IMG/VR virus record: IMGVR_UViG_3300028025_001871
Location: 1 to 48,780 of that record
DNA from: a virus
Reading direction: 5' to 3' (one strand)
DNA: 48,780 nucleotides
Positions within the stretch are counted from its first letter, which is position 1. Every line of letters starts with the position of its first letter. This document shows, piece by piece, positions 1-48,780 of this stretch. The notes under the pieces are model-generated. The model was not told the DNA's origin. It searched no databases and was given only the letters and a program-made list of their open reading frames with translations. The position numbers and the translations under genes were made by a program.

Positions 1-1
1 G

Positions 2-220
2 ATTGGTAATGGTTCTATCGGTAATGTTATGGTGTATTGCTCACCATACGAAATTAAACTTCCTAATGGTAAAATTAGTAAGTCTGGTATTTCTACTATG
101 CTTGTAGCTGTACAAGTTACTGACCTTGTTCGATATGAACGTAAATCTGAAAACTTTGTTGATTTTGATGTTGAGGGTGCCTCTGTTGATACAGATACAT
201 CCGAAGAAGCAATGTTTTAA
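2..220 (+). CDS. ssDNA-binding protein, C-terminal part (gp2.5-like), 5' end outside window
   Basis: The frame is open from the first bases, so only the C-terminal ~72 residues are present. The fragment reads as beta-rich (IGNGS, then NVMVYCSPYEIKLPNGK, then VAVQVTDLVRYE) and ends in an acidic tail closing with a phenylalanine (DTDTSEEAMF). A GNGS-type beta strand, a VQVTDLV strand and an acidic tail with terminal aromatic residue are typical of T7 gp2.5-type ssDNA-binding proteins, whose tail contacts the polymerase and primase-helicase. Both of those partners are encoded downstream. A terminator hairpin follows directly. The identification rests on the tail and a short conserved stretch, so it is probable rather than certain. 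Confidence 0.6.
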   Translation: MGNGSIGNVMVYCSPYEIKLPNGKISKSGISTMLVAVQVTDLVRYERKSENFVDFDVEGASVDTDTSEEAMF

Positions 221-232
221 TCAATAACAATT

Positions 233-278
233 ATCCCTTGTGATAGTCTCTAACGAGTCTGTCATGAGGGATTTTTAT
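233..278 (+). terminator. Rho-independent terminator after the SSB-like gene
   Basis: ATCCCT (233-238) pairs with AGGGAT (266-271). Two mismatches and a TGA/TCA pairing extend the stem inward, and TTTTTATT follows. It sits 12 bases after the SSB-like stop codon. This also argues against the upstream GTG (240) and ATG (264) starts of the next gene, which lie inside the hairpin. Confidence 0.6.
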
Positions 279-290
279 TCGAAAGACTAT

Positions 291-512
291 ATGTTTAAAC
301 AATGTTGTGGTAAATGTAACAATTGCTGGTATATAGGTAATCCTGGAACATGTACTTGTCCTGATGATACACCTAAACGTGAATGGATTAAGCTAACAGA
401 TAAAGAAATTAGCGAAATTTCATTTAAATCTCAAAATGGAATTTCCCCACATGAAGATACATTGCAATTTGCCAGAGCCATTGAAGCCAAACTCAAGGAG
501 AAAAACACTTGA
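291..512 (+). CDS. small hypothetical protein with Cys cluster and shared C-terminal W-x-LTD module
   Basis: This is a 73-residue protein when started at ATG 291, which has a GAAAG sequence just upstream. A longer GTG start at 240 would overlap the terminator hairpin and is less likely. The N-terminus holds CCGKCNNCW and a CTC, a cysteine cluster that could bind metal. The C-terminal half (REWIKLTDKEI ... FARAIEAKLKEKNT) is a module repeated in the next gene and again in the gene at 6894. The final codons contain AAGGAG, which serves as the ribosome-binding site for the following TTG start. Function is unknown; the C-terminal module is common in small phage accessory proteins. Confidence 0.7.
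   Translation: MFKQCCGKCNNCWYIGNPGTCTCPDDTPKREWIKLTDKEISEISFKSQNGISPHEDTLQFARAIEAKLKEKNT
479..508 (+). repeat. 30-bp dispersed repeat, copy 1 (copy 2 at 7301-7330)
   Basis: The segment coding IEAKLKEKN at the end of the gene starting at 291 matches 7301-7330 at 29 of 30 positions. In both places it carries an AAGGAG that lies 8 nt before the next gene's start codon, so the repeat covers both the protein C-terminus and the ribosome-binding site of the neighbour. Confidence 0.75.
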
Positions 513-787
513 CTAAAGATGAAGCACTAAACAGAAAAGCAGATAATGCAAGAGAATTAGGTTTAAACTATGAACCTATGAATACAGATGAGTCTGATGA
601 ATTTGATCGTATTGAACGTGAAATCTCTATGAAAGGACAACCTTATGTGTACGAACAGAAACGTCCATGGGTTGAGCTAACTAACCATGAAATATACACC
701 ATTCACAAAGCACTAGGAGGTTACACAGCAGATAACTGGGATTATGAACGTGCAATCGAAACTAAAATCAAAGAATTAAACTCATGA
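509..787 (+). CDS. hypothetical protein with shared W-x-LT module
   Basis: The protein is 92 residues and starts at a TTG, supported by AAGGAG 8 nt upstream inside the preceding gene, which it overlaps by 4 nt. The N-terminus (MTKDEAL) resembles that of the gene at 6894 (MSKDEAL). The C-terminus (RPWVELTNHEIYTI ... YERAIETKIKELN) is the same module as in the previous gene. It is acidic and predicted helical. No function is recognised. Confidence 0.7.
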   Translation: MTKDEALNRKADNARELGLNYEPMNTDESDEFDRIEREISMKGQPYVYEQKRPWVELTNHEIYTIHKALGGYTADNWDYERAIETKIKELNS

Positions 788-1002
788 AACTCGAGAATAT
801 ACTTGTAATACCTCTACTAATATTCCTTACATTATCAATGATGCCACTCTTAGTAGCGTTAACAGACATGATGTGGTGGTTCTACACTAACCATACACTA
901 TCCAGCATAGAATGGACTGAAACTCGTTCACTAATTGCTATATGGTCACCAATAGTAGGTTTAATAGCATTTAGTGCTAGTCTAAACCTGATAACTCTTT
1001 AA
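784..1002 (+). CDS. small membrane protein, two predicted TM segments
   Basis: A 72-residue protein whose ATG overlaps the previous stop (ATGA). Hydrophobic stretches lie at about residues 5-27 (ILVIPLLIFLTLSMMPLLVAL) and 48-70 (LIAIWSPIVGLIAFSASLNLI), joined by a short polar loop containing WW and SSIEWTETR. This fits a small inner-membrane protein. It lies among early genes and far from the lysis cassette, so a host-modifying role is as likely as a lytic one. The family is not recognised. Confidence 0.65.
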   Translation: MKLENILVIPLLIFLTLSMMPLLVALTDMMWWFYTNHTLSSIEWTETRSLIAIWSPIVGLIAFSASLNLITL

Positions 1003-1023
1003 TAAACTCAAGGAACTAAACTC

Positions 1024-1395
1024 ATGAAACTCAATAAACAACAACGTGAATATGCTGTCGGTCGTCTTAATGAAAAACTCAGTGAAATGCGTGATAAAGA
1101 AACACCTGACTATATCAGTTCTAAAAAGAGTGATAAAGATGCCCTGTACGCTCTATTGTCATACGAGTACGGTGTACCGCTTGTTCCACAGTCAAAGTTT
1201 GATAATATCTGGAATATCACTAACATTGGTGATGCTATTATATTCCCTCATGGATTTGATAAAGAACATGAAGATAACCAAAAAGAACGTAATCAAGTAC
1301 GTGATAAGTATGAAAAAATCAAACAAGATCTTATGGATAAACTGTACCTGTGTGACGAAGCTCAAGAAGCTCTCGATTTAATCAACTCAATCTAA
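1024..1395 (+). CDS. hypothetical early protein
   Basis: A 123-residue charged protein with an AAGGA-type ribosome-binding site before ATG 1024. The N-terminus (MKLNKQQREYAVGRLNEKLSEMRDK) and C-terminus (DKYEKIKQDLMDKLYLCDEAQEALDLI) look like amphipathic helices flanking a more globular middle part. A second open frame inside it (1046-1381) is a shadow. Function is unknown. Confidence 0.75.
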   Translation: MKLNKQQREYAVGRLNEKLSEMRDKETPDYISSKKSDKDALYALLSYEYGVPLVPQSKFDNIWNITNIGDAIIFPHGFDKEHEDNQKERNQVRDKYEKIKQDLMDKLYLCDEAQEALDLINSI

Positions 1396-1405
1396 AGGAA
1401 ATATC

Positions 1406-1699
1406 ATGTTAGAACTAAATGACTACTGCTACTCAAACACACTGAAATTTGAAGTAATTAATGTTGATAAAGCGCCTGAAAATGCCTATGATAATAAAAA
1501 CTGGGAACAAGGTCGTGGTGCATACTACGTTAAAGAATCTGATACAATCTACCTTGTAGGAAAATACTCTGTAGACGTCATCTATAGTGTAGGTGAAAAA
1601 GGTTTCTTTACAGTTGTTGATGATGTCTACGAGTCACCTAAAGTCGAAGAATCATTGTTCCTTAAAGCAATTGCTGCTGCTCATGGTCATAACCTATGA
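1406..1699 (+). CDS. hypothetical early protein
   Basis: A 97-residue acidic protein with a good ribosome-binding site (AAAGGAAATATC before ATG). The sequence suggests mixed beta structure, with repeated aromatic pairs (GAYYVKESDTIYLVGKY, then GFFTVVDDVYESP). The last codon overlaps the ATG of the next gene. No family is recognised. Confidence 0.75.
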   Translation: MLELNDYCYSNTLKFEVINVDKAPENAYDNKNWEQGRGAYYVKESDTIYLVGKYSVDVIYSVGEKGFFTVVDDVYESPKVEESLFLKAIAAAHGHNL

Positions 1700-1911
1700 A
1701 ACATGATAGGTTTGACTTAGAGCAAGCCATCATACAGTGCTGGGGCATATGCGATGATCTAAAGACTGATATAGATCACCAAATACTCTCCAGCTACTAT
1801 GACGCTAAATTCAATAAACTCTGGGATATCTTTGAGGAATTAATCCATGAACATCACTATTTTAGCAATACCGGCAAAACACAAACACGAACTCGTAAGA
1901 CTTCTTCGTGA
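1696..1911 (+). CDS. small helical protein of a widespread phage hypothetical family
   Basis: A 71-residue protein. The pattern RFDLEQAIIQCWGICDDLKTD ... YDAKFNKLWDIFEELI is one I know from many unrelated phage genomes: a short helical protein with a conserved CWG and FEEL. Its last ~20 residues lie in the region where the next gene (ATG 1847) is read in another frame, giving a 65-nt overlap. The basic tail (TRTRKTSS) therefore looks like a by-product of overprinting. Function is unknown. Confidence 0.7.
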   Translation: MKHDRFDLEQAIIQCWGICDDLKTDIDHQILSSYYDAKFNKLWDIFEELIHEHHYFSNTGKTQTRTRKTSS

Positions 1912-2101
1912 TCGTCTGTATACACTTGAGTATGACCTTGAATACTACAAAGAAATGATCGGTGTGTACTGGAAAAACTCTGATAAAGATAATCCTAATA
2001 CAGCTCCACACTTTGCTAATCTAAATCATTGTAAAGATCGTGCCCGTATCATCCGTAAAGAACTCAAACTAATCCGTGAAACTCTAAAGGAACTAAAATG
2101 A
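1847..2101 (+). CDS. hypothetical basic helical protein
   Basis: An 84-residue protein. GAGGA lies 9 nt before the ATG inside the previous gene. The sequence is rich in Arg, Lys and Glu (e.g. RLLRDRLYTLEYDLEYYKEMIGVYW and CKDRARIIRKELKLIRETLKEL) and is likely all-helical with coiled-coil character. It overlaps the next ATG by 4 nt. Function is unknown. Confidence 0.65.
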   Translation: MNITILAIPAKHKHELVRLLRDRLYTLEYDLEYYKEMIGVYWKNSDKDNPNTAPHFANLNHCKDRARIIRKELKLIRETLKELK

Positions 2102-2334
2102 GTAAATATGATCATTATTACTACACTGATAATGCAGACTTCCTCTGTACTATCGAAGTTGAAGTAGGTAGTATCTGTCAAATCCGTGATGAAAAAGGAG
2201 GTTATGAACCAGACTATGCTGATGATATCTATGTCATCGAAGTTAAACATAAAGGCGTTGATATCATCGATGTCATCCATCCAGACGTTCTTCGTGATAT
2301 CGTGTCTCAATTTGTTGAATCAATGAAAGTATAA
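2098..2334 (+). CDS. hypothetical acidic protein
   Basis: A 78-residue protein whose ATG overlaps the preceding stop (ATGA), with AAAGGAA upstream. It contains alternating hydrophobic strands (FLCTIEVEVGSICQIRDEKGG ... DDIYVIEVKHKGVDIIDVI) suggestive of a small beta fold, and a helical C-terminus. No family is recognised. Confidence 0.7.
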   Translation: MSKYDHYYYTDNADFLCTIEVEVGSICQIRDEKGGYEPDYADDIYVIEVKHKGVDIIDVIHPDVLRDIVSQFVESMKV

Positions 2335-2335
2335 C

Positions 2336-2779
2336 ATGCAAAATCCATTAACAGAATTCCGTAATAACCTGTTCCACACTCATGAATCCATTGCTCACTC
2401 ACTAGAGTATATTGATACTGTGTCACATACCATGCAGGGTGGTGATAAGATCAACTTTCTAACAGCAGTAAATTGTCTGATCAATACTATTGCAAAAAAA
2501 ATTGATGATGTATATCATCCAAGTAAAAACATGTCTATTGCTTCTCTGATAGACAAACACCTTGATGACGTCCTTGCTGAACGTGTTGAGGAAATCGTTA
2601 ATGATCGTGTCTCTGATGCTATTACGCAGTATATGAGAGATGAGTTTGATATTACTGACTATGAAGACAACATCGACTGGTCTTATCGTATTGAATCAAA
2701 CTTAGACAACGATATGATAAAAGAATCAGTAGAAGAAATCGTTAAAAACAGTCTAACAATCGAGGTGCGTGTATCGTGA
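2336..2779 (+). CDS. hypothetical helical protein
   Basis: A 147-residue acidic protein that begins one base after the previous stop codon. It is dominated by predicted helices, and the middle (IDKHLDDVLAERVEEIVNDRV) is strongly heptad-like. The last codons overlap the GTG start of the next gene. Function is unknown; codon use matches its neighbours (CGT, ATC). Confidence 0.7.
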   Translation: MQNPLTEFRNNLFHTHESIAHSLEYIDTVSHTMQGGDKINFLTAVNCLINTIAKKIDDVYHPSKNMSIASLIDKHLDDVLAERVEEIVNDRVSDAITQYMRDEFDITDYEDNIDWSYRIESNLDNDMIKESVEEIVKNSLTIEVRVS

Positions 2780-3009
2780 ATCAACCAGAGTCTAACGGAT
2801 ACTTTGTATTCATCAAGCAAGGTTACGATCGAGCCTACTATTGTGTAGCAGGTCGTGACATCAAGCTTGAGGATGCTGTATGCTATCTATTCCAAAATGA
2901 AGCCGCTAAAGTTTGTACAACAATGAACATGGGACTGAATGATGAACTCCGTCAAAAAGAAAAGATCGATGAACCCAGAAGTACTAGCCAAGGGCAAAGC
3001 AGCTCTTGA
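2776..3009 (+). CDS. hypothetical protein (GTG start)
   Basis: A 77-residue protein starting at GTG 2776 and overlapping the previous gene by 4 nt. The first ~50 residues (YFVFIKQGYDRAYYCVAGRDIKLEDAVCYLF) form a plausible small alpha/beta unit. The last ~23 residues overlap another reading frame that encodes the next protein, and read as a Ser/Gln-rich tail. No function is recognised. Confidence 0.6.
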   Translation: MNQPESNGYFVFIKQGYDRAYYCVAGRDIKLEDAVCYLFQNEAAKVCTTMNMGLNDELRQKEKIDEPRSTSQGQSSS

Positions 3010-3238
3010 ACAATGGCGTAAAGAAAAAGCTTATGCTGTAAAGAAAGGTGGTAAATTCCTTGAAGCATGGAATGAAGAACAAGAGCTTAAAAAAGCTCAA
3101 AAGCATACTTCACCCATGCAAGCCATTAAGAATTTCTGTAATGACTGTGTAGGAGGTATCCGTACAGACATAACCAACTGTACTGCTAAACAATGTTCTC
3201 TGTATATCTATCGTCCATACAAGAAAGGTGAAGAGTAA
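2939..3238 (+). CDS. Cys-cluster phage protein (CNDCVGG motif)
   Basis: Up to 99 residues from ATG 2939; an internal ATG at 2969 with AAAAGA upstream is also possible and would shorten the overlap with the previous gene. The N-terminal two-thirds is basic and helical (KGKAALEQWRKEKAYAVKKG). The C-terminus carries FCNDCVGGIRTDI..C.AKQCSLYIYRPY, a four-cysteine arrangement I recognise from many small phage proteins and which probably binds zinc. The role is unknown; nucleic-acid contact would suit the basic N-terminus. Confidence 0.7.
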   Translation: MMNSVKKKRSMNPEVLAKGKAALEQWRKEKAYAVKKGGKFLEAWNEEQELKKAQKHTSPMQAIKNFCNDCVGGIRTDITNCTAKQCSLYIYRPYKKGEE

Positions 3239-3384
3239 TGAATGAGTACTGCTTTCAAATCGGTCCAACATCTACAGTCTGGGTTTGTGCTGTTGATGAA
3301 GAAGAAGCTGAATCTAAAGTCTATGAAACAATAGGCTATGATCCAGATAGAATGGAACTTGTTGACGTTAACTTTGATATCTAA
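3238..3384 (+). CDS. very small acidic hypothetical protein
   Basis: A 48-residue protein starting at the ATG that overlaps the previous TAA (TAATG), with GAAAGG and GAAGAG upstream. It begins MNEYCFQIGPTSTVWVCAVDEEEAES and ends in VDVNFDI. The start overlaps one neighbour and the stop sits 2 nt before the next ATG, which fits a real gene in this packed array. Function is unknown. Confidence 0.6.
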   Translation: MNEYCFQIGPTSTVWVCAVDEEEAESKVYETIGYDPDRMELVDVNFDI

Positions 3385-3386
3385 CT

Positions 3387-3686
3387 ATGATAGCATACAA
3401 ACTATTCCGTAAGCGTAAAGACGGTACCTATGGTCCACTGTTTATTAATCGTAAACAAAAGCTTCTTACTGATGTCTGGTATACAGCTGAAGACCATAAG
3501 ACTAAAGGCTATGCACATCGTCCAGGATGGCATTGTTGTGCAGAACCTAATGCACCACATCTATCTAAAAAAGATCGTGTATGGTGTAAAGTAAAAATCA
3601 ATGACCTTGTTCGTCATCAACGTCCTGAGTCCCAAGGTGGTCTCTGGTTTACTGCTAATATTCTTAAAATAATCGAGGAATTATGA
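3387..3686 (+). CDS. conserved phage hypothetical protein
   Basis: A 99-residue basic protein. It shows YKLFRKRKDGTYGPLFINRKQ near the start, then a HRPGWHCCAEPNAPHLS segment and WCKVKINDLVRHQRP. The pattern of a basic K/R-x-DGTYGPLF start followed by GWH...PNAPHL resembles a family often annotated only as hypothetical in phages. The His/Cys content of the GWHCCAEPNAPH segment could bind metal. It overlaps the next gene by 4 nt. Confidence 0.7.
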   Translation: MIAYKLFRKRKDGTYGPLFINRKQKLLTDVWYTAEDHKTKGYAHRPGWHCCAEPNAPHLSKKDRVWCKVKINDLVRHQRPESQGGLWFTANILKIIEEL

Positions 3687-3832
3687 GTTCAACACTAATA
3701 GCACTCATCGGTCTAGTGTACCTAGCAGTATGCGTAGACTTGTTCTTTAAAGGTAGTACAGGTCTAAGCATTGCTTTCCTAGGTTATGCTATCGGTAATG
3801 TAGGTTTATACTTAGAGACAGTAACTAAATGA
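3683..3832 (+). CDS. small membrane protein, two predicted TM segments
   Basis: A 49-residue protein starting at the ATG of an ATGA overlap, with GAGGAA upstream, and ending in another ATGA overlap. Residues ~4-22 (TLIALIGLVYLAVCVDLFF) and ~28-45 (LSIAFLGYAIGNVGLYL) are hydrophobic, joined by a short KGSTG turn. It is probably a small inner-membrane protein of unknown role. Confidence 0.6.
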   Translation: MSSTLIALIGLVYLAVCVDLFFKGSTGLSIAFLGYAIGNVGLYLETVTK

Positions 3833-4236
3833 AACAACGAACTATCTACCTTGCTGGTCCAATGGAGCATGTCTCTACAGACGAAGCTAAAGGTTGGCGC
3901 TCTACAGCAACACACCTGTTAGCACACAGCTGTAAGATTCTTAATCCATGCAGACGTCTTCATGCATTTGAAAAGAAATACATGAAACGTATCTTTGAGT
4001 TAGATCTCCGTGATATCCGTGAGTCTGACTTAATCTTAGCTAACCTAGATAATCCACTTGTACCTAAACACGGTACTGCCATGGAAGTATTCTATGCTGC
4101 TTATGTATTACAAATCCCTGTTGTAGCATTCAAGTCTACTGATGCAACAATACATCCTTTCTTTGAATCCCTTGTAACTGAATGGAGGTCTTCTGTCGAT
4201 AAAGCTTGTGATACTATTCTCTCGGAGTACTTATGA
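3829..4236 (+). CDS. nucleoside 2-deoxyribosyltransferase-like protein
   Basis: A 135-residue protein with the hallmarks of the nucleoside 2-deoxyribosyltransferase fold. An N-terminal strand with IYLAGPME leads into a GWR helix, followed by ILNPCRR, ELDLRDIRESDLILANLD, and the active-site loop HGTAMEVFYA, where the glutamate is the expected catalytic residue. Enzymes of this family transfer or hydrolyse the base of 2'-deoxynucleosides or deoxynucleotides. In a phage this would serve salvage or remodelling of host nucleotides, which fits the dCMP deaminase, MazG and ribonucleotide reductase genes nearby. The exact substrate cannot be read from the sequence. Confidence 0.7.
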   Translation: MKQRTIYLAGPMEHVSTDEAKGWRSTATHLLAHSCKILNPCRRLHAFEKKYMKRIFELDLRDIRESDLILANLDNPLVPKHGTAMEVFYAAYVLQIPVVAFKSTDATIHPFFESLVTEWRSSVDKACDTILSEYL

Positions 4237-4322
4237 TTAAATATATCTGGATCGGAATCCTTTGTTTTGCCTCTCTGTGCGTCATTGCACAATTCTTTCG
4301 TAAACCCAAAATCAATATCTAA
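4233..4322 (+). CDS. 29-residue single-TM protein
   Basis: A very short frame starting at an ATGA overlap and ending one base before the next ATG. Residues ~4-20 (YIWIGILCFASLCVIAQ) are hydrophobic and are followed by a basic tail (FFRKPKINI). This fits an N-out or N-in microprotein in the inner membrane. Support comes from the tight packing and clean TM pattern only. Confidence 0.5.
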   Translation: MIKYIWIGILCFASLCVIAQFFRKPKINI

Positions 4323-4323
4323 T

Positions 4324-4566
4324 ATGCCATATATCAGCGAAGAAGCTCGTCAATCTGAACACATGCTCAAGTATGAGCCACACTGTGCAGGTGAATTAAA
4401 CTTCCTAATCACCACATTCATTCGTGACTACTACAACAAGAGTCCCTCTTATCAATCCGTCAACGATGTTGTTGGCGCTCTCGAAGGAGCTAAACTAGAG
4501 TTTTATCGTAGGGTTGCTGCCCCTTATGAAGATAATAAGATCATTCAAAATGGAGATGTATACTGA
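4324..4566 (+). CDS. conserved phage protein (DUF6899-like)
   Basis: An 80-residue protein; the ATG at 4324 is chosen because the sequence from MPYISEEAR onward matches the conserved start of the family. Landmarks are AGELNFLIT, the NDVVGALEGAKLEFYRRV helix, and the closing APYEDNKI..NGDVY. This pattern is widespread in tailed phages and has been given a DUF number, which I recall as DUF6899. No biochemical function is established. It precedes the DUF3310 gene. Confidence 0.75.
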   Translation: MPYISEEARQSEHMLKYEPHCAGELNFLITTFIRDYYNKSPSYQSVNDVVGALEGAKLEFYRRVAAPYEDNKIIQNGDVY

Positions 4567-5000
4567 TGAGTTACACTAAAGAAGCTATGCCTGAAAACTA
4601 CAGCCTTGCAGATAAAGCCAACAAAATACTTGCATCATGGGATAATGAAGACTTCTTCGACATCAAAGCTCGTCAATACCTTAACCAAGAACGTGAAGAA
4701 ATCAACAAAGGTTGGTCTGAAGTGTTCGGTATAGAGTATAATAAGGAAATAGATATGCATGAAAACAAAGATCATATTAACCCACCACACTACAAGAATG
4801 TAGCCGCAGGTAAACAATACATGGAACTCATGGTTGACATGCTTGAAAGATTCAATGGTGTAGAAGCCCATTTAATGGGTCAAGTATATAAATACCTTAT
4901 GAGAGCAAAATTAAAGGATCCTTTAGTTCAAGACTTAAACAAAGCTAAATGGTACTTAGATGCACTAATTAAATACTCACAAGAAGGTAAGGTAATGTAA
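4566..5000 (+). CDS. DUF3310 / SaV-like nucleotide kinase family protein
   Basis: A 144-residue protein. The C-terminal half carries DHINPPHYK, then GVEAHLMGQVYKYLMRAKLKD and DLNKAKWYLDALI, the signature of DUF3310, which includes the C-terminal region of T7 gp1.7 (a nucleotide kinase). The N-terminal ~70 residues are charged and less conserved. GGAGATG lies upstream of the ATG, which overlaps the previous stop by one base. A role in nucleotide metabolism is inferred from the family and neighbours; kinase activity is not shown by the sequence itself. Confidence 0.75.
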   Translation: MSYTKEAMPENYSLADKANKILASWDNEDFFDIKARQYLNQEREEINKGWSEVFGIEYNKEIDMHENKDHINPPHYKNVAAGKQYMELMVDMLERFNGVEAHLMGQVYKYLMRAKLKDPLVQDLNKAKWYLDALIKYSQEGKVM

Positions 5001-5007
5001 TCCTTTT

Positions 5008-5024
5008 AGCCGGTGCCTAATAGG
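5008..5024 (+). promoter_or_regulatory. candidate phage promoter/regulatory motif (GGTGCCTAATA)
   Basis: AGCCGGTGCCTAATAGG lies in the 44-base gap before the HNH gene. It differs by one base from GGTACCTAATA, which occurs exactly at 15850 and 18384 and near-exactly at 6711 and, on the minus strand, at 39201. The motif is assigned by recurrence and intergenic position; no transcription start is shown. Confidence 0.4.
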
Positions 5025-5044
5025 AAAAATAGATAAAGGAATAT

Positions 5045-5623
5045 ATGAAATCTAAAACACTACATAGGCACCACATTATACCAAAACATATGGGTGGTAC
5101 TAATGATGAATGGAACTTAACAGAGCCAATTACAGTAGAAGATCACGCAAAAGCTCATAAAGAACTATTTGAACTATATGGTAAACCACAAGACTATATA
5201 GCTTGGAAATGTCTAGAAGGTAGTCTGTCAAATCAAGAAGCGAGAATACTAGCTTCAAAGATAGCAATATCAAAAGAAATTATAGTAAACAATATAAAAT
5301 ATGAATCAATCGCTGATGCACAAAAAGCGTTAGGGTTATCATACAAAAGAATTGTTAAAGCTGTATTAGAAAACAGAGACCCAACTATAAGAGCAGATGC
5401 TACACCTATAACTGTGAATGGAATACAATACAAGTCATTAAGAGAAGCTGAAAAGGCTACAGGGATTTCTCGTAATAAACTAAAATCAAATACTGATTTA
5501 AACAAAGATATAAGAAAAGAAAAACTTAAATGTCCACACTGTAACAAAGAAGGTGATAAACTAAATATGGAAAGATGGCATATGAATAATTGCAAACATA
5601 AAACTGAAGGTAAAGTTCTCTGA
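5045..5623 (+). CDS. HNH homing endonuclease with NUMOD-like repeats
   Basis: A 192-residue protein. Residues 7-40 form an HNH nuclease core (HRHHIIPKHMGGTN, WNL, then EDHAKAHK), with H9/H10, N24 and H34/H38 as likely active or metal residues. Two NUMOD1-like DNA-binding repeats follow (IKYESIADAQKALGLSYKRI and IQYKSLREAEKATGIS), then a zinc-finger-like CPHC...WHMNNCKH end. This is the usual build of freestanding phage homing endonucleases. Codon use differs from the neighbours (many AGA and ATA instead of CGT and ATC), a sign of recent transfer. The gene overlaps the next ATG by one base. Confidence 0.85.
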   Translation: MKSKTLHRHHIIPKHMGGTNDEWNLTEPITVEDHAKAHKELFELYGKPQDYIAWKCLEGSLSNQEARILASKIAISKEIIVNNIKYESIADAQKALGLSYKRIVKAVLENRDPTIRADATPITVNGIQYKSLREAEKATGISRNKLKSNTDLNKDIRKEKLKCPHCNKEGDKLNMERWHMNNCKHKTEGKVL

Positions 5624-6237
5624 TGAACCACATCAAGACGGTCAAACGTTTTGTCGCTGGAAGTCATAAGTTCTTCGACATCTATGAATGCACTGTAGAT
5701 GAAGTAGATACTTATACTTCCAGTACTGGCAAAGCAATGGTTAAAGTATCCATTGAAGGTAAAGAGTATAACGGTCTCCATAACAAATGGGTCTATGAAT
5801 ACTTATGCGCCAACGAAGGACAGCCATCCTTTGTAGTCTTCTGGAAAGCCCCTAAAGGTGATCCTATGGTAGCCTACGTTAAAGAGATATGGCAAAATCA
5901 CATTGATGGTACTCCACAAGAGACTGTCTATTTAGCTTCTGATGAAGAGGCTCACAAACAAGAGGGTGAATCCTTCCTGTACATGTGGGTTAATAAGGAT
6001 ACAGATAAGAAGTACATCGGTAAACATCGTGGTAAACCTGATGACGGTTATGTATGCTCATCTGAAAGCTTTATGACTGAGTATAATGAATGTCCATCAA
6101 GGTTTATACGAACAGTATTAGCTTATGGTAGCGATCAAGAAATGCTTGAGCTTGAAACTATTATGCTTCTGCAGTTAAAGACTCGTATGAGTCCACTGTA
6201 CTACAACCTTTCAAACAATCTTAATAAGGAAAACTGA
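5623..6237 (+). CDS. protein with C-terminal GIY-YIG-like nuclease domain
   Basis: A 204-residue protein. The first ~110 residues form an unrecognised beta-rich domain (VKRFVAGSHKFFDIYECTVDEV; a WVYEYL and FWKAPKGDP). From residue ~118 a GIY-YIG-type fold is seen: FLYMWVNKDTDKKYIGKH gives the YIG at 131-133, with a candidate catalytic Arg at R162 (FIRTVLAYGS), Glu at E178 (ELETIML) and YYNLSNN near the end. The first GIY triplet is replaced by YMW. It lies right after the HNH gene, so it may be a second homing-type nuclease, or a phage nuclease with a fused binding domain. Confidence 0.65.
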   Translation: MNHIKTVKRFVAGSHKFFDIYECTVDEVDTYTSSTGKAMVKVSIEGKEYNGLHNKWVYEYLCANEGQPSFVVFWKAPKGDPMVAYVKEIWQNHIDGTPQETVYLASDEEAHKQEGESFLYMWVNKDTDKKYIGKHRGKPDDGYVCSSESFMTEYNECPSRFIRTVLAYGSDQEMLELETIMLLQLKTRMSPLYYNLSNNLNKEN

Positions 6238-6494
6238 TGGCTAAATCAAACGCTGTTAAACATGATTTCACTATCAAGCTTGGTGGTCAAAACTATGAGA
6301 TTCAAATAAGCCCTAGCACTAACTATGGTTGGTTTGAACACAATGAACTCGGTGACGAGTCAGGTGGAGGTCTATGGTTTGATCGTGGTATGTTCTTAAT
6401 TGACTACGATGGTGTATATGAATTACCTTTTGAAGTTAAAGATACACTAGTCAGGTTTGGTTATATTGATCCACTGGAGGCAGAGCAATGGTAA
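6237..6494 (+). CDS. hypothetical acidic protein
   Basis: An 85-residue protein whose ATG directly overlaps the previous stop. It contains TIKLGGQNYEIQISPSTNYGWFEH, GDESGGGLWFDRG and a C-terminal FEVKDTLVRFGYIDPLEAEQW helix, a compact alpha/beta pattern. GGAGG near its 3' end serves as the ribosome-binding site for the next gene. No function is recognised. Confidence 0.7.
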   Translation: MAKSNAVKHDFTIKLGGQNYEIQISPSTNYGWFEHNELGDESGGGLWFDRGMFLIDYDGVYELPFEVKDTLVRFGYIDPLEAEQW

Positions 6495-6691
6495 TGATCG
6501 AGATTGATGACGATACTGAAGACGCTATTGTATGCGCCAGCTTGCTTAAAATGTATAAACATTTAAACAATGAGCGTAGCTACAAATACTTATTTAGTGT
6601 TGACTCACATGAGAACCTAGTGCAAGTACATATACTCCGAGACGCAGTCAAAAGAGTATACGAGTACTATAGCACGGATAAACTTGAATAA
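6488..6691 (+). CDS. hypothetical protein
   Basis: A 67-residue protein; GGAGG at 6476-6480 is well spaced for ATG 6488, which overlaps the preceding gene by 7 nt. It starts with an acidic segment (MIEIDDDTEDAIVCASLLKMYKHL) and ends with a helix (HILRDAVKRVYEYY). The length and pattern are typical of short phage helper proteins, but no family is recognised. Confidence 0.7.
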   Translation: MVMIEIDDDTEDAIVCASLLKMYKHLNNERSYKYLFSVDSHENLVQVHILRDAVKRVYEYYSTDKLE

Positions 6692-6708
6692 AATCAAGCC
6701 AACCGCAG

Positions 6709-6721
6709 ACGGTACCTTATA
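6709..6721 (+). promoter_or_regulatory. candidate phage promoter/regulatory motif (GGTACCTTATA)
   Basis: ACGGTACCTTATA lies in the 48-base gap between genes ending at 6691 and starting at 6740. One mismatch separates it from the intergenic GGTACCTAATA motif seen at 15850 and 18384. Its intergenic position supports a regulatory role; evidence is otherwise weak. Confidence 0.3.
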
Positions 6722-6739
6722 GATACACACGGAGAATCT

Positions 6740-6901
6740 ATGCAAAAAGTTGTAGTAACCTGTTGTTTTGAAATCAACCATGATCCTGAGACTATGGCTG
6801 ATGTTGAGACTATTATCCATCATTTAGTAAGAGAGGATTTTTTATATCAACATGAAGGTGAGTCGTTCTATATTGTTCAAGAAGAGGTGATTAATGAGTA
6901 A
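6740..6901 (+). CDS. small hypothetical protein
   Basis: A 53-residue protein with GGAG 6 nt before the ATG. It begins MQKVVVTCCFEINHDPETMADVE, suggesting a beta strand followed by a helix, and ends with EGESFYIVQEEVINE. It overlaps the next gene (ATG 6894) by 8 nt, and its 3' end provides GAGGTG as that gene's ribosome-binding site. Function is unknown. Confidence 0.6.
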   Translation: MQKVVVTCCFEINHDPETMADVETIIHHLVREDFLYQHEGESFYIVQEEVINE

Positions 6902-7334
6902 AGACGAAGCATTACGCCTTGCATTGGAGGCGTTGGAGAAGATTTCCAGAACCCAATATCACATTGAAACTCCGCCAATTGAAAGTCTTGAGAAGAAGAT
7001 GAGACGCATTGCTGACCAAGCCATCACCACCATTAAAGCCGCACTAGAAGCGAAGGATGAGCCTGTGGCGTGGCGTGATGCCGCAATCAGACTTGGCGAG
7101 GAGCTGTCTTCTGTTGGGCCTGATGGCTACTACGATATGGATGCAAAGGAATGGCTTGATTGGGCTATTGAACAAAACCCACGGGGCAAACATTCATTAC
7201 CACAGCGCACATGGGTAGGGCTGACGGATGAGGATTTAAAACTACTATCTGCTGAATGGCGGATTGTTTATGGCGCATGGATGGATGACTTTGCCAAAGA
7301 CATTGAAGCCAAACTCAAGGAGAAGAACACATGA
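6894..7334 (+). CDS. modular phage accessory protein (KDEAL ... PVAW ... W-x-GLTD)
   Basis: A 146-residue protein. The N-terminal helix (KDEALRLALEALE ... AITTIKAALEA), the EPVAW link and the closing RTWVGLTDEDLKLL ... DIEAKLKEKNT are pieces often shuffled among small phage proteins; I know them from phages of beta- and gammaproteobacteria. The C-terminal module repeats that of the genes at 291 and 509, and the last ~30 bp match 479-508 nearly exactly. The middle (GCC, GCG, GGC codons) is visibly richer in G+C than neighbours, so this gene may be recently acquired. Biochemical function is unknown. Confidence 0.75.
   Translation: MSKDEALRLALEALEKISRTQYHIETPPIESLEKKMRRIADQAITTIKAALEAKDEPVAWRDAAIRLGEELSSVGPDGYYDMDAKEWLDWAIEQNPRGKHSLPQRTWVGLTDEDLKLLSAEWRIVYGAWMDDFAKDIEAKLKEKNT
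7301..7330 (+). repeat. 30-bp dispersed repeat, copy 2 (copy 1 at 479-508)
   Basis: 29 of 30 bases match 479-508. The copy again includes AAGGAG placed 8 nt before the next start codon (ATG 7331). Confidence 0.75.
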
Positions 7335-7609
7335 ACCGAGATAAAGCGTACACAATGTACACAACAGCTGAAGAATGTAATGAGGTTTCTCAAAACATTA
7401 TGAAGGTACTTAGGTTTGGTCTTGATACTGTCTATCCTGCTGACGGTAAAGAAAGTAACAGACAAAAACTTGAGGAAGAAATGGGTCAATTAATGTTCTG
7501 TCTTAATCACTTGATCGATGACCTTGATCTGAGTGAAGACAACATTATGGCGGCTTACAATCAAAAAGCTAACACATGGTTAAAATGGAAAGCCTATTAT
7601 GTTAATTGA
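7331..7609 (+). CDS. MazG-like NTP pyrophosphohydrolase family protein
   Basis: A 92-residue all-helical protein. It has the MazG-type arrangement: TAEECNEVSQ...KVLRFGLD on one helix, then NRQKLEEEMGQLMFCLNHLI on the next. In active MazG enzymes the second helix carries E..D; here the aspartate position reads Q (EEEMGQL), so catalysis may be altered. Family members hydrolyse (d)NTPs to monophosphates and may clear non-canonical nucleotides or act on alarmones. It lies directly before dCMP deaminase, in line with nucleotide-pool control. It uses the AAGGAG inside the upstream gene. Confidence 0.7.
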   Translation: MNRDKAYTMYTTAEECNEVSQNIMKVLRFGLDTVYPADGKESNRQKLEEEMGQLMFCLNHLIDDLDLSEDNIMAAYNQKANTWLKWKAYYVN

Positions 7610-7760
7610 TACGTCTCAAGAAGGTGTAGTAAGAGTTACTATTGACTTCTTTGTTCCACTTACAGATGAACTTGAGTATAAGCTTGACTATATTCTGGAT
7701 AGCATAGCTGAACTCGAGCATGACTATGATAAGGAGATTGAACTTGAAATCGCAAAGTGA
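7599..7760 (+). CDS. small hypothetical protein
   Basis: A 53-residue frame overlapping both neighbours (11 nt upstream, 17 nt downstream). It begins MLIDTSQEGVVRVTIDFFVPL and continues as an acidic helix (DELEYKLDYILDSIAELEHDYDKEIELEIAK). Its 3' end carries AAGGAG, the ribosome-binding site for the deaminase gene, which supports translational coupling. Function is unknown. Confidence 0.55.
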   Translation: MLIDTSQEGVVRVTIDFFVPLTDELEYKLDYILDSIAELEHDYDKEIELEIAK

Positions 7761-8199
7761 CTGGGATCTATTCTACATGAGGATTGCTGACTTAATATCT
7801 CAGCAGTCCTATGCAGAAGATCGTAAAGTAGGTGCTATCATTGTTAAGGATGATAACATCATTTCGTTCTCATACAACGGTACACCAAGAGGAACTAACA
7901 ATGATACCCAAGTATATGAGGTTCTCCATGCGGAAGCCCAAGCTATCTCCAAAGTTACACGTTCTAATCAATCTACTTTGGGTGCTACTCTATATAGCAC
8001 TCTTGCCCCTTGCATTGATTGCGCTAAGCTTATCTATGCTGTTGGCATTCATCGAGTTTGTTTTAGAGACAATTATAAATGTTCTAGAGGGATTGAGTTC
8101 CTAAAGGATCATGGTATTATCATAAACAATACACAACTACACGAAGCATTCATTGATCCAATGTTGCTGATTAACACAGGACTATACAATAATGACTGA
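7744..8199 (+). CDS. dCMP deaminase
   Basis: A zinc-dependent deoxycytidylate deaminase that converts dCMP to dUMP for dTMP synthesis. HAEAQAIS supplies the zinc His and catalytic Glu, and PCIDCAK the two zinc cysteines. NGTPRG is the usual substrate-loop sequence. The start chosen is TTG 7744, giving MKSQSDWDLFYM (151 aa): AAGGAG lies 7 nt upstream, and family members start with a similar SDWD segment. ATG 7720 and 7726 would precede this ribosome-binding site. The gene overlaps the small gene before it and a small membrane protein gene after it. Confidence 0.88.
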   Translation: MKSQSDWDLFYMRIADLISQQSYAEDRKVGAIIVKDDNIISFSYNGTPRGTNNDTQVYEVLHAEAQAISKVTRSNQSTLGATLYSTLAPCIDCAKLIYAVGIHRVCFRDNYKCSRGIEFLKDHGIIINNTQLHEAFIDPMLLINTGLYNND

Positions 8200-8392
8200 A
8201 ACAACAGCTATACTTGCAATCACATTAGTAGCGTTAGGTGCGTATAACTGGCATCTCCATACAATCATCCAAGATCTTAACGAACAACTTGATAACTTCA
8301 TGGATATGGTCATGGAGATGGCTAAAGAACTTCAAGATCTGGGATCACCTAACGTAAAGGTTCTGCATGACAAAGAAAAAGAGGGACTATGA
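8192..8392 (+). CDS. small protein with N-terminal TM segment
   Basis: A 66-residue protein overlapping its neighbours on both sides. Residues ~5-24 (TAILAITLVALGAYNWHLH) are hydrophobic, followed by an acidic amphipathic helix (IIQDLNEQLDNFMDMVMEMAKELQDL). The layout, one N-terminal anchor with a cytoplasmic or periplasmic coiled coil, is shared by several phage proteins of unlike function, including spanins, but it is far from the lysis genes. Function is not assigned. Confidence 0.6.
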   Translation: MTETTAILAITLVALGAYNWHLHTIIQDLNEQLDNFMDMVMEMAKELQDLGSPNVKVLHDKEKEGL

Positions 8393-8861
8393 ACGTCCTA
8401 AAAACATTCGTGTAACAGTAGCCTGTGTACCTAATGCTGAAAATGAAATACGTCAAATGTTCTTTGATTGTCTTAACGACTACAGCAAACGGTTCAAGGT
8501 ACCAATCACAGATAAAAAGTTCGTAGTACATATCTGCTTAGTAGAGTATGGTGAAAACCAGAATGAACAGGGTGTGACTATCTATAATGATGTAGATAGA
8601 CGTATCTTAATTCAACTAAGAGATCCACTGCTTAACGACTGGGGTACAAGTCACTATGTCATGGATAAGTTTATTAATATTCTTTCCCATGAGATAGTAC
8701 ATGCATGCCAGTACTTATGTAACAGAAAAATACCTAAGTTCCACAAGTTAGTTTACGATAAGAAAGACTTAAGTGAACAATATTTCTTTGACCCTTCAGA
8801 AATGGAGGCTCGAATGCTTGAGGCTCCATACACAACATTCTACGGGGATAATCTCTTATGA
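8367..8861 (+). CDS. HExxH zinc metallopeptidase-like protein
   Basis: A 164-residue protein. The motif SHEIVHACQYL gives H108-E109-x-x-H112, the zincin active-site helix. A later acidic segment, YFFDPSEMEARML (E145 or E147), is placed as a possible third zinc ligand. An N-terminal KKKRDYERPK segment is basic. No secretion signal is seen, so it would act in the cytoplasm or virion. Its position just before DNA polymerase suggests an early role, perhaps cleaving a host protein, but substrate and activity are inferred only from the motif. Confidence 0.7.
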   Translation: MTKKKRDYERPKNIRVTVACVPNAENEIRQMFFDCLNDYSKRFKVPITDKKFVVHICLVEYGENQNEQGVTIYNDVDRRILIQLRDPLLNDWGTSHYVMDKFINILSHEIVHACQYLCNRKIPKFHKLVYDKKDLSEQYFFDPSEMEARMLEAPYTTFYGDNLL

Positions 8862-10705
8862 GTAAATTACGCTTATGCGTAGACATTGAAACCAATGGTT
8901 TCATTCCAGATGTAAATAAAATCTGGTGTCTTGTTGCTGTTGATTCAGACAACGGGAATGTCTACTCATTCTCAGACTATGACGATGAGCTACCAAGCTT
9001 ATCTGAAGGTCTTGACTTCATATCCAAGGCTGATATCGTCTTTGGTCATAACATTATTGGCTATGACCTAGTAGTACTAGACTATATCCTTGGATTCAAA
9101 CTACCTGAGACAGTTAAGGTAGTAGACACATGGATCTTATCCCAATTAAACCAGTATAAGCGTGAGCATAAACATGGTCTTGAGGGATGGGGTGCTAAAT
9201 TAAACTACCCTAAGCTTGACTTCACTGAGTTTGATAACTACAGTAAAGAAATGCTTACATACTGTATCCGAGATGTTCAGCTGAATGTTAAGGTATACAA
9301 GGTATTAGCTGAAGAAGCTACTAACTTGATCCGTAAGTATCCTCTGTATAAGAAGGGTATCGAGGTTGAAACAGAGTTTGCTAAGATCGAGGCTGATATC
9401 CGAGCTAAAGGCTGGATGTTTGATATGGCTAAGGCTCAGACACTACTCACCGAGATCAACAACAAGTTAGATGCTATTGAGGCTGTACTTGAACCTAAGA
9501 TTGGAATGAGGTGTATCAAGACAGATGGAAAAGACGAATACAAAGAACCCGCTTGGCGTAAAGACGGATGCTATACAGTCGCCACTGTTAAACACTTTGA
9601 TTTACCGCAAGAGTCAGGAAGAACTACAAGACCTATTGAAGGACCATACTGTAGAATCTCCTTTGAACAAGGTAAAGTTGGATCAATCGAAGTCGTAAAA
9701 GACTGGTTGTACTCTATTGGATGGGTACCTGATGAATGGAATGTGGAGAAAATCAATGGTAAATTTGTTAACAAATCTCCAAAGATCACTGAGTCTTCGC
9801 TTCAAAAGCTTGGTGCAGATGCTATGCTGGTATCTGACTACTACACCATTAGAAGTCGTAAGGGTATTCTTGAAGGATGGATTAATGAAGTACGTAACAG
9901 TAAAGACAATCGTTTACATGGTCGTATGTGGACTATTGGTACTCCTACCTTTAGGTGTAGACACGAAGTTGTTGCTAATCTCCCTAGTGTTGACTCTGTT
10001 TATGGGAAAGAAATGCGAGGACTACTTGTATGTGAGCCAGGAACTACCATTATCGGTGCTGACTCAGCTGGAAATCAGATGCGTGGTCTTTGTCATTACA
10101 TACGGAACAATGATTTTACTAATGAGGTAATCAATGGAGATGTCCACCAACGAAATGCAGATGCTCTTGGTACTAGCCGCAAGCTTGCTAAGCCTTTTCT
10201 TTATGCTTTTCTGTTTGGGGGTGGTGATGGTAAGCTTGGTCTCATACTTACGGGAAAGACAGATGCAAAGACGGGTAAGATTGCTAAGGAAAAGTTTGAG
10301 AACTCAATCCCCGGATTAAAGGAACTCAAGGACAACCTATCAAGTCTGTTTGATAAGACATCTAATACATTCGGTAAAGATAAAGCCTTCATCAGAGGTA
10401 TCGATGGTCGTATGGTCTTTGTAAGCTCTCAACACCAAGTACTTAACTACCTATTACAGACTGCTGAAGGTGTCAGCTGCAAGGCTGCAGCGGTATATCT
10501 CAGAGACAAACTAAAAGAACGTAACATCCCACATTACTTTGTTCTACACTATCATGATGAAGTTGCTGTTGTAACTAAAGATGAGTATGCAGAAGAAGTA
10601 GCAGAGCTATCTATCGAAGCATTCACCGAAGCACCTAAGTGGTTTGGTATCGAGTGCATGGGTGGTGATGCACACACAGGTAAAACATATGCAGAGGTAC
10701 ACTAA
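8858..10705 (+). CDS. DNA polymerase, family A, with 3'-5' exonuclease domain
   Basis: A 615-residue T7-type replicative polymerase, shorter than T7 gp5 (704). The exonuclease domain has VDIETNG (D9, E11), FGHNIIGYD (D70) and YCIRD. The polymerase domain has TFRCRHEVVANLP, motif A DSAGNQMRGL (D402), motif B SRKLAKPFLYAFLFGGGD and motif C HYHDEVAVV (H566-D567-E568). In motif A the glutamate that normally follows (E480 in T7, the rNTP gate) is Q407. In motif B the Tyr equivalent to T7 Y526 is kept and Y530 is replaced by Phe. Thioredoxin encoded at 18138 could act as processivity factor, but no T7-like thioredoxin-binding loop was identified with confidence. It overlaps its neighbours by 4 nt and 1 nt. 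Confidence 0.95.
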   Translation: MSKLRLCVDIETNGFIPDVNKIWCLVAVDSDNGNVYSFSDYDDELPSLSEGLDFISKADIVFGHNIIGYDLVVLDYILGFKLPETVKVVDTWILSQLNQYKREHKHGLEGWGAKLNYPKLDFTEFDNYSKEMLTYCIRDVQLNVKVYKVLAEEATNLIRKYPLYKKGIEVETEFAKIEADIRAKGWMFDMAKAQTLLTEINNKLDAIEAVLEPKIGMRCIKTDGKDEYKEPAWRKDGCYTVATVKHFDLPQESGRTTRPIEGPYCRISFEQGKVGSIEVVKDWLYSIGWVPDEWNVEKINGKFVNKSPKITESSLQKLGADAMLVSDYYTIRSRKGILEGWINEVRNSKDNRLHGRMWTIGTPTFRCRHEVVANLPSVDSVYGKEMRGLLVCEPGTTIIGADSAGNQMRGLCHYIRNNDFTNEVINGDVHQRNADALGTSRKLAKPFLYAFLFGGGDGKLGLILTGKTDAKTGKIAKEKFENSIPGLKELKDNLSSLFDKTSNTFGKDKAFIRGIDGRMVFVSSQHQVLNYLLQTAEGVSCKAAAVYLRDKLKERNIPHYFVLHYHDEVAVVTKDEYAEEVAELSIEAFTEAPKWFGIECMGGDAHTGKTYAEVH

Positions 10706-11556
10706 TGATTGAATCAGAAGATCAATTTGATGTAGCAATCATTGATGCTGATAGTATCTTATATCAGATTGCTTACATGCAACCATCCCCATCGTTATGT
10801 CGTAAGGCTCTTGACGATAAGCTCAAAGAGATTATGACTAACACTGGATCTATTCATGGTGCAGTCTTTATTAAAGGTAAAGATAACTTCAGGTATGCAG
10901 TAGATGCAGCATATAAAGGTAATCGTAAAGATACCATTGAACCTGAAGTTAAAGATCGCATTGAAGACTTATACGAATACAGTAAAGAGTTTAGTATACA
11001 GTCAGATGGTGGTGAGGCAGACGACTACTGTGGTATTGCTGCAGACCTTGCTCTCAATGAGGGTAAGCGTTATATTGTATGCCACATAGATAAAGATCTG
11101 GACTGCATACCAGGATGGCACTATAATTTCCGTAAGGATACTATGTATTACGTAGAGCCTGAGGATGGTTACAGGTTCTTGATGATGCAAATCCTTACTG
11201 GAGATGCCACAGATAATATCCAAGGACTACGTGGTGTTGGACCCAAGACAGCTGAGAAGCTAATCAATGGGGTTCCTAATAACCTACTGTGGTCAAGGGT
11301 TATTGACATCTGGAAAGAAAAATGTGGTGATAATTGGGAGCAATTCTTTTTGAAGTGTGCTAACTGTATCTACATTAGAGAGACAGCTGCAGACTTGATA
11401 CCACTGACATTTGAAGAATTAAAGGAACGACTATCATGGAAGACTATGGACACTGGATTGCGCTCACAGAGCGACCAGCCAACGCCTTCGGATTCATCTA
11501 CTACATCGAAAACCTCGAAACAGGAAGACGATATATCGGAAGAAAGCAACTCATAA
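10705..11556 (+). CDS. 5'-3' exonuclease (T7 gp6-like, FEN/PIN fold)
   Basis: A 283-residue protein. Metal-binding acidic motifs of the FEN family are visible in order: IIDADSILY near the start, AAYKGNRK, GGEADDYCG, CHIDKDLDCIPG and GDATDNIQGLRGVGPKTAEKL (an H3TH DNA-binding element). In T7 the homologue removes RNA primers and degrades host DNA, and is needed for recombination. The conserved core ends around ELKERL; the last ~40 residues (Ser/Thr/Asp-rich, no conserved pattern) lie in a 121-nt overlap with the following GIY-YIG gene and seem to be a by-product of that overlap. Confidence 0.9.
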   Translation: MIESEDQFDVAIIDADSILYQIAYMQPSPSLCRKALDDKLKEIMTNTGSIHGAVFIKGKDNFRYAVDAAYKGNRKDTIEPEVKDRIEDLYEYSKEFSIQSDGGEADDYCGIAADLALNEGKRYIVCHIDKDLDCIPGWHYNFRKDTMYYVEPEDGYRFLMMQILTGDATDNIQGLRGVGPKTAEKLINGVPNNLLWSRVIDIWKEKCGDNWEQFFLKCANCIYIRETAADLIPLTFEELKERLSWKTMDTGLRSQSDQPTPSDSSTTSKTSKQEDDISEESNS

Positions 11557-11855
11557 GTGTATCAAGAAAACTTAAATCAGGCGCTTCAAGACGAACTGTT
11601 ACACGCAAGGAATCTGACTGGAGAACGTACATGTCATCTTGCAGAGAGCTACTCGATGATATTGAATTGTATGGATCTGAGAGATTTACATTTGTTATCT
11701 ACAAGTGGTGCATCGGTCCAGGAGATCTTACTTACAGCGAAGTACAGGAGCAATGGCAATGTGAGGTCTTATCAAGGGATATCCTCACTAATGGAGAGCG
11801 TGTCTGGTATAACGGAAACATCGGAGCAGTAAAGTTTTTAAAACCTAAATCATGA
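11436..11855 (+). CDS. GIY-YIG endonuclease
   Basis: A 139-residue protein with GFIYYIENLETGRRYIGRK (GIY-like FIY at ~20-22, YIG at 33-35), W..Y.SS and ELYGSERFTF, then DLTYSEVQEQWQ and a closing WYNGNIGAVKF. These fit a compact freestanding GIY-YIG nuclease as found between replication genes of T7-like phages. The start ATG 11436 lies 121 nt inside the exonuclease gene with AAAGGAA upstream. The deep overlap suggests the gene was inserted and fused its start with the end of the exonuclease gene. Homing-type behaviour is an inference. Confidence 0.82.
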   Translation: MEDYGHWIALTERPANAFGFIYYIENLETGRRYIGRKQLISVSRKLKSGASRRTVTRKESDWRTYMSSCRELLDDIELYGSERFTFVIYKWCIGPGDLTYSEVQEQWQCEVLSRDILTNGERVWYNGNIGAVKFLKPKS

Positions 11856-12010
11856 AGAAGAATAAACCTATCAAACCACTTGAGAAAGAAATCCCATCAC
11901 TCAAAGATGAATTCAAATCTCAATTCAAACGTAAGAAAGAAACTCAACAAGAAGCTAAAGATCGTAGACAACGTATCAGAGAGTACCTAGAAGACCGAGA
12001 CTGGAACTAA
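11852..12010 (+). CDS. small highly charged hypothetical protein
   Basis: A 52-residue protein starting at an ATGA overlap with the GIY-YIG gene and ending 3 nt before the primase-helicase start. It is almost entirely Lys, Glu, Arg, Gln and Asp (e.g. KRKKETQQEAKDRRQRIREYLEDRDWN) and should form a single charged helix. Small charged proteins next to a replicative helicase can be replisome partners, but that is speculative. Confidence 0.6.
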   Translation: MKKNKPIKPLEKEIPSLKDEFKSQFKRKKETQQEAKDRRQRIREYLEDRDWN

Positions 12011-12013
12011 TAT

Positions 12014-13618
12014 ATGTCAAGATGGATTCATACCGCTTGTCCTAAGTGCGACTCATCAGATGCTTTTTCATATAAAGAGAATGATGAATTCGGCTATTGC
12101 TTTTCGTGCTGTAAGTCAGCACCAACAGACCCTAACTTTAAACCAACTGTTTATCACAAACAAAATTACGATATGCACACACTAGAGGAAATCAAAGAGT
12201 ATGACACAAGAGGCTTTCAAGAAAGAGGAATCACCAAACCAGTATCGGCTCATTACGGGGTTAAAGTTTCCTATGCTGAGGATGGCACTATTAGTAGCCA
12301 CTTTTACCCTTATACTAAAGACAACGGTATCGTTGCTTACAAAGAGCGTAAGCTCCCTAAGACCTTTCTTATCCATGGTGACTTCAAGGGTGTACAACTC
12401 TTCGGTCAGAATGTATCAACGGGTGGTAAGCGTATTATCATCACGGAAGGAGAGCTAGACGCATTAGCTGTTGCTCAAGCTCAACATGATAAGTATGGTA
12501 GGTTCTACCCAGTAGTAGCCTTACCTTCAGCGTCTGCTACATCAATGATCCTTGAACAACGTGAATGGCTACGTAACTTCGATGAAGTCGTACTCATGTT
12601 TGATCAAGATGAACCCGGTAAGAAAGCTACTGATCAAGCAGCTAAGATCATTGGCTATGATAAGATCAAGGTAGCATCGTTACCTGAGAAAGATCCTTGT
12701 GATGTACTGATTAAGCATGGATCAGCTATGCTAATGAACTGTATCTTTGATGCACGTACATTCAGTCCTGCAGGTGTTGTTAAAGGTGAAGCTATCTGGG
12801 AACAATTCAAGCGTAAGAAAGAAACTACTTCTCTTCCTTATCCTGAATGTCTCAAGACTCTCAACGACAAGCTACATGGTATGCGCTTAGGTGAGATTGT
12901 ATTGTTCACTTCAGGTACAGGCTCAGGTAAGAGTACAGTCATTAAAGAGATTGTACTTGAGATCCTAGCTAAGACAACTGATATGATCGGTATGGTATCA
13001 CTTGAAGAATCTATTGGCGACTCTGCTGAGAAGTTTATTGGTATGCAGTTACGTAAGAACCTTCTGAATCATGATGTATCAGAAGCAGATATGTATACTG
13101 CTCACCAACAAGTGTTCGGTGATGAACGCTTAGTACTACTTGACCACCAAGGTTCTGTGGGTGATGAGTCTCTCATAGACAAACTAGAACACTTAGCCTT
13201 GATGGGTTGTAAGTATATCATCCTTGATCACATCACTATTGCTGTGTCTGAGGGTGCTAAGGGTCGTACAGGTAATGAGGCAGTTGACTCAGTCATGAGT
13301 GACCTACTTAAGATCTGTAAGAAACATAATGTCTGGTTAGGTGTTGTGTCTCACTTGCGTAAGGGTGAAAAGCCTTTTGAAGAGGGTCACTTACCATCTA
13401 TTGATGACATCAAAGGCTCAGGCTCTATTAAACAAATCTCATTCGACATCATTGCTTTTGCTCGTAATATGATTGCTGAGACAGAACAGATGCGTAACAC
13501 AATTAAGCTTCGTGTATTGAAGTCTCGATTCACGGGTATGACAGGTGACTGTGGTAGTACTAAGTACGACTCAGATACCGGTCGCTTAATGCAAACTACT
13601 TTTGTTGACTTTGAATAA
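12014..13618 (+). CDS. DNA primase-helicase (T7 gp4-like)
   Basis: A 534-residue bifunctional replication protein, close to T7 gp4 in length (566). An N-terminal zinc ribbon (CPKC ... CFSCC) for primer-site recognition is followed by a TOPRIM primase domain with TEGELDAL (E145) and VVLMFDQDEPG. The C-terminal DnaB-type helicase has the Walker A SGTGSGKST (K306), Walker B YIILDHITI, and a SHLRKGEKPFEEG segment typical of the family. It would unwind DNA ahead of the polymerase and lay down primers for lagging-strand synthesis. It directly adjoins the RNA polymerase gene (TAAATG). Confidence 0.93.
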   Translation: MSRWIHTACPKCDSSDAFSYKENDEFGYCFSCCKSAPTDPNFKPTVYHKQNYDMHTLEEIKEYDTRGFQERGITKPVSAHYGVKVSYAEDGTISSHFYPYTKDNGIVAYKERKLPKTFLIHGDFKGVQLFGQNVSTGGKRIIITEGELDALAVAQAQHDKYGRFYPVVALPSASATSMILEQREWLRNFDEVVLMFDQDEPGKKATDQAAKIIGYDKIKVASLPEKDPCDVLIKHGSAMLMNCIFDARTFSPAGVVKGEAIWEQFKRKKETTSLPYPECLKTLNDKLHGMRLGEIVLFTSGTGSGKSTVIKEIVLEILAKTTDMIGMVSLEESIGDSAEKFIGMQLRKNLLNHDVSEADMYTAHQQVFGDERLVLLDHQGSVGDESLIDKLEHLALMGCKYIILDHITIAVSEGAKGRTGNEAVDSVMSDLLKICKKHNVWLGVVSHLRKGEKPFEEGHLPSIDDIKGSGSIKQISFDIIAFARNMIAETEQMRNTIKLRVLKSRFTGMTGDCGSTKYDSDTGRLMQTTFVDFE

Positions 13619-15820
13619 ATGAATCCATTAAACTATCTTACTGAACGTGTATCGAAGGTTGTTATCAACTCAGATAAGATCTACAATGAGGGTGCTCGCC
13701 TTCTAGCACACTATCCAACATGGGAATATGAACTTGAACGCTTTATTAACGAGTCGTGGGATACATTACTTCGTTACTGTATCCGAAATAAAAATGCAAC
13801 GCATTCTGCCTCTGTTAAACTCACTTTCGCATCTGACCTTATCGGAAAAAGAATTGCAAGAGCTATCGGAGCTGATGAGACAGACATCAAAACAACTTTA
13901 TCTCTTGGAGACTTACTGCTCGAAACTTTCCTCCAAGACGGACTGATTGATATCTTCAGAGAGTATGCTGGTTACAAGGCTCCATACATGGTACGCATTG
14001 TTAACCAAGCAGACGACATCAAGCCTACCTTAATTGGTACTTCATTCGACCCTTTGTTACCTATTGCTGGACTCTATAGTCCACTCACTAAAGAACCATT
14101 CATTAAGGGCTGGACTAACTCTAAGCTATTCCATGAGAACCTTAATAAAACTTTTGTACGTTCCCTTGAAACATTACGTCAACAACCATGGAAACTTAAC
14201 ATGCCTGTATTATCAGCTATGCAAGCACAGACTCCTAAAGAAATCCTTGAGTTGATTGATGAAGATGGTGTTATCAGGGAATACAACATACACCATGAGA
14301 ACTTAGACTTACCTAAGAAGTTGTTCCATACAGACGGTACTAAGTTCCTTGGAAAGAAAGATCCTAAGCTACAGCGTATGCTCAGTAAATACTTTGAGTA
14401 TATGCAAGTACTTAAGAAAGCAGAATTGATTGGTGAAAGAACATTCTATCAGGAAGTTTCATGTGACTACCGAGGTAGAGTGTACTATGCAGAATCATTC
14501 TTGGAGTTCCAAGGTAGTGACTTGGCTCGTAGCTTATTCTTGTTTGCTAATAAGAAGAAGGTTACTGAACGTGGTTTGTTCTGGATTAAGGTTCATACAG
14601 CAGCCTGTTATAACAAGTCATTCAACATTGACTCTATACCATCCTACTTTAAGACAGACTATAAGGCTTACCTTGAGAGTGAAGGCTTAGATACTATCTC
14701 TGTAGATAAGATGACACTGGAAGACAGAGTTGCATGGGTAGATAACAACATAGAGTTTGTTTATGAGACTGCTCGTATGAAGACTATTCATCAGGATGCA
14801 GAGAAGGCTTATAGCTTCTTAGCTTGCTGTAATGAGTTGTTAGGTTATAAGAGAGCATCAATGGAAAAGAAAGACTTTATGTCTGGACTACCTATACCTA
14901 TTGATGGTTCTAATAACGGATGGCAACACTTAGCGGCTATGTCTAAAGACAAACAAGCTGGTACACTGGTGTCCCTTGTTCCTACACCTATCCAAAAAGA
15001 CTTCTATGTAGCTGTAGCTAAAGAACTCATTGGTATTATGCCTGAGTACTTTGAAGAAAAGAATATGCCAATGAAACATATCCGTAAGGGTATTGCTAAA
15101 CGAGGCTCAATGACTCGTGCATACAGTGCAGGTAAGCTACGTATCGCTAAGAATATGTATGATGACTGTCACGTAGAAGGGTTTACTGTTAAGTATAACA
15201 TCACTGAAGAACAGTGTGACATACTAGCAGGTAACTTAATCAAAGCCATTAACACGGTCTGTGCAGGACCACTTAAGACAACCAAGTATTTACAAAAAAT
15301 AGCTGAACATGAACTCAACTCAGGAAGAAATCAACTCGCATGGACAACCCCATCAGGGTTCCCTGTGGTATACAAGGCTTACCTCCAGCATGAACGGAAA
15401 CAAAGAGGAACTATTAAAGGTATCCAAGGAAATAAAGACGGACGTGTCATGCACGTTATTAAGGTTGACGTACTTAACAAGGAAACTGGTGAACGTGTTC
15501 CTTGTAGACGCTCCTTTGCTTCTGGTATCAGTCCTAACGTTGTGCACTCATATGATGCTGCTCACATGGCAAACACTATCGTCAGCTTTAACGGTTCTTT
15601 TGGAGCAGTGCATGATAGTTTCAGTACACATGCGAATGAAGTTGATTTCCTACAAGAAGTAACTAAGCTTACCTTCATTGCACAGTATGATGTAGATAAC
15701 TTCTTTAACATCATTCAAGATACCCTTATGGATAATAAGGATACATTCACCTTCAATCAACCTGAACTGGGTAACCTAGTACTCAGTGAGGTTATGGAAT
15801 CTAAATACTTTTTCTGCTAA
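13619..15820 (+). CDS. DNA-directed RNA polymerase, single-subunit T7-type
   Basis: A 733-residue phage RNA polymerase, shorter than T7 gp1 (883), with the reduction mainly in the N-terminal and inter-motif parts. The DxxGR motif (DYRGR, D283-R287), motif A IDGSNNGWQH (D429), motif B IAKRGSMTRAYS (K494, Y502) and motif C VHDSF (H665-D666) are all intact. In motif B the glycine after Tyr is Ser. It should read phage-specific promoters, for which the GGTACCTAATA motif is a candidate. Its gene lies in the middle of the replication cluster rather than at the early end, so something else must transcribe it first (host RNA polymerase, or the candidate virion polymerase at 19840). Confidence 0.95.
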   Translation: MNPLNYLTERVSKVVINSDKIYNEGARLLAHYPTWEYELERFINESWDTLLRYCIRNKNATHSASVKLTFASDLIGKRIARAIGADETDIKTTLSLGDLLLETFLQDGLIDIFREYAGYKAPYMVRIVNQADDIKPTLIGTSFDPLLPIAGLYSPLTKEPFIKGWTNSKLFHENLNKTFVRSLETLRQQPWKLNMPVLSAMQAQTPKEILELIDEDGVIREYNIHHENLDLPKKLFHTDGTKFLGKKDPKLQRMLSKYFEYMQVLKKAELIGERTFYQEVSCDYRGRVYYAESFLEFQGSDLARSLFLFANKKKVTERGLFWIKVHTAACYNKSFNIDSIPSYFKTDYKAYLESEGLDTISVDKMTLEDRVAWVDNNIEFVYETARMKTIHQDAEKAYSFLACCNELLGYKRASMEKKDFMSGLPIPIDGSNNGWQHLAAMSKDKQAGTLVSLVPTPIQKDFYVAVAKELIGIMPEYFEEKNMPMKHIRKGIAKRGSMTRAYSAGKLRIAKNMYDDCHVEGFTVKYNITEEQCDILAGNLIKAINTVCAGPLKTTKYLQKIAEHELNSGRNQLAWTTPSGFPVVYKAYLQHERKQRGTIKGIQGNKDGRVMHVIKVDVLNKETGERVPCRRSFASGISPNVVHSYDAAHMANTIVSFNGSFGAVHDSFSTHANEVDFLQEVTKLTFIAQYDVDNFFNIIQDTLMDNKDTFTFNQPELGNLVLSEVMESKYFFC

Positions 15821-15845
15821 GAGTCGGTAGTGAACCGTCTCGGTG

Positions 15846-15862
15846 AGCCGGTACCTAATACC
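15846..15862 (+). promoter_or_regulatory. candidate phage promoter motif (GGTACCTAATA) before RNR
   Basis: AGCCGGTACCTAATACC lies in the 68-base gap between the RNA polymerase and ribonucleotide reductase genes. The 11-mer GGTACCTAATA recurs exactly at 18384 and with one mismatch at 5012, 6711 and on the minus strand at 39201. The rest of the gap contains imperfect CGGT/ACCG inverted repeats but no T-run, so I do not call a terminator there. Confidence 0.45.
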
Positions 15863-15888
15863 AGACAACAATTAACAACAAGGAACAC

Positions 15889-17766
15889 ATGAACTCATAT
15901 CAACAACTAATCGCTAAATCTCGTTACGCCCGTTATCTTCCTGAAGAAAAGCGTAGAGAGAATTGGGATGAAACTTCTGCCCGTTGGGTAGCATTCTTTC
16001 AAGAACAACTTAAAGATAAAATTAATAAAGATGACTCTATCTGGAGTCTCTTAGGTAATAACATTAATAACCTTTCAGTACTTCCCTCAATGCGTTCTAT
16101 CATGACCGCTGGTGAGGCTCTTAAGCGTACACACGTTGCAGCATATAACTGTAGCTATTTGCCTGTTGATAACCAACGATCCTTTGATGAAGCTATGTAC
16201 ATTCTCTTGTGTGGTACAGGAGTAGGCTTCTCTTGTGAACAACAGTATGTTAACCAGTTACCCTTTATCCCTAATGCCTTTGAATTTGTTGGTGAAATCG
16301 TTGTAGAAGACTCCAAAGAAGGTTGGTGTGAGGCTTATAAGATTCTTATCGATCACCTTTATGATGGTAAGATTCCTAAGTGGGATGTATCTAAAGTACG
16401 TCCAGCAGGTGCGCCACTCAAAACCTTTGGTGGTCGTGCCTCAGGTCCGGGTCCACTCGTAGACTTGTTCCAGTATACAGTAGATAAGTTTATGAATGCT
16501 AATGGTCGTAGGCTTAAGTCTATTGAAGCTCACGATATCATGTGTAAGATCGGTGAAGTAGTCGTAGTAGGTGGTGTACGTAGGTCAGCAATGATTTCAT
16601 TGGGTGACTTAGGTGACTATGACCACGCTACAGCTAAGGCAGGTGCATGGTGGGAAAACCATGGTGAACGTGCATTAGCTAATAACTCAGCAGTATACAA
16701 CAGTAAACCTTCTATTGGTGAGTTCATGAAGGAATGGTTGGATATCTATAACAGTCACTCAGGTGAACGTGGTATCTTCAATCGTGAAGCTTCTCAAGTA
16801 CAAGCCGCTAAGTGGGGTCGTAGAGATGCTAATGTAGACTATGGTACTAATCCATGCTCAGAGATTATCCTTAAGCCATATCAATTCTGTAACCTGTCTA
16901 CTGTAGTTGTGTCTCCTGAAGATACAGTTGAATCACTGAAGACTAAAGTTCGCTTGGCTACTATCATGGGTACTATGCAGTCTACACTAACTGACTTCCC
17001 TTACCTCCGTGATGTATGGAGAACAAACACTAACCAAGAACGTCTCTTGGGTGTGTCTATGACTGGTATCCTTGATAACCACATCCTTCGTGGTAGCAGT
17101 AATGAACATACATTACGCACTGTCCTTGAGACACTCCGTGATGTGTCCCGTGAGACTAACAAAGAGTGGGCAGCTATCTTAGGTGTTCCTGAGTCAGCAG
17201 CTATTACATGTGTTAAGCCTGAAGGTACTGTGTCTCAACTTACACAGACATCCAGTGGTATCCATGCTGGACATGCACCATACTATATCAGACGTATTCG
17301 TCAAGATAAGAAAGATCCATTGACTCAGTTCTTGATTTCTCAGGGTATCCCTAGTGAAGACTGCGTTATGAAGCCTGACCAGACTACTGTGTTTAGTTTC
17401 CCTCAGAACTCACCAGGATTTACTCGTGAAGACCTGAATGCTATTGAACACTTAAATATCTGGTTGACATATCAGCGTTACTGGTGTGAGCATAAGCCCT
17501 CAGTAACTATCTCAGTTAAAGATCACGAATGGATGGAAGTAGGAGCGTGGGTGTTTGAACATTTCAATGAATGTACAGGTATTTCTTTTCTTCCTGATGA
17601 CGGTGGAACATATCGACAAGCTCCATACGAAAATATTGATTTGTCAGTTTATCACCGCCTCAAAGATACATTACCTGTTATTAATTGGGATTTGTTTTAT
17701 GAAGACCGTGACAATGTGGAAGGTGTGCAGACTTTAAGTTGTGCCGCTGGCGGGTGTGAAATTTAA
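15889..17766 (+). CDS. ribonucleotide reductase, class II (adenosylcobalamin-dependent), monomeric RTPR type
   Basis: A 625-residue enzyme that reduces ribonucleotides to deoxyribonucleotides using adenosylcobalamin as radical source. It is recognisable by LPSMRSIMTAGEAL, HVAAYNCSYLP (C88, the first redox cysteine), GTGVGFS, NPCSEI (N321, C323 thiyl, E325) and QFCNLS (second redox Cys). The CAAGGCEI end carries the C-terminal cysteine pair that is re-reduced by thioredoxin, whose gene follows one gene later. It needs no oxygen and no second subunit, which suits varied host conditions but demands a B12 supply from the host. It is preceded by AAGGAACAC. Confidence 0.93.
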   Translation: MNSYQQLIAKSRYARYLPEEKRRENWDETSARWVAFFQEQLKDKINKDDSIWSLLGNNINNLSVLPSMRSIMTAGEALKRTHVAAYNCSYLPVDNQRSFDEAMYILLCGTGVGFSCEQQYVNQLPFIPNAFEFVGEIVVEDSKEGWCEAYKILIDHLYDGKIPKWDVSKVRPAGAPLKTFGGRASGPGPLVDLFQYTVDKFMNANGRRLKSIEAHDIMCKIGEVVVVGGVRRSAMISLGDLGDYDHATAKAGAWWENHGERALANNSAVYNSKPSIGEFMKEWLDIYNSHSGERGIFNREASQVQAAKWGRRDANVDYGTNPCSEIILKPYQFCNLSTVVVSPEDTVESLKTKVRLATIMGTMQSTLTDFPYLRDVWRTNTNQERLLGVSMTGILDNHILRGSSNEHTLRTVLETLRDVSRETNKEWAAILGVPESAAITCVKPEGTVSQLTQTSSGIHAGHAPYYIRRIRQDKKDPLTQFLISQGIPSEDCVMKPDQTTVFSFPQNSPGFTREDLNAIEHLNIWLTYQRYWCEHKPSVTISVKDHEWMEVGAWVFEHFNECTGISFLPDDGGTYRQAPYENIDLSVYHRLKDTLPVINWDLFYEDRDNVEGVQTLSCAAGGCEI

Positions 17767-18141
17767 ATGAAATGCAAAAATATAGGATGTCATAACGAAA
17801 CTGCATCTTATTCTATTAATAACCCTAATAACACAGGCAAAGAATATAATGCTAATTACAAAGAATGTAATACTTGCAGACATTTAAGATCTAAATACAA
17901 TATTACTTCTCCAGAAAGAAATAATCTTATCAAAGATCAAGATGGTTGCTGTGCTATTTGTAATACACCAATAGAGTTAGATGGAAAAGCAACTAAGCAG
18001 AGTGCTGTAGTAGACCACGATCATTTAACAGGTAAAATAAGAGGTATATTATGTGGTCAATGTAACAAAGGTCTTGGTATCTTTGGGGATACTCTTGAAG
18101 GCTTAAACAAAGCAGTTAAATATTTAGAAAGAATTAAATGA
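17767..18141 (+). CDS. EndoVII-type HNH endonuclease (probable homing gene)
   Basis: A 124-residue protein. CKN..CH and CNTCRHLRSKY form an N-terminal cysteine pair region. The core CAICNTPIEL ... VVDHDHLTGKIRGILCGQCNKGLGIFGD is the recombination endonuclease VII signature, with zinc cysteines and the catalytic DHDH. The closing L..A..YL helix is also typical. Small proteins of this type in phages are usually free-standing homing endonucleases rather than true Holliday-junction resolvases. It is inserted between ribonucleotide reductase and its thioredoxin, with AGA/ATA-rich codons unlike the neighbours. Confidence 0.85.
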   Translation: MKCKNIGCHNETASYSINNPNNTGKEYNANYKECNTCRHLRSKYNITSPERNNLIKDQDGCCAICNTPIELDGKATKQSAVVDHDHLTGKIRGILCGQCNKGLGIFGDTLEGLNKAVKYLERIK

Positions 18142-18392
18142 AGCTACTTAAATTTTCTGCAGCATGGTGTCAACCATGTAAGCAATTAGATAAAATCCTG
18201 ACAGAAGCACTACCAGAGTATCCTGATATTGAGCTTGTTCATATGCCTATTGAGGACAACAAAGACTCAGTGTCTTACTATGGTATTCGTTCTGTACCTA
18301 CTATGATTATTGTTGATGACAATGATCAGGTGTTACGTACATCGGTAGGCTTTGATGCTAATAAGGTTAAGCCTTTCCTAGCAGGTACCTAA
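18138..18392 (+). CDS. thioredoxin
   Basis: An 84-residue thioredoxin-fold protein, shorter than E. coli thioredoxin (about 108). It has FSAAWCQPCKQLD (active-site C11-x-x-C14, WCQPC rather than WCGPC) and GIRSVPTMII with the cis-proline. It would re-reduce the C-terminal cysteines of the phage ribonucleotide reductase encoded just upstream. Its stop codon TAA is embedded in a copy of the candidate promoter motif. It overlaps the HNH gene by 4 nt (ATGA), which places the reductase and thioredoxin in one unit despite the insertion. Confidence 0.9.
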   Translation: MKLLKFSAAWCQPCKQLDKILTEALPEYPDIELVHMPIEDNKDSVSYYGIRSVPTMIIVDDNDQVLRTSVGFDANKVKPFLAGT

Positions 18393-18394
18393 TA
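18384..18394 (+). promoter_or_regulatory. candidate phage promoter motif (GGTACCTAATA) before tRNA cluster
   Basis: An exact copy of the 11-mer at 15850, overlapping the last codons and stop of thioredoxin and ending 8 nt before the tRNA. Because it is partly coding (Gly-Thr-stop), the match alone is weaker evidence than at 15850; its place directly before the tRNA genes supports a regulatory role. Confidence 0.35.
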
Positions 18395-18401
18395 GAAATA
18401 A

Positions 18402-18476
18402 AGCGGGGTAGCTCAGTAGAAGAGCGCTGGACTCATAATCCAGAGGTCAGAGGTGCGACTCCTTTCTCCGCAACCA
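18402..18476 (+). tRNA. tRNA with CAT anticodon (Met or Ile2)
   Basis: The cloverleaf is clear: D stem GCTC/GAGC, anticodon stem CTGGA/TCCAG around a CTCATAA loop (CAT at 18434-18436), a five-pair T stem with G-U pairs, and an acceptor GCGGGG paired with CTCCGC followed by discriminator A and an encoded CCA. Oddities are a mismatched first pair and TGCGACT in place of the usual TTCGA-type T loop. CAT could be elongator Met, or Ile decoding ATA if C34 is modified to lysidine; the sequence alone does not decide. Confidence 0.8.
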
Positions 18477-18480
18477 AACC

Positions 18481-18587
18481 CTCCGATAGTCAAGTGATTA
18501 GGTTCATGAGATATTCGGCACCAAGGTGTGCAAACATCTTGCAGTGTATAGTCACTGCGGTCCGACTCCACCGATACGGAGTCACCA
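18481..18587 (+). ncRNA. tRNA-like structured RNA, degenerate or non-canonical
   Basis: CTCCG (18481-18485) pairs with CGGAG (18577-18581). Inside are an AAGGTGT/ACATCTT stem with a GCAA loop, a perfect GCAGTG/CACTGC stem like a type II variable arm, and TCCGACT bounded by GG/CC like a T loop. ACCA closes the segment. The D arm cannot be built normally and the anticodon loop would be 8 nt, so the element is either a degenerate tRNA or another small RNA. Confidence 0.35.
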
Positions 18588-18595
18588 AACAATGC

Positions 18596-18670
18596 GGGTG
18601 GTGTAATTCAATGGCAGAATCGAGAATGTATAAGTCTCGGGATGTGGTGTTCGATTCCCACTACCACCCA
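18596..18670 (+). tRNA. tRNA-like sequence, anticodon uncertain
   Basis: GGGTGGT (18596-18602) pairs perfectly with ACCACCC (18663-18669). A D arm ATTC/GAAT with AATGGCA loop and a TTCGATT T-loop core are evident. The anticodon stem CGAGA/TCTCG encloses 9 nt (ATGTATAAG) instead of 7, and the T arm has one extra base. GTA (Tyr) or TAT (Ile) could be read depending on the fold. It may be a functional irregular tRNA or a decayed copy. Confidence 0.45.
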
Positions 18671-18688
18671 CTAATCAAGGACAACAAG

Positions 18689-18886
18689 ATGATTAATGAA
18701 CATGACATAGAAGATCTATGCCCAAACTACTATGCTTCACCTGAGGAAATCCTCCATGATGATAGGGCGTATTGGTACGATGTAGAACTACAGGGCTTAA
18801 AACTACCTGAGGTATGGGGCAAGTATATCCTAGGTGATAACGTGCGTTCCTACGAGTTTAATATTAATAAAGGATATTATGGGTAA
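18689..18886 (+). CDS. small acidic hypothetical protein
   Basis: A 65-residue protein starting at ATG 18689 with AAGG 8 nt upstream. A longer in-frame start at 18494 would run through the tRNA-like genes and is rejected. The sequence is rich in Asp, Glu and Tyr (MINEHDIEDLCPNYYASPEE, HDDRAYWYDVELQGLKLPEVWGKY). It overlaps the next gene's ATG by 8 nt. Function is unknown. Confidence 0.6.
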   Translation: MINEHDIEDLCPNYYASPEEILHDDRAYWYDVELQGLKLPEVWGKYILGDNVRSYEFNINKGYYG

Positions 18887-19076
18887 GGGTAGTGGAAGAC
18901 GTACAGAGGATACAAAGAAGGTAATGGCTAACTGGGATGCTATCTTTGGTATCAAGAAAGAACCTAAGGGTTTAGCAGAAGAAGTCTGGAATGATAAGAT
19001 GAGAGAGTATCAGACAGACATTGAAAAGAATTTGATTAAAGGAAATAGCAATGGCAATGACACCTCCACAACCTAA
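18879..19076 (+). CDS. small hypothetical protein
   Basis: A 65-residue protein from ATG 18879, preceded by AAAGGATATT. It starts with a basic, Gly-rich segment (MGKGSGRRTEDTKKVMANWDAIFG) and ends in an Asn/Thr-rich tail that lies in the overlap with the Dps-like gene (26 nt). No family is recognised. Confidence 0.6.
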   Translation: MGKGSGRRTEDTKKVMANWDAIFGIKKEPKGLAEEVWNDKMREYQTDIEKNLIKGNSNGNDTSTT

Positions 19077-19527
19077 GAGTAATAGTTTGATTACTCAACT
19101 TACACAGCTGTATGCTGATAACTTCGTGACATACTATAAGTCGCATGGATACCACTTCAATGTTGAGGGTCCAATGTTTGCTCAAGGCCATGCGTTGCTG
19201 GAAGAGATTTATGATTTCTTGTGGGCACAACATGATATGCTTGGTGAACAGATCCGTCAGATGGATAAGGCAGTACCATGTTCTCTTAAGGATGTCTTAA
19301 AGATGTCTGAGATTATTGAATGTGATAGTCCTCAAAAGACAAGTAAAGAAATGTTTACATGGTTGAACAAAGACTTTGATTGTTTAATTGAGTATGCACA
19401 AACACTGTATGATGATGCTGACCTCAGCAGTCAAGGTGGTTTGGCTACCTTGATTGGTGATTACCTTAAAGACCTGTCTAAGCTGAACTGGAAAGTTAAA
19501 GCTACTATTGGAAAGAGTTTTAAATGA
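19051..19527 (+). CDS. Dps-like ferritin family protein
   Basis: A 158-residue four-helix protein with the full ferroxidase set of Dps: H35 (YHFNVEGPMF), H47 (GHALLEE), D62 and E66 (QHDMLGEQI). Their spacing of 12, 15 and 4 residues is the same as in E. coli Dps (H51, H63, D78, E82). Dps dodecamers bind iron at the subunit interface, remove hydrogen peroxide and may coat DNA. The N-terminal tail here is short and carries only one Lys (MAMTPPQPKSNS), so DNA condensation through that tail is less likely than iron and peroxide handling. AAGGAAATAGCA precedes the ATG. Confidence 0.85.
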   Translation: MAMTPPQPKSNSLITQLTQLYADNFVTYYKSHGYHFNVEGPMFAQGHALLEEIYDFLWAQHDMLGEQIRQMDKAVPCSLKDVLKMSEIIECDSPQKTSKEMFTWLNKDFDCLIEYAQTLYDDADLSSQGGLATLIGDYLKDLSKLNWKVKATIGKSFK

Positions 19528-19778
19528 ATGAATTAAAACATTACAACATCTTTGCCCTCAAAGGTGACACACAAACAACAGATCAGGATGTCTGCGCTAC
19601 ATTAGGTTTAGACCCTAGTTTAGCTAATACACCTCATATTAACGAAGCAGCTATTAGAGCTATGCACAAAGAAAATTATGACGCTTACATTAACCGTGGT
19701 ATGGATAGTAATAGTGCTATCGCTATGGCTGATCAATTAGCCGCTGAAGCTCGTGCTCAAGTAAAAGAATACAGTTAA
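19524..19778 (+). CDS. hypothetical protein, last gene of the plus-strand unit
   Basis: An 84-residue protein overlapping the Dps-like gene by 4 nt (ATGA). It contains FALKGDTQTTDQDVCATLGLDP and a helical C-terminus (AAIRAMHKENYDAYINRGMDSNSAIAMADQLAAEARAQVKE). The family is not recognised. The stop codon merges with the A-run of the bidirectional terminator. Confidence 0.65.
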   Translation: MNELKHYNIFALKGDTQTTDQDVCATLGLDPSLANTPHINEAAIRAMHKENYDAYINRGMDSNSAIAMADQLAAEARAQVKEYS

Positions 19779-19830
19779 AAAAAAAAAAATAACCCCTACT
19801 AGGATAATTCCTAATAGGGGTTTTTTATTC
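19777..19830. terminator. bidirectional Rho-independent terminator between convergent units
   Basis: ACCCCTA (19792-19798) pairs with TAGGGGT (19815-19821). After one C-A mismatch a TAGGA/TCCTA stem follows with a TAAT loop. A T6 run follows on the plus strand, and a 13-A run precedes the hairpin, giving a T-run for the minus strand. It therefore can stop both the plus-strand replication unit and the minus-strand virion unit. Confidence 0.92.
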
Positions 19831-19839
19831 GACTAAATA

Positions 19840-22800
19840 TTAATCTTCATATCTCTTAATGAAAGCTAATGTACGCTCATCTTCAGACTTTTCATAGATA
19901 GCTTTTGATTTACTAATGTTACCACGATTACCTGTAGCACCATAAGTCATCTGACCAATACCTTCTTTACGGGCAGCAGTCATAAGCTTAGATGCAGTGC
20001 TGTTAACATTGTTACTAAAGTTACGTACCCATGAATCTAACCTGTTGGAAGGTCCACTGAGCTTTAACATTTCTTTAGATAACAAAGCAAGTTTCTTAAA
20101 TTGACTAGGTGTAACAGCAAGGTGTTGTCTGATATGTTCTCCACCCATACTGTCTGTATCAGGGATAGAACCCGGAGCACGCCATCCATTAGCCTCTGCT
20201 TCTTTGAGCATTTGACTAACACGCTGTTGGTACTTTAACCATGACTCCTGAGAGTTATATCTACGACTTAAGAACAATTCTTTATAAGCACCATCATCTT
20301 GGATGCGATCATATTGTTCATCAAAGTAAGCACCAAGAGCAGGATAGTCACCCTTATCTCCGATACCTACAGGACGTGCATTGTCTTTAACTCGGTCAAA
20401 CTCTGCTTGTTCAGCATCATTAATTACCTTAGCAAACTTATCTCCAAACTTAGCAATCTGTGGTATAGCTTGAGGAATCGAAACGTTATTATAAGCATTA
20501 CGATAAATTAAAGAACCACCAGCTGAGGAGATAATAGAGTCGTGAACCCACAATGCAGGTGTAGGAAGCTTCTTATCTTTATTAACAAACAAAGTAGTAG
20601 CTTTAACTAAGTCTCCATCAATAGATTGAATAGGCATAACAACCATTTGTCTAGCTTGACTTGTGCCAATAGCATTATTAAATGCATCATACTTTTTAGT
20701 ACGAGTATCAAAGAATAACTGAACACCTTTGGTAGCTGCAGGACTAGCACCCATCTGGGTTGACTCAATCTCTACAGACTGTCCAGCAGAATTAATAAAG
20801 GTATCTGTCTCATAAGACTTATACTTAATCATTACTGTTGAACCGTCTTTAAGCTTAACAGGTAATACCTCACCAGTACTATTTGCTTTATTAACAGGGG
20901 TTACTTCTACAGGGGTCAACAGATAAGTATCACCAGTAATACCGGGCATCATAACTGTTGTGTTAAGAATAGAAGTATAACGACCAATGTCTTTAAGAAC
21001 TTGTGTTGACTTAGAATTAATTACTTCACGAAGTGTAGATTCAAGAGCATCATTAAGATCACTAGCAGCTTTCTCCATATCATTGCTATAAGCAGGACTA
21101 TTGAGTAAGTACTCAGCCGCTTTGTCTTGGAATGAGTCAGCAAGTAACTCAACCATCATCTCTTTAAACATTGATGCATCTTTACCATAAGCATTTTGCA
21201 TAAGAGGTTTCTTAAAGAATTCTTTAGCAATCTCTGCCTTACCCATATCATCCTTAAGAGACTTAAAGAAGTTCATCCAAGATGAGTTAGCTTCTGGTCT
21301 GTCTTTAAGCATGTGCTCAAGGTTAGCTACCATAGTATTCATAGCGTATTCACGCATGTCATCTAATGATGGATTAAATGTACCAAGGCGTACAGCATTA
21401 TCTGGACTACCAAAGAACAATGCTTGTAAGAAGATACCATTCTGGTTACCGTCATCAAATGAATGATGAGTTAATGGTACATGTATACGAGCAGTAATAG
21501 GATTATCAAAGTTAGTCTTTAGATTAAGCAGATCTGTCCAAAGGTTTTTAGATCCCATAGCTTCACCCTTCTCCATACCAGCAAGGAGAGATTGGATATT
21601 ATCTGTTGCATTCTCTGGATCAGCTAAGAACTGCTCAAAGTCTTTACCTAACTCAGCAAGCTTATTACCAATATTAATATTATACTTGGCAACAATACTT
21701 GCTGGTGCTTCTTTAACAATGTTAGGGTTAGAACCATCAACAGCAGAAAAGAAATAAATAACGCTATTCAGCATAGTACCAATAGCACCACGGTCTGATG
21801 GGCTTAACGCCTCAAGAGCCGCATGTTGTTTCTCTCCGGGCATACGGAAGATATTAACAGCTGTTTGTTTGAGTGACTCTACTTTCTTTTCATCAAACAG
21901 TTTATCACCAGTAACATAATCTTTAGCGGCAAAGCTAATCATATCTCTGATACCGTTCTTAGAACCCATATAGTCAGTATCATAACTGTTAGGGAAAAAT
22001 CGTTGGTTAGCCAAGCTATGAATCCACTCTGAGTATCTAATACCCGGAGCATTTTTAGCATTCATAATATCAAACTCAAGAGTCTTAAGCTTATTGTTAA
22101 TTACTTCTGTTGCTTGTTTCTCTTGTTGAGCTTCGAATTGTCTAACATCATCTGGGTTAGATGCATCAAAGTCTTTTCTAGGTTTAGTTTTTAACTTAGC
22201 TGCAATGTAGTCTTTCTCACTCACACCATTACGTTTAGCCGACCAATGATTACTCCATTTAATATTACCTTGTGGATCTCTTTCTAGGTATTGGTCTGCT
22301 GTAATTAAACCAAACTCAACTTCTTTATACTGAACGTCTTTAGGATTAAACATTAAGCCAATAGAACCAAGAATATCTTTAGTAGCTTCAGCAGCATTCA
22401 TTACAAGACCCGGTTTACGGATAGATTGCTTAGTAAGTTGTTGTCTGTTAGCTGCAAATGAAGCACCACTACGATTAGGAGTAATACTAGACTTACGTCT
22501 ACTGTAGTCACCTACAAGGGCTTCTGAAGCTGTTTGTAGATCACGAGCAATATCTTTAAGGTCAGGACTCATTTGTACTACAGGACGGTCATTAATATGG
22601 AATACTTTAATAGCACCACGATCAATAGCATCTTGAACAACAGCCTTAGACATCGCATTAATAGCTTTAGGAGATACCTTTTTACCAATACGGTTTAAAC
22701 CATTAGTAGCAAAGTGTTTAACAGAGTTAATGAAGTCAAGCATATATGTTGCATCATCAATAGCTGATCCTGAGTCAGAGATTACTCGACCAGTACCTTC

Positions 22801-23625
22801 TTTCTCTCCCTTTTCTACTTTGCCTTGGGTAGCAGACTTAGCAAGCGATACACCAAAGACAAGACCGAAGTCAGCTAATTCTTCTGGAGAAGTAAAACCA
22901 TCTTCGGCAGCAGCCTTAAGACCAGCAGCAATAAGTACTGGTGAGCCATCGGAAGAAGCCATCTCACTTTTAATACGTGCATTAGAAGTAAACAAAGCAT
23001 CATTAGTTTGAGATACAATATTAGCTAATGCTGTTGCAGTTTTATCTGAGTACCTATCAATCTCATCTTCAGACATACTTTGTTTAGCAGTTTGTCGGGC
23101 ACTAGCATTAAACATAGTGTCTTGCTGACCACGTAACAATGAGGATGTAGCTGTTTTAGCTTGACCATAAGGATCAGCAGACATACCTTGCATGGCTTCC
23201 ATAGTATTTAACTGAGAAGCCTTTTCCATTTCTAGTTGAGCATTGTAGTCTGTTGGTGTAATAGTACGGAACTGAGGTAAACCTGTCATTGGATCAACAA
23301 CAGGGTTACCCATAGCATCCATCAAAGGTTCTTGTACTTCACGAGCACCAAATCTAGAACCAGAAGCCATAGCTACGTCTTCAGGCGACCTGATAGGTTG
23401 TGCTTGCATAACTGCAACCTCAGATGGTGCTGTTGGTTGCGGTACGTCAATAGGCGTAGGCATGTATTGTTGGATTTGTGCTGGTACTGCTTTACTTTCT
23501 TCTTCTACTGGTGCAGGTACTTGACCCATCATATCAGTAGAAATACCTTGTAAAGCAAGTAGTTGTTCAGCAGAGATGCCCGTTCTTGGCGAGCCTAAAG
23601 GTGCAACTTTAGTTTGAATAGCCAT
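19840..23625 (-). CDS. candidate virion-associated single-subunit RNA polymerase
   Basis: A 1261-residue protein, last gene of the virion unit. Four motifs of single-subunit RNA polymerases occur in the right order: LANQRFFP followed by GSKNGIRDMISFA (R542, cf. T7 DWRGRVYA), FDDGNQNGIFLQAL (D725, motif A), FFKKPLMQNAYGKD (K805, Y813, motif B; T7 KRSVMTLAYGSK) and LWVHDSII (H1028-D1029, motif C). Spacings between motifs are larger than in T7, as in N4 vRNAP. Residues 1-~330 are Pro/Gln-rich then helical and could serve packaging. The DxxGR glycine and aspartate are lost and R627 of T7 is Lys, so the match is distant. The start is supported by AAGGAG. The alternative is an internal virion protein that has lost polymerase activity. 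Confidence 0.62.
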   Translation of the reverse strand: MAIQTKVAPLGSPRTGISAEQLLALQGISTDMMGQVPAPVEEESKAVPAQIQQYMPTPIDVPQPTAPSEVAVMQAQPIRSPEDVAMASGSRFGAREVQEPLMDAMGNPVVDPMTGLPQFRTITPTDYNAQLEMEKASQLNTMEAMQGMSADPYGQAKTATSSLLRGQQDTMFNASARQTAKQSMSEDEIDRYSDKTATALANIVSQTNDALFTSNARIKSEMASSDGSPVLIAAGLKAAAEDGFTSPEELADFGLVFGVSLAKSATQGKVEKGEKEGTGRVISDSGSAIDDATYMLDFINSVKHFATNGLNRIGKKVSPKAINAMSKAVVQDAIDRGAIKVFHINDRPVVQMSPDLKDIARDLQTASEALVGDYSRRKSSITPNRSGASFAANRQQLTKQSIRKPGLVMNAAEATKDILGSIGLMFNPKDVQYKEVEFGLITADQYLERDPQGNIKWSNHWSAKRNGVSEKDYIAAKLKTKPRKDFDASNPDDVRQFEAQQEKQATEVINNKLKTLEFDIMNAKNAPGIRYSEWIHSLANQRFFPNSYDTDYMGSKNGIRDMISFAAKDYVTGDKLFDEKKVESLKQTAVNIFRMPGEKQHAALEALSPSDRGAIGTMLNSVIYFFSAVDGSNPNIVKEAPASIVAKYNINIGNKLAELGKDFEQFLADPENATDNIQSLLAGMEKGEAMGSKNLWTDLLNLKTNFDNPITARIHVPLTHHSFDDGNQNGIFLQALFFGSPDNAVRLGTFNPSLDDMREYAMNTMVANLEHMLKDRPEANSSWMNFFKSLKDDMGKAEIAKEFFKKPLMQNAYGKDASMFKEMMVELLADSFQDKAAEYLLNSPAYSNDMEKAASDLNDALESTLREVINSKSTQVLKDIGRYTSILNTTVMMPGITGDTYLLTPVEVTPVNKANSTGEVLPVKLKDGSTVMIKYKSYETDTFINSAGQSVEIESTQMGASPAATKGVQLFFDTRTKKYDAFNNAIGTSQARQMVVMPIQSIDGDLVKATTLFVNKDKKLPTPALWVHDSIISSAGGSLIYRNAYNNVSIPQAIPQIAKFGDKFAKVINDAEQAEFDRVKDNARPVGIGDKGDYPALGAYFDEQYDRIQDDGAYKELFLSRRYNSQESWLKYQQRVSQMLKEAEANGWRAPGSIPDTDSMGGEHIRQHLAVTPSQFKKLALLSKEMLKLSGPSNRLDSWVRNFSNNVNSTASKLMTAARKEGIGQMTYGATGNRGNISKSKAIYEKSEDERTLAFIKRYED

Positions 23626-23629
23626 TTAT

Positions 23630-26600
23630 TTACTCCTTGAGAGATTCTTTAAGTTCTTTAGCCACAATAGGGAAGCTACCAATAACAGGTGTAGCACGAG
23701 CAAGCTGTGCAGCACCTTCAGCAGTATCGCCTTGGCTAATCATATAAGCACCACGAACAGGTTTATCTGCCCATGATATTACAGGTGAAATATCTTTTAA
23801 TGTTTCATAAGACCACTTAGCTGGGTTGTCCAACACAGATGGTTTGTTTTGTGGGTATAGTGGCATCAAGCCGTCTACCACTCGTTCATACTGACCTAAC
23901 AATCCTGAACCATAAATAGTACGTTGGATATTAGCTACATTACCTTTAATATAAGGGTTATCTTCTCCATAAGACAATTCATCTTTAAGAGCATTAGCTA
24001 ACATAGAAAACAGAATAGCCATAGCAACAACAGAGAATGCTTGGTAACGCATACCAACACTACCTTCCATAATGTAGTTACGGTACAGTCTTGGTAGTAC
24101 AGTGCTATGTAAACCAGCCATAAAGCGGGTCATAGCTGTAATCAAACGTAGTCGTGGATCGTGGTAATACTTAGGTAAGTTATGTGGTTGTGGATTGACA
24201 ATCTTACCATCAATCATATTACCAAGTGTAGTGAGAATATTTTCTTGTAAGAATTTATAATCAGTATTAACAGGGAAGACATCTTCAGTAAGGTTTTTCT
24301 CAGAGAAGAATTTGTAAGGGTCTAAGTTGTTAGCATCAATATTATCTAATACTTTAATAACACCAAGGATATCCATACCAAACTCTTGTAACTCTTTTAC
24401 AGCTTGACCTTGTTGATTAGTTAAACCAATACCAGTAGTAATAGCTTTAACACGATCTTCTTGAGGTATAGCTCTTAAGCTTTGTAACTTAGTAACAACA
24501 GCATCTGAAGCAAATGATAATGCAGACATACGCACAGCATCTGTAGTAGCCCTTAAGCCAATAACAGCTGCAAATACTTGCATAGCTTTTCTCATGTTAC
24601 TGTTAGGTAACTCAAACTTGGCTTGTGTATTGTATCCACTTTCATTGTAACCAAGATGTTCAAACAATGAACGACCAAAAGACTTACGAAATAATTCTTC
24701 TACTTGAGAAGATATTTTAGCGTATTCTTTAGTATGATCTCCTTCTTTAGATTGAATCTCATTGAGCTTCTTCTCAAGATCAGCTATTTGTTTACGAATA
24801 GTAGCATAAGGGCTGTATCGAGCATAGGAGATACCTAACTGAGCAGAGCTAAAAGAAGCACCTGCATTAATATCATTTCTTAATTCTTGCTTAAGTGTAT
24901 TTAAATATAAAGCAAGTTGAGCTTTTACTTGATCACCATTAGTTCCTAATGTAGCCATAGCTGCTTCGGCTTGGGAGCTTATAGCGGCTTTACCAAGTGA
25001 AGCTAACATAGTTAATGTTGTGCCCCATCCCAAAATCTTTTCTAACTTAGGGTATTGAGTTAATGGATTGTAATTACCAGTAACAATATCATACCAGTCT
25101 TTTACATTCTTAACAGTATCCATATACTGTTGATCACTGTCAAACTCTTTATTATCTTTAGCTTTTTGTAATAGTTTGGCTAATACCATTCCATCCTTAC
25201 CTAAGAATACTTCATGTGCAATACGATGTGCAACACTTTCTTTTAGGTTTTCCATGCTATTAAACAGATTAGTTTCAAATACATTGTTAAGCTTAGGATC
25301 TGAAAAGACACCATGCTGAGACATCCAGTCTCTAGCTGCCTTAGCTAAATCAACATCACCAGACACTACATTATTAATTGCTTCATTAGCCTGTCTTCTG
25401 TTACTACCATTACTTACCATAGTATTAATAATAGCTTCACGATTAGCCATAAGAGTAGCAGGGTGAATTGTAGATGATTCAAACAAAGCATTAGAAGAAT
25501 CTAAATCAGAGCTTGTTGTATTAAACCTGTTAGCCTCTGTCTTCATACGAATAAGAGTAGTATCTAAGTTGTCTTTCCAGTTTTGTAATTCAATATTCTG
25601 AGGAGAGTCTGAGGGTAACTTCTGTCCTTTAGACCAAGTACTTTGCCAAGCTTCTTTAACAAGAGTATTAGCTGTTGATACATTAGTCTTAAGATTACTT
25701 GCTAACTCTTCAGCAGTATTACCTGACCAACTACCTTGTAGTCGTTGTTTAAACCCTGAGTAGTTATCTCCGGGTAAAATACCTTTGCCACCAATAATTG
25801 ATTTAAGGTAAGCCAAGTTAGTCTTAAATGTACCGTCTTCATTAGTAATAGATGGTATAGCGGTATCAACAAGTTGTCTGATAAGGCGACCCGGATCTGT
25901 AATAATAGATTTAAAACCATTCCAAGCACCTTCTAAAGCTGGTAAGCTTTTAAGATCAGGTACTGTTTTGTTTGTTGGTTCATCTTTAATAGACTTAACC
26001 ATACTAACTGTATTAGCATAGGCATTAGGATCTTTTTCTCTGGCACGTAATACTTGATCGTTATTAAACGATTGTTCAGCACTAAGTTGTCTGTTGAATT
26101 CACTACGGGCATTTGCTAATGATTGCCATTCAGCATTGTTTTTAAGTTGTCCTGCTGTACCAAACATAGCACCCATAGTACCACCACCAATAGCAGCATC
26201 CATAAGGTTTTGATAGAAGTTACGTTCATACTGGATGTCAGTATCCCATACACCAGTAGTAGCCATCATTTCTAAATACTGCTGAGAAGATTCAGTTAAA
26301 GCTTCTACACCTGTAGATGATGTTAATTTAGCCATACCTCTTAAAGCAGATTCAGTAGATGCATATTGTTGTTTAGCTAGTGCAGCACCTGCCTTAGACA
26401 TATCTACAAGCTCACGTTTAGTTGCTTGTTCAATCATATCTAACGCTGCTTTATCAGTCATAGCAGTACCAGTTTCTTTTAAAGATTTGTCTTTAAGTAT
26501 AGCAACAATCTCATCACGACCAGATTTAGTTAGCACATTACCACTAACAAGCATACCTTCAAGACCTAGCCTATCAAGTACAGCAGAGCCAATACCTAAT

Positions 26601-27832
26601 GTAACTGCAAGGCTAGCATTCTTTTTGTCGTCAGGTTGATCTGCATAGAACCCACCAGCATAAGACAGAGATGGAGGAACAGTAGACAAACCATATGCCA
26701 TTAGAGCAGGAACACCTGCACCACCAGTAGCGGCAACAGAGGCTAACATAAGAGCCATACTAGGTAATGTACCTGCAATAAGGTTACCTGAGTATGTAGC
26801 TGTATCTTTAATAGCCGTCCAAGGATCGTTAGTTTTAATATCCTTAAAGGAGGTTAATGTATCAGCAAGGTCTGCTTGTTCTGCCTTAGTAGAACGAACC
26901 ATTGTTTGACCTTTATCTGATAACCATTCCCATTCGGATCTATCACCAGTCATTTGTAGTAAACCACCAAGACTCTTATACATATCTAATGCGGATCTAT
27001 GTAGTGTGGTACTAAATTGGTCATAAGCTTGATTCATCATAGTGCGATCACCACGACGAGTCATAACACCACCAACCATATCAGGGGTTGTTGCGGCTAG
27101 ATATAAACGTTCTTTAGAAGTTTGTAATTGTTGTTGTAACTTATCCCTTGTTTCAGGTTTAAGTTGTTCTTCTTTAAGTATCTTTTCTAGACGTGAAATC
27201 TCTTCTTGTTCTGCTTTAACAGCAGGAATACCAATAGAGTTTTTAATTGCAGCATATAGCTTTTCATCTTGTACATTTATCTTAGGGAGATATAAAGGAT
27301 TACCACCTGCCTTAGCAATAGCTTCTTCCTTACGCTCACGAGCAAGTCGTAGCATAGGATCAGCATTTGTAAGTTCAGGCATTACCCTAGATATAGCATT
27401 TAATGTAGCGTTTCTTTGTACTGCTTCATCGGTACTATGTAAATTAGTTCTTTGTAATCCTAATGCTGTAAGAGTATCACCAAGGGATTCACCTAATTTA
27501 TTAGTCTGTCGAGCTAATACTCGATTGTAAGGGTCTCTACCTTCAGTCTCTAAATTAGTGTATCCACCTAGTTGTGCAATAGTATTAACATCTTCTTGAG
27601 ATGTATCATTCTTTACTTGATTAGGAACAAATATACCACCCTGTAACTTCGCTGTCTCAGGGGCATTAAATCCCCTAAGACGATATGAAGTGTCACCAAC
27701 TCTAATAGTATCAGGGTCAATAACTTTAACATCGGAATCTACAGGCTTACCGTTAATAGTGGTAACCGGAGACCCTGCAGCGTTCTTATTAGCTAATGCT
27801 AATGCTCGTGCGTCTTCTTCTAATGTGCTCAT
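23630..27832 (-). CDS. large internal virion protein with N-terminal SNase-like nuclease domain
   Basis: A 1400-residue protein. Residues ~35-115 look like a staphylococcal-nuclease fold: [28 protein letters not shown], then [10 protein letters not shown]. SNase catalytic R35, E43 and R87 correspond to R51, E59 and R104, and D21 to D41; D40 is replaced by N56. The remainder is mostly helical with hydrophobic Gly-rich stretches (e.g. [23 protein letters not shown] and a C-terminal [16 protein letters not shown]), as in membrane-penetrating ejection proteins of podoviruses. It sits between the 965-aa and 1261-aa virion-type proteins. A role in DNA ejection or channel formation is inferred. Confidence 0.75.
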
Positions 27833-27850
27833 AGATTCCTCTTGTTTAAA

Positions 27851-30748
27851 TTAAATATTACCACCAGTTGTTCTTAACCAGTATAACATGGGTGTTGATC
27901 CGGGTGCGCCCTTAGACATATCAGTAAACTTCTTTTTATCAGCTGAACTTAAACTGTTCCAACGCTTTTCAATCTGTTCACTGGCTTGTTCTAATGGTAT
28001 ACCCTCTTTTTTGTATGTGCTAATAGCATTACCTAAAGCAACTTGGTATTCAGCAGAAGGTAATTCAATCTTACCCTTGTCACCTTTAATAACATAAAGA
28101 TCACGATTACTATCTGTCATACGAGTTTCAATAACAGCATTACCAAAGAAAGCTTTACGTAAACCTTCTTCTGTTAAAGTTGTTTTACCTGAACTCAAAG
28201 CAGAATCAATTGCTGCTTTCATAGCATTCTCAGACATCTTAGAAAATGATGTTGATGAAATGTTTGGACCGAGATCTTCTTTAAGTAGTAAGAAAGCTTC
28301 TGCATGACCTTTAGCTTCATCTTCTGCATTGTAATTCTTTTGTTTACCAAAAGCATTACGCAAAATAGGAGTTAAACGGTTTACAGTAGAATCCCTCATA
28401 TTCTTTTTGTTAGACTCGTATCGTTCTACTGTTTCAAAACGATTTAACTCTGCTGGTTTAATATCTGCCCATTCTCCTTTAGGGTTAACAGTTTGGATAT
28501 TACCTTTAAAGCTTCTATACATTATTGGTTTACCATTAAAGAAACCTTGATCAGGTGTACCTGGCTTAGCTCCCTCTTTTTCTTCAACATTCTTATTAGC
28601 TTTAAGAAATTGAATAACAGCTCGTTGTTGAGATTCAGTACTTGCTTGGCTATAAAGGGTCATAGCTTGTGCACGAACTTCAGGAGAAACATTTTCACCA
28701 AGAGCAGTACGGTAGTCGCTGTCTAATCTCTCACGGAGTTCACGGGTGTTTTTAGCAGATTCAGCTTTAGAAGCAGCTTCAACAGCTTGACGTTTTTCAG
28801 CAGATTGAAGTGTGTTTAAACCAGCAAATCTTAATGATCCACCTACAGAACCTCCCGTAAGCATACCACCAGCAGCTAATATAGAAAACTTTAATAGTTC
28901 TTGATCACTAAACAGACCTGATTTACCAAATAAACCGGATATCATATTGGATAGCATACTTTGTTTTTCTTCTTTGGGAAGAGGCATAGCATTTACTTTA
29001 TCAAATGTTTCAGATAATTGATCATTTAAGTTACCTGAAAATTGACCTAGCTTATTAAACCGATCTTTATCTACAGTTGTTTTAATACCTTCACCTTGCA
29101 TAGTATAAGGTACTTCTTCTTTAGGTATTTCTTTAGATACTGTTGGAGGAACTTCTAAGTCAGCATCATTACCTGCAATAACATTACCCATTGGGTCAAC
29201 ATTAACAGGATAAGTATTAGTAGCTACTTTAGGTACATCTATTACTTGTGTTTGATCTACCGAAATAACATTACCCATAGGGTCAACATTAACAGGCATA
29301 TTAGTAGAAGCTACTTGAGGAACTTCTAATTGATTGTTTCTTTTGAAACGTTCAATTTCACTGTATGCCCACTTTTTATCGTTAGGTGTTGTGCTTGGGT
29401 CTTTAATTATTTCACTTAAACGAATTAAATCATTTTGATCTTGGCTAAAGCTAGGCTTAGTAACAACAGGTATTTCTTGGGTAACGGGTACAGCTGCTTG
29501 TGCTGAAGGGATCAAAACATCTGTGGCAGTTTCAGCTACCTTACGAAGATCATTAACTCGGTTAGACCAACCTTCTTTAAATTTCTTTTGAGAAGGGTTA
29601 TTCTTAACTAGTTCATTAACATACTTTTGACGTTCATCAAGGAACTTATTAGGATCACCACCAGAACGTTCAAATAATTTTTTAGCTGTACCAGAACCTT
29701 TATTAAAAGCAGTATCAAAATAAATCTCACGCATAGCAGGATCTAATTTATCAATATTGTTTTTATCCCAGTAATCTCTCTTAGCAATTTCTATTGCTTG
29801 TTCTTTGGTAAGATTTTTAATATCGAGATTAGGATAAGCCTTTTGACTAATACCGTATTTGGTTGCACCACCTTTATCGCCTTTAACTTTGTGATAAGCT
29901 TTGTCTTCACTTGGGTATTCTCTTTGGAATACTTTTTCAATAACAGTATCAAAGTCTGAGGATGGAGTAGCTAACGGAGCAACAACAGGTTGTTGTGCAG
30001 GTATTTGTTGACCACCAACAAAATTAAGGAATCTATCTACATAAGAAATATTTTCATCACCATCTGCATAGCCAGCTGCTTGTTGTACTTGCTGTGGTAC
30101 TACACCATATGTACCGTTGTTATAGTGTTGCATATCAGCAGAACCACGGCTGAACACATGCTCAGTACCATCATTGAATGAAGATCCGGGTACGTCTGGG
30201 TGTTCATAAGCTAACGATGGTACACTCATTGTACCTTGAGCATGATACTTAGCCTGTCCAGGAGCGTCTGAGTATCGTACATCTACTGCACCATCACGAA
30301 GACGGTTAGCTTGACGACCTTCTTGAACCATACGCTTAATAGCTTTCTTGTTCTTAGGATCTTGAGCAGCAGCACGAGGAATAACTGCTTCTCCGGGAGT
30401 AAGCATAGCAGGAACTGTATCAGTACCTTGTGCTTGGAACAAGGGTTTAGGTAAGTTACGCTGACCTTGTTTGAACATACCAGTATCAGCTAAAGGATTC
30501 TGTGTAGGGATACCAAGCTTTTGCTTGTTTATCTTAGGAGCTGGAATACCCATCTCTTTAAGTTTAGCATTGTTAACTTGTTCTTTATGACCTAAACCTT
30601 GATTAGCTTTTGCGGCTGCTTCTTGAAGTTTAATTTCATGTAATTGTTGTTTACGCATCTCATCGAGTCCCATCTTAGATGCTTCACGAGCTTCTTTATT
30701 TTGGAACTTGAGATACTCTCTCTGTTGTTTACCTGATAATGGTGCCAT
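27851..30748 (-). CDS. internal virion protein with muramidase-like (GH108-type) domain
   Basis: A 965-residue protein. Residues ~100-130 hold GTDTVPAMLTPGEAVIPRAA, a segment common in virion proteins. Around 265-400 a GH108-like peptidoglycan hydrolase region is seen: EKVFQREYPSED (E277 as candidate acid), GDKGGATKYGIS, LTKEQAIEIAKRDYWDK and EIYFDTAFNKG. The usual EGGY is not intact. Such domains open a small hole in peptidoglycan during DNA ejection. Residues ~475-535 contain a 29-residue tandem duplication (VNVDPMGNVI twice). The C-terminal half is helical. AAGGAAATACT precedes the ATG. Confidence 0.75.
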   Translation of the reverse strand: MAPLSGKQQREYLKFQNKEAREASKMGLDEMRKQQLHEIKLQEAAAKANQGLGHKEQVNNAKLKEMGIPAPKINKQKLGIPTQNPLADTGMFKQGQRNLPKPLFQAQGTDTVPAMLTPGEAVIPRAAAQDPKNKKAIKRMVQEGRQANRLRDGAVDVRYSDAPGQAKYHAQGTMSVPSLAYEHPDVPGSSFNDGTEHVFSRGSADMQHYNNGTYGVVPQQVQQAAGYADGDENISYVDRFLNFVGGQQIPAQQPVVAPLATPSSDFDTVIEKVFQREYPSEDKAYHKVKGDKGGATKYGISQKAYPNLDIKNLTKEQAIEIAKRDYWDKNNIDKLDPAMREIYFDTAFNKGSGTAKKLFERSGGDPNKFLDERQKYVNELVKNNPSQKKFKEGWSNRVNDLRKVAETATDVLIPSAQAAVPVTQEIPVVTKPSFSQDQNDLIRLSEIIKDPSTTPNDKKWAYSEIERFKRNNQLEVPQVASTNMPVNVDPMGNVISVDQTQVIDVPKVATNTYPVNVDPMGNVIAGNDADLEVPPTVSKEIPKEEVPYTMQGEGIKTTVDKDRFNKLGQFSGNLNDQLSETFDKVNAMPLPKEEKQSMLSNMISGLFGKSGLFSDQELLKFSILAAGGMLTGGSVGGSLRFAGLNTLQSAEKRQAVEAASKAESAKNTRELRERLDSDYRTALGENVSPEVRAQAMTLYSQASTESQQRAVIQFLKANKNVEEKEGAKPGTPDQGFFNGKPIMYRSFKGNIQTVNPKGEWADIKPAELNRFETVERYESNKKNMRDSTVNRLTPILRNAFGKQKNYNAEDEAKGHAEAFLLLKEDLGPNISSTSFSKMSENAMKAAIDSALSSGKTTLTEEGLRKAFFGNAVIETRMTDSNRDLYVIKGDKGKIELPSAEYQVALGNAISTYKKEGIPLEQASEQIEKRWNSLSSADKKKFTDMSKGAPGSTPMLYWLRTTGGNI
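29177..29350 (-). repeat. tandem duplication, 87-bp unit, inside the 965-aa virion protein
   Basis: Two copies of a segment coding PVNVDPMGNVI with flanking VPxVA residues lie 87 bp (29 codons) apart, at about 29177 and 29264. A partial third unit (VPPTVSKEIP) follows in protein order. Confidence 0.75.
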
Positions 30749-30757
30749 AGTATTTCC

Positions 30758-31498
30758 TTAAAATATTCCTAGCTTCTTAGCTAACAATGCTCCACCGATA
30801 ACCATACCAACAGGACCAAGTGCGGCAAGAGCAGCTTCACCACCAGCTAAGGCGGCTCCACCGGCAGCAGCAGTTGGGGCGGCTACTGTGGCACCTGAAG
30901 CACCTACACCTAAAGCTAAATCTGCAGCAGCAGCTTGAGATGCGGCAAGAGGTGCAGCAGCACTATAAGCTTTAGCTGCTTGTGTAGCGCCAGTAGCAGC
31001 AGCTTCAACACCTTTACCCATCAGCATACCACTTAATTGCTGTTGAGTTTGATCAGGCACACGACCTAACGCTTGTTCTGTTGATGGTTTAATATCTGCA
31101 CTCATAGGTGCTGACATAGGTTGCATTTTAGTCCATGCCCATGGATCTTCATCTATACTAGTAGAACCATAAGCATAACCCGGTACACTCATTGTGCCAT
31201 CAGCAAAACCTGTATCATAATATGTTGGTGGTTCAATAACAGGAGAGTTACCACCACTAGTAGGAGGTACTGAAGGTTGAACTTGATCTTTAGTTAAATA
31301 AGTATTACCATAAATAATAGATGTGCCCATAGCAGTCTTTTCTGGACGCATTTCTCCTGCTCCTTTACCACCACCCATAGCGGGTTGTTGTACAGAAGGT
31401 TGTTGTACAGCAGGATTAACTGAGTTAGCAGTACCTTGCTGAGGAAGTGAGAATACACTTGGAGAAGCGCCTGTTGGTGTTCCTTGTGGTCCAGCCAT
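30758..31498 (-). CDS. putative internal virion protein, Ala/Gly-rich
   Basis: A 246-residue protein preceded by GGAGGTAAATA and overlapping the upstream stop. The first half is Gln/Pro/Gly-rich and includes DGTMSVPGYAYG, closely like GTMSVPSLAY in the adjacent 965-aa protein. The C-terminal ~90 residues are Ala-rich and hydrophobic (AALAALGPVGMVIGGALLAKK), which suits membrane insertion during ejection. No conserved enzyme motif is seen. Function is inferred from position and composition. Confidence 0.6.
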   Translation of the reverse strand: MAGPQGTPTGASPSVFSLPQQGTANSVNPAVQQPSVQQPAMGGGKGAGEMRPEKTAMGTSIIYGNTYLTKDQVQPSVPPTSGGNSPVIEPPTYYDTGFADGTMSVPGYAYGSTSIDEDPWAWTKMQPMSAPMSADIKPSTEQALGRVPDQTQQQLSGMLMGKGVEAAATGATQAAKAYSAAAPLAASQAAAADLALGVGASGATVAAPTAAAGGAALAGGEAALAALGPVGMVIGGALLAKKLGIF

Positions 31499-32187
31499 TA
31501 TTTACCTCCAGTCGCTTGTTGTCTTGCGGGGTTACCATAGATAGTCGAAGCATAACGCTGAAGACCCTGCCAACCTGCGTCAAGACCTTGTTGATCAATA
31601 CCCCGTTGTTGTTCTCCAAGTTTAGAAATACCTGACACACCTGATCCAGCAACACCAGCCGCTGTTTGAGCGCCTGATTGAATAGCTTGTTCAGCTGCAA
31701 GACGATTCTTAAACATGTTAGATTCGTAGTCAGCATCTACTTTAGCTAATTGACCTGTGGTCTCAGCGTTCTGAGCGCCCTGCATAACTGCCTGACGAGC
31801 TGATCCTAAAGTACCTGAAGAACCAAAACCAGTATTAAGTCCGGCTACTTTCTTTTGAGCATCCTGAACAATACCTGCTTTCTGAGCAGCAAGCACTTCA
31901 GCGCTTGGTGTAGTAGCTAAACCAGTTAATCTCTTATTCTGATCTTGAAGAGCGGATACAGCTCCTGCAGTAGTGCCACCTAACAGTTGAGCACCAGAGC
32001 CAAAAGCTTCTTGTTGTAGTGTTGATGCACCAGCTACTTTACCCAGATCACCTGAGGCATAACCAGTCTCTGCAGCATTACCAACATTTTTTAAGTATGG
32101 TTGTGCCCAATCAGGTATACTACTAACAGTATCTCCACCTCCACCACCGTAGTTCTTTTTTAAGGAACCATTAATTTTATATTTCAT
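31498..32187 (-). CDS. putative internal virion / ejection protein
   Basis: A 229-residue protein. It opens with a Gly-rich stretch (YGGGGGDTVSSIPDWAQPYLKNV) and continues with repeated small-residue helices (GKVAGASTLQQEAFGSGAQLLGG; NTGFGSSGTLGSARQAVMQGAQN). IPDWAQPYLKNV and SSGTLGSARQ are features I associate with a class of podoviral virion proteins of about this size. It is ATGA-coupled to the acetyltransferase-like gene. An ejection role is inferred. Confidence 0.6.
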   Translation of the reverse strand: MKYKINGSLKKNYGGGGGDTVSSIPDWAQPYLKNVGNAAETGYASGDLGKVAGASTLQQEAFGSGAQLLGGTTAGAVSALQDQNKRLTGLATTPSAEVLAAQKAGIVQDAQKKVAGLNTGFGSSGTLGSARQAVMQGAQNAETTGQLAKVDADYESNMFKNRLAAEQAIQSGAQTAAGVAGSGVSGISKLGEQQRGIDQQGLDAGWQGLQRYASTIYGNPARQQATGGK

Positions 32188-32603
32188 TCTAAATCCTTTC
32201 GCATTACTACGTAAGCTTCTTTAAATCCTGGCACATACTTTGGTAGTACCTTTGCCCATCCTGGACGACCCCATTGTTCAATAGCTTTACAGCCAGAATC
32301 ACGGGCAAATTGTTCCACTGTAGGAAACACCTTAGACTGTTCTTCAAAGTCACTACCAGAAAAAGCAATGATGTGAAGTGTTTTATGTTGTGAGTATTGT
32401 AAGTATTGAGTAAGTCCTACACCAATAATGTTTAAATCATTATCTACTACCGCCCAACACTGAACATATTCATTGAGGATCTTCTTAAGGTAGTCCGTAA
32501 GTGTTGATTCTCCTTGACTGTGTTCGATTACTTTATTTAAGTAACCTGATATAATAGACCAATGCTGAACTGTTTGGTCGGGGGTTAGTAGAATTATTTT
32601 CAT
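32184..32603 (-). CDS. GNAT-like acyltransferase fold protein
   Basis: A 139-residue protein. The central VVDNDLNIIGVGLTQYLQY strand pair, LHIIAFSG and the segment FARDSGCKAIEQWGRPGWAKVLPKYVPGFKEAYVVMRKDL match the layout of small GNAT-like proteins found between structural genes of many podoviruses. The usual acetyl-CoA loop (Q/RxxGxG/A) is weak, so it may have kept only the fold. Its position between fibre and ejection-protein genes suggests virion assembly or modification. Confidence 0.6.
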   Translation of the reverse strand: MKIILLTPDQTVQHWSIISGYLNKVIEHSQGESTLTDYLKKILNEYVQCWAVVDNDLNIIGVGLTQYLQYSQHKTLHIIAFSGSDFEEQSKVFPTVEQFARDSGCKAIEQWGRPGWAKVLPKYVPGFKEAYVVMRKDLE

Positions 32604-32611
32604 ATGATTTA

Positions 32612-33019
32612 TTATGGTGGTGTAGGAAATACTACGTTAAAAGGATATCCTGATTGCTGAGGTATATCACGAAGTTCTTGACGATATACTGCCCAAGCTT
32701 CCTGTTGTTGTTGTGTAAGAGGTCCATTAGGTATTTGAGTCCAGTCACTTGAGTACAAAAGCTTTTGTCTTTTAGGTAATACATATGCTATTGCTAAGTT
32801 CTCAACTAATACCCATTGCTTTGTAGTGAAATTAAATACAGCATAAGGGCTTGTCTTAGGTGGAATTTCTACAGCTACATTATCTTCAATGTAGTAAACA
32901 GAAGAATCTATCGAACCTTCAACATAGCTTTCACCAGATTGAATTTGAGAATCAATATTATCTGTCTGAACTGTTTTTAGAATTTCACCTGTATCACTTA
33001 AGTAAATTGTGTATATCAT
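32612..33019 (-). CDS. putative tail fibre-associated or assembly protein
   Basis: A 135-residue protein, ATGA-coupled to the large fibre gene upstream. It has an N-terminal beta part (MIYTIYLSDTGEILKTVQ ... SYVEGSIDSSVYYI) and a C-terminal helical part (LTQQQQEAWAVYRQELRDIPQQSGYPFNVVFPTPP). WxxYRQxLRDIP..Q.GYP..V.FP..P is a motif I know from phage tail-assembly and fibre-linked proteins. A chaperone role for the adjacent fibre is inferred. Confidence 0.65.
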   Translation of the reverse strand: MIYTIYLSDTGEILKTVQTDNIDSQIQSGESYVEGSIDSSVYYIEDNVAVEIPPKTSPYAVFNFTTKQWVLVENLAIAYVLPKRQKLLYSSDWTQIPNGPLTQQQQEAWAVYRQELRDIPQQSGYPFNVVFPTPP

Positions 33020-36000
33020 CGTTTTGTCTCAATCGCAAATAGTGAACGGTTAGAAAGACCTGCATAAGCAATAATCAAAGCGCCAACTGGTACTTCAGTA
33101 ATTACTTGGAGTCTATATGTGTAAGTTCCAGCAGTAGGTGTATCACTATATATCATTGAAGGATTACGACCACCATACATTAAAATTGTTGAATCTCTCA
33201 CAAGCCTATATACAGGATAATCATCAGGATAAGTTTCAAATCCATCAAAATAACCACCAATAATAGGACTACCTGAGGCAGTTATATAAACTTGACTTCC
33301 GTTAGTTGTAATAGTAATAGTTTGAGCATCTTGCCATACGTTAGCTTCAGTGTTTACATATCCTGTACTTGTAAAAGCACTAGATGTTAATGTTACAGCA
33401 TTAAGGTTAAGATTACCTGTAGCCACTACATTACCATTCAATGACATCTGAGTGTTATTAAATGTTATATTAGTAGTAGCGTTACCTAAAGCAAATGTTC
33501 CAGTAGCATTAATAACAGCGCCTGAACCAGTCATTGTTGTACCAGATACTACAGGTGTACTACCTACTCTTAAGTAATTAGTCCACACAGTATCTGCAGC
33601 AATCTTGTCTGCATTAACAGCCCCTGCTGCAATCTTAACTGCAGTAATAGCGTTGGCTGCAATCTTGTCTGCTGTAATAGCATCAGCATCAATCTTAATT
33701 GCAGTGATTGCATTAGTTGCAATCTTATCTGCAACAATAGCTCCTGCTGCAATCTTAACTGCAGTAACAGAGTCTGCCGCAATCTTATCTGCAGTGACAG
33801 CGTCAGCGCTAATCTTAACTGCTGTAATAGCATTAGAAATAATCTTGTCTGCAGTAACAGCATCTGTTGCAATCTTATCTGCTGTAATAGCATTAGAACT
33901 AATATTATCTGCTATGATAGCATTAGCGGCAATCTTACTGGATACAATAGAGTCAGCGGCAATCTTAGCAGATGTAATAGCATTAGCTTCAATCTTGTCT
34001 GCAGTAATAGCGTCAGTTGCAATCTTAACAGCAGTAATAGATCCAGCACTTATTTTATCTGCAGTGACAGCATCAGCACTAATCTTAGCGGCAGTAACAG
34101 CGTTAGCCGCAATCTTATCTGCTGTGACAGCGTCTGCTGCAATTTTAGCGGCAGTAACTGCATTAGCTGATATCTTACCAGCAACAATAGCGTTAGCTAC
34201 AATCTTATCTGAAGTAACTGCATCAGTAGCAATCTTTGTTTCTGTGATAGCGCCTGTATTGATCTTAGCTTCTGTAATAGCATTAGCCGCAATCTTAACT
34301 GAAGTAACAGCATCAGTAACTAACTGAGCAGCAGCTACTGTATCTGCTTTAAGGTTACCATTAACAGCATCAATAGCGGCAATATCAGTCTTAGCCGCAG
34401 TAACTGCATTAGCGGCAATCTTAACAGATGTAACTGAGTTAGCAACTAACTGTGCTGCATTTACTGTGTTAGCTTTAAGGTTACCTGTTGTTGCATCAAG
34501 AGCCGCCAAGTCTGTCTTAGCCGCTGTAATTGCACCATCTAATACTTTTAAACTACTTACAGCACCGTTAACAATTTGACTTGTATCTACTGTATCAGGA
34601 TTAAGATATCCTGTTAATGGACTGATAGCGGCTAAATCTGTTTTAGCGGCTGAGATAATACCATCAAGAAGTTTTGTTGCAGTAACAGCTGCTTCAGCTA
34701 ACTTACCAGATGTAATAGCTCCATCAACAATGTTACCATTAGATACAACACTACCATTAAGACTTAATACTGAACCATTAAATGTAATGTTAGTATCTGA
34801 GTTACCTAATGCAAACTTACCATCACTGTATATCCTTGCACCAGAACCTGTCATAGTTGTTCCAGAGATTACTGGATTACTTCCTACAACTAACAGACCT
34901 CTAAAGATAGCGTCATTAAACTCAGCAGAACCTGTCTTATCAATCTGCCAACCTGCAGAACCCGGAACATAACTTGCTGACTGAATAAAGTTACCAATGT
35001 AAGCATTACTGATAGCACCTGTAGCAATATAAGTAGATATATTAGCTTCTGTAATAGCGTTAGTTGACCTGATTACTGTGTTATCTAAACCAGCAATAGT
35101 TACTTGTCCACCACCGGCATTGTTGATAGTACCATCAGCGTTAATTGATACGTTACTATTAAGCCAACCATTGTCTGCAATGATTCGAGTGTAGTCAAGA
35201 TTAGTACCAGCACCAAAGATAACATTACCTGAACCATCTTTAATAGTAAGGTTATTAGAGTTAATATTACCAGCTGTAATAGTATTAGCGGCAATCTTAT
35301 CACCAGTAATAGTGTTACCTGCAATCTTAGATGCATCAATAGTTAATGCACCGATATTACCTGCAGTCAAAACACCTACTTGAGCTGTGCCGATAGCGGC
35401 TCCCTCAATATAAGTTGAAATATTACTTGAAGTAATTTGACTTAGATAAGCAAAGCCACCAGCACCTAATGTACCTAAGCTAACATTACTATTAAGAATA
35501 CCACCGGGAGCATTACTTAAGTCAACGTTAATAGCACTAATTCCTGAGGCAGTAACTTGACCACCACCAGCGTTTGACAGTGTACCGTCTGCATTAATAC
35601 TTACTAATGAGTTTACTACAGCTGTGTTAGCACCTGAAGACACGCCTTGAATCTTACCAAATAAATCAATAAAGGTTTTATTAGCTTCTAAGTCACCTGT
35701 GTAACCTAACCCAACGATTGATACTTGACCACCCCCTGCATTAGATAATGTTCCATCACTGTTGATAGATACATTACTATTTAACCAAGATGAAGAGGGA
35801 CTAATGTTAGTATAATTCAATGGATTAACTGAAGATAAAATAATATTACCTGAGGAATCTCTAACAGTTAATCCACGAGTAAGTACATTGTCAGTACTTA
35901 ATAGATTAGTAACCATCTTATCAGATGTAATTGTATTCTCAACAATCAAGCTACCAGTAATATAAGTAGTAAACAATACCCAATCAGTTACGTATCTGTA

Positions 36001-37629
36001 TATAGTTGCATTATTATAGTTGTTATAACTAACAGTTACAATATCTCCTGCTACAGGTGTTCTACCAATAGCGGCAATAACCTCTGCGTCAGTTGGAGCA
36101 GTGCTTACGTTAGCTGAACGTGTAATTACAAATGTAGCAGCTCCATTAGAACCAGCATCTCCATCAGTACCATTATATGCAATACCTCTGATAGGATTTG
36201 ATGTAATAGTCCAGTCAACTAGTGATGTTGTTACAGTGGCTAATTCATTTAGTGGTACTGTAATACTCCATAAGTAACTACCCGGAGTTGTGTCGCTTGG
36301 TGCAGATGCAAACCAAGTAGCTGGAGCTGTAAAGCTACCGCTTGACCATGTATACGTAGATGTTGTTGTTGGTCTTGCTGGAGGTGTAGACGATGTTGTC
36401 CACTTGTAAATAGTAGGGAAAGCAGACATTCTACCTGCTGAACCTGTTGCTCCTGTAGCACCATTGTAAACAACGGGCATACTAAGGTTCTTAACAATAG
36501 GAGCGCTGAGATTAGAACCATTAACAGTAAGTGTTACATTGATAATTGTCGTTGAAGACAATGGCACAACATTTATTCTATCTAAATTTGATGTTGGTAT
36601 TGTTGTACCAGACACAACCCAGCTGTATGTTGGACTATTAATGTTAGCTAATACAGCAATTAACTCTGTAGATGCCGGAGAAAAAGTTCCACCAATAGAT
36701 TGAACAAAGTTAGTATAACCAGAGATGTCTACTGTTGGACCACTAACACCTTGGATACCCGGATCAGAGAACACAAGCTGAATATTAGATACACTAGCCT
36801 GTGATACAATACCTAGACTATTTTTAAATCTAACAGGAACTGTAATAGTTGCGGGTGTTCCTGCCATTGCTGAAGGAGTATCCCATAGGGCATACATACC
36901 GGCATCAGTAGGTGGGTTAGTAAATGTAATGTTAGTATAGCTAATATCACCAAGACCCGTTGTTGGGCTGTTACCAATACGCCATGTATTGTTAGTGAAT
37001 GCAGCATCAGAGTCTGTAGCAGCATTAACATAAGGAACTAACACACTGGCATTAGATGCGTACAGTCGTGGTGTAATACCCGTTAGTACTGGTGTCAGTG
37101 GAGAACCTTGCCTTGTAACCTGCAGAACAGAAGGTGAGAAGTAAGAAGTAAAAGAGTCAACAACAGTAATATTAGTACCTGAAGTAACCACATCAATGTC
37201 AATAGCTGTTCCTGGGTCAATAGCCCAACCAGAGGCTGGTGCTGTTGTACTAACAACTAGGTTAATCTTTCGACCACCGACTGACTGATAAAACAAAAAC
37301 TTAGTTGTACCAAAACCACCAGTAACTTTATACCAAGTATATGATGCTGGTGTTGATGGCTCACTAGAAGTATCTGAGTTATATATACCATAATACTGTT
37401 TATTAGTTGGTGAGTCAGTCATGTTAGTACCGACATTATCATCAGCATACTTAACAGCTAAGTACCTAAAGATATAACCAATGATATTGCCTGTACTGTC
37501 GCTGATAATACCTGTGTTAGGGTTAGCTGAAACACCATCAACGGTTCCACCGCCATTTGTGCCTTCTAAAACAAGCTGTGAAAGAAAAGCATCTAGCTCT
37601 TTATCACCTGTAATAGGTGGATTAAACAT
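33016..37629 (-). CDS. large tail fibre with decapeptide repeat array
   Basis: A 1537-residue protein. The start is ATG 37629, with GGAGGT 3 nt upstream and one base after the previous gene's stop; the in-frame TTG 37659 would overlap that gene. N-terminal residues form beta-rich domains (RYLAVKYADDNVGTN; YTWYKVTGGFGTTKFLFYQ) like those of other fibre and host-specificity proteins. Later come three NAGGGQV modules, two SGTTMTGSG modules and between those about 24 units of a 10-residue repeat of the form AVTADKIAAN. The repeat should give an extended shaft. The C-terminus is a short beta domain. It likely recognises host surface receptors. Confidence 0.8.
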   Translation of the reverse strand: MFNPPITGDKELDAFLSQLVLEGTNGGGTVDGVSANPNTGIISDSTGNIIGYIFRYLAVKYADDNVGTNMTDSPTNKQYYGIYNSDTSSEPSTPASYTWYKVTGGFGTTKFLFYQSVGGRKINLVVSTTAPASGWAIDPGTAIDIDVVTSGTNITVVDSFTSYFSPSVLQVTRQGSPLTPVLTGITPRLYASNASVLVPYVNAATDSDAAFTNNTWRIGNSPTTGLGDISYTNITFTNPPTDAGMYALWDTPSAMAGTPATITVPVRFKNSLGIVSQASVSNIQLVFSDPGIQGVSGPTVDISGYTNFVQSIGGTFSPASTELIAVLANINSPTYSWVVSGTTIPTSNLDRINVVPLSSTTIINVTLTVNGSNLSAPIVKNLSMPVVYNGATGATGSAGRMSAFPTIYKWTTSSTPPARPTTTSTYTWSSGSFTAPATWFASAPSDTTPGSYLWSITVPLNELATVTTSLVDWTITSNPIRGIAYNGTDGDAGSNGAATFVITRSANVSTAPTDAEVIAAIGRTPVAGDIVTVSYNNYNNATIYRYVTDWVLFTTYITGSLIVENTITSDKMVTNLLSTDNVLTRGLTVRDSSGNIILSSVNPLNYTNISPSSSWLNSNVSINSDGTLSNAGGGQVSIVGLGYTGDLEANKTFIDLFGKIQGVSSGANTAVVNSLVSINADGTLSNAGGGQVTASGISAINVDLSNAPGGILNSNVSLGTLGAGGFAYLSQITSSNISTYIEGAAIGTAQVGVLTAGNIGALTIDASKIAGNTITGDKIAANTITAGNINSNNLTIKDGSGNVIFGAGTNLDYTRIIADNGWLNSNVSINADGTINNAGGGQVTIAGLDNTVIRSTNAITEANISTYIATGAISNAYIGNFIQSASYVPGSAGWQIDKTGSAEFNDAIFRGLLVVGSNPVISGTTMTGSGARIYSDGKFALGNSDTNITFNGSVLSLNGSVVSNGNIVDGAITSGKLAEAAVTATKLLDGIISAAKTDLAAISPLTGYLNPDTVDTSQIVNGAVSSLKVLDGAITAAKTDLAALDATTGNLKANTVNAAQLVANSVTSVKIAANAVTAAKTDIAAIDAVNGNLKADTVAAAQLVTDAVTSVKIAANAITEAKINTGAITETKIATDAVTSDKIVANAIVAGKISANAVTAAKIAADAVTADKIAANAVTAAKISADAVTADKISAGSITAVKIATDAITADKIEANAITSAKIAADSIVSSKIAANAIIADNISSNAITADKIATDAVTADKIISNAITAVKISADAVTADKIAADSVTAVKIAAGAIVADKIATNAITAIKIDADAITADKIAANAITAVKIAAGAVNADKIAADTVWTNYLRVGSTPVVSGTTMTGSGAVINATGTFALGNATTNITFNNTQMSLNGNVVATGNLNLNAVTLTSSAFTSTGYVNTEANVWQDAQTITITTNGSQVYITASGSPIIGGYFDGFETYPDDYPVYRLVRDSTILMYGGRNPSMIYSDTPTAGTYTYRLQVITEVPVGALIIAYAGLSNRSLFAIETKR
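33592..34320 (-). repeat. 30-bp tandem repeat array in fibre gene (~24 copies)
   Basis: The unit reads, on the plus strand, about AATCTTATCTGCAGTAATAGC plus 9 further bases, and recurs every 30 bp with substitutions. It codes the decapeptide (A/N)(A/V)(I/V)TADKIAA. Units diverge mostly at third codon positions and a few residues, pointing to old expansion kept by selection. Upstream in protein order a looser set (AAKTDLAA...LKADTV) extends the array to about 34720. Confidence 0.9.
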
Positions 37630-37630
37630 G

Positions 37631-39181
37631 TTACCTCCGATCAGCGGGTTTAGCGTCAAGAGCCATCATAGCCAAGCGCCAATAATTATTTGCAGTAATT
37701 CTGTAGTTAATAACACGACCATTAACTCGTGGGTCAACTTTGTAACCCTGTGATTTGTCGTTATTAGGTAGGAAAGTAAAAGTATCTTTTAAAGCAGGAT
37801 CATCAACAGATAAGTCAACATCCTTAACATAATTGTTCTGACCGACAACCCTAATAGTAATATTAGAGTCAATAGGTACGGTATCAAAGATAGGATACAG
37901 AGATGTAATTATAGAACTTCCTGTTACATCTCCTGTATTAAGTTTCTTTTTCTCAATATAAGAAGTGTATGATGCTAATGCAGTACCATTCCACATTTGG
38001 TATGCATCAGACTCAACAAGTGTTTGTGATGTAGTAGTTGTAAAGTATACTACTTCTTTACCATATTGAAATGTATTAGATACATTAGCAGGACCAAAGA
38101 AAGAGTAAGTCATGTTTGTGGCTTGACGTTTACTCCATGTATTATTCTTATAATTATATATAATAACTTCATTACATACTGTAGAAGATCCTTTAGGATA
38201 ATTAATCCAGATCTCTTTATAGAAGGCATGTCTTGTTACATGTACTTTGTCAATAGCATTTTTATTAAGGTTATTAAAGAAATACTTTTTAATTCTGAAG
38301 TCAGCAATAGAGTCTATCTGACCTGAACCATTGTGAATATAGATGTCATTACGATCAACAACAAAGTGTTTACCATCAAACTCACATACACAGTCTACAG
38401 ATAAAATACCATAAGACCTGCTATAAGGTACAACTCGTGTACCATTAACTCCAATAGACAATATACTGATACTGTCTGAAGAGTATATAAACATATTACC
38501 TCGTAGCTCAGACATATCTAGGATAGGTGAGGTAGAGTTAATTTCAAATTCATCTGCGGTATCTGTTGTTGTTCCGGGTTGCCATACGCTAGGGATAGCG
38601 CCTGTAGCAGCCTGAACAGATACTCGTACAGTACTTGGTGCATAAGTGGTTATGCCTGTATTGCTGTCTGCAATAGTCAGGTTAGCCGCAACAAGTGAGT
38701 AGTTAAGAGATCTAACTACTTTAGCAGTAACAGTTAAGTTACTTAAATAATTCCAATTAGGAAGTGGGAGAAATGCTGATCCAGCATTGATGTCTCCGTA
38801 TAAACAGTATAGTGGTGTTGACTTACCATTGTTAATAACAATAGCATAACCACCATTAAATAATGTACCTTGCCAGTCACTGTTCGTATATAGAGAACTA
38901 GAACTAGATAACATTGAAGAGGAGCTACCTGCAGCATCTACACGAACAATGTTACCGTCCTTAGCAAAGATATTGTAGCCTTGATCAGGTCGTCTCCAAT
39001 GAATGCCATAGTCAGGAGCGATAGAAACTGTTCTATAAAGAGACTCTCCTGTAATTGTTGATACAGATTCATCATCAAATCGTACATTGAGTACGTCTGT
39101 AAATGTATTTGGTGGTACAATCATAGGAGGTAGGTCAGGGTTAAAACCGCCTCTACCTAGTTGTTCGATTGGAGTTGCCAT
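37631..39181 (-). CDS. putative tail hub / nozzle protein (P22 gp10-like class)
   Basis: A 516-residue protein. It opens with LGRGGFNPDLPPMIVPPNTFTDVLNVRF, continues with many short beta repeats (IHWRRPDQGYNIFAKDG; MFIYSSDSISIL; HFVVDRNDIYIHNG; YKEIWINYPKGS) that suggest a beta-propeller-like fold, and ends in VDPRVNGRVINYRITA..YWRLAMMALDAKPADRR. This is the pattern of podoviral tail-tube or head-completion proteins such as P22 gp10 and T7 gp12-type nozzle proteins. A copy of the candidate promoter motif lies just upstream. Confidence 0.65.
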   Translation of the reverse strand: MATPIEQLGRGGFNPDLPPMIVPPNTFTDVLNVRFDDESVSTITGESLYRTVSIAPDYGIHWRRPDQGYNIFAKDGNIVRVDAAGSSSSMLSSSSSLYTNSDWQGTLFNGGYAIVINNGKSTPLYCLYGDINAGSAFLPLPNWNYLSNLTVTAKVVRSLNYSLVAANLTIADSNTGITTYAPSTVRVSVQAATGAIPSVWQPGTTTDTADEFEINSTSPILDMSELRGNMFIYSSDSISILSIGVNGTRVVPYSRSYGILSVDCVCEFDGKHFVVDRNDIYIHNGSGQIDSIADFRIKKYFFNNLNKNAIDKVHVTRHAFYKEIWINYPKGSSTVCNEVIIYNYKNNTWSKRQATNMTYSFFGPANVSNTFQYGKEVVYFTTTTSQTLVESDAYQMWNGTALASYTSYIEKKKLNTGDVTGSSIITSLYPIFDTVPIDSNITIRVVGQNNYVKDVDLSVDDPALKDTFTFLPNNDKSQGYKVDPRVNGRVINYRITANNYWRLAMMALDAKPADRR

Positions 39182-39200
39182 GGGATATCCTTTTTATTAC

Positions 39201-39213
39201 TAATAGGTACCGA
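39201..39213 (-). promoter_or_regulatory. candidate phage promoter motif on minus strand (GGTACCTATTA)
   Basis: In the 32-base gap between the M15 peptidase stop and the tail hub ATG, the minus strand reads TCGGTACCTATTAG, one mismatch from GGTACCTAATA. Its presence upstream of a structural gene on the other strand supports a role as a late promoter. Confidence 0.4.
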
Positions 39214-39672
39214 TTAAGTTTTGTTATATTCTTCTTCAGTTAACAGACCTACTTTATATTTATTATCTGGTCGGAAGATAGTTAACTTCTGACCACGCAT
39301 TTCAGGTGCAAAAGAGATATGAGTCCAACGACCATACTCATGGATCATCTGATCAAACTTAATACCTGCGGCTTCAATAGCTTTACATACAGCAAGGGGA
39401 TTACCATATGACGAAGTAAAGTCAATAGCCCATCCGTCCATATGTGACGATACTCGTGAACCACCTACAGCTACATTTACTTCAGGTAGTCTCAACCAAG
39501 AGTTAACGCTGATAGGTTTACCGAGGACAGCTCTAATCTGTTGCATACCCTCAGCAGCTTTCTTCATATTCTCAAGTTGACGTTCATCGGGTTGATTGTT
39601 GATACCCATTCGAACAGCTGTGTCTGAGTGTGTAGCTTCTTCTAATGTAAAGTTTTCACTTAGCTTTGTCAT
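39214..39672 (-). CDS. endolysin, M15 family peptidase
   Basis: A 152-residue zinc peptidase. VNSWLRLPEVN, SSHMDGWAIDF (zinc ligands H77 and D84) and IHEYGRWTHISF (E112 catalytic, H118 zinc ligand) are the family hallmarks. M15 endolysins cut the peptide part of peptidoglycan (D-Ala-D-Ala or L-Ala-D-Glu bonds). No signal peptide or TM segment is seen, so it depends on the holin encoded just upstream, which it overlaps by 4 nt. Confidence 0.88.
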   Translation of the reverse strand: MTKLSENFTLEEATHSDTAVRMGINNQPDERQLENMKKAAEGMQQIRAVLGKPISVNSWLRLPEVNVAVGGSRVSSHMDGWAIDFTSSYGNPLAVCKAIEAAGIKFDQMIHEYGRWTHISFAPEMRGQKLTIFRPDNKYKVGLLTEEEYNKT

Positions 39673-40076
39673 TTCTTAACCCTGTCTGCAATCTTTTCCA
39701 TTGTACGACCACCAAAGTAAAAGGACATAACTAGCATACCCCATTGACCCAGTAGCTCAACATAAGCCCCACGAGTTTCATACTCAAATATTGAAGCAAT
39801 AGCAAAGCCTGAGTAGGCTACTAAAAGGAAAACTAGAGTTAATGGACGTATATTCTTAGACATCCATGAGTCACTCACCATATCTGCTTGCATACGCTGA
39901 GTTAAATTATTCTGTTCTGTTTCATAAAGTTTGGTTTCATTAGCCATCTTAGCTAACTCACCATCTTGAGCCATCTTCTGTAGCTCCAACTGAGCTTTAG
40001 CTTTCTGCTCAGGGTCTGGGATAAGCTTATCAATCAGCTTACCGCCTACGTTTAATAGGGCTTCTAATCCTAACAT
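39669..40076 (-). CDS. holin (3TM holin family)
   Basis: A 135-residue protein. It has an N-terminal helix (LGLEALLNVGGKLIDKLIPDPEQKA), an Ala/Gln/Glu-rich middle, then WMSKNIRPLTLVFLLVAYSGF and a second hydrophobic stretch (VELLGQWGMLVMSFYFGGR). The IPDPEQKA..QLEL segment followed by SKNIRPLT and two TM helices is the signature of the 3TM holin family. It forms membrane lesions that release the M15 endolysin. It is ATGA-coupled to the endolysin gene. Confidence 0.83.
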   Translation of the reverse strand: MLGLEALLNVGGKLIDKLIPDPEQKAKAQLELQKMAQDGELAKMANETKLYETEQNNLTQRMQADMVSDSWMSKNIRPLTLVFLLVAYSGFAIASIFEYETRGAYVELLGQWGMLVMSFYFGGRTMEKIADRVKK

Positions 40077-40087
40077 ATATTTCCCTT

Positions 40088-40330
40088 CTATGCGTACTTA
40101 TCAAAGTGTGTCTGGTTATTAAATATTTCTATCTCAACAGTAGTCTGTCTAGCTCTTTTGTGATATAGTTCTAAAGCTAGTTCATCAATGGCTTGTCTAA
40201 TTTCATTAGCCTTAAGTTCTTGTTCATACTCAGATTGTAATCTTTGAACCCTCTTTTCGAAAGCTATTGATCTTACATCATAAGGAGTAGGGAAAACAAA
40301 GGGATACCATTTATGTAATGAGGTAATCAT
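40088..40330 (-). CDS. small helical protein in lysis region
   Basis: An 80-residue protein. After a start with aromatic residues (MITSLHKWYPFVFPTPYDV) there is one long charged helix (AFEKRVQRLQSEYEQELKANEIRQAIDELALELYHKRAR). No TM segment is evident. It overlaps the next gene upstream (40327) by 4 nt. It may be a holin partner or a spanin-like component, but nothing in the sequence proves that. Confidence 0.55.
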   Translation of the reverse strand: MITSLHKWYPFVFPTPYDVRSIAFEKRVQRLQSEYEQELKANEIRQAIDELALELYHKRARQTTVEIEIFNNQTHFDKYA

Positions 40331-40620
40331 TTAATACCTTCTCTCTCAACAAGATGTTGATAAAGAATAACTACCTTACTTCTTAGTTCGGCACTGTCTG
40401 CAGTACCAGCCCATTCAGGTAGGTTATTCCAGATTAACACTAAATCTTCTTTATTACACTTAGAACCATTAAGGTCTAACCACCGGTTAAGGTGAACGTG
40501 TCGTTCAGATGGATTGTGTATTGTTATACCTAATCCATAGAACTCCACTGTAGAGCATCTAATCGTCTGAGAAGATGCTACTGATATCATCGATAATACT
40601 ACAGCTAGTAGCCACTTCAT
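40327..40620 (-). CDS. exported small protein in lysis region
   Basis: A 97-residue protein with a clear signal peptide (MKWLLAVVLSMISVASS). Possible cleavage follows ASS. The mature part has two cysteines, in IRCSTVEFYGLG and SKCNKEDL, and could form one disulphide in the periplasm. No lipobox is seen, so it is not a typical outer-membrane o-spanin. The family is not recognised. Confidence 0.6.
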   Translation of the reverse strand: MKWLLAVVLSMISVASSQTIRCSTVEFYGLGITIHNPSERHVHLNRWLDLNGSKCNKEDLVLIWNNLPEWAGTADSAELRSKVVILYQHLVEREGIK

Positions 40621-40859
40621 TTTATATGAAGTTTATTATCTACTGCTAGCCATACAGCACCAAAGAATGTTCCAATAATAATTATTGGTTTAACCGCCTT
40701 GGCAAACCATTCAAGAACAATGAATGCACCTTGAGCTGCATTGAAAGCCTTAACGACTTCTTCTGTACTTTTATCTAGCTTATCTACTTTAACTTCTAAC
40801 AAAAGAAGTCGTTCATATATTTGTGAGTGACTTATATCTTGTTCTTGAATGGAATCCAT
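40617..40859 (-). CDS. tail-anchored small membrane protein (XhlA/holin-like layout)
   Basis: An 80-residue protein. Residues ~1-45 are an acidic heptad-rich helix (IYERLLLLEVKVDKLDKSTEEVVKAF), and residues ~57-75 are hydrophobic (KPIIIIGTFFGAVWLAV), close to the C-terminus. This layout is shared with haemolysin XhlA-like proteins and some accessory holins. It lies beside the holin and endolysin, so a role in lysis is likely though unproven. Confidence 0.6.
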   Translation of the reverse strand: MDSIQEQDISHSQIYERLLLLEVKVDKLDKSTEEVVKAFNAAQGAFIVLEWFAKAVKPIIIIGTFFGAVWLAVDNKLHIK

Positions 40860-40860
40860 A

Positions 40861-41100
40861 TTACACCTTTACTTTTACGTCCTGAATGTTGTCTTCAGGT
40901 TTTGATTCTAGTTCTTGTTTAAGCAAAGCAAAGAAAGCATTACGACCCACCTGAAGTTGGTCTACATTAAACTTAGCTGAGTCTAATTTGCGATCTAAGT
41001 CTGCAACATGATTCAACAACATTTGTTGCTGTTGTGTCATGTCTTCGTATTTGTATTCTACATCGTCAATAGTAACGGGGGTCTTTTCATTTTTTCCCAT
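40861..41100 (-). CDS. conserved phage protein (DUF6447-like)
   Basis: A 79-residue protein. The pattern VTIDDVEYKYEDMTQQQQMLLNHVADLDRKLDSAKFNVDQLQVGRNAFFALL is widespread in phages, and I recall it as DUF6447. It is probably helical and coiled-coil. It precedes the lysis genes in transcription order. AAAGGAAAATAATC lies before the ATG. No function is established. Confidence 0.7.
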   Translation of the reverse strand: MGKNEKTPVTIDDVEYKYEDMTQQQQMLLNHVADLDRKLDSAKFNVDQLQVGRNAFFALLKQELESKPEDNIQDVKVKV

Positions 41101-41120
41101 GATTATTTTCCTTTTAAATT

Positions 41121-41142
41121 GCCACCAAGATTAGGTGGTGGC
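41121..41142 (-). terminator. hairpin between two small genes, possible terminator
   Basis: A perfect 7-bp stem, GCCACCA/TGGTGGC, with an 8-nt loop sits in the 48-base gap. The downstream sequence on the minus strand is AATTTAAAAGG, so the U-tract is weak. It may be an attenuator or an mRNA-processing hairpin rather than a true terminator. Confidence 0.4.
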
Positions 41143-41148
41143 TTCCTA

Positions 41149-41478
41149 TTAGATTGTAGATGTAGCCCAAGGCAATGGCGGTGTCACCACTGTTGGGGTA
41201 ATCTGTAATTGAATTTGCTGTTCAACAGAAGCTTCTGTGGCAGCCTTATCTACGCCATTAGCCCAGATCCAACCAAGAACTTGTTCCTGTGTCAGATCTT
41301 CGTAAGGTGTAAAGTCACCCTCAGGTGAGGGTACTGAGCAGGTTGAGTAACAGCTTGCCGTGTGGGTATCATTAATACCCGCACAAGTCCAATGTACTGT
41401 AAACACTACATCTGCTTCATCACCCACTTGTGGGTAACAGTCCATTGATGTAACTGACCATTGATATTGTGTAGTCAT
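41149..41478 (-). CDS. conserved fibre-linked phage protein (DUF7936-like)
   Basis: A 109-residue protein. MTTQYQWSVTSMDCYPQVGDEADVVFTVHWTC, DFTPYEDLTQEQVLGWIW and VEQQIQLQITPTVVTPPLPW are all parts of a conserved small protein that commonly follows fibre genes; I recall it as DUF7936. Four cysteines in the middle are unusual for the family. It directly follows the giant S74 fibre gene. A virion or fibre-associated role is possible. Confidence 0.7.
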   Translation of the reverse strand: MTTQYQWSVTSMDCYPQVGDEADVVFTVHWTCAGINDTHTASCYSTCSVPSPEGDFTPYEDLTQEQVLGWIWANGVDKAATEASVEQQIQLQITPTVVTPPLPWATSTI

Positions 41479-41494
41479 AATTTTCCTTTATTTA

Positions 41495-44400
41495 TTAAAT
41501 ACCTGCGTCTGCAAGGCGTTTGCGGAGAGATTGAATCTCAGCCCACATTACAGGAATGAGAGCAGAAGCATCCATTTGTTGATACACAGGATTTCCGTCA
41601 ACATCCACTGCATCTTTTACACCAGTATGTGCATACTCAGGTGTTTCGTGAGCAATAAACATTGGGCGCTCTTGTGTGGCACCTTTCATTTTACCCATGT
41701 AAACAGGAGTTGAATCGATTAGTTCACCACTACCAGTTACAGGACCAATAATATCTTTAGCTCTGTAATCAGAAGTAATGTTGTAAGCAACAAGACCTGC
41801 ACCTCGGTTGTAAGAAATTGTACCTCGAACAGTTGCGGTTGTCTCTGTTTCAAAAGACACAAAGTTGTTATTACCAGTAGTTGGTTGTGACCAAGCAGAA
41901 TAAACAAATTGTGTTCCAGCAGAAGAGGATATTGTTCCTGTAATTGCAGGTTGAGAACCAGCGCCTACAGCGTTTATACGCCCATCTTGGTAAGCGGCAG
42001 TAGCGGTAAGACCTACTAACAAGTTACCGCTTGAGTCTATACGGGCACGCTCTGTGTAATTTGTACCAAACACCATTGGTGTTGCTGTAGCAGTCCACAA
42101 AGCCAATGAATAAGTAGTATCAGTTTGAATACGACCAAGTGTTGTGCCAGCAGATTGCAAATCAATGATGCTACCTGTTGTAGCGTTCATTGTTATTGTT
42201 TTGTAATTTGATAGGTTTGTTGGAGAAGTTGAGCCAATACCTAAATTACCCTCAGCCGTCAGAGTCATTGCCTGAGTAAAGGTAATGGCGTTTCCTGCTG
42301 TGCCGGTAGGGGCTGTATACCATTTGTGAATTCCAAAATCGCTTTGGTAACGACTTGCGCCAAGAGATGATGTGTGATAAGTCCAAGCATTTGACCCGCT
42401 GTTGTAAGCATTGCTTGTGACATTAAAATCACCTCCTGTTGCAACACCTACTGTAGACCCATAAGCAAATTGAATAACTTTTGCAGTAGTTGCCAACGCA
42501 CTAGGAGTAACTCCCAAGCCTAGATTGCCTGATGAGTCAAGGCGCATACGCTCTGCATAAGCAGAACCGTTATAACCTTGCCAAACAAAAGAACCATATC
42601 CACTTGAGTTTTGGACAACTCCAAAGAACTCTTGAGATGTTGCACCAAAGTTTGAAAAGTTAATACCGCCATAAGAATCTGTTGCACTGCCATAGTTAAG
42701 ACGTAGTTGACCCCCAACATAACTACCACCTGAATAAGCGGTTGTAGCAGTAGTATCAAAACGAGCAACTGAGTTAGTAGTTGGAGCTGTACTACCACCA
42801 TTAACATGTAATCTTGTTGCAGGACTACTTGTAGCAATACCTAAGTTACCAGACCCGTTAATACGAATCCGCTCTACAGCATTAATATTAAATACATGGC
42901 TGGAAGAATCATAAACTAAGTTTACATAATAACCACCACTTTGATGATAACTTTGGATTAAGTTAGATGTTCCGCTAAATGCTGGTACAAAATCAATACC
43001 GCTTGCACCAGCTGATGAAACAGTTAACTTACCTGCAGGAGTTGTAGTTCCAATACCTAAGTTACCACTACCGTTTATACGCATTGCCTCAGACAAACTA
43101 ATCGTGCTATCTGCCGCACCAGTTCCTGCATACTGCCAAACAAATGGCGTTCCAGTATTACCAACTTGAAATAAACTTACATGACCAGCTGCTTTGCGTT
43201 TATTTGCACCATCATAGTAAATGTTGTTACTAAAATATGCGTATGATGCATCAGATGAAAGTGCTCCGTTGTATCTAAAATCAATAAGACCAATAGATGC
43301 AGTCCAATTACTGGGAGTTACACCAATTCCAAGCACTCCGATTGAGGAAAGGCGCATACGCTCTACTGGCAAATCTCCTGCGTTTGTGTAGTCATTTGCA
43401 CCAAAAATCACAGCACCTTGAGAAGCCGCTGTCCCAGCAACTGCACTATTTTGTTTTTCAAACCAAACACCTGCGGTGTACTGTGAAGTTGTGATATCTC
43501 TCCAAGTGTTTGAAAAAATACCACCTGCAACAAATGTACCAGCAGTAGAATTAGGATTAGAAAGAACAACAGACGCTGTGGCTGCAACAGTCCCCGCACT
43601 AGATGAACGCTCAATATTTAATGCGCCCTGAACGCTTGTAGCCCCTACCCCCAAACTACCACTTGCATTTAGAGTCATTACTTGAGTAAAGGAAACATTG
43701 TTTCCTGCTGTGCCTGATGCCGCTGTGTACCAACGAGCCGCTGCTGAACCACCTACACTTGAGTAATAAGCAGGATTGCTATTGAGGTATTTCCAGTTTG
43801 TTCCATCGTAGAAAGCATTTGATGCAATGAAAGCATCGTTAAAACCAGAGCCGCCACTAAACGATGCCGCTGTACCAGTTTGAATGGCTTTGATTGAACT
43901 CCAAGCACTAGGAGTAACTCCCAAACCTAAATTGCCAGCGGTGTCCAGCGTCATGCGCTTGTTATCAGATGTCCAGAATGTAATTGGTTGGAATGAACCA
44001 GTACTTCCATAAGTTGCAACAACTCGCCACTCTGGTTGAGAATTGTTGTTGTACATCAAGAACTGCGAGTCATTAGCATTTGACTCAAGCCTGATTCCTG
44101 ATGCATCTGATGTTTGTTTTACATGAAGTTTGTTTGAAGGTGAAGTAGTTCCAATGCCAAGGTCACCATCGGCATCCAGAGTCATGGCTTGCGTGAAAGT
44201 GATAGCGTTTCCTGCTGTACCAGATGCGGTATTATACCAACGATGTTCATTGGAAGTTAATGCGTACTGAGCTGCAGTAGAAGACGCTATGTATTTCCAA
44301 CTTCCATCATAGTAAGCATTGTTGTTAAGGAAAAGCCAATCAGAAACAGTGTTTCCAGTTGTAAACGATGAAATAGACCCGTTGTTGTCTCCAATTTGAA

Positions 44401-47400
44401 TTGCTTTAATGAGTCCACCATTCCAAGCATTTGGATTAACTCCCAAGCCTAAATTACCTGAACTATCTAAACGCATACGCTCTGACGGAGTAAAGTTAGT
44501 ACCCGCAGTAAGCCCAGTGTTAGATGTGAAAATAAAGTTTCCACCTGTCTGCTGCAAAGAAGATGCAGAAGTACTATCAGGGGTCCAAGGACCAGCCCCA
44601 TAATATCTCATACCACTTGCAACAACAATACCACCAGCTGCTGGGTTCTGAGAAATATAACCTGCTGTACTAGTATCTCCTACAATTGCAATAGCGTAGT
44701 TACCGCCCGCAAAAGTATAGGTGTTTCTAAATCTTGCAGTTGGACTAGTACCGCTGTCTACATCTAGTCTTACCGCAGGTGCACTTGTACCAATACCGAG
44801 ATTACCCGAAGTACTAATCCTAGCAGCCTCTCCCCAAGCAGTACCATTAAAGTAATTAAATGCAAAATCAAGACTACTTGGCGGTTGGCTGATAGCCCAC
44901 TGCGTTGCATAGCTGTCTCTTACAGTTCTAAATCGAGTACTTGGTTGAGCTACATCAGAGCTTTTATCAAAGAAAGCTGCAGTACTGCCGACTACGTGTA
45001 GTCTAACAGCTGGACTTGTAGTACCAATACCAACATTACCCGAGCTATCAATACGCATACGCTCTGTATACGATGTACCATTAGCAAATACAATATTTTT
45101 ATTTAATCCAGCAGTACCAAAACCTAAATCATCAATTGCCGCAGTTGATGTTACAGAAATTCCTGAACCTATTTGAGCAAATGTAGTTCCGCTATTTGAG
45201 AAACTAATAGCCATTTGTCCATAGGTAGAGTCAAATGTAGCAACATTAAATGCAGAGGTAGATACATGTAATCTTGTTGCGGGACTTGCGGTACCTATAC
45301 CTAAGTTACCTGAGGCATCAAGGCGCATTGCCTCTCCAGTTGTAACCAAATCAGAGTTAACATGGAATGTTAATCCAGCGCCAGCACGACCCATCAACTG
45401 AAGCCAACCAGAACTGTTGTTTAAACCAAGTGCGCCATACTCTGTTCCGTTGCTGTATTCTAGCAAAATGCCTTGATTCTTTCCACTTGTACCTGCTGCA
45501 CCACGCAAGGTTAATCGACCAACAGGGCTACTTGTACCAATACCTAAGCCTGTGTTTGTAAGACGCATCCGTTCTGTAAGACCACCTGAAGTATTACCTT
45601 GACCAAAGATCAAAGAACCACCAAGATCTTGAGTCCATACTCCATAACCAGCAGAACCATCAACAAAAGCTAATGCACCACCATATGAGCCTTCTGCTCT
45701 AAAAGCCGCATTAGTCCAACCTGATGTAGATGGGTTAAATGAACCACTAGACCTTACAACCCCAGTAACATCCAGTTTATATGCAGGACTTGTAGTACCC
45801 ACACCAAGGTTACCACCAGAAGTTTGCATTACAAGATTACGGAAAGCAACGTTTTGTTCTACAGATTGAATACTATAATAACTATTTGTTGATCTGGCAA
45901 AAATTAATTGGAATTGATTACTTGCATCGCTAGTAGAAAGAGCAAGCGGTGTCGCATTTACTGCTTTAGCTTCTGTTGTTGTTACTGTCAGCTTACCTGT
46001 TTCGTTTGTAGAACCAATAGAAACGTTACCACCAGCAGTAATACGCATACGCTCAGCACTGTTAGTACCAAATACTAAAGGAACATTCGCATCAGCAAAT
46101 AAGTTAAGAGATCCACTCTCAGCACCCATAGAACCAATACGAGTAGCTCCCGCATAAAGGTCTACATATGCTCCTGAGGAACCAGCTGCACTTAAGAAAC
46201 GATAACCACCTACAGACCTTCCCGCGGTAAGTCCGATGTCTAAGTTACCATCAGCATCAAGGCGCATACGCTCCGTAGTGTTTGTACGGAATACCTGAAT
46301 ACCACTGGCACCAGACGTATAATAGTTGTCACCATTACCACCATAACCAATATGGAATCCTGCGCTTGCTCCTGTAATACCTGCAATGTTTAAACGACCG
46401 TCACCTATAGCTGTGCCACCAAGTTGGAGGTTACCACTGGCATCCAAAGTCATTGCTTGGGTAAAACTAATAACGTTTCCAGCTGTACCTGATGGAGCAT
46501 TAAACCAACGGTGTTGTCCACCTGTTTGTTGATAGTCGCTGGCATTATCTGTTGCAACATATCTGTATCCAGCAGATGTATAATAAAGGTTATAACCAAC
46601 ATGAGTATCATTTGAAAAACCAAACAATGATGATCTTGCTTTTACTTGAATTGCACTTACAGTTTCCCAAGCACTAGGTGTAACACCAAGACCTAGGTTA
46701 CCGGATGAATCAATTGTTGCTCTTTTAAACCATCCGGATCCATCAGAATATCCCCAGAAATCATAGCTATTACTTGCACCAAGTTGAGTTACCCAAGCGC
46801 TTGTTGTTAATGCACTATTGCGAAGATAAAAATATGGTCCAGAACCAATAGAATCACTACCAGCTTTAGTAACAACCATTGAAGAGTTAGAATTAATTAC
46901 TCCATTTACATCTAATTTTTCAATAGGAGAACTTGTACCAATACCTACATTACCAGAAGCATTAATACGAACACGTTCTGCGTCATTAGTAAACAATACC
47001 ATTGGATGGTTTGTTGTAAGACCGAAATATCCTACACCGCCTGAAGTAGATACTCGTGATGTAGCACCACCAGTATCGATGATATCAAACCGTTGAGCGC
47101 CAGCACCTGATACAACAAGCTTCTGGGCGGGTGATGCGGTACCAACACCTAAATTAGTTCCATCAAAAGTAAGTCCAGACCCACTAGTTAAAACCTTAGA
47201 ATTATTCAGGTAAGTAACGCCATTAGCAGTACCACCAGACAATGTATAGCTACCCGACAAAGTACTCGTAGACTCCCACAAGCTATTACTTGTGTTATAT
47301 ACAAGGGTATTACCGTTAGATGGGGTCTGAGCAGACACATTGTGTAGCTCATCCATTTCATAACCGTTTTGAATCTTAACTTCAATAGTACCCTGATTAG

Positions 47401-48780
47401 CGTGGCTGTAAGTAACAACACCTACATAAACCATGTGGGTAGGTGCGTATGGTTTAGTACTTGTATAAGATCCGGCAACAGTGCCGCTCAGATATAACTG
47501 AGTTCCATTAGCAAATGCCGCAGTATTGAGACCACTTACAGTACCAATAATAACTACATAACCATTATTATTGTTAGCAATGTCTGCTTGAACCATACCA
47601 TAAGTTTGTGCTGAAGTAGAGTCAGCATTAGCCAATGCTTTAGAAACAAGAGCTTTGTTTCCTGCCGCACCACTGATATACACTACAGTACCCTTAGAAA
47701 GAATACCGCCTGTCTCATTCCTTACTTGGCTGATCAATGTAGTAGTACTTGCAGAGCTTAATACGCTTAAGTCACGAGTAGTACCTGTGGTAGTAATTGC
47801 TACACTACCGTCAGCAGAGGTAAGTGCGCTGAGAGCATTATCAGCTAAAGTACCTTGAGCAGCAGTAGCGAAGTATCCTACGTCTTGAGCAGCAGCAGTA
47901 CCTAATGTAGGTTTGTTAAGGATCTGAGAGTCACCTGAAATAGATGTCCAGTTTGCATTAACGTTTACTTCAGCACCTGCTTGAATACCTGCAAGTTTAT
48001 TCTTTTCAGTAGTTGTATAGTTGTTATCTGTGTGAACATAACTGGCATCAAACACTGTGTTAGCGTTATAACCTTGTACACTCACACCAATAGTTGATGG
48101 TTGTAATGCTGTATCAGCCTTATTACCTTGGGCAGCAGTAGCATAAGCAGTAGAGCTTGTTGTAGCCGCTGTACCAAGACCAAGGTTAGTCCTTGCTGTT
48201 ACTACGTTAGTAAGGTCTGATAAGTTGTTTGCGGCAATTAAAGCCCCAGACAAAGAAGCGTAAGCCGCTAACCATGCAGAACCTGAATACACCTTCATGA
48301 TGTTCAGTGTTGTATTAAAGTACAATGCACCAGTAACAAGAGGATTACCATCATTGTCTACTGTAGGGTCAGAAGCCTTTTCACCAAGATATTTATCATC
48401 AAAGTTATCAAATGCCGCTAATGCCTGATCACGAGCTGCTTCTGCTGCAGCCTGAGCTGACAGGGCAGATGTTGCGCTTGTTGTAGCATTTGTTGCGGAT
48501 GTACCCGCAGACGTAGCTGAGGTAGCCGCATTAGTTGCACTTGTTGCAGCCTCAGAAGCTTTAGTTGTTGCTGTTGATGCTGAGGTACTGGCAGATGTTG
48601 CTGAGTTAGCCGCATTAGTTGCACTCGTTGCAGCATTAGACGCTTGAGTAGAGGCTGTTGATGCTGAACCTGAAGCAGCTGTTGCAGATGATGCCGCATT
48701 AGTTGCAGATGTTCCTGCAGCAGTCGCTGAGTTAGCCGCATTAGATGCACTTGTGCCTGCAGCACTAGCCGCAGTAGAAG
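41495..48780 (-). CDS. giant tail fibre with C-terminal S74 intramolecular chaperone, 5' end outside window
   Basis: At least 2427 residues; no stop is met up to the window edge. In protein order: an Ala/Ser/Thr repeat region (SATNAANSATSAST-type) likely to form a coiled coil, then the phage-fibre motif DDKYLGEKASDPTVDNDG, a shaft of many GNLGIGT.SP units, and at least four copies of a longer module (HRWY..ASGTAGN.ITFTQAMTL). The last ~100 residues are a peptidase S74 domain: TSDYRAKD holds the Ser-Lys pair for self-cleavage, and PMFIAHE and IPVMWAEIQSLRKRL match the family. The S74 domain helps trimerise the fibre and is then released. It is the likely receptor-binding fibre; the start is not in view. 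Confidence 0.9.
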   Translation of the reverse strand, partial: STAASAAGTSASNAANSATAAGTSATNAASSATAASGSASTASTQASNAATSATNAANSATSASTSASTATTKASEAATSATNAATSATSAGTSATNATTSATSALSAQAAAEAARDQALAAFDNFDDKYLGEKASDPTVDNDGNPLVTGALYFNTTLNIMKVYSGSAWLAAYASLSGALIAANNLSDLTNVVTARTNLGLGTAATTSSTAYATAAQGNKADTALQPSTIGVSVQGYNANTVFDASYVHTDNNYTTTEKNKLAGIQAGAEVNVNANWTSISGDSQILNKPTLGTAAAQDVGYFATAAQGTLADNALSALTSADGSVAITTTGTTRDLSVLSSASTTTLISQVRNETGGILSKGTVVYISGAAGNKALVSKALANADSTSAQTYGMVQADIANNNNGYVVIIGTVSGLNTAAFANGTQLYLSGTVAGSYTSTKPYAPTHMVYVGVVTYSHANQGTIEVKIQNGYEMDELHNVSAQTPSNGNTLVYNTSNSLWESTSTLSGSYTLSGGTANGVTYLNNSKVLTSGSGLTFDGTNLGVGTASPAQKLVVSGAGAQRFDIIDTGGATSRVSTSGGVGYFGLTTNHPMVLFTNDAERVRINASGNVGIGTSSPIEKLDVNGVINSNSSMVVTKAGSDSIGSGPYFYLRNSALTTSAWVTQLGASNSYDFWGYSDGSGWFKRATIDSSGNLGLGVTPSAWETVSAIQVKARSSLFGFSNDTHVGYNLYYTSAGYRYVATDNASDYQQTGGQHRWFNAPSGTAGNVISFTQAMTLDASGNLQLGGTAIGDGRLNIAGITGASAGFHIGYGGNGDNYYTSGASGIQVFRTNTTERMRLDADGNLDIGLTAGRSVGGYRFLSAAGSSGAYVDLYAGATRIGSMGAESGSLNLFADANVPLVFGTNSAERMRITAGGNVSIGSTNETGKLTVTTTEAKAVNATPLALSTSDASNQFQLIFARSTNSYYSIQSVEQNVAFRNLVMQTSGGNLGVGTTSPAYKLDVTGVVRSSGSFNPSTSGWTNAAFRAEGSYGGALAFVDGSAGYGVWTQDLGGSLIFGQGNTSGGLTERMRLTNTGLGIGTSSPVGRLTLRGAAGTSGKNQGILLEYSNGTEYGALGLNNSSGWLQLMGRAGAGLTFHVNSDLVTTGEAMRLDASGNLGIGTASPATRLHVSTSAFNVATFDSTYGQMAISFSNSGTTFAQIGSGISVTSTAAIDDLGFGTAGLNKNIVFANGTSYTERMRIDSSGNVGIGTTSPAVRLHVVGSTAAFFDKSSDVAQPSTRFRTVRDSYATQWAISQPPSSLDFAFNYFNGTAWGEAARISTSGNLGIGTSAPAVRLDVDSGTSPTARFRNTYTFAGGNYAIAIVGDTSTAGYISQNPAAGGIVVASGMRYYGAGPWTPDSTSASSLQQTGGNFIFTSNTGLTAGTNFTPSERMRLDSSGNLGLGVNPNAWNGGLIKAIQIGDNNGSISSFTTGNTVSDWLFLNNNAYYDGSWKYIASSTAAQYALTSNEHRWYNTASGTAGNAITFTQAMTLDADGDLGIGTTSPSNKLHVKQTSDASGIRLESNANDSQFLMYNNNSQPEWRVVATYGSTGSFQPITFWTSDNKRMTLDTAGNLGLGVTPSAWSSIKAIQTGTAASFSGGSGFNDAFIASNAFYDGTNWKYLNSNPAYYSSVGGSAAARWYTAASGTAGNNVSFTQVMTLNASGSLGVGATSVQGALNIERSSSAGTVAATASVVLSNPNSTAGTFVAGGIFSNTWRDITTSQYTAGVWFEKQNSAVAGTAASQGAVIFGANDYTNAGDLPVERMRLSSIGVLGIGVTPSNWTASIGLIDFRYNGALSSDASYAYFSNNIYYDGANKRKAAGHVSLFQVGNTGTPFVWQYAGTGAADSTISLSEAMRINGSGNLGIGTTTPAGKLTVSSAGASGIDFVPAFSGTSNLIQSYHQSGGYYVNLVYDSSSHVFNINAVERIRINGSGNLGIATSSPATRLHVNGGSTAPTTNSVARFDTTATTAYSGGSYVGGQLRLNYGSATDSYGGINFSNFGATSQEFFGVVQNSSGYGSFVWQGYNGSAYAERMRLDSSGNLGLGVTPSALATTAKVIQFAYGSTVGVATGGDFNVTSNAYNSGSNAWTYHTSSLGASRYQSDFGIHKWYTAPTGTAGNAITFTQAMTLTAEGNLGIGSTSPTNLSNYKTITMNATTGSIIDLQSAGTTLGRIQTDTTYSLALWTATATPMVFGTNYTERARIDSSGNLLVGLTATAAYQDGRINAVGAGSQPAITGTISSSAGTQFVYSAWSQPTTGNNNFVSFETETTATVRGTISYNRGAGLVAYNITSDYRAKDIIGPVTGSGELIDSTPVYMGKMKGATQERPMFIAHETPEYAHTGVKDAVDVDGNPVYQQMDASALIPVMWAEIQSLRKRLADAGI

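Follow-up and report, generated by a model that had tools for sequence, protein, structure and literature searches.

A candidate promoter family of T7-type RNA polymerases in an uncultivated phage group

Phages T7 and T3 have related RNA polymerases (RNAPs) whose promoters differ in the recognition half and keep the initiation box, the change being located in the specificity loop. The T7 promoter is contiguous, extending from about −17 to +6, with the recognition part upstream and the initiation part downstream (PMC13029058). The promoter of the marine cyanophage Syn5 is ATTGGGCACCCGTAA, and two promoters are reported in its genome (PMC3950665, from which the T7 consensus used for our comparison was also taken). 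The nearest named relative of the phage analyzed here is Roseobacter phage CRP-7, whose RNAP is 32% identical to ours over the whole length and whose replication genes follow a similar order. The CRP-7 paper does not mention promoters (PMC6918029), and a motif search combined with word enrichment in this phage revealed neither a site of the family described below nor any enriched motif of such a type. A literature search returned no paper on this promoter family, the motif letters occurring only in contexts that are unrelated as judged by their titles.

The stretch of DNA analyzed (hereafter the window) comprises positions 1 to 48,780 of the 48,780-base virus record IMGVR_UViG_3300028025_001871. 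Its rightward left arm encodes a family A DNA polymerase, an exonuclease, a primase-helicase, a T7-type RNA polymerase and a B12-dependent ribonucleotide reductase (RNR), and its leftward right arm carries head and lysis genes. A reading made earlier from the letters of the window (the sequence-only reading) had taken a 733-aa ORF (13619–15820, plus strand) for the polymerase, and this ORF is indeed assigned to the T7-type single-subunit RNAPs by PF00940 (E 2e-56) and phrog_414 (E 2.6e-97). The best fold matches of its AlphaFold model (pLDDT 84.9) are the T7 RNAP complexes 3e2e, 3e3j and 1cez, the latter a promoter complex.

Candidate promoter sites in the window

The same reading had proposed a recurring 11-bp word as a candidate phage promoter on both strands. 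Its two exact copies (15850–15860 and 18384–18394) and three one-mismatch copies (starting at 5012, 6711 and, on the minus strand, 39201) are all present, and the expectation of 0.02 chance occurrences for an exact 11-mer is correct. The list of five is accurate, albeit not complete, as a sixth one-mismatch copy at 11271–11281 had been overlooked. We rejected this copy as a site: it lies within the exonuclease ORF (10705–11556), lacks the AG lead and has a low matrix score; only close relatives keep it, along with its coding context. A search with the bare 11-mer at two mismatches proved too noisy to be informative (27 matches in the window vs 15.9 expected).

A matrix covering −16 to +5 was built solely from the sites of relatives, with the window left out to avoid circularity. 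It picks exactly the five noted sites, at 21.8–30.7 bits, compared with a maximum of 18.9 bits in 60 simulated random sequences and 11.7 bits for the next-best match in the window. As noted before, all five copies are placed in gaps or at the edge of a gene, and each is directed towards the following gene or the tRNA cluster.

Candidate promoter 1 (5007–5027, plus strand; TAGCCGGTGCCTAATA/GGAAA, the slash here and below preceding the inferred start; 30.7 bits) has its inferred start at 5023, 22 nt upstream of a homing-endonuclease-like gene (5045–5623), and is found at the equivalent place in relatives G003 and L017/L018. Candidate promoter 2 (6706–6726, plus strand; CAGACGGTACCTTATA/GATAC; 21.8 bits; inferred start 6722) lies 18 nt, counted from the start, upstream of a 53-aa ORF, and is kept before the same ORF in G002, G015 and G017. 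Candidate promoter 3 (15845–15865, plus strand; GAGCCGGTACCTAATA/CCAGA; 27.0 bits; inferred start 15861, with CC at +1/+2) is situated between the RNAP and RNR genes, a place kept in nearly all relatives of both specificity classes (see below), mostly with CC. Candidate promoter 5 (39196–39216, minus strand; TAATCGGTACCTATTA/GTAAT; 22.7 bits; inferred start 39200) occupies the gap between the endolysin gene and a 516-aa head gene, as it does in G002, G009, G011, G015, G017 and G019.

Candidate promoter 4 (18379–18399, plus strand; TAGCAGGTACCTAATA/GAAAT; 26.6 bits; inferred start 18395) includes the TAA stop of a thioredoxin-like gene and starts 7 nt upstream of tRNA-Met, before which relatives have a site at the equivalent place. 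The first gene behind it is this tRNA-Met(CAT) (18402–18476, plus strand; called by ARAGORN, and by Rfam RF00005 at 59.4 bits), and a second, weaker tRNA-like gene with an unusual anticodon loop follows at 18597–18669 on the same strand (RF00005, 33.1 bits; no ARAGORN call). Between the two, the stretch at 18482–18586, ending in CGGAGTCACCA, resembles an atypical tRNA whose variable part is long, and is called by neither ARAGORN nor Rfam.

Sites located shortly upstream of genes, in the direction of transcription, and in one case directly before a tRNA, could also act in RNA as a processing site, a terminator or a leader element near the start codon. However, folding at every site is no better than in shuffled sequences (z −0.8 to +0.75), and no terminator-like stem (a G+C-rich stem with a T run) is present at the five sites.

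The site across the phage group

Among 95 IMG/VR loci with relatives of the window RNAP, 80 were kept for comparison. The motif recurs in these relatives at orthologous gaps, and an alignment of all sites from 19 long records (76 sites) located its information between −16 and +5, in one contiguous block of ∼21 bp, as long as a promoter of the T7 type. The full site is TAGYCGGTACCTAATA/GRAAA, with the aligned form TAG[CT]CGGTACCTAATA/G(G/A)AAA. The 11-bp word is part of a longer element, within which GGTACC is dispensable (a sister clade has CCCC there), and the AGCCGG lead pointed out before is real, corresponding to the −15 to −10 part of the full site.

The same alignment bears on the possibility that host RNA polymerase reads the sites with sigma-70 or another sigma factor, for instance as early promoters. 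Phages of such a type do need host promoters for their early genes, and TAATA is AT-rich; yet the site is a single block without a −35/−10 arrangement, none of the five places has −35/−10 hexamers spaced by 16–18 nt, and scan counts do not exceed those expected by chance from shuffles. GGTACC being a perfect palindrome, and T7-type promoters being known to prime replication as well, an operator or a replication/packaging site built on this hexamer was also considered. The CCCC clade, in which this part is non-palindromic and the rest of the site unchanged, refutes the palindrome as the functional core; in addition, the strand of the site always follows the downstream gene. We give this last explanation a negligible probability.

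A stricter count, in which the pattern AG-CGGTACCTAATA was allowed one mismatch, yielded 84 sites across 13 genomes of the uncultivated group, the reversed-pattern control giving 0. Outside ORFs of at least 100 aa, which cover 83% of the sequence, lie 77 of the 84 sites. This is the opposite of copies falling mostly inside genes, the outcome that the sequence-only reading had set against its own proposal. A phage promoter used on both strands is the best-supported reading. Each genome of the group has 4–9 sites, always oriented with the strand of the downstream gene, whose start codon follows the inferred start at a median distance of 24 nt. The conserved downstream genes are a 130-aa gene, the terminase large subunit (TerL), RNR, PhoH, the 516-aa head gene and tRNAs. 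In G016, an unbiased 9-mer enrichment with no prior motif returned CGGTACCTAAT as one of the most over-represented words. On the other hand, five loci with RNAPs 64–66% identical (L073–L077) have few or no recognisable sites, with only weak or shifted candidates, which counts against the promoter reading.

The base at −1 is A in 100% of the sites, and +1 is G in 83% and C in 17%, the C being confined to a few genomic positions. The copies directly after the RNAP gene (15861–15862 in the window) have C at +1 in both specificity classes, as CC in nearly all and as CT in one; in G006, G010 and G018 the small-ORF copy (cluster 10) likewise has C at +1, and all other conserved site classes have G. 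T7-type enzymes initiate poorly with C. The CC start of the post-RNAP copy is a further point against the promoter reading, and this class may be purposely weak, or may start at the preceding A.

Several arrangements were observed in individual records. In G016 (14778–14893, minus strand) three perfect copies stand in tandem within ∼115 bp, with no ORF in the 260 bases downstream. At L071 7266 and G028 1615, 12940 and 26230, in deeper relatives, the spacing between the recognition half and the start seems one base shorter (CCTATAG), nearer the T7 box TATAG. In 14 long records two candidate promoters face each other, 464–578 bp apart, around the ∼130-aa gene (e.g. G002 49932–50498, G003 39929–40476 and G007 41494–42046); by synteny with G002 this conserved pair would be located ∼440 bases or more before position 1 of the window. 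Rightward transcription from it would yield RNA antisense to the ∼130-aa gene, and a transcription hub or an origin is possible.

The polymerase hairpin and the recognition bases

A specificity hairpin is predicted at RNAP codons 590–617 (15386–15469, plus strand) from secondary structure and diagnostic columns; in the AlphaFold model its strands are 590–598 and 609–617, and it contains Q595, K606, D607 and M611. The HMMER alignment places window residues 609–611 on T7 756–758, and in T7 RNAP the reported contacts are N748 at −10/−11, R756 at −9 and Q758 at −8 (PMC5937735).

One RNAP subclade (B-type: L041–L044, L046–L048, L050 and L076) has TTGTCCCCTAATA after the RNAP gene, vs GTCGGTACCTAATA elsewhere (A-type), the B-type promoter variant being TGTCCCCTAATA. 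In G007, G009 and G011, word counting without a prior motif ranked GTCCCCTAATA with the most over-represented words. The two types share AG at −15/−14, CC at −7/−6 and TAATA/G, and differ at −12, −10, −9 and −8. In the RNAP tree the B-type enzymes form a single branch (support 100) nested among A-type lineages.

To compare the enzymes, columns conserved at ≥97% in 61 non-B RNAPs (n = 305) were examined in the nine B-type enzymes. Only three of them are altered in all nine (Q595H, K606P/T and D607K), and all three fall inside the hairpin (hypergeometric p 2e-4). A fourth hairpin change is M611R/N, M611 being conserved in 45 of the 46 promoter-checked A-type enzymes. In this indirect, comparative evidence, hairpin columns change where the −10 to −8 bases change. 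In L078, a distant lineage, the RNAP carries F595 and R611, yet retains K606 and D607. Enrichment of CAGGCCCCT was seen in the L078 contig, whose gap sites AGCAGGCCCCTAATA and TAGCTGGCCCCTAATA (GGCCCC) keep G at −10 and have CC at −9/−8. Taken at the level of sequence, this suggests an assignment of 595/611 to −9/−8 and of 606/607 to −10, a pairing with few events behind it: as the switch represents at most two independent events, the correlation between hairpin and promoter rests on few changes.

A host promoter would have no reason to change alongside the hairpin of the phage polymerase, and the site did change together with it; reading by a host sigma factor is thus most unlikely. The same lack of a reason applies to an element acting in RNA, which we regard as highly improbable. 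By contrast, the window phage encodes a T7-type RNAP and carries multiple gene-facing gap copies of a contiguous ∼20-bp site ending just past the inferred start, all of which characterizes the promoter class. Overall, it is very probable that the phage's own 733-aa RNAP uses the motif as its promoter. A point on the other side is that sites before early genes would be of no use until this RNAP is made.

From the T7 analogy we infer a course of binding, melting, start-base selection and timing. Host polymerase would presumably make the phage RNAP early, which would then bind the contiguous ∼21-bp site. The bases −12 to −7 (CGGTAC) would be read by the beta-hairpin specificity loop (residues 590–617), and AG at −15/−14 by the N-terminal region, both by analogy with T7. 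TAATA would be melted and RNA would begin at the next G, as in T7. In the window, four of the five starts would then drive rightward transcription, into the small genes, RNR and the tRNA cluster, and the fifth would drive the head gene leftward.

We further consider it rather likely that the change from CGGTAC to TGTCCC is a natural switch accomplished by a few hairpin substitutions (Q595H, K606P/T, D607K, M611R/N) with all sites of the genome following; that L078 reached GGCCCC independently with R611; and that the position-fixed CC class after the RNAP gene constitutes a start class of its own, probably a weak one. For T7-like phages, the joint change of a polymerase with all of its promoters is an old question, and the proposed switch offers intermediates on both sides with few candidate residues and bases. 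The A-type and B-type enzymes would be candidate orthogonal polymerase-promoter pairs for laboratory use, and the sites give a predicted map of transcription for a large phage group lacking any close isolate.

Comparison with T7, T3 and Syn5

The window RNAP shares the common single-subunit fold with T7 RNAP, as seen from its best PDB matches; identity in the fold alignment is ∼17%, and the window enzyme is the shorter by 150 aa (733 vs 883). The motif had been said not to resemble the T7, T3 or SP6 promoter. This statement is right as to its own recognition sequence, the aligned sites containing neither the T7/T3/SP6 consensus TAATACGACTCACTATAGGGA nor a close variant and differing in the recognition half, but it is too strong, as 10 of 21 positions agree with T7 in register with the inferred start (−15A, −12C, −11G, −7C, −3A, −2T, −1A, +1G, +2G and +4A). 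The T7 promoter has other bases at −10, −9, −8 and −6 to −4. With the Syn5 promoter, nine positions are shared in register (−15A, −11G, −10G, −8A, −7C, −6C, −1A, +1G and +2G), the initiation box being TAATA in the window group vs CGTAA in Syn5, whose RNAP is reportedly less strict on the initiating base. As judged by these alignments, the window sites belong to a new candidate family of T7-kind promoters whose recognition sequence is distinct, and are not T7, T3 or SP6 promoters. The best reading of the difference between A-type and B-type sites is a specificity switch analogous to that between T7 and T3, which in the window group would involve other hairpin residues (595, 606, 607 and 611) and a change at three neighbouring bases (−10 to −8).
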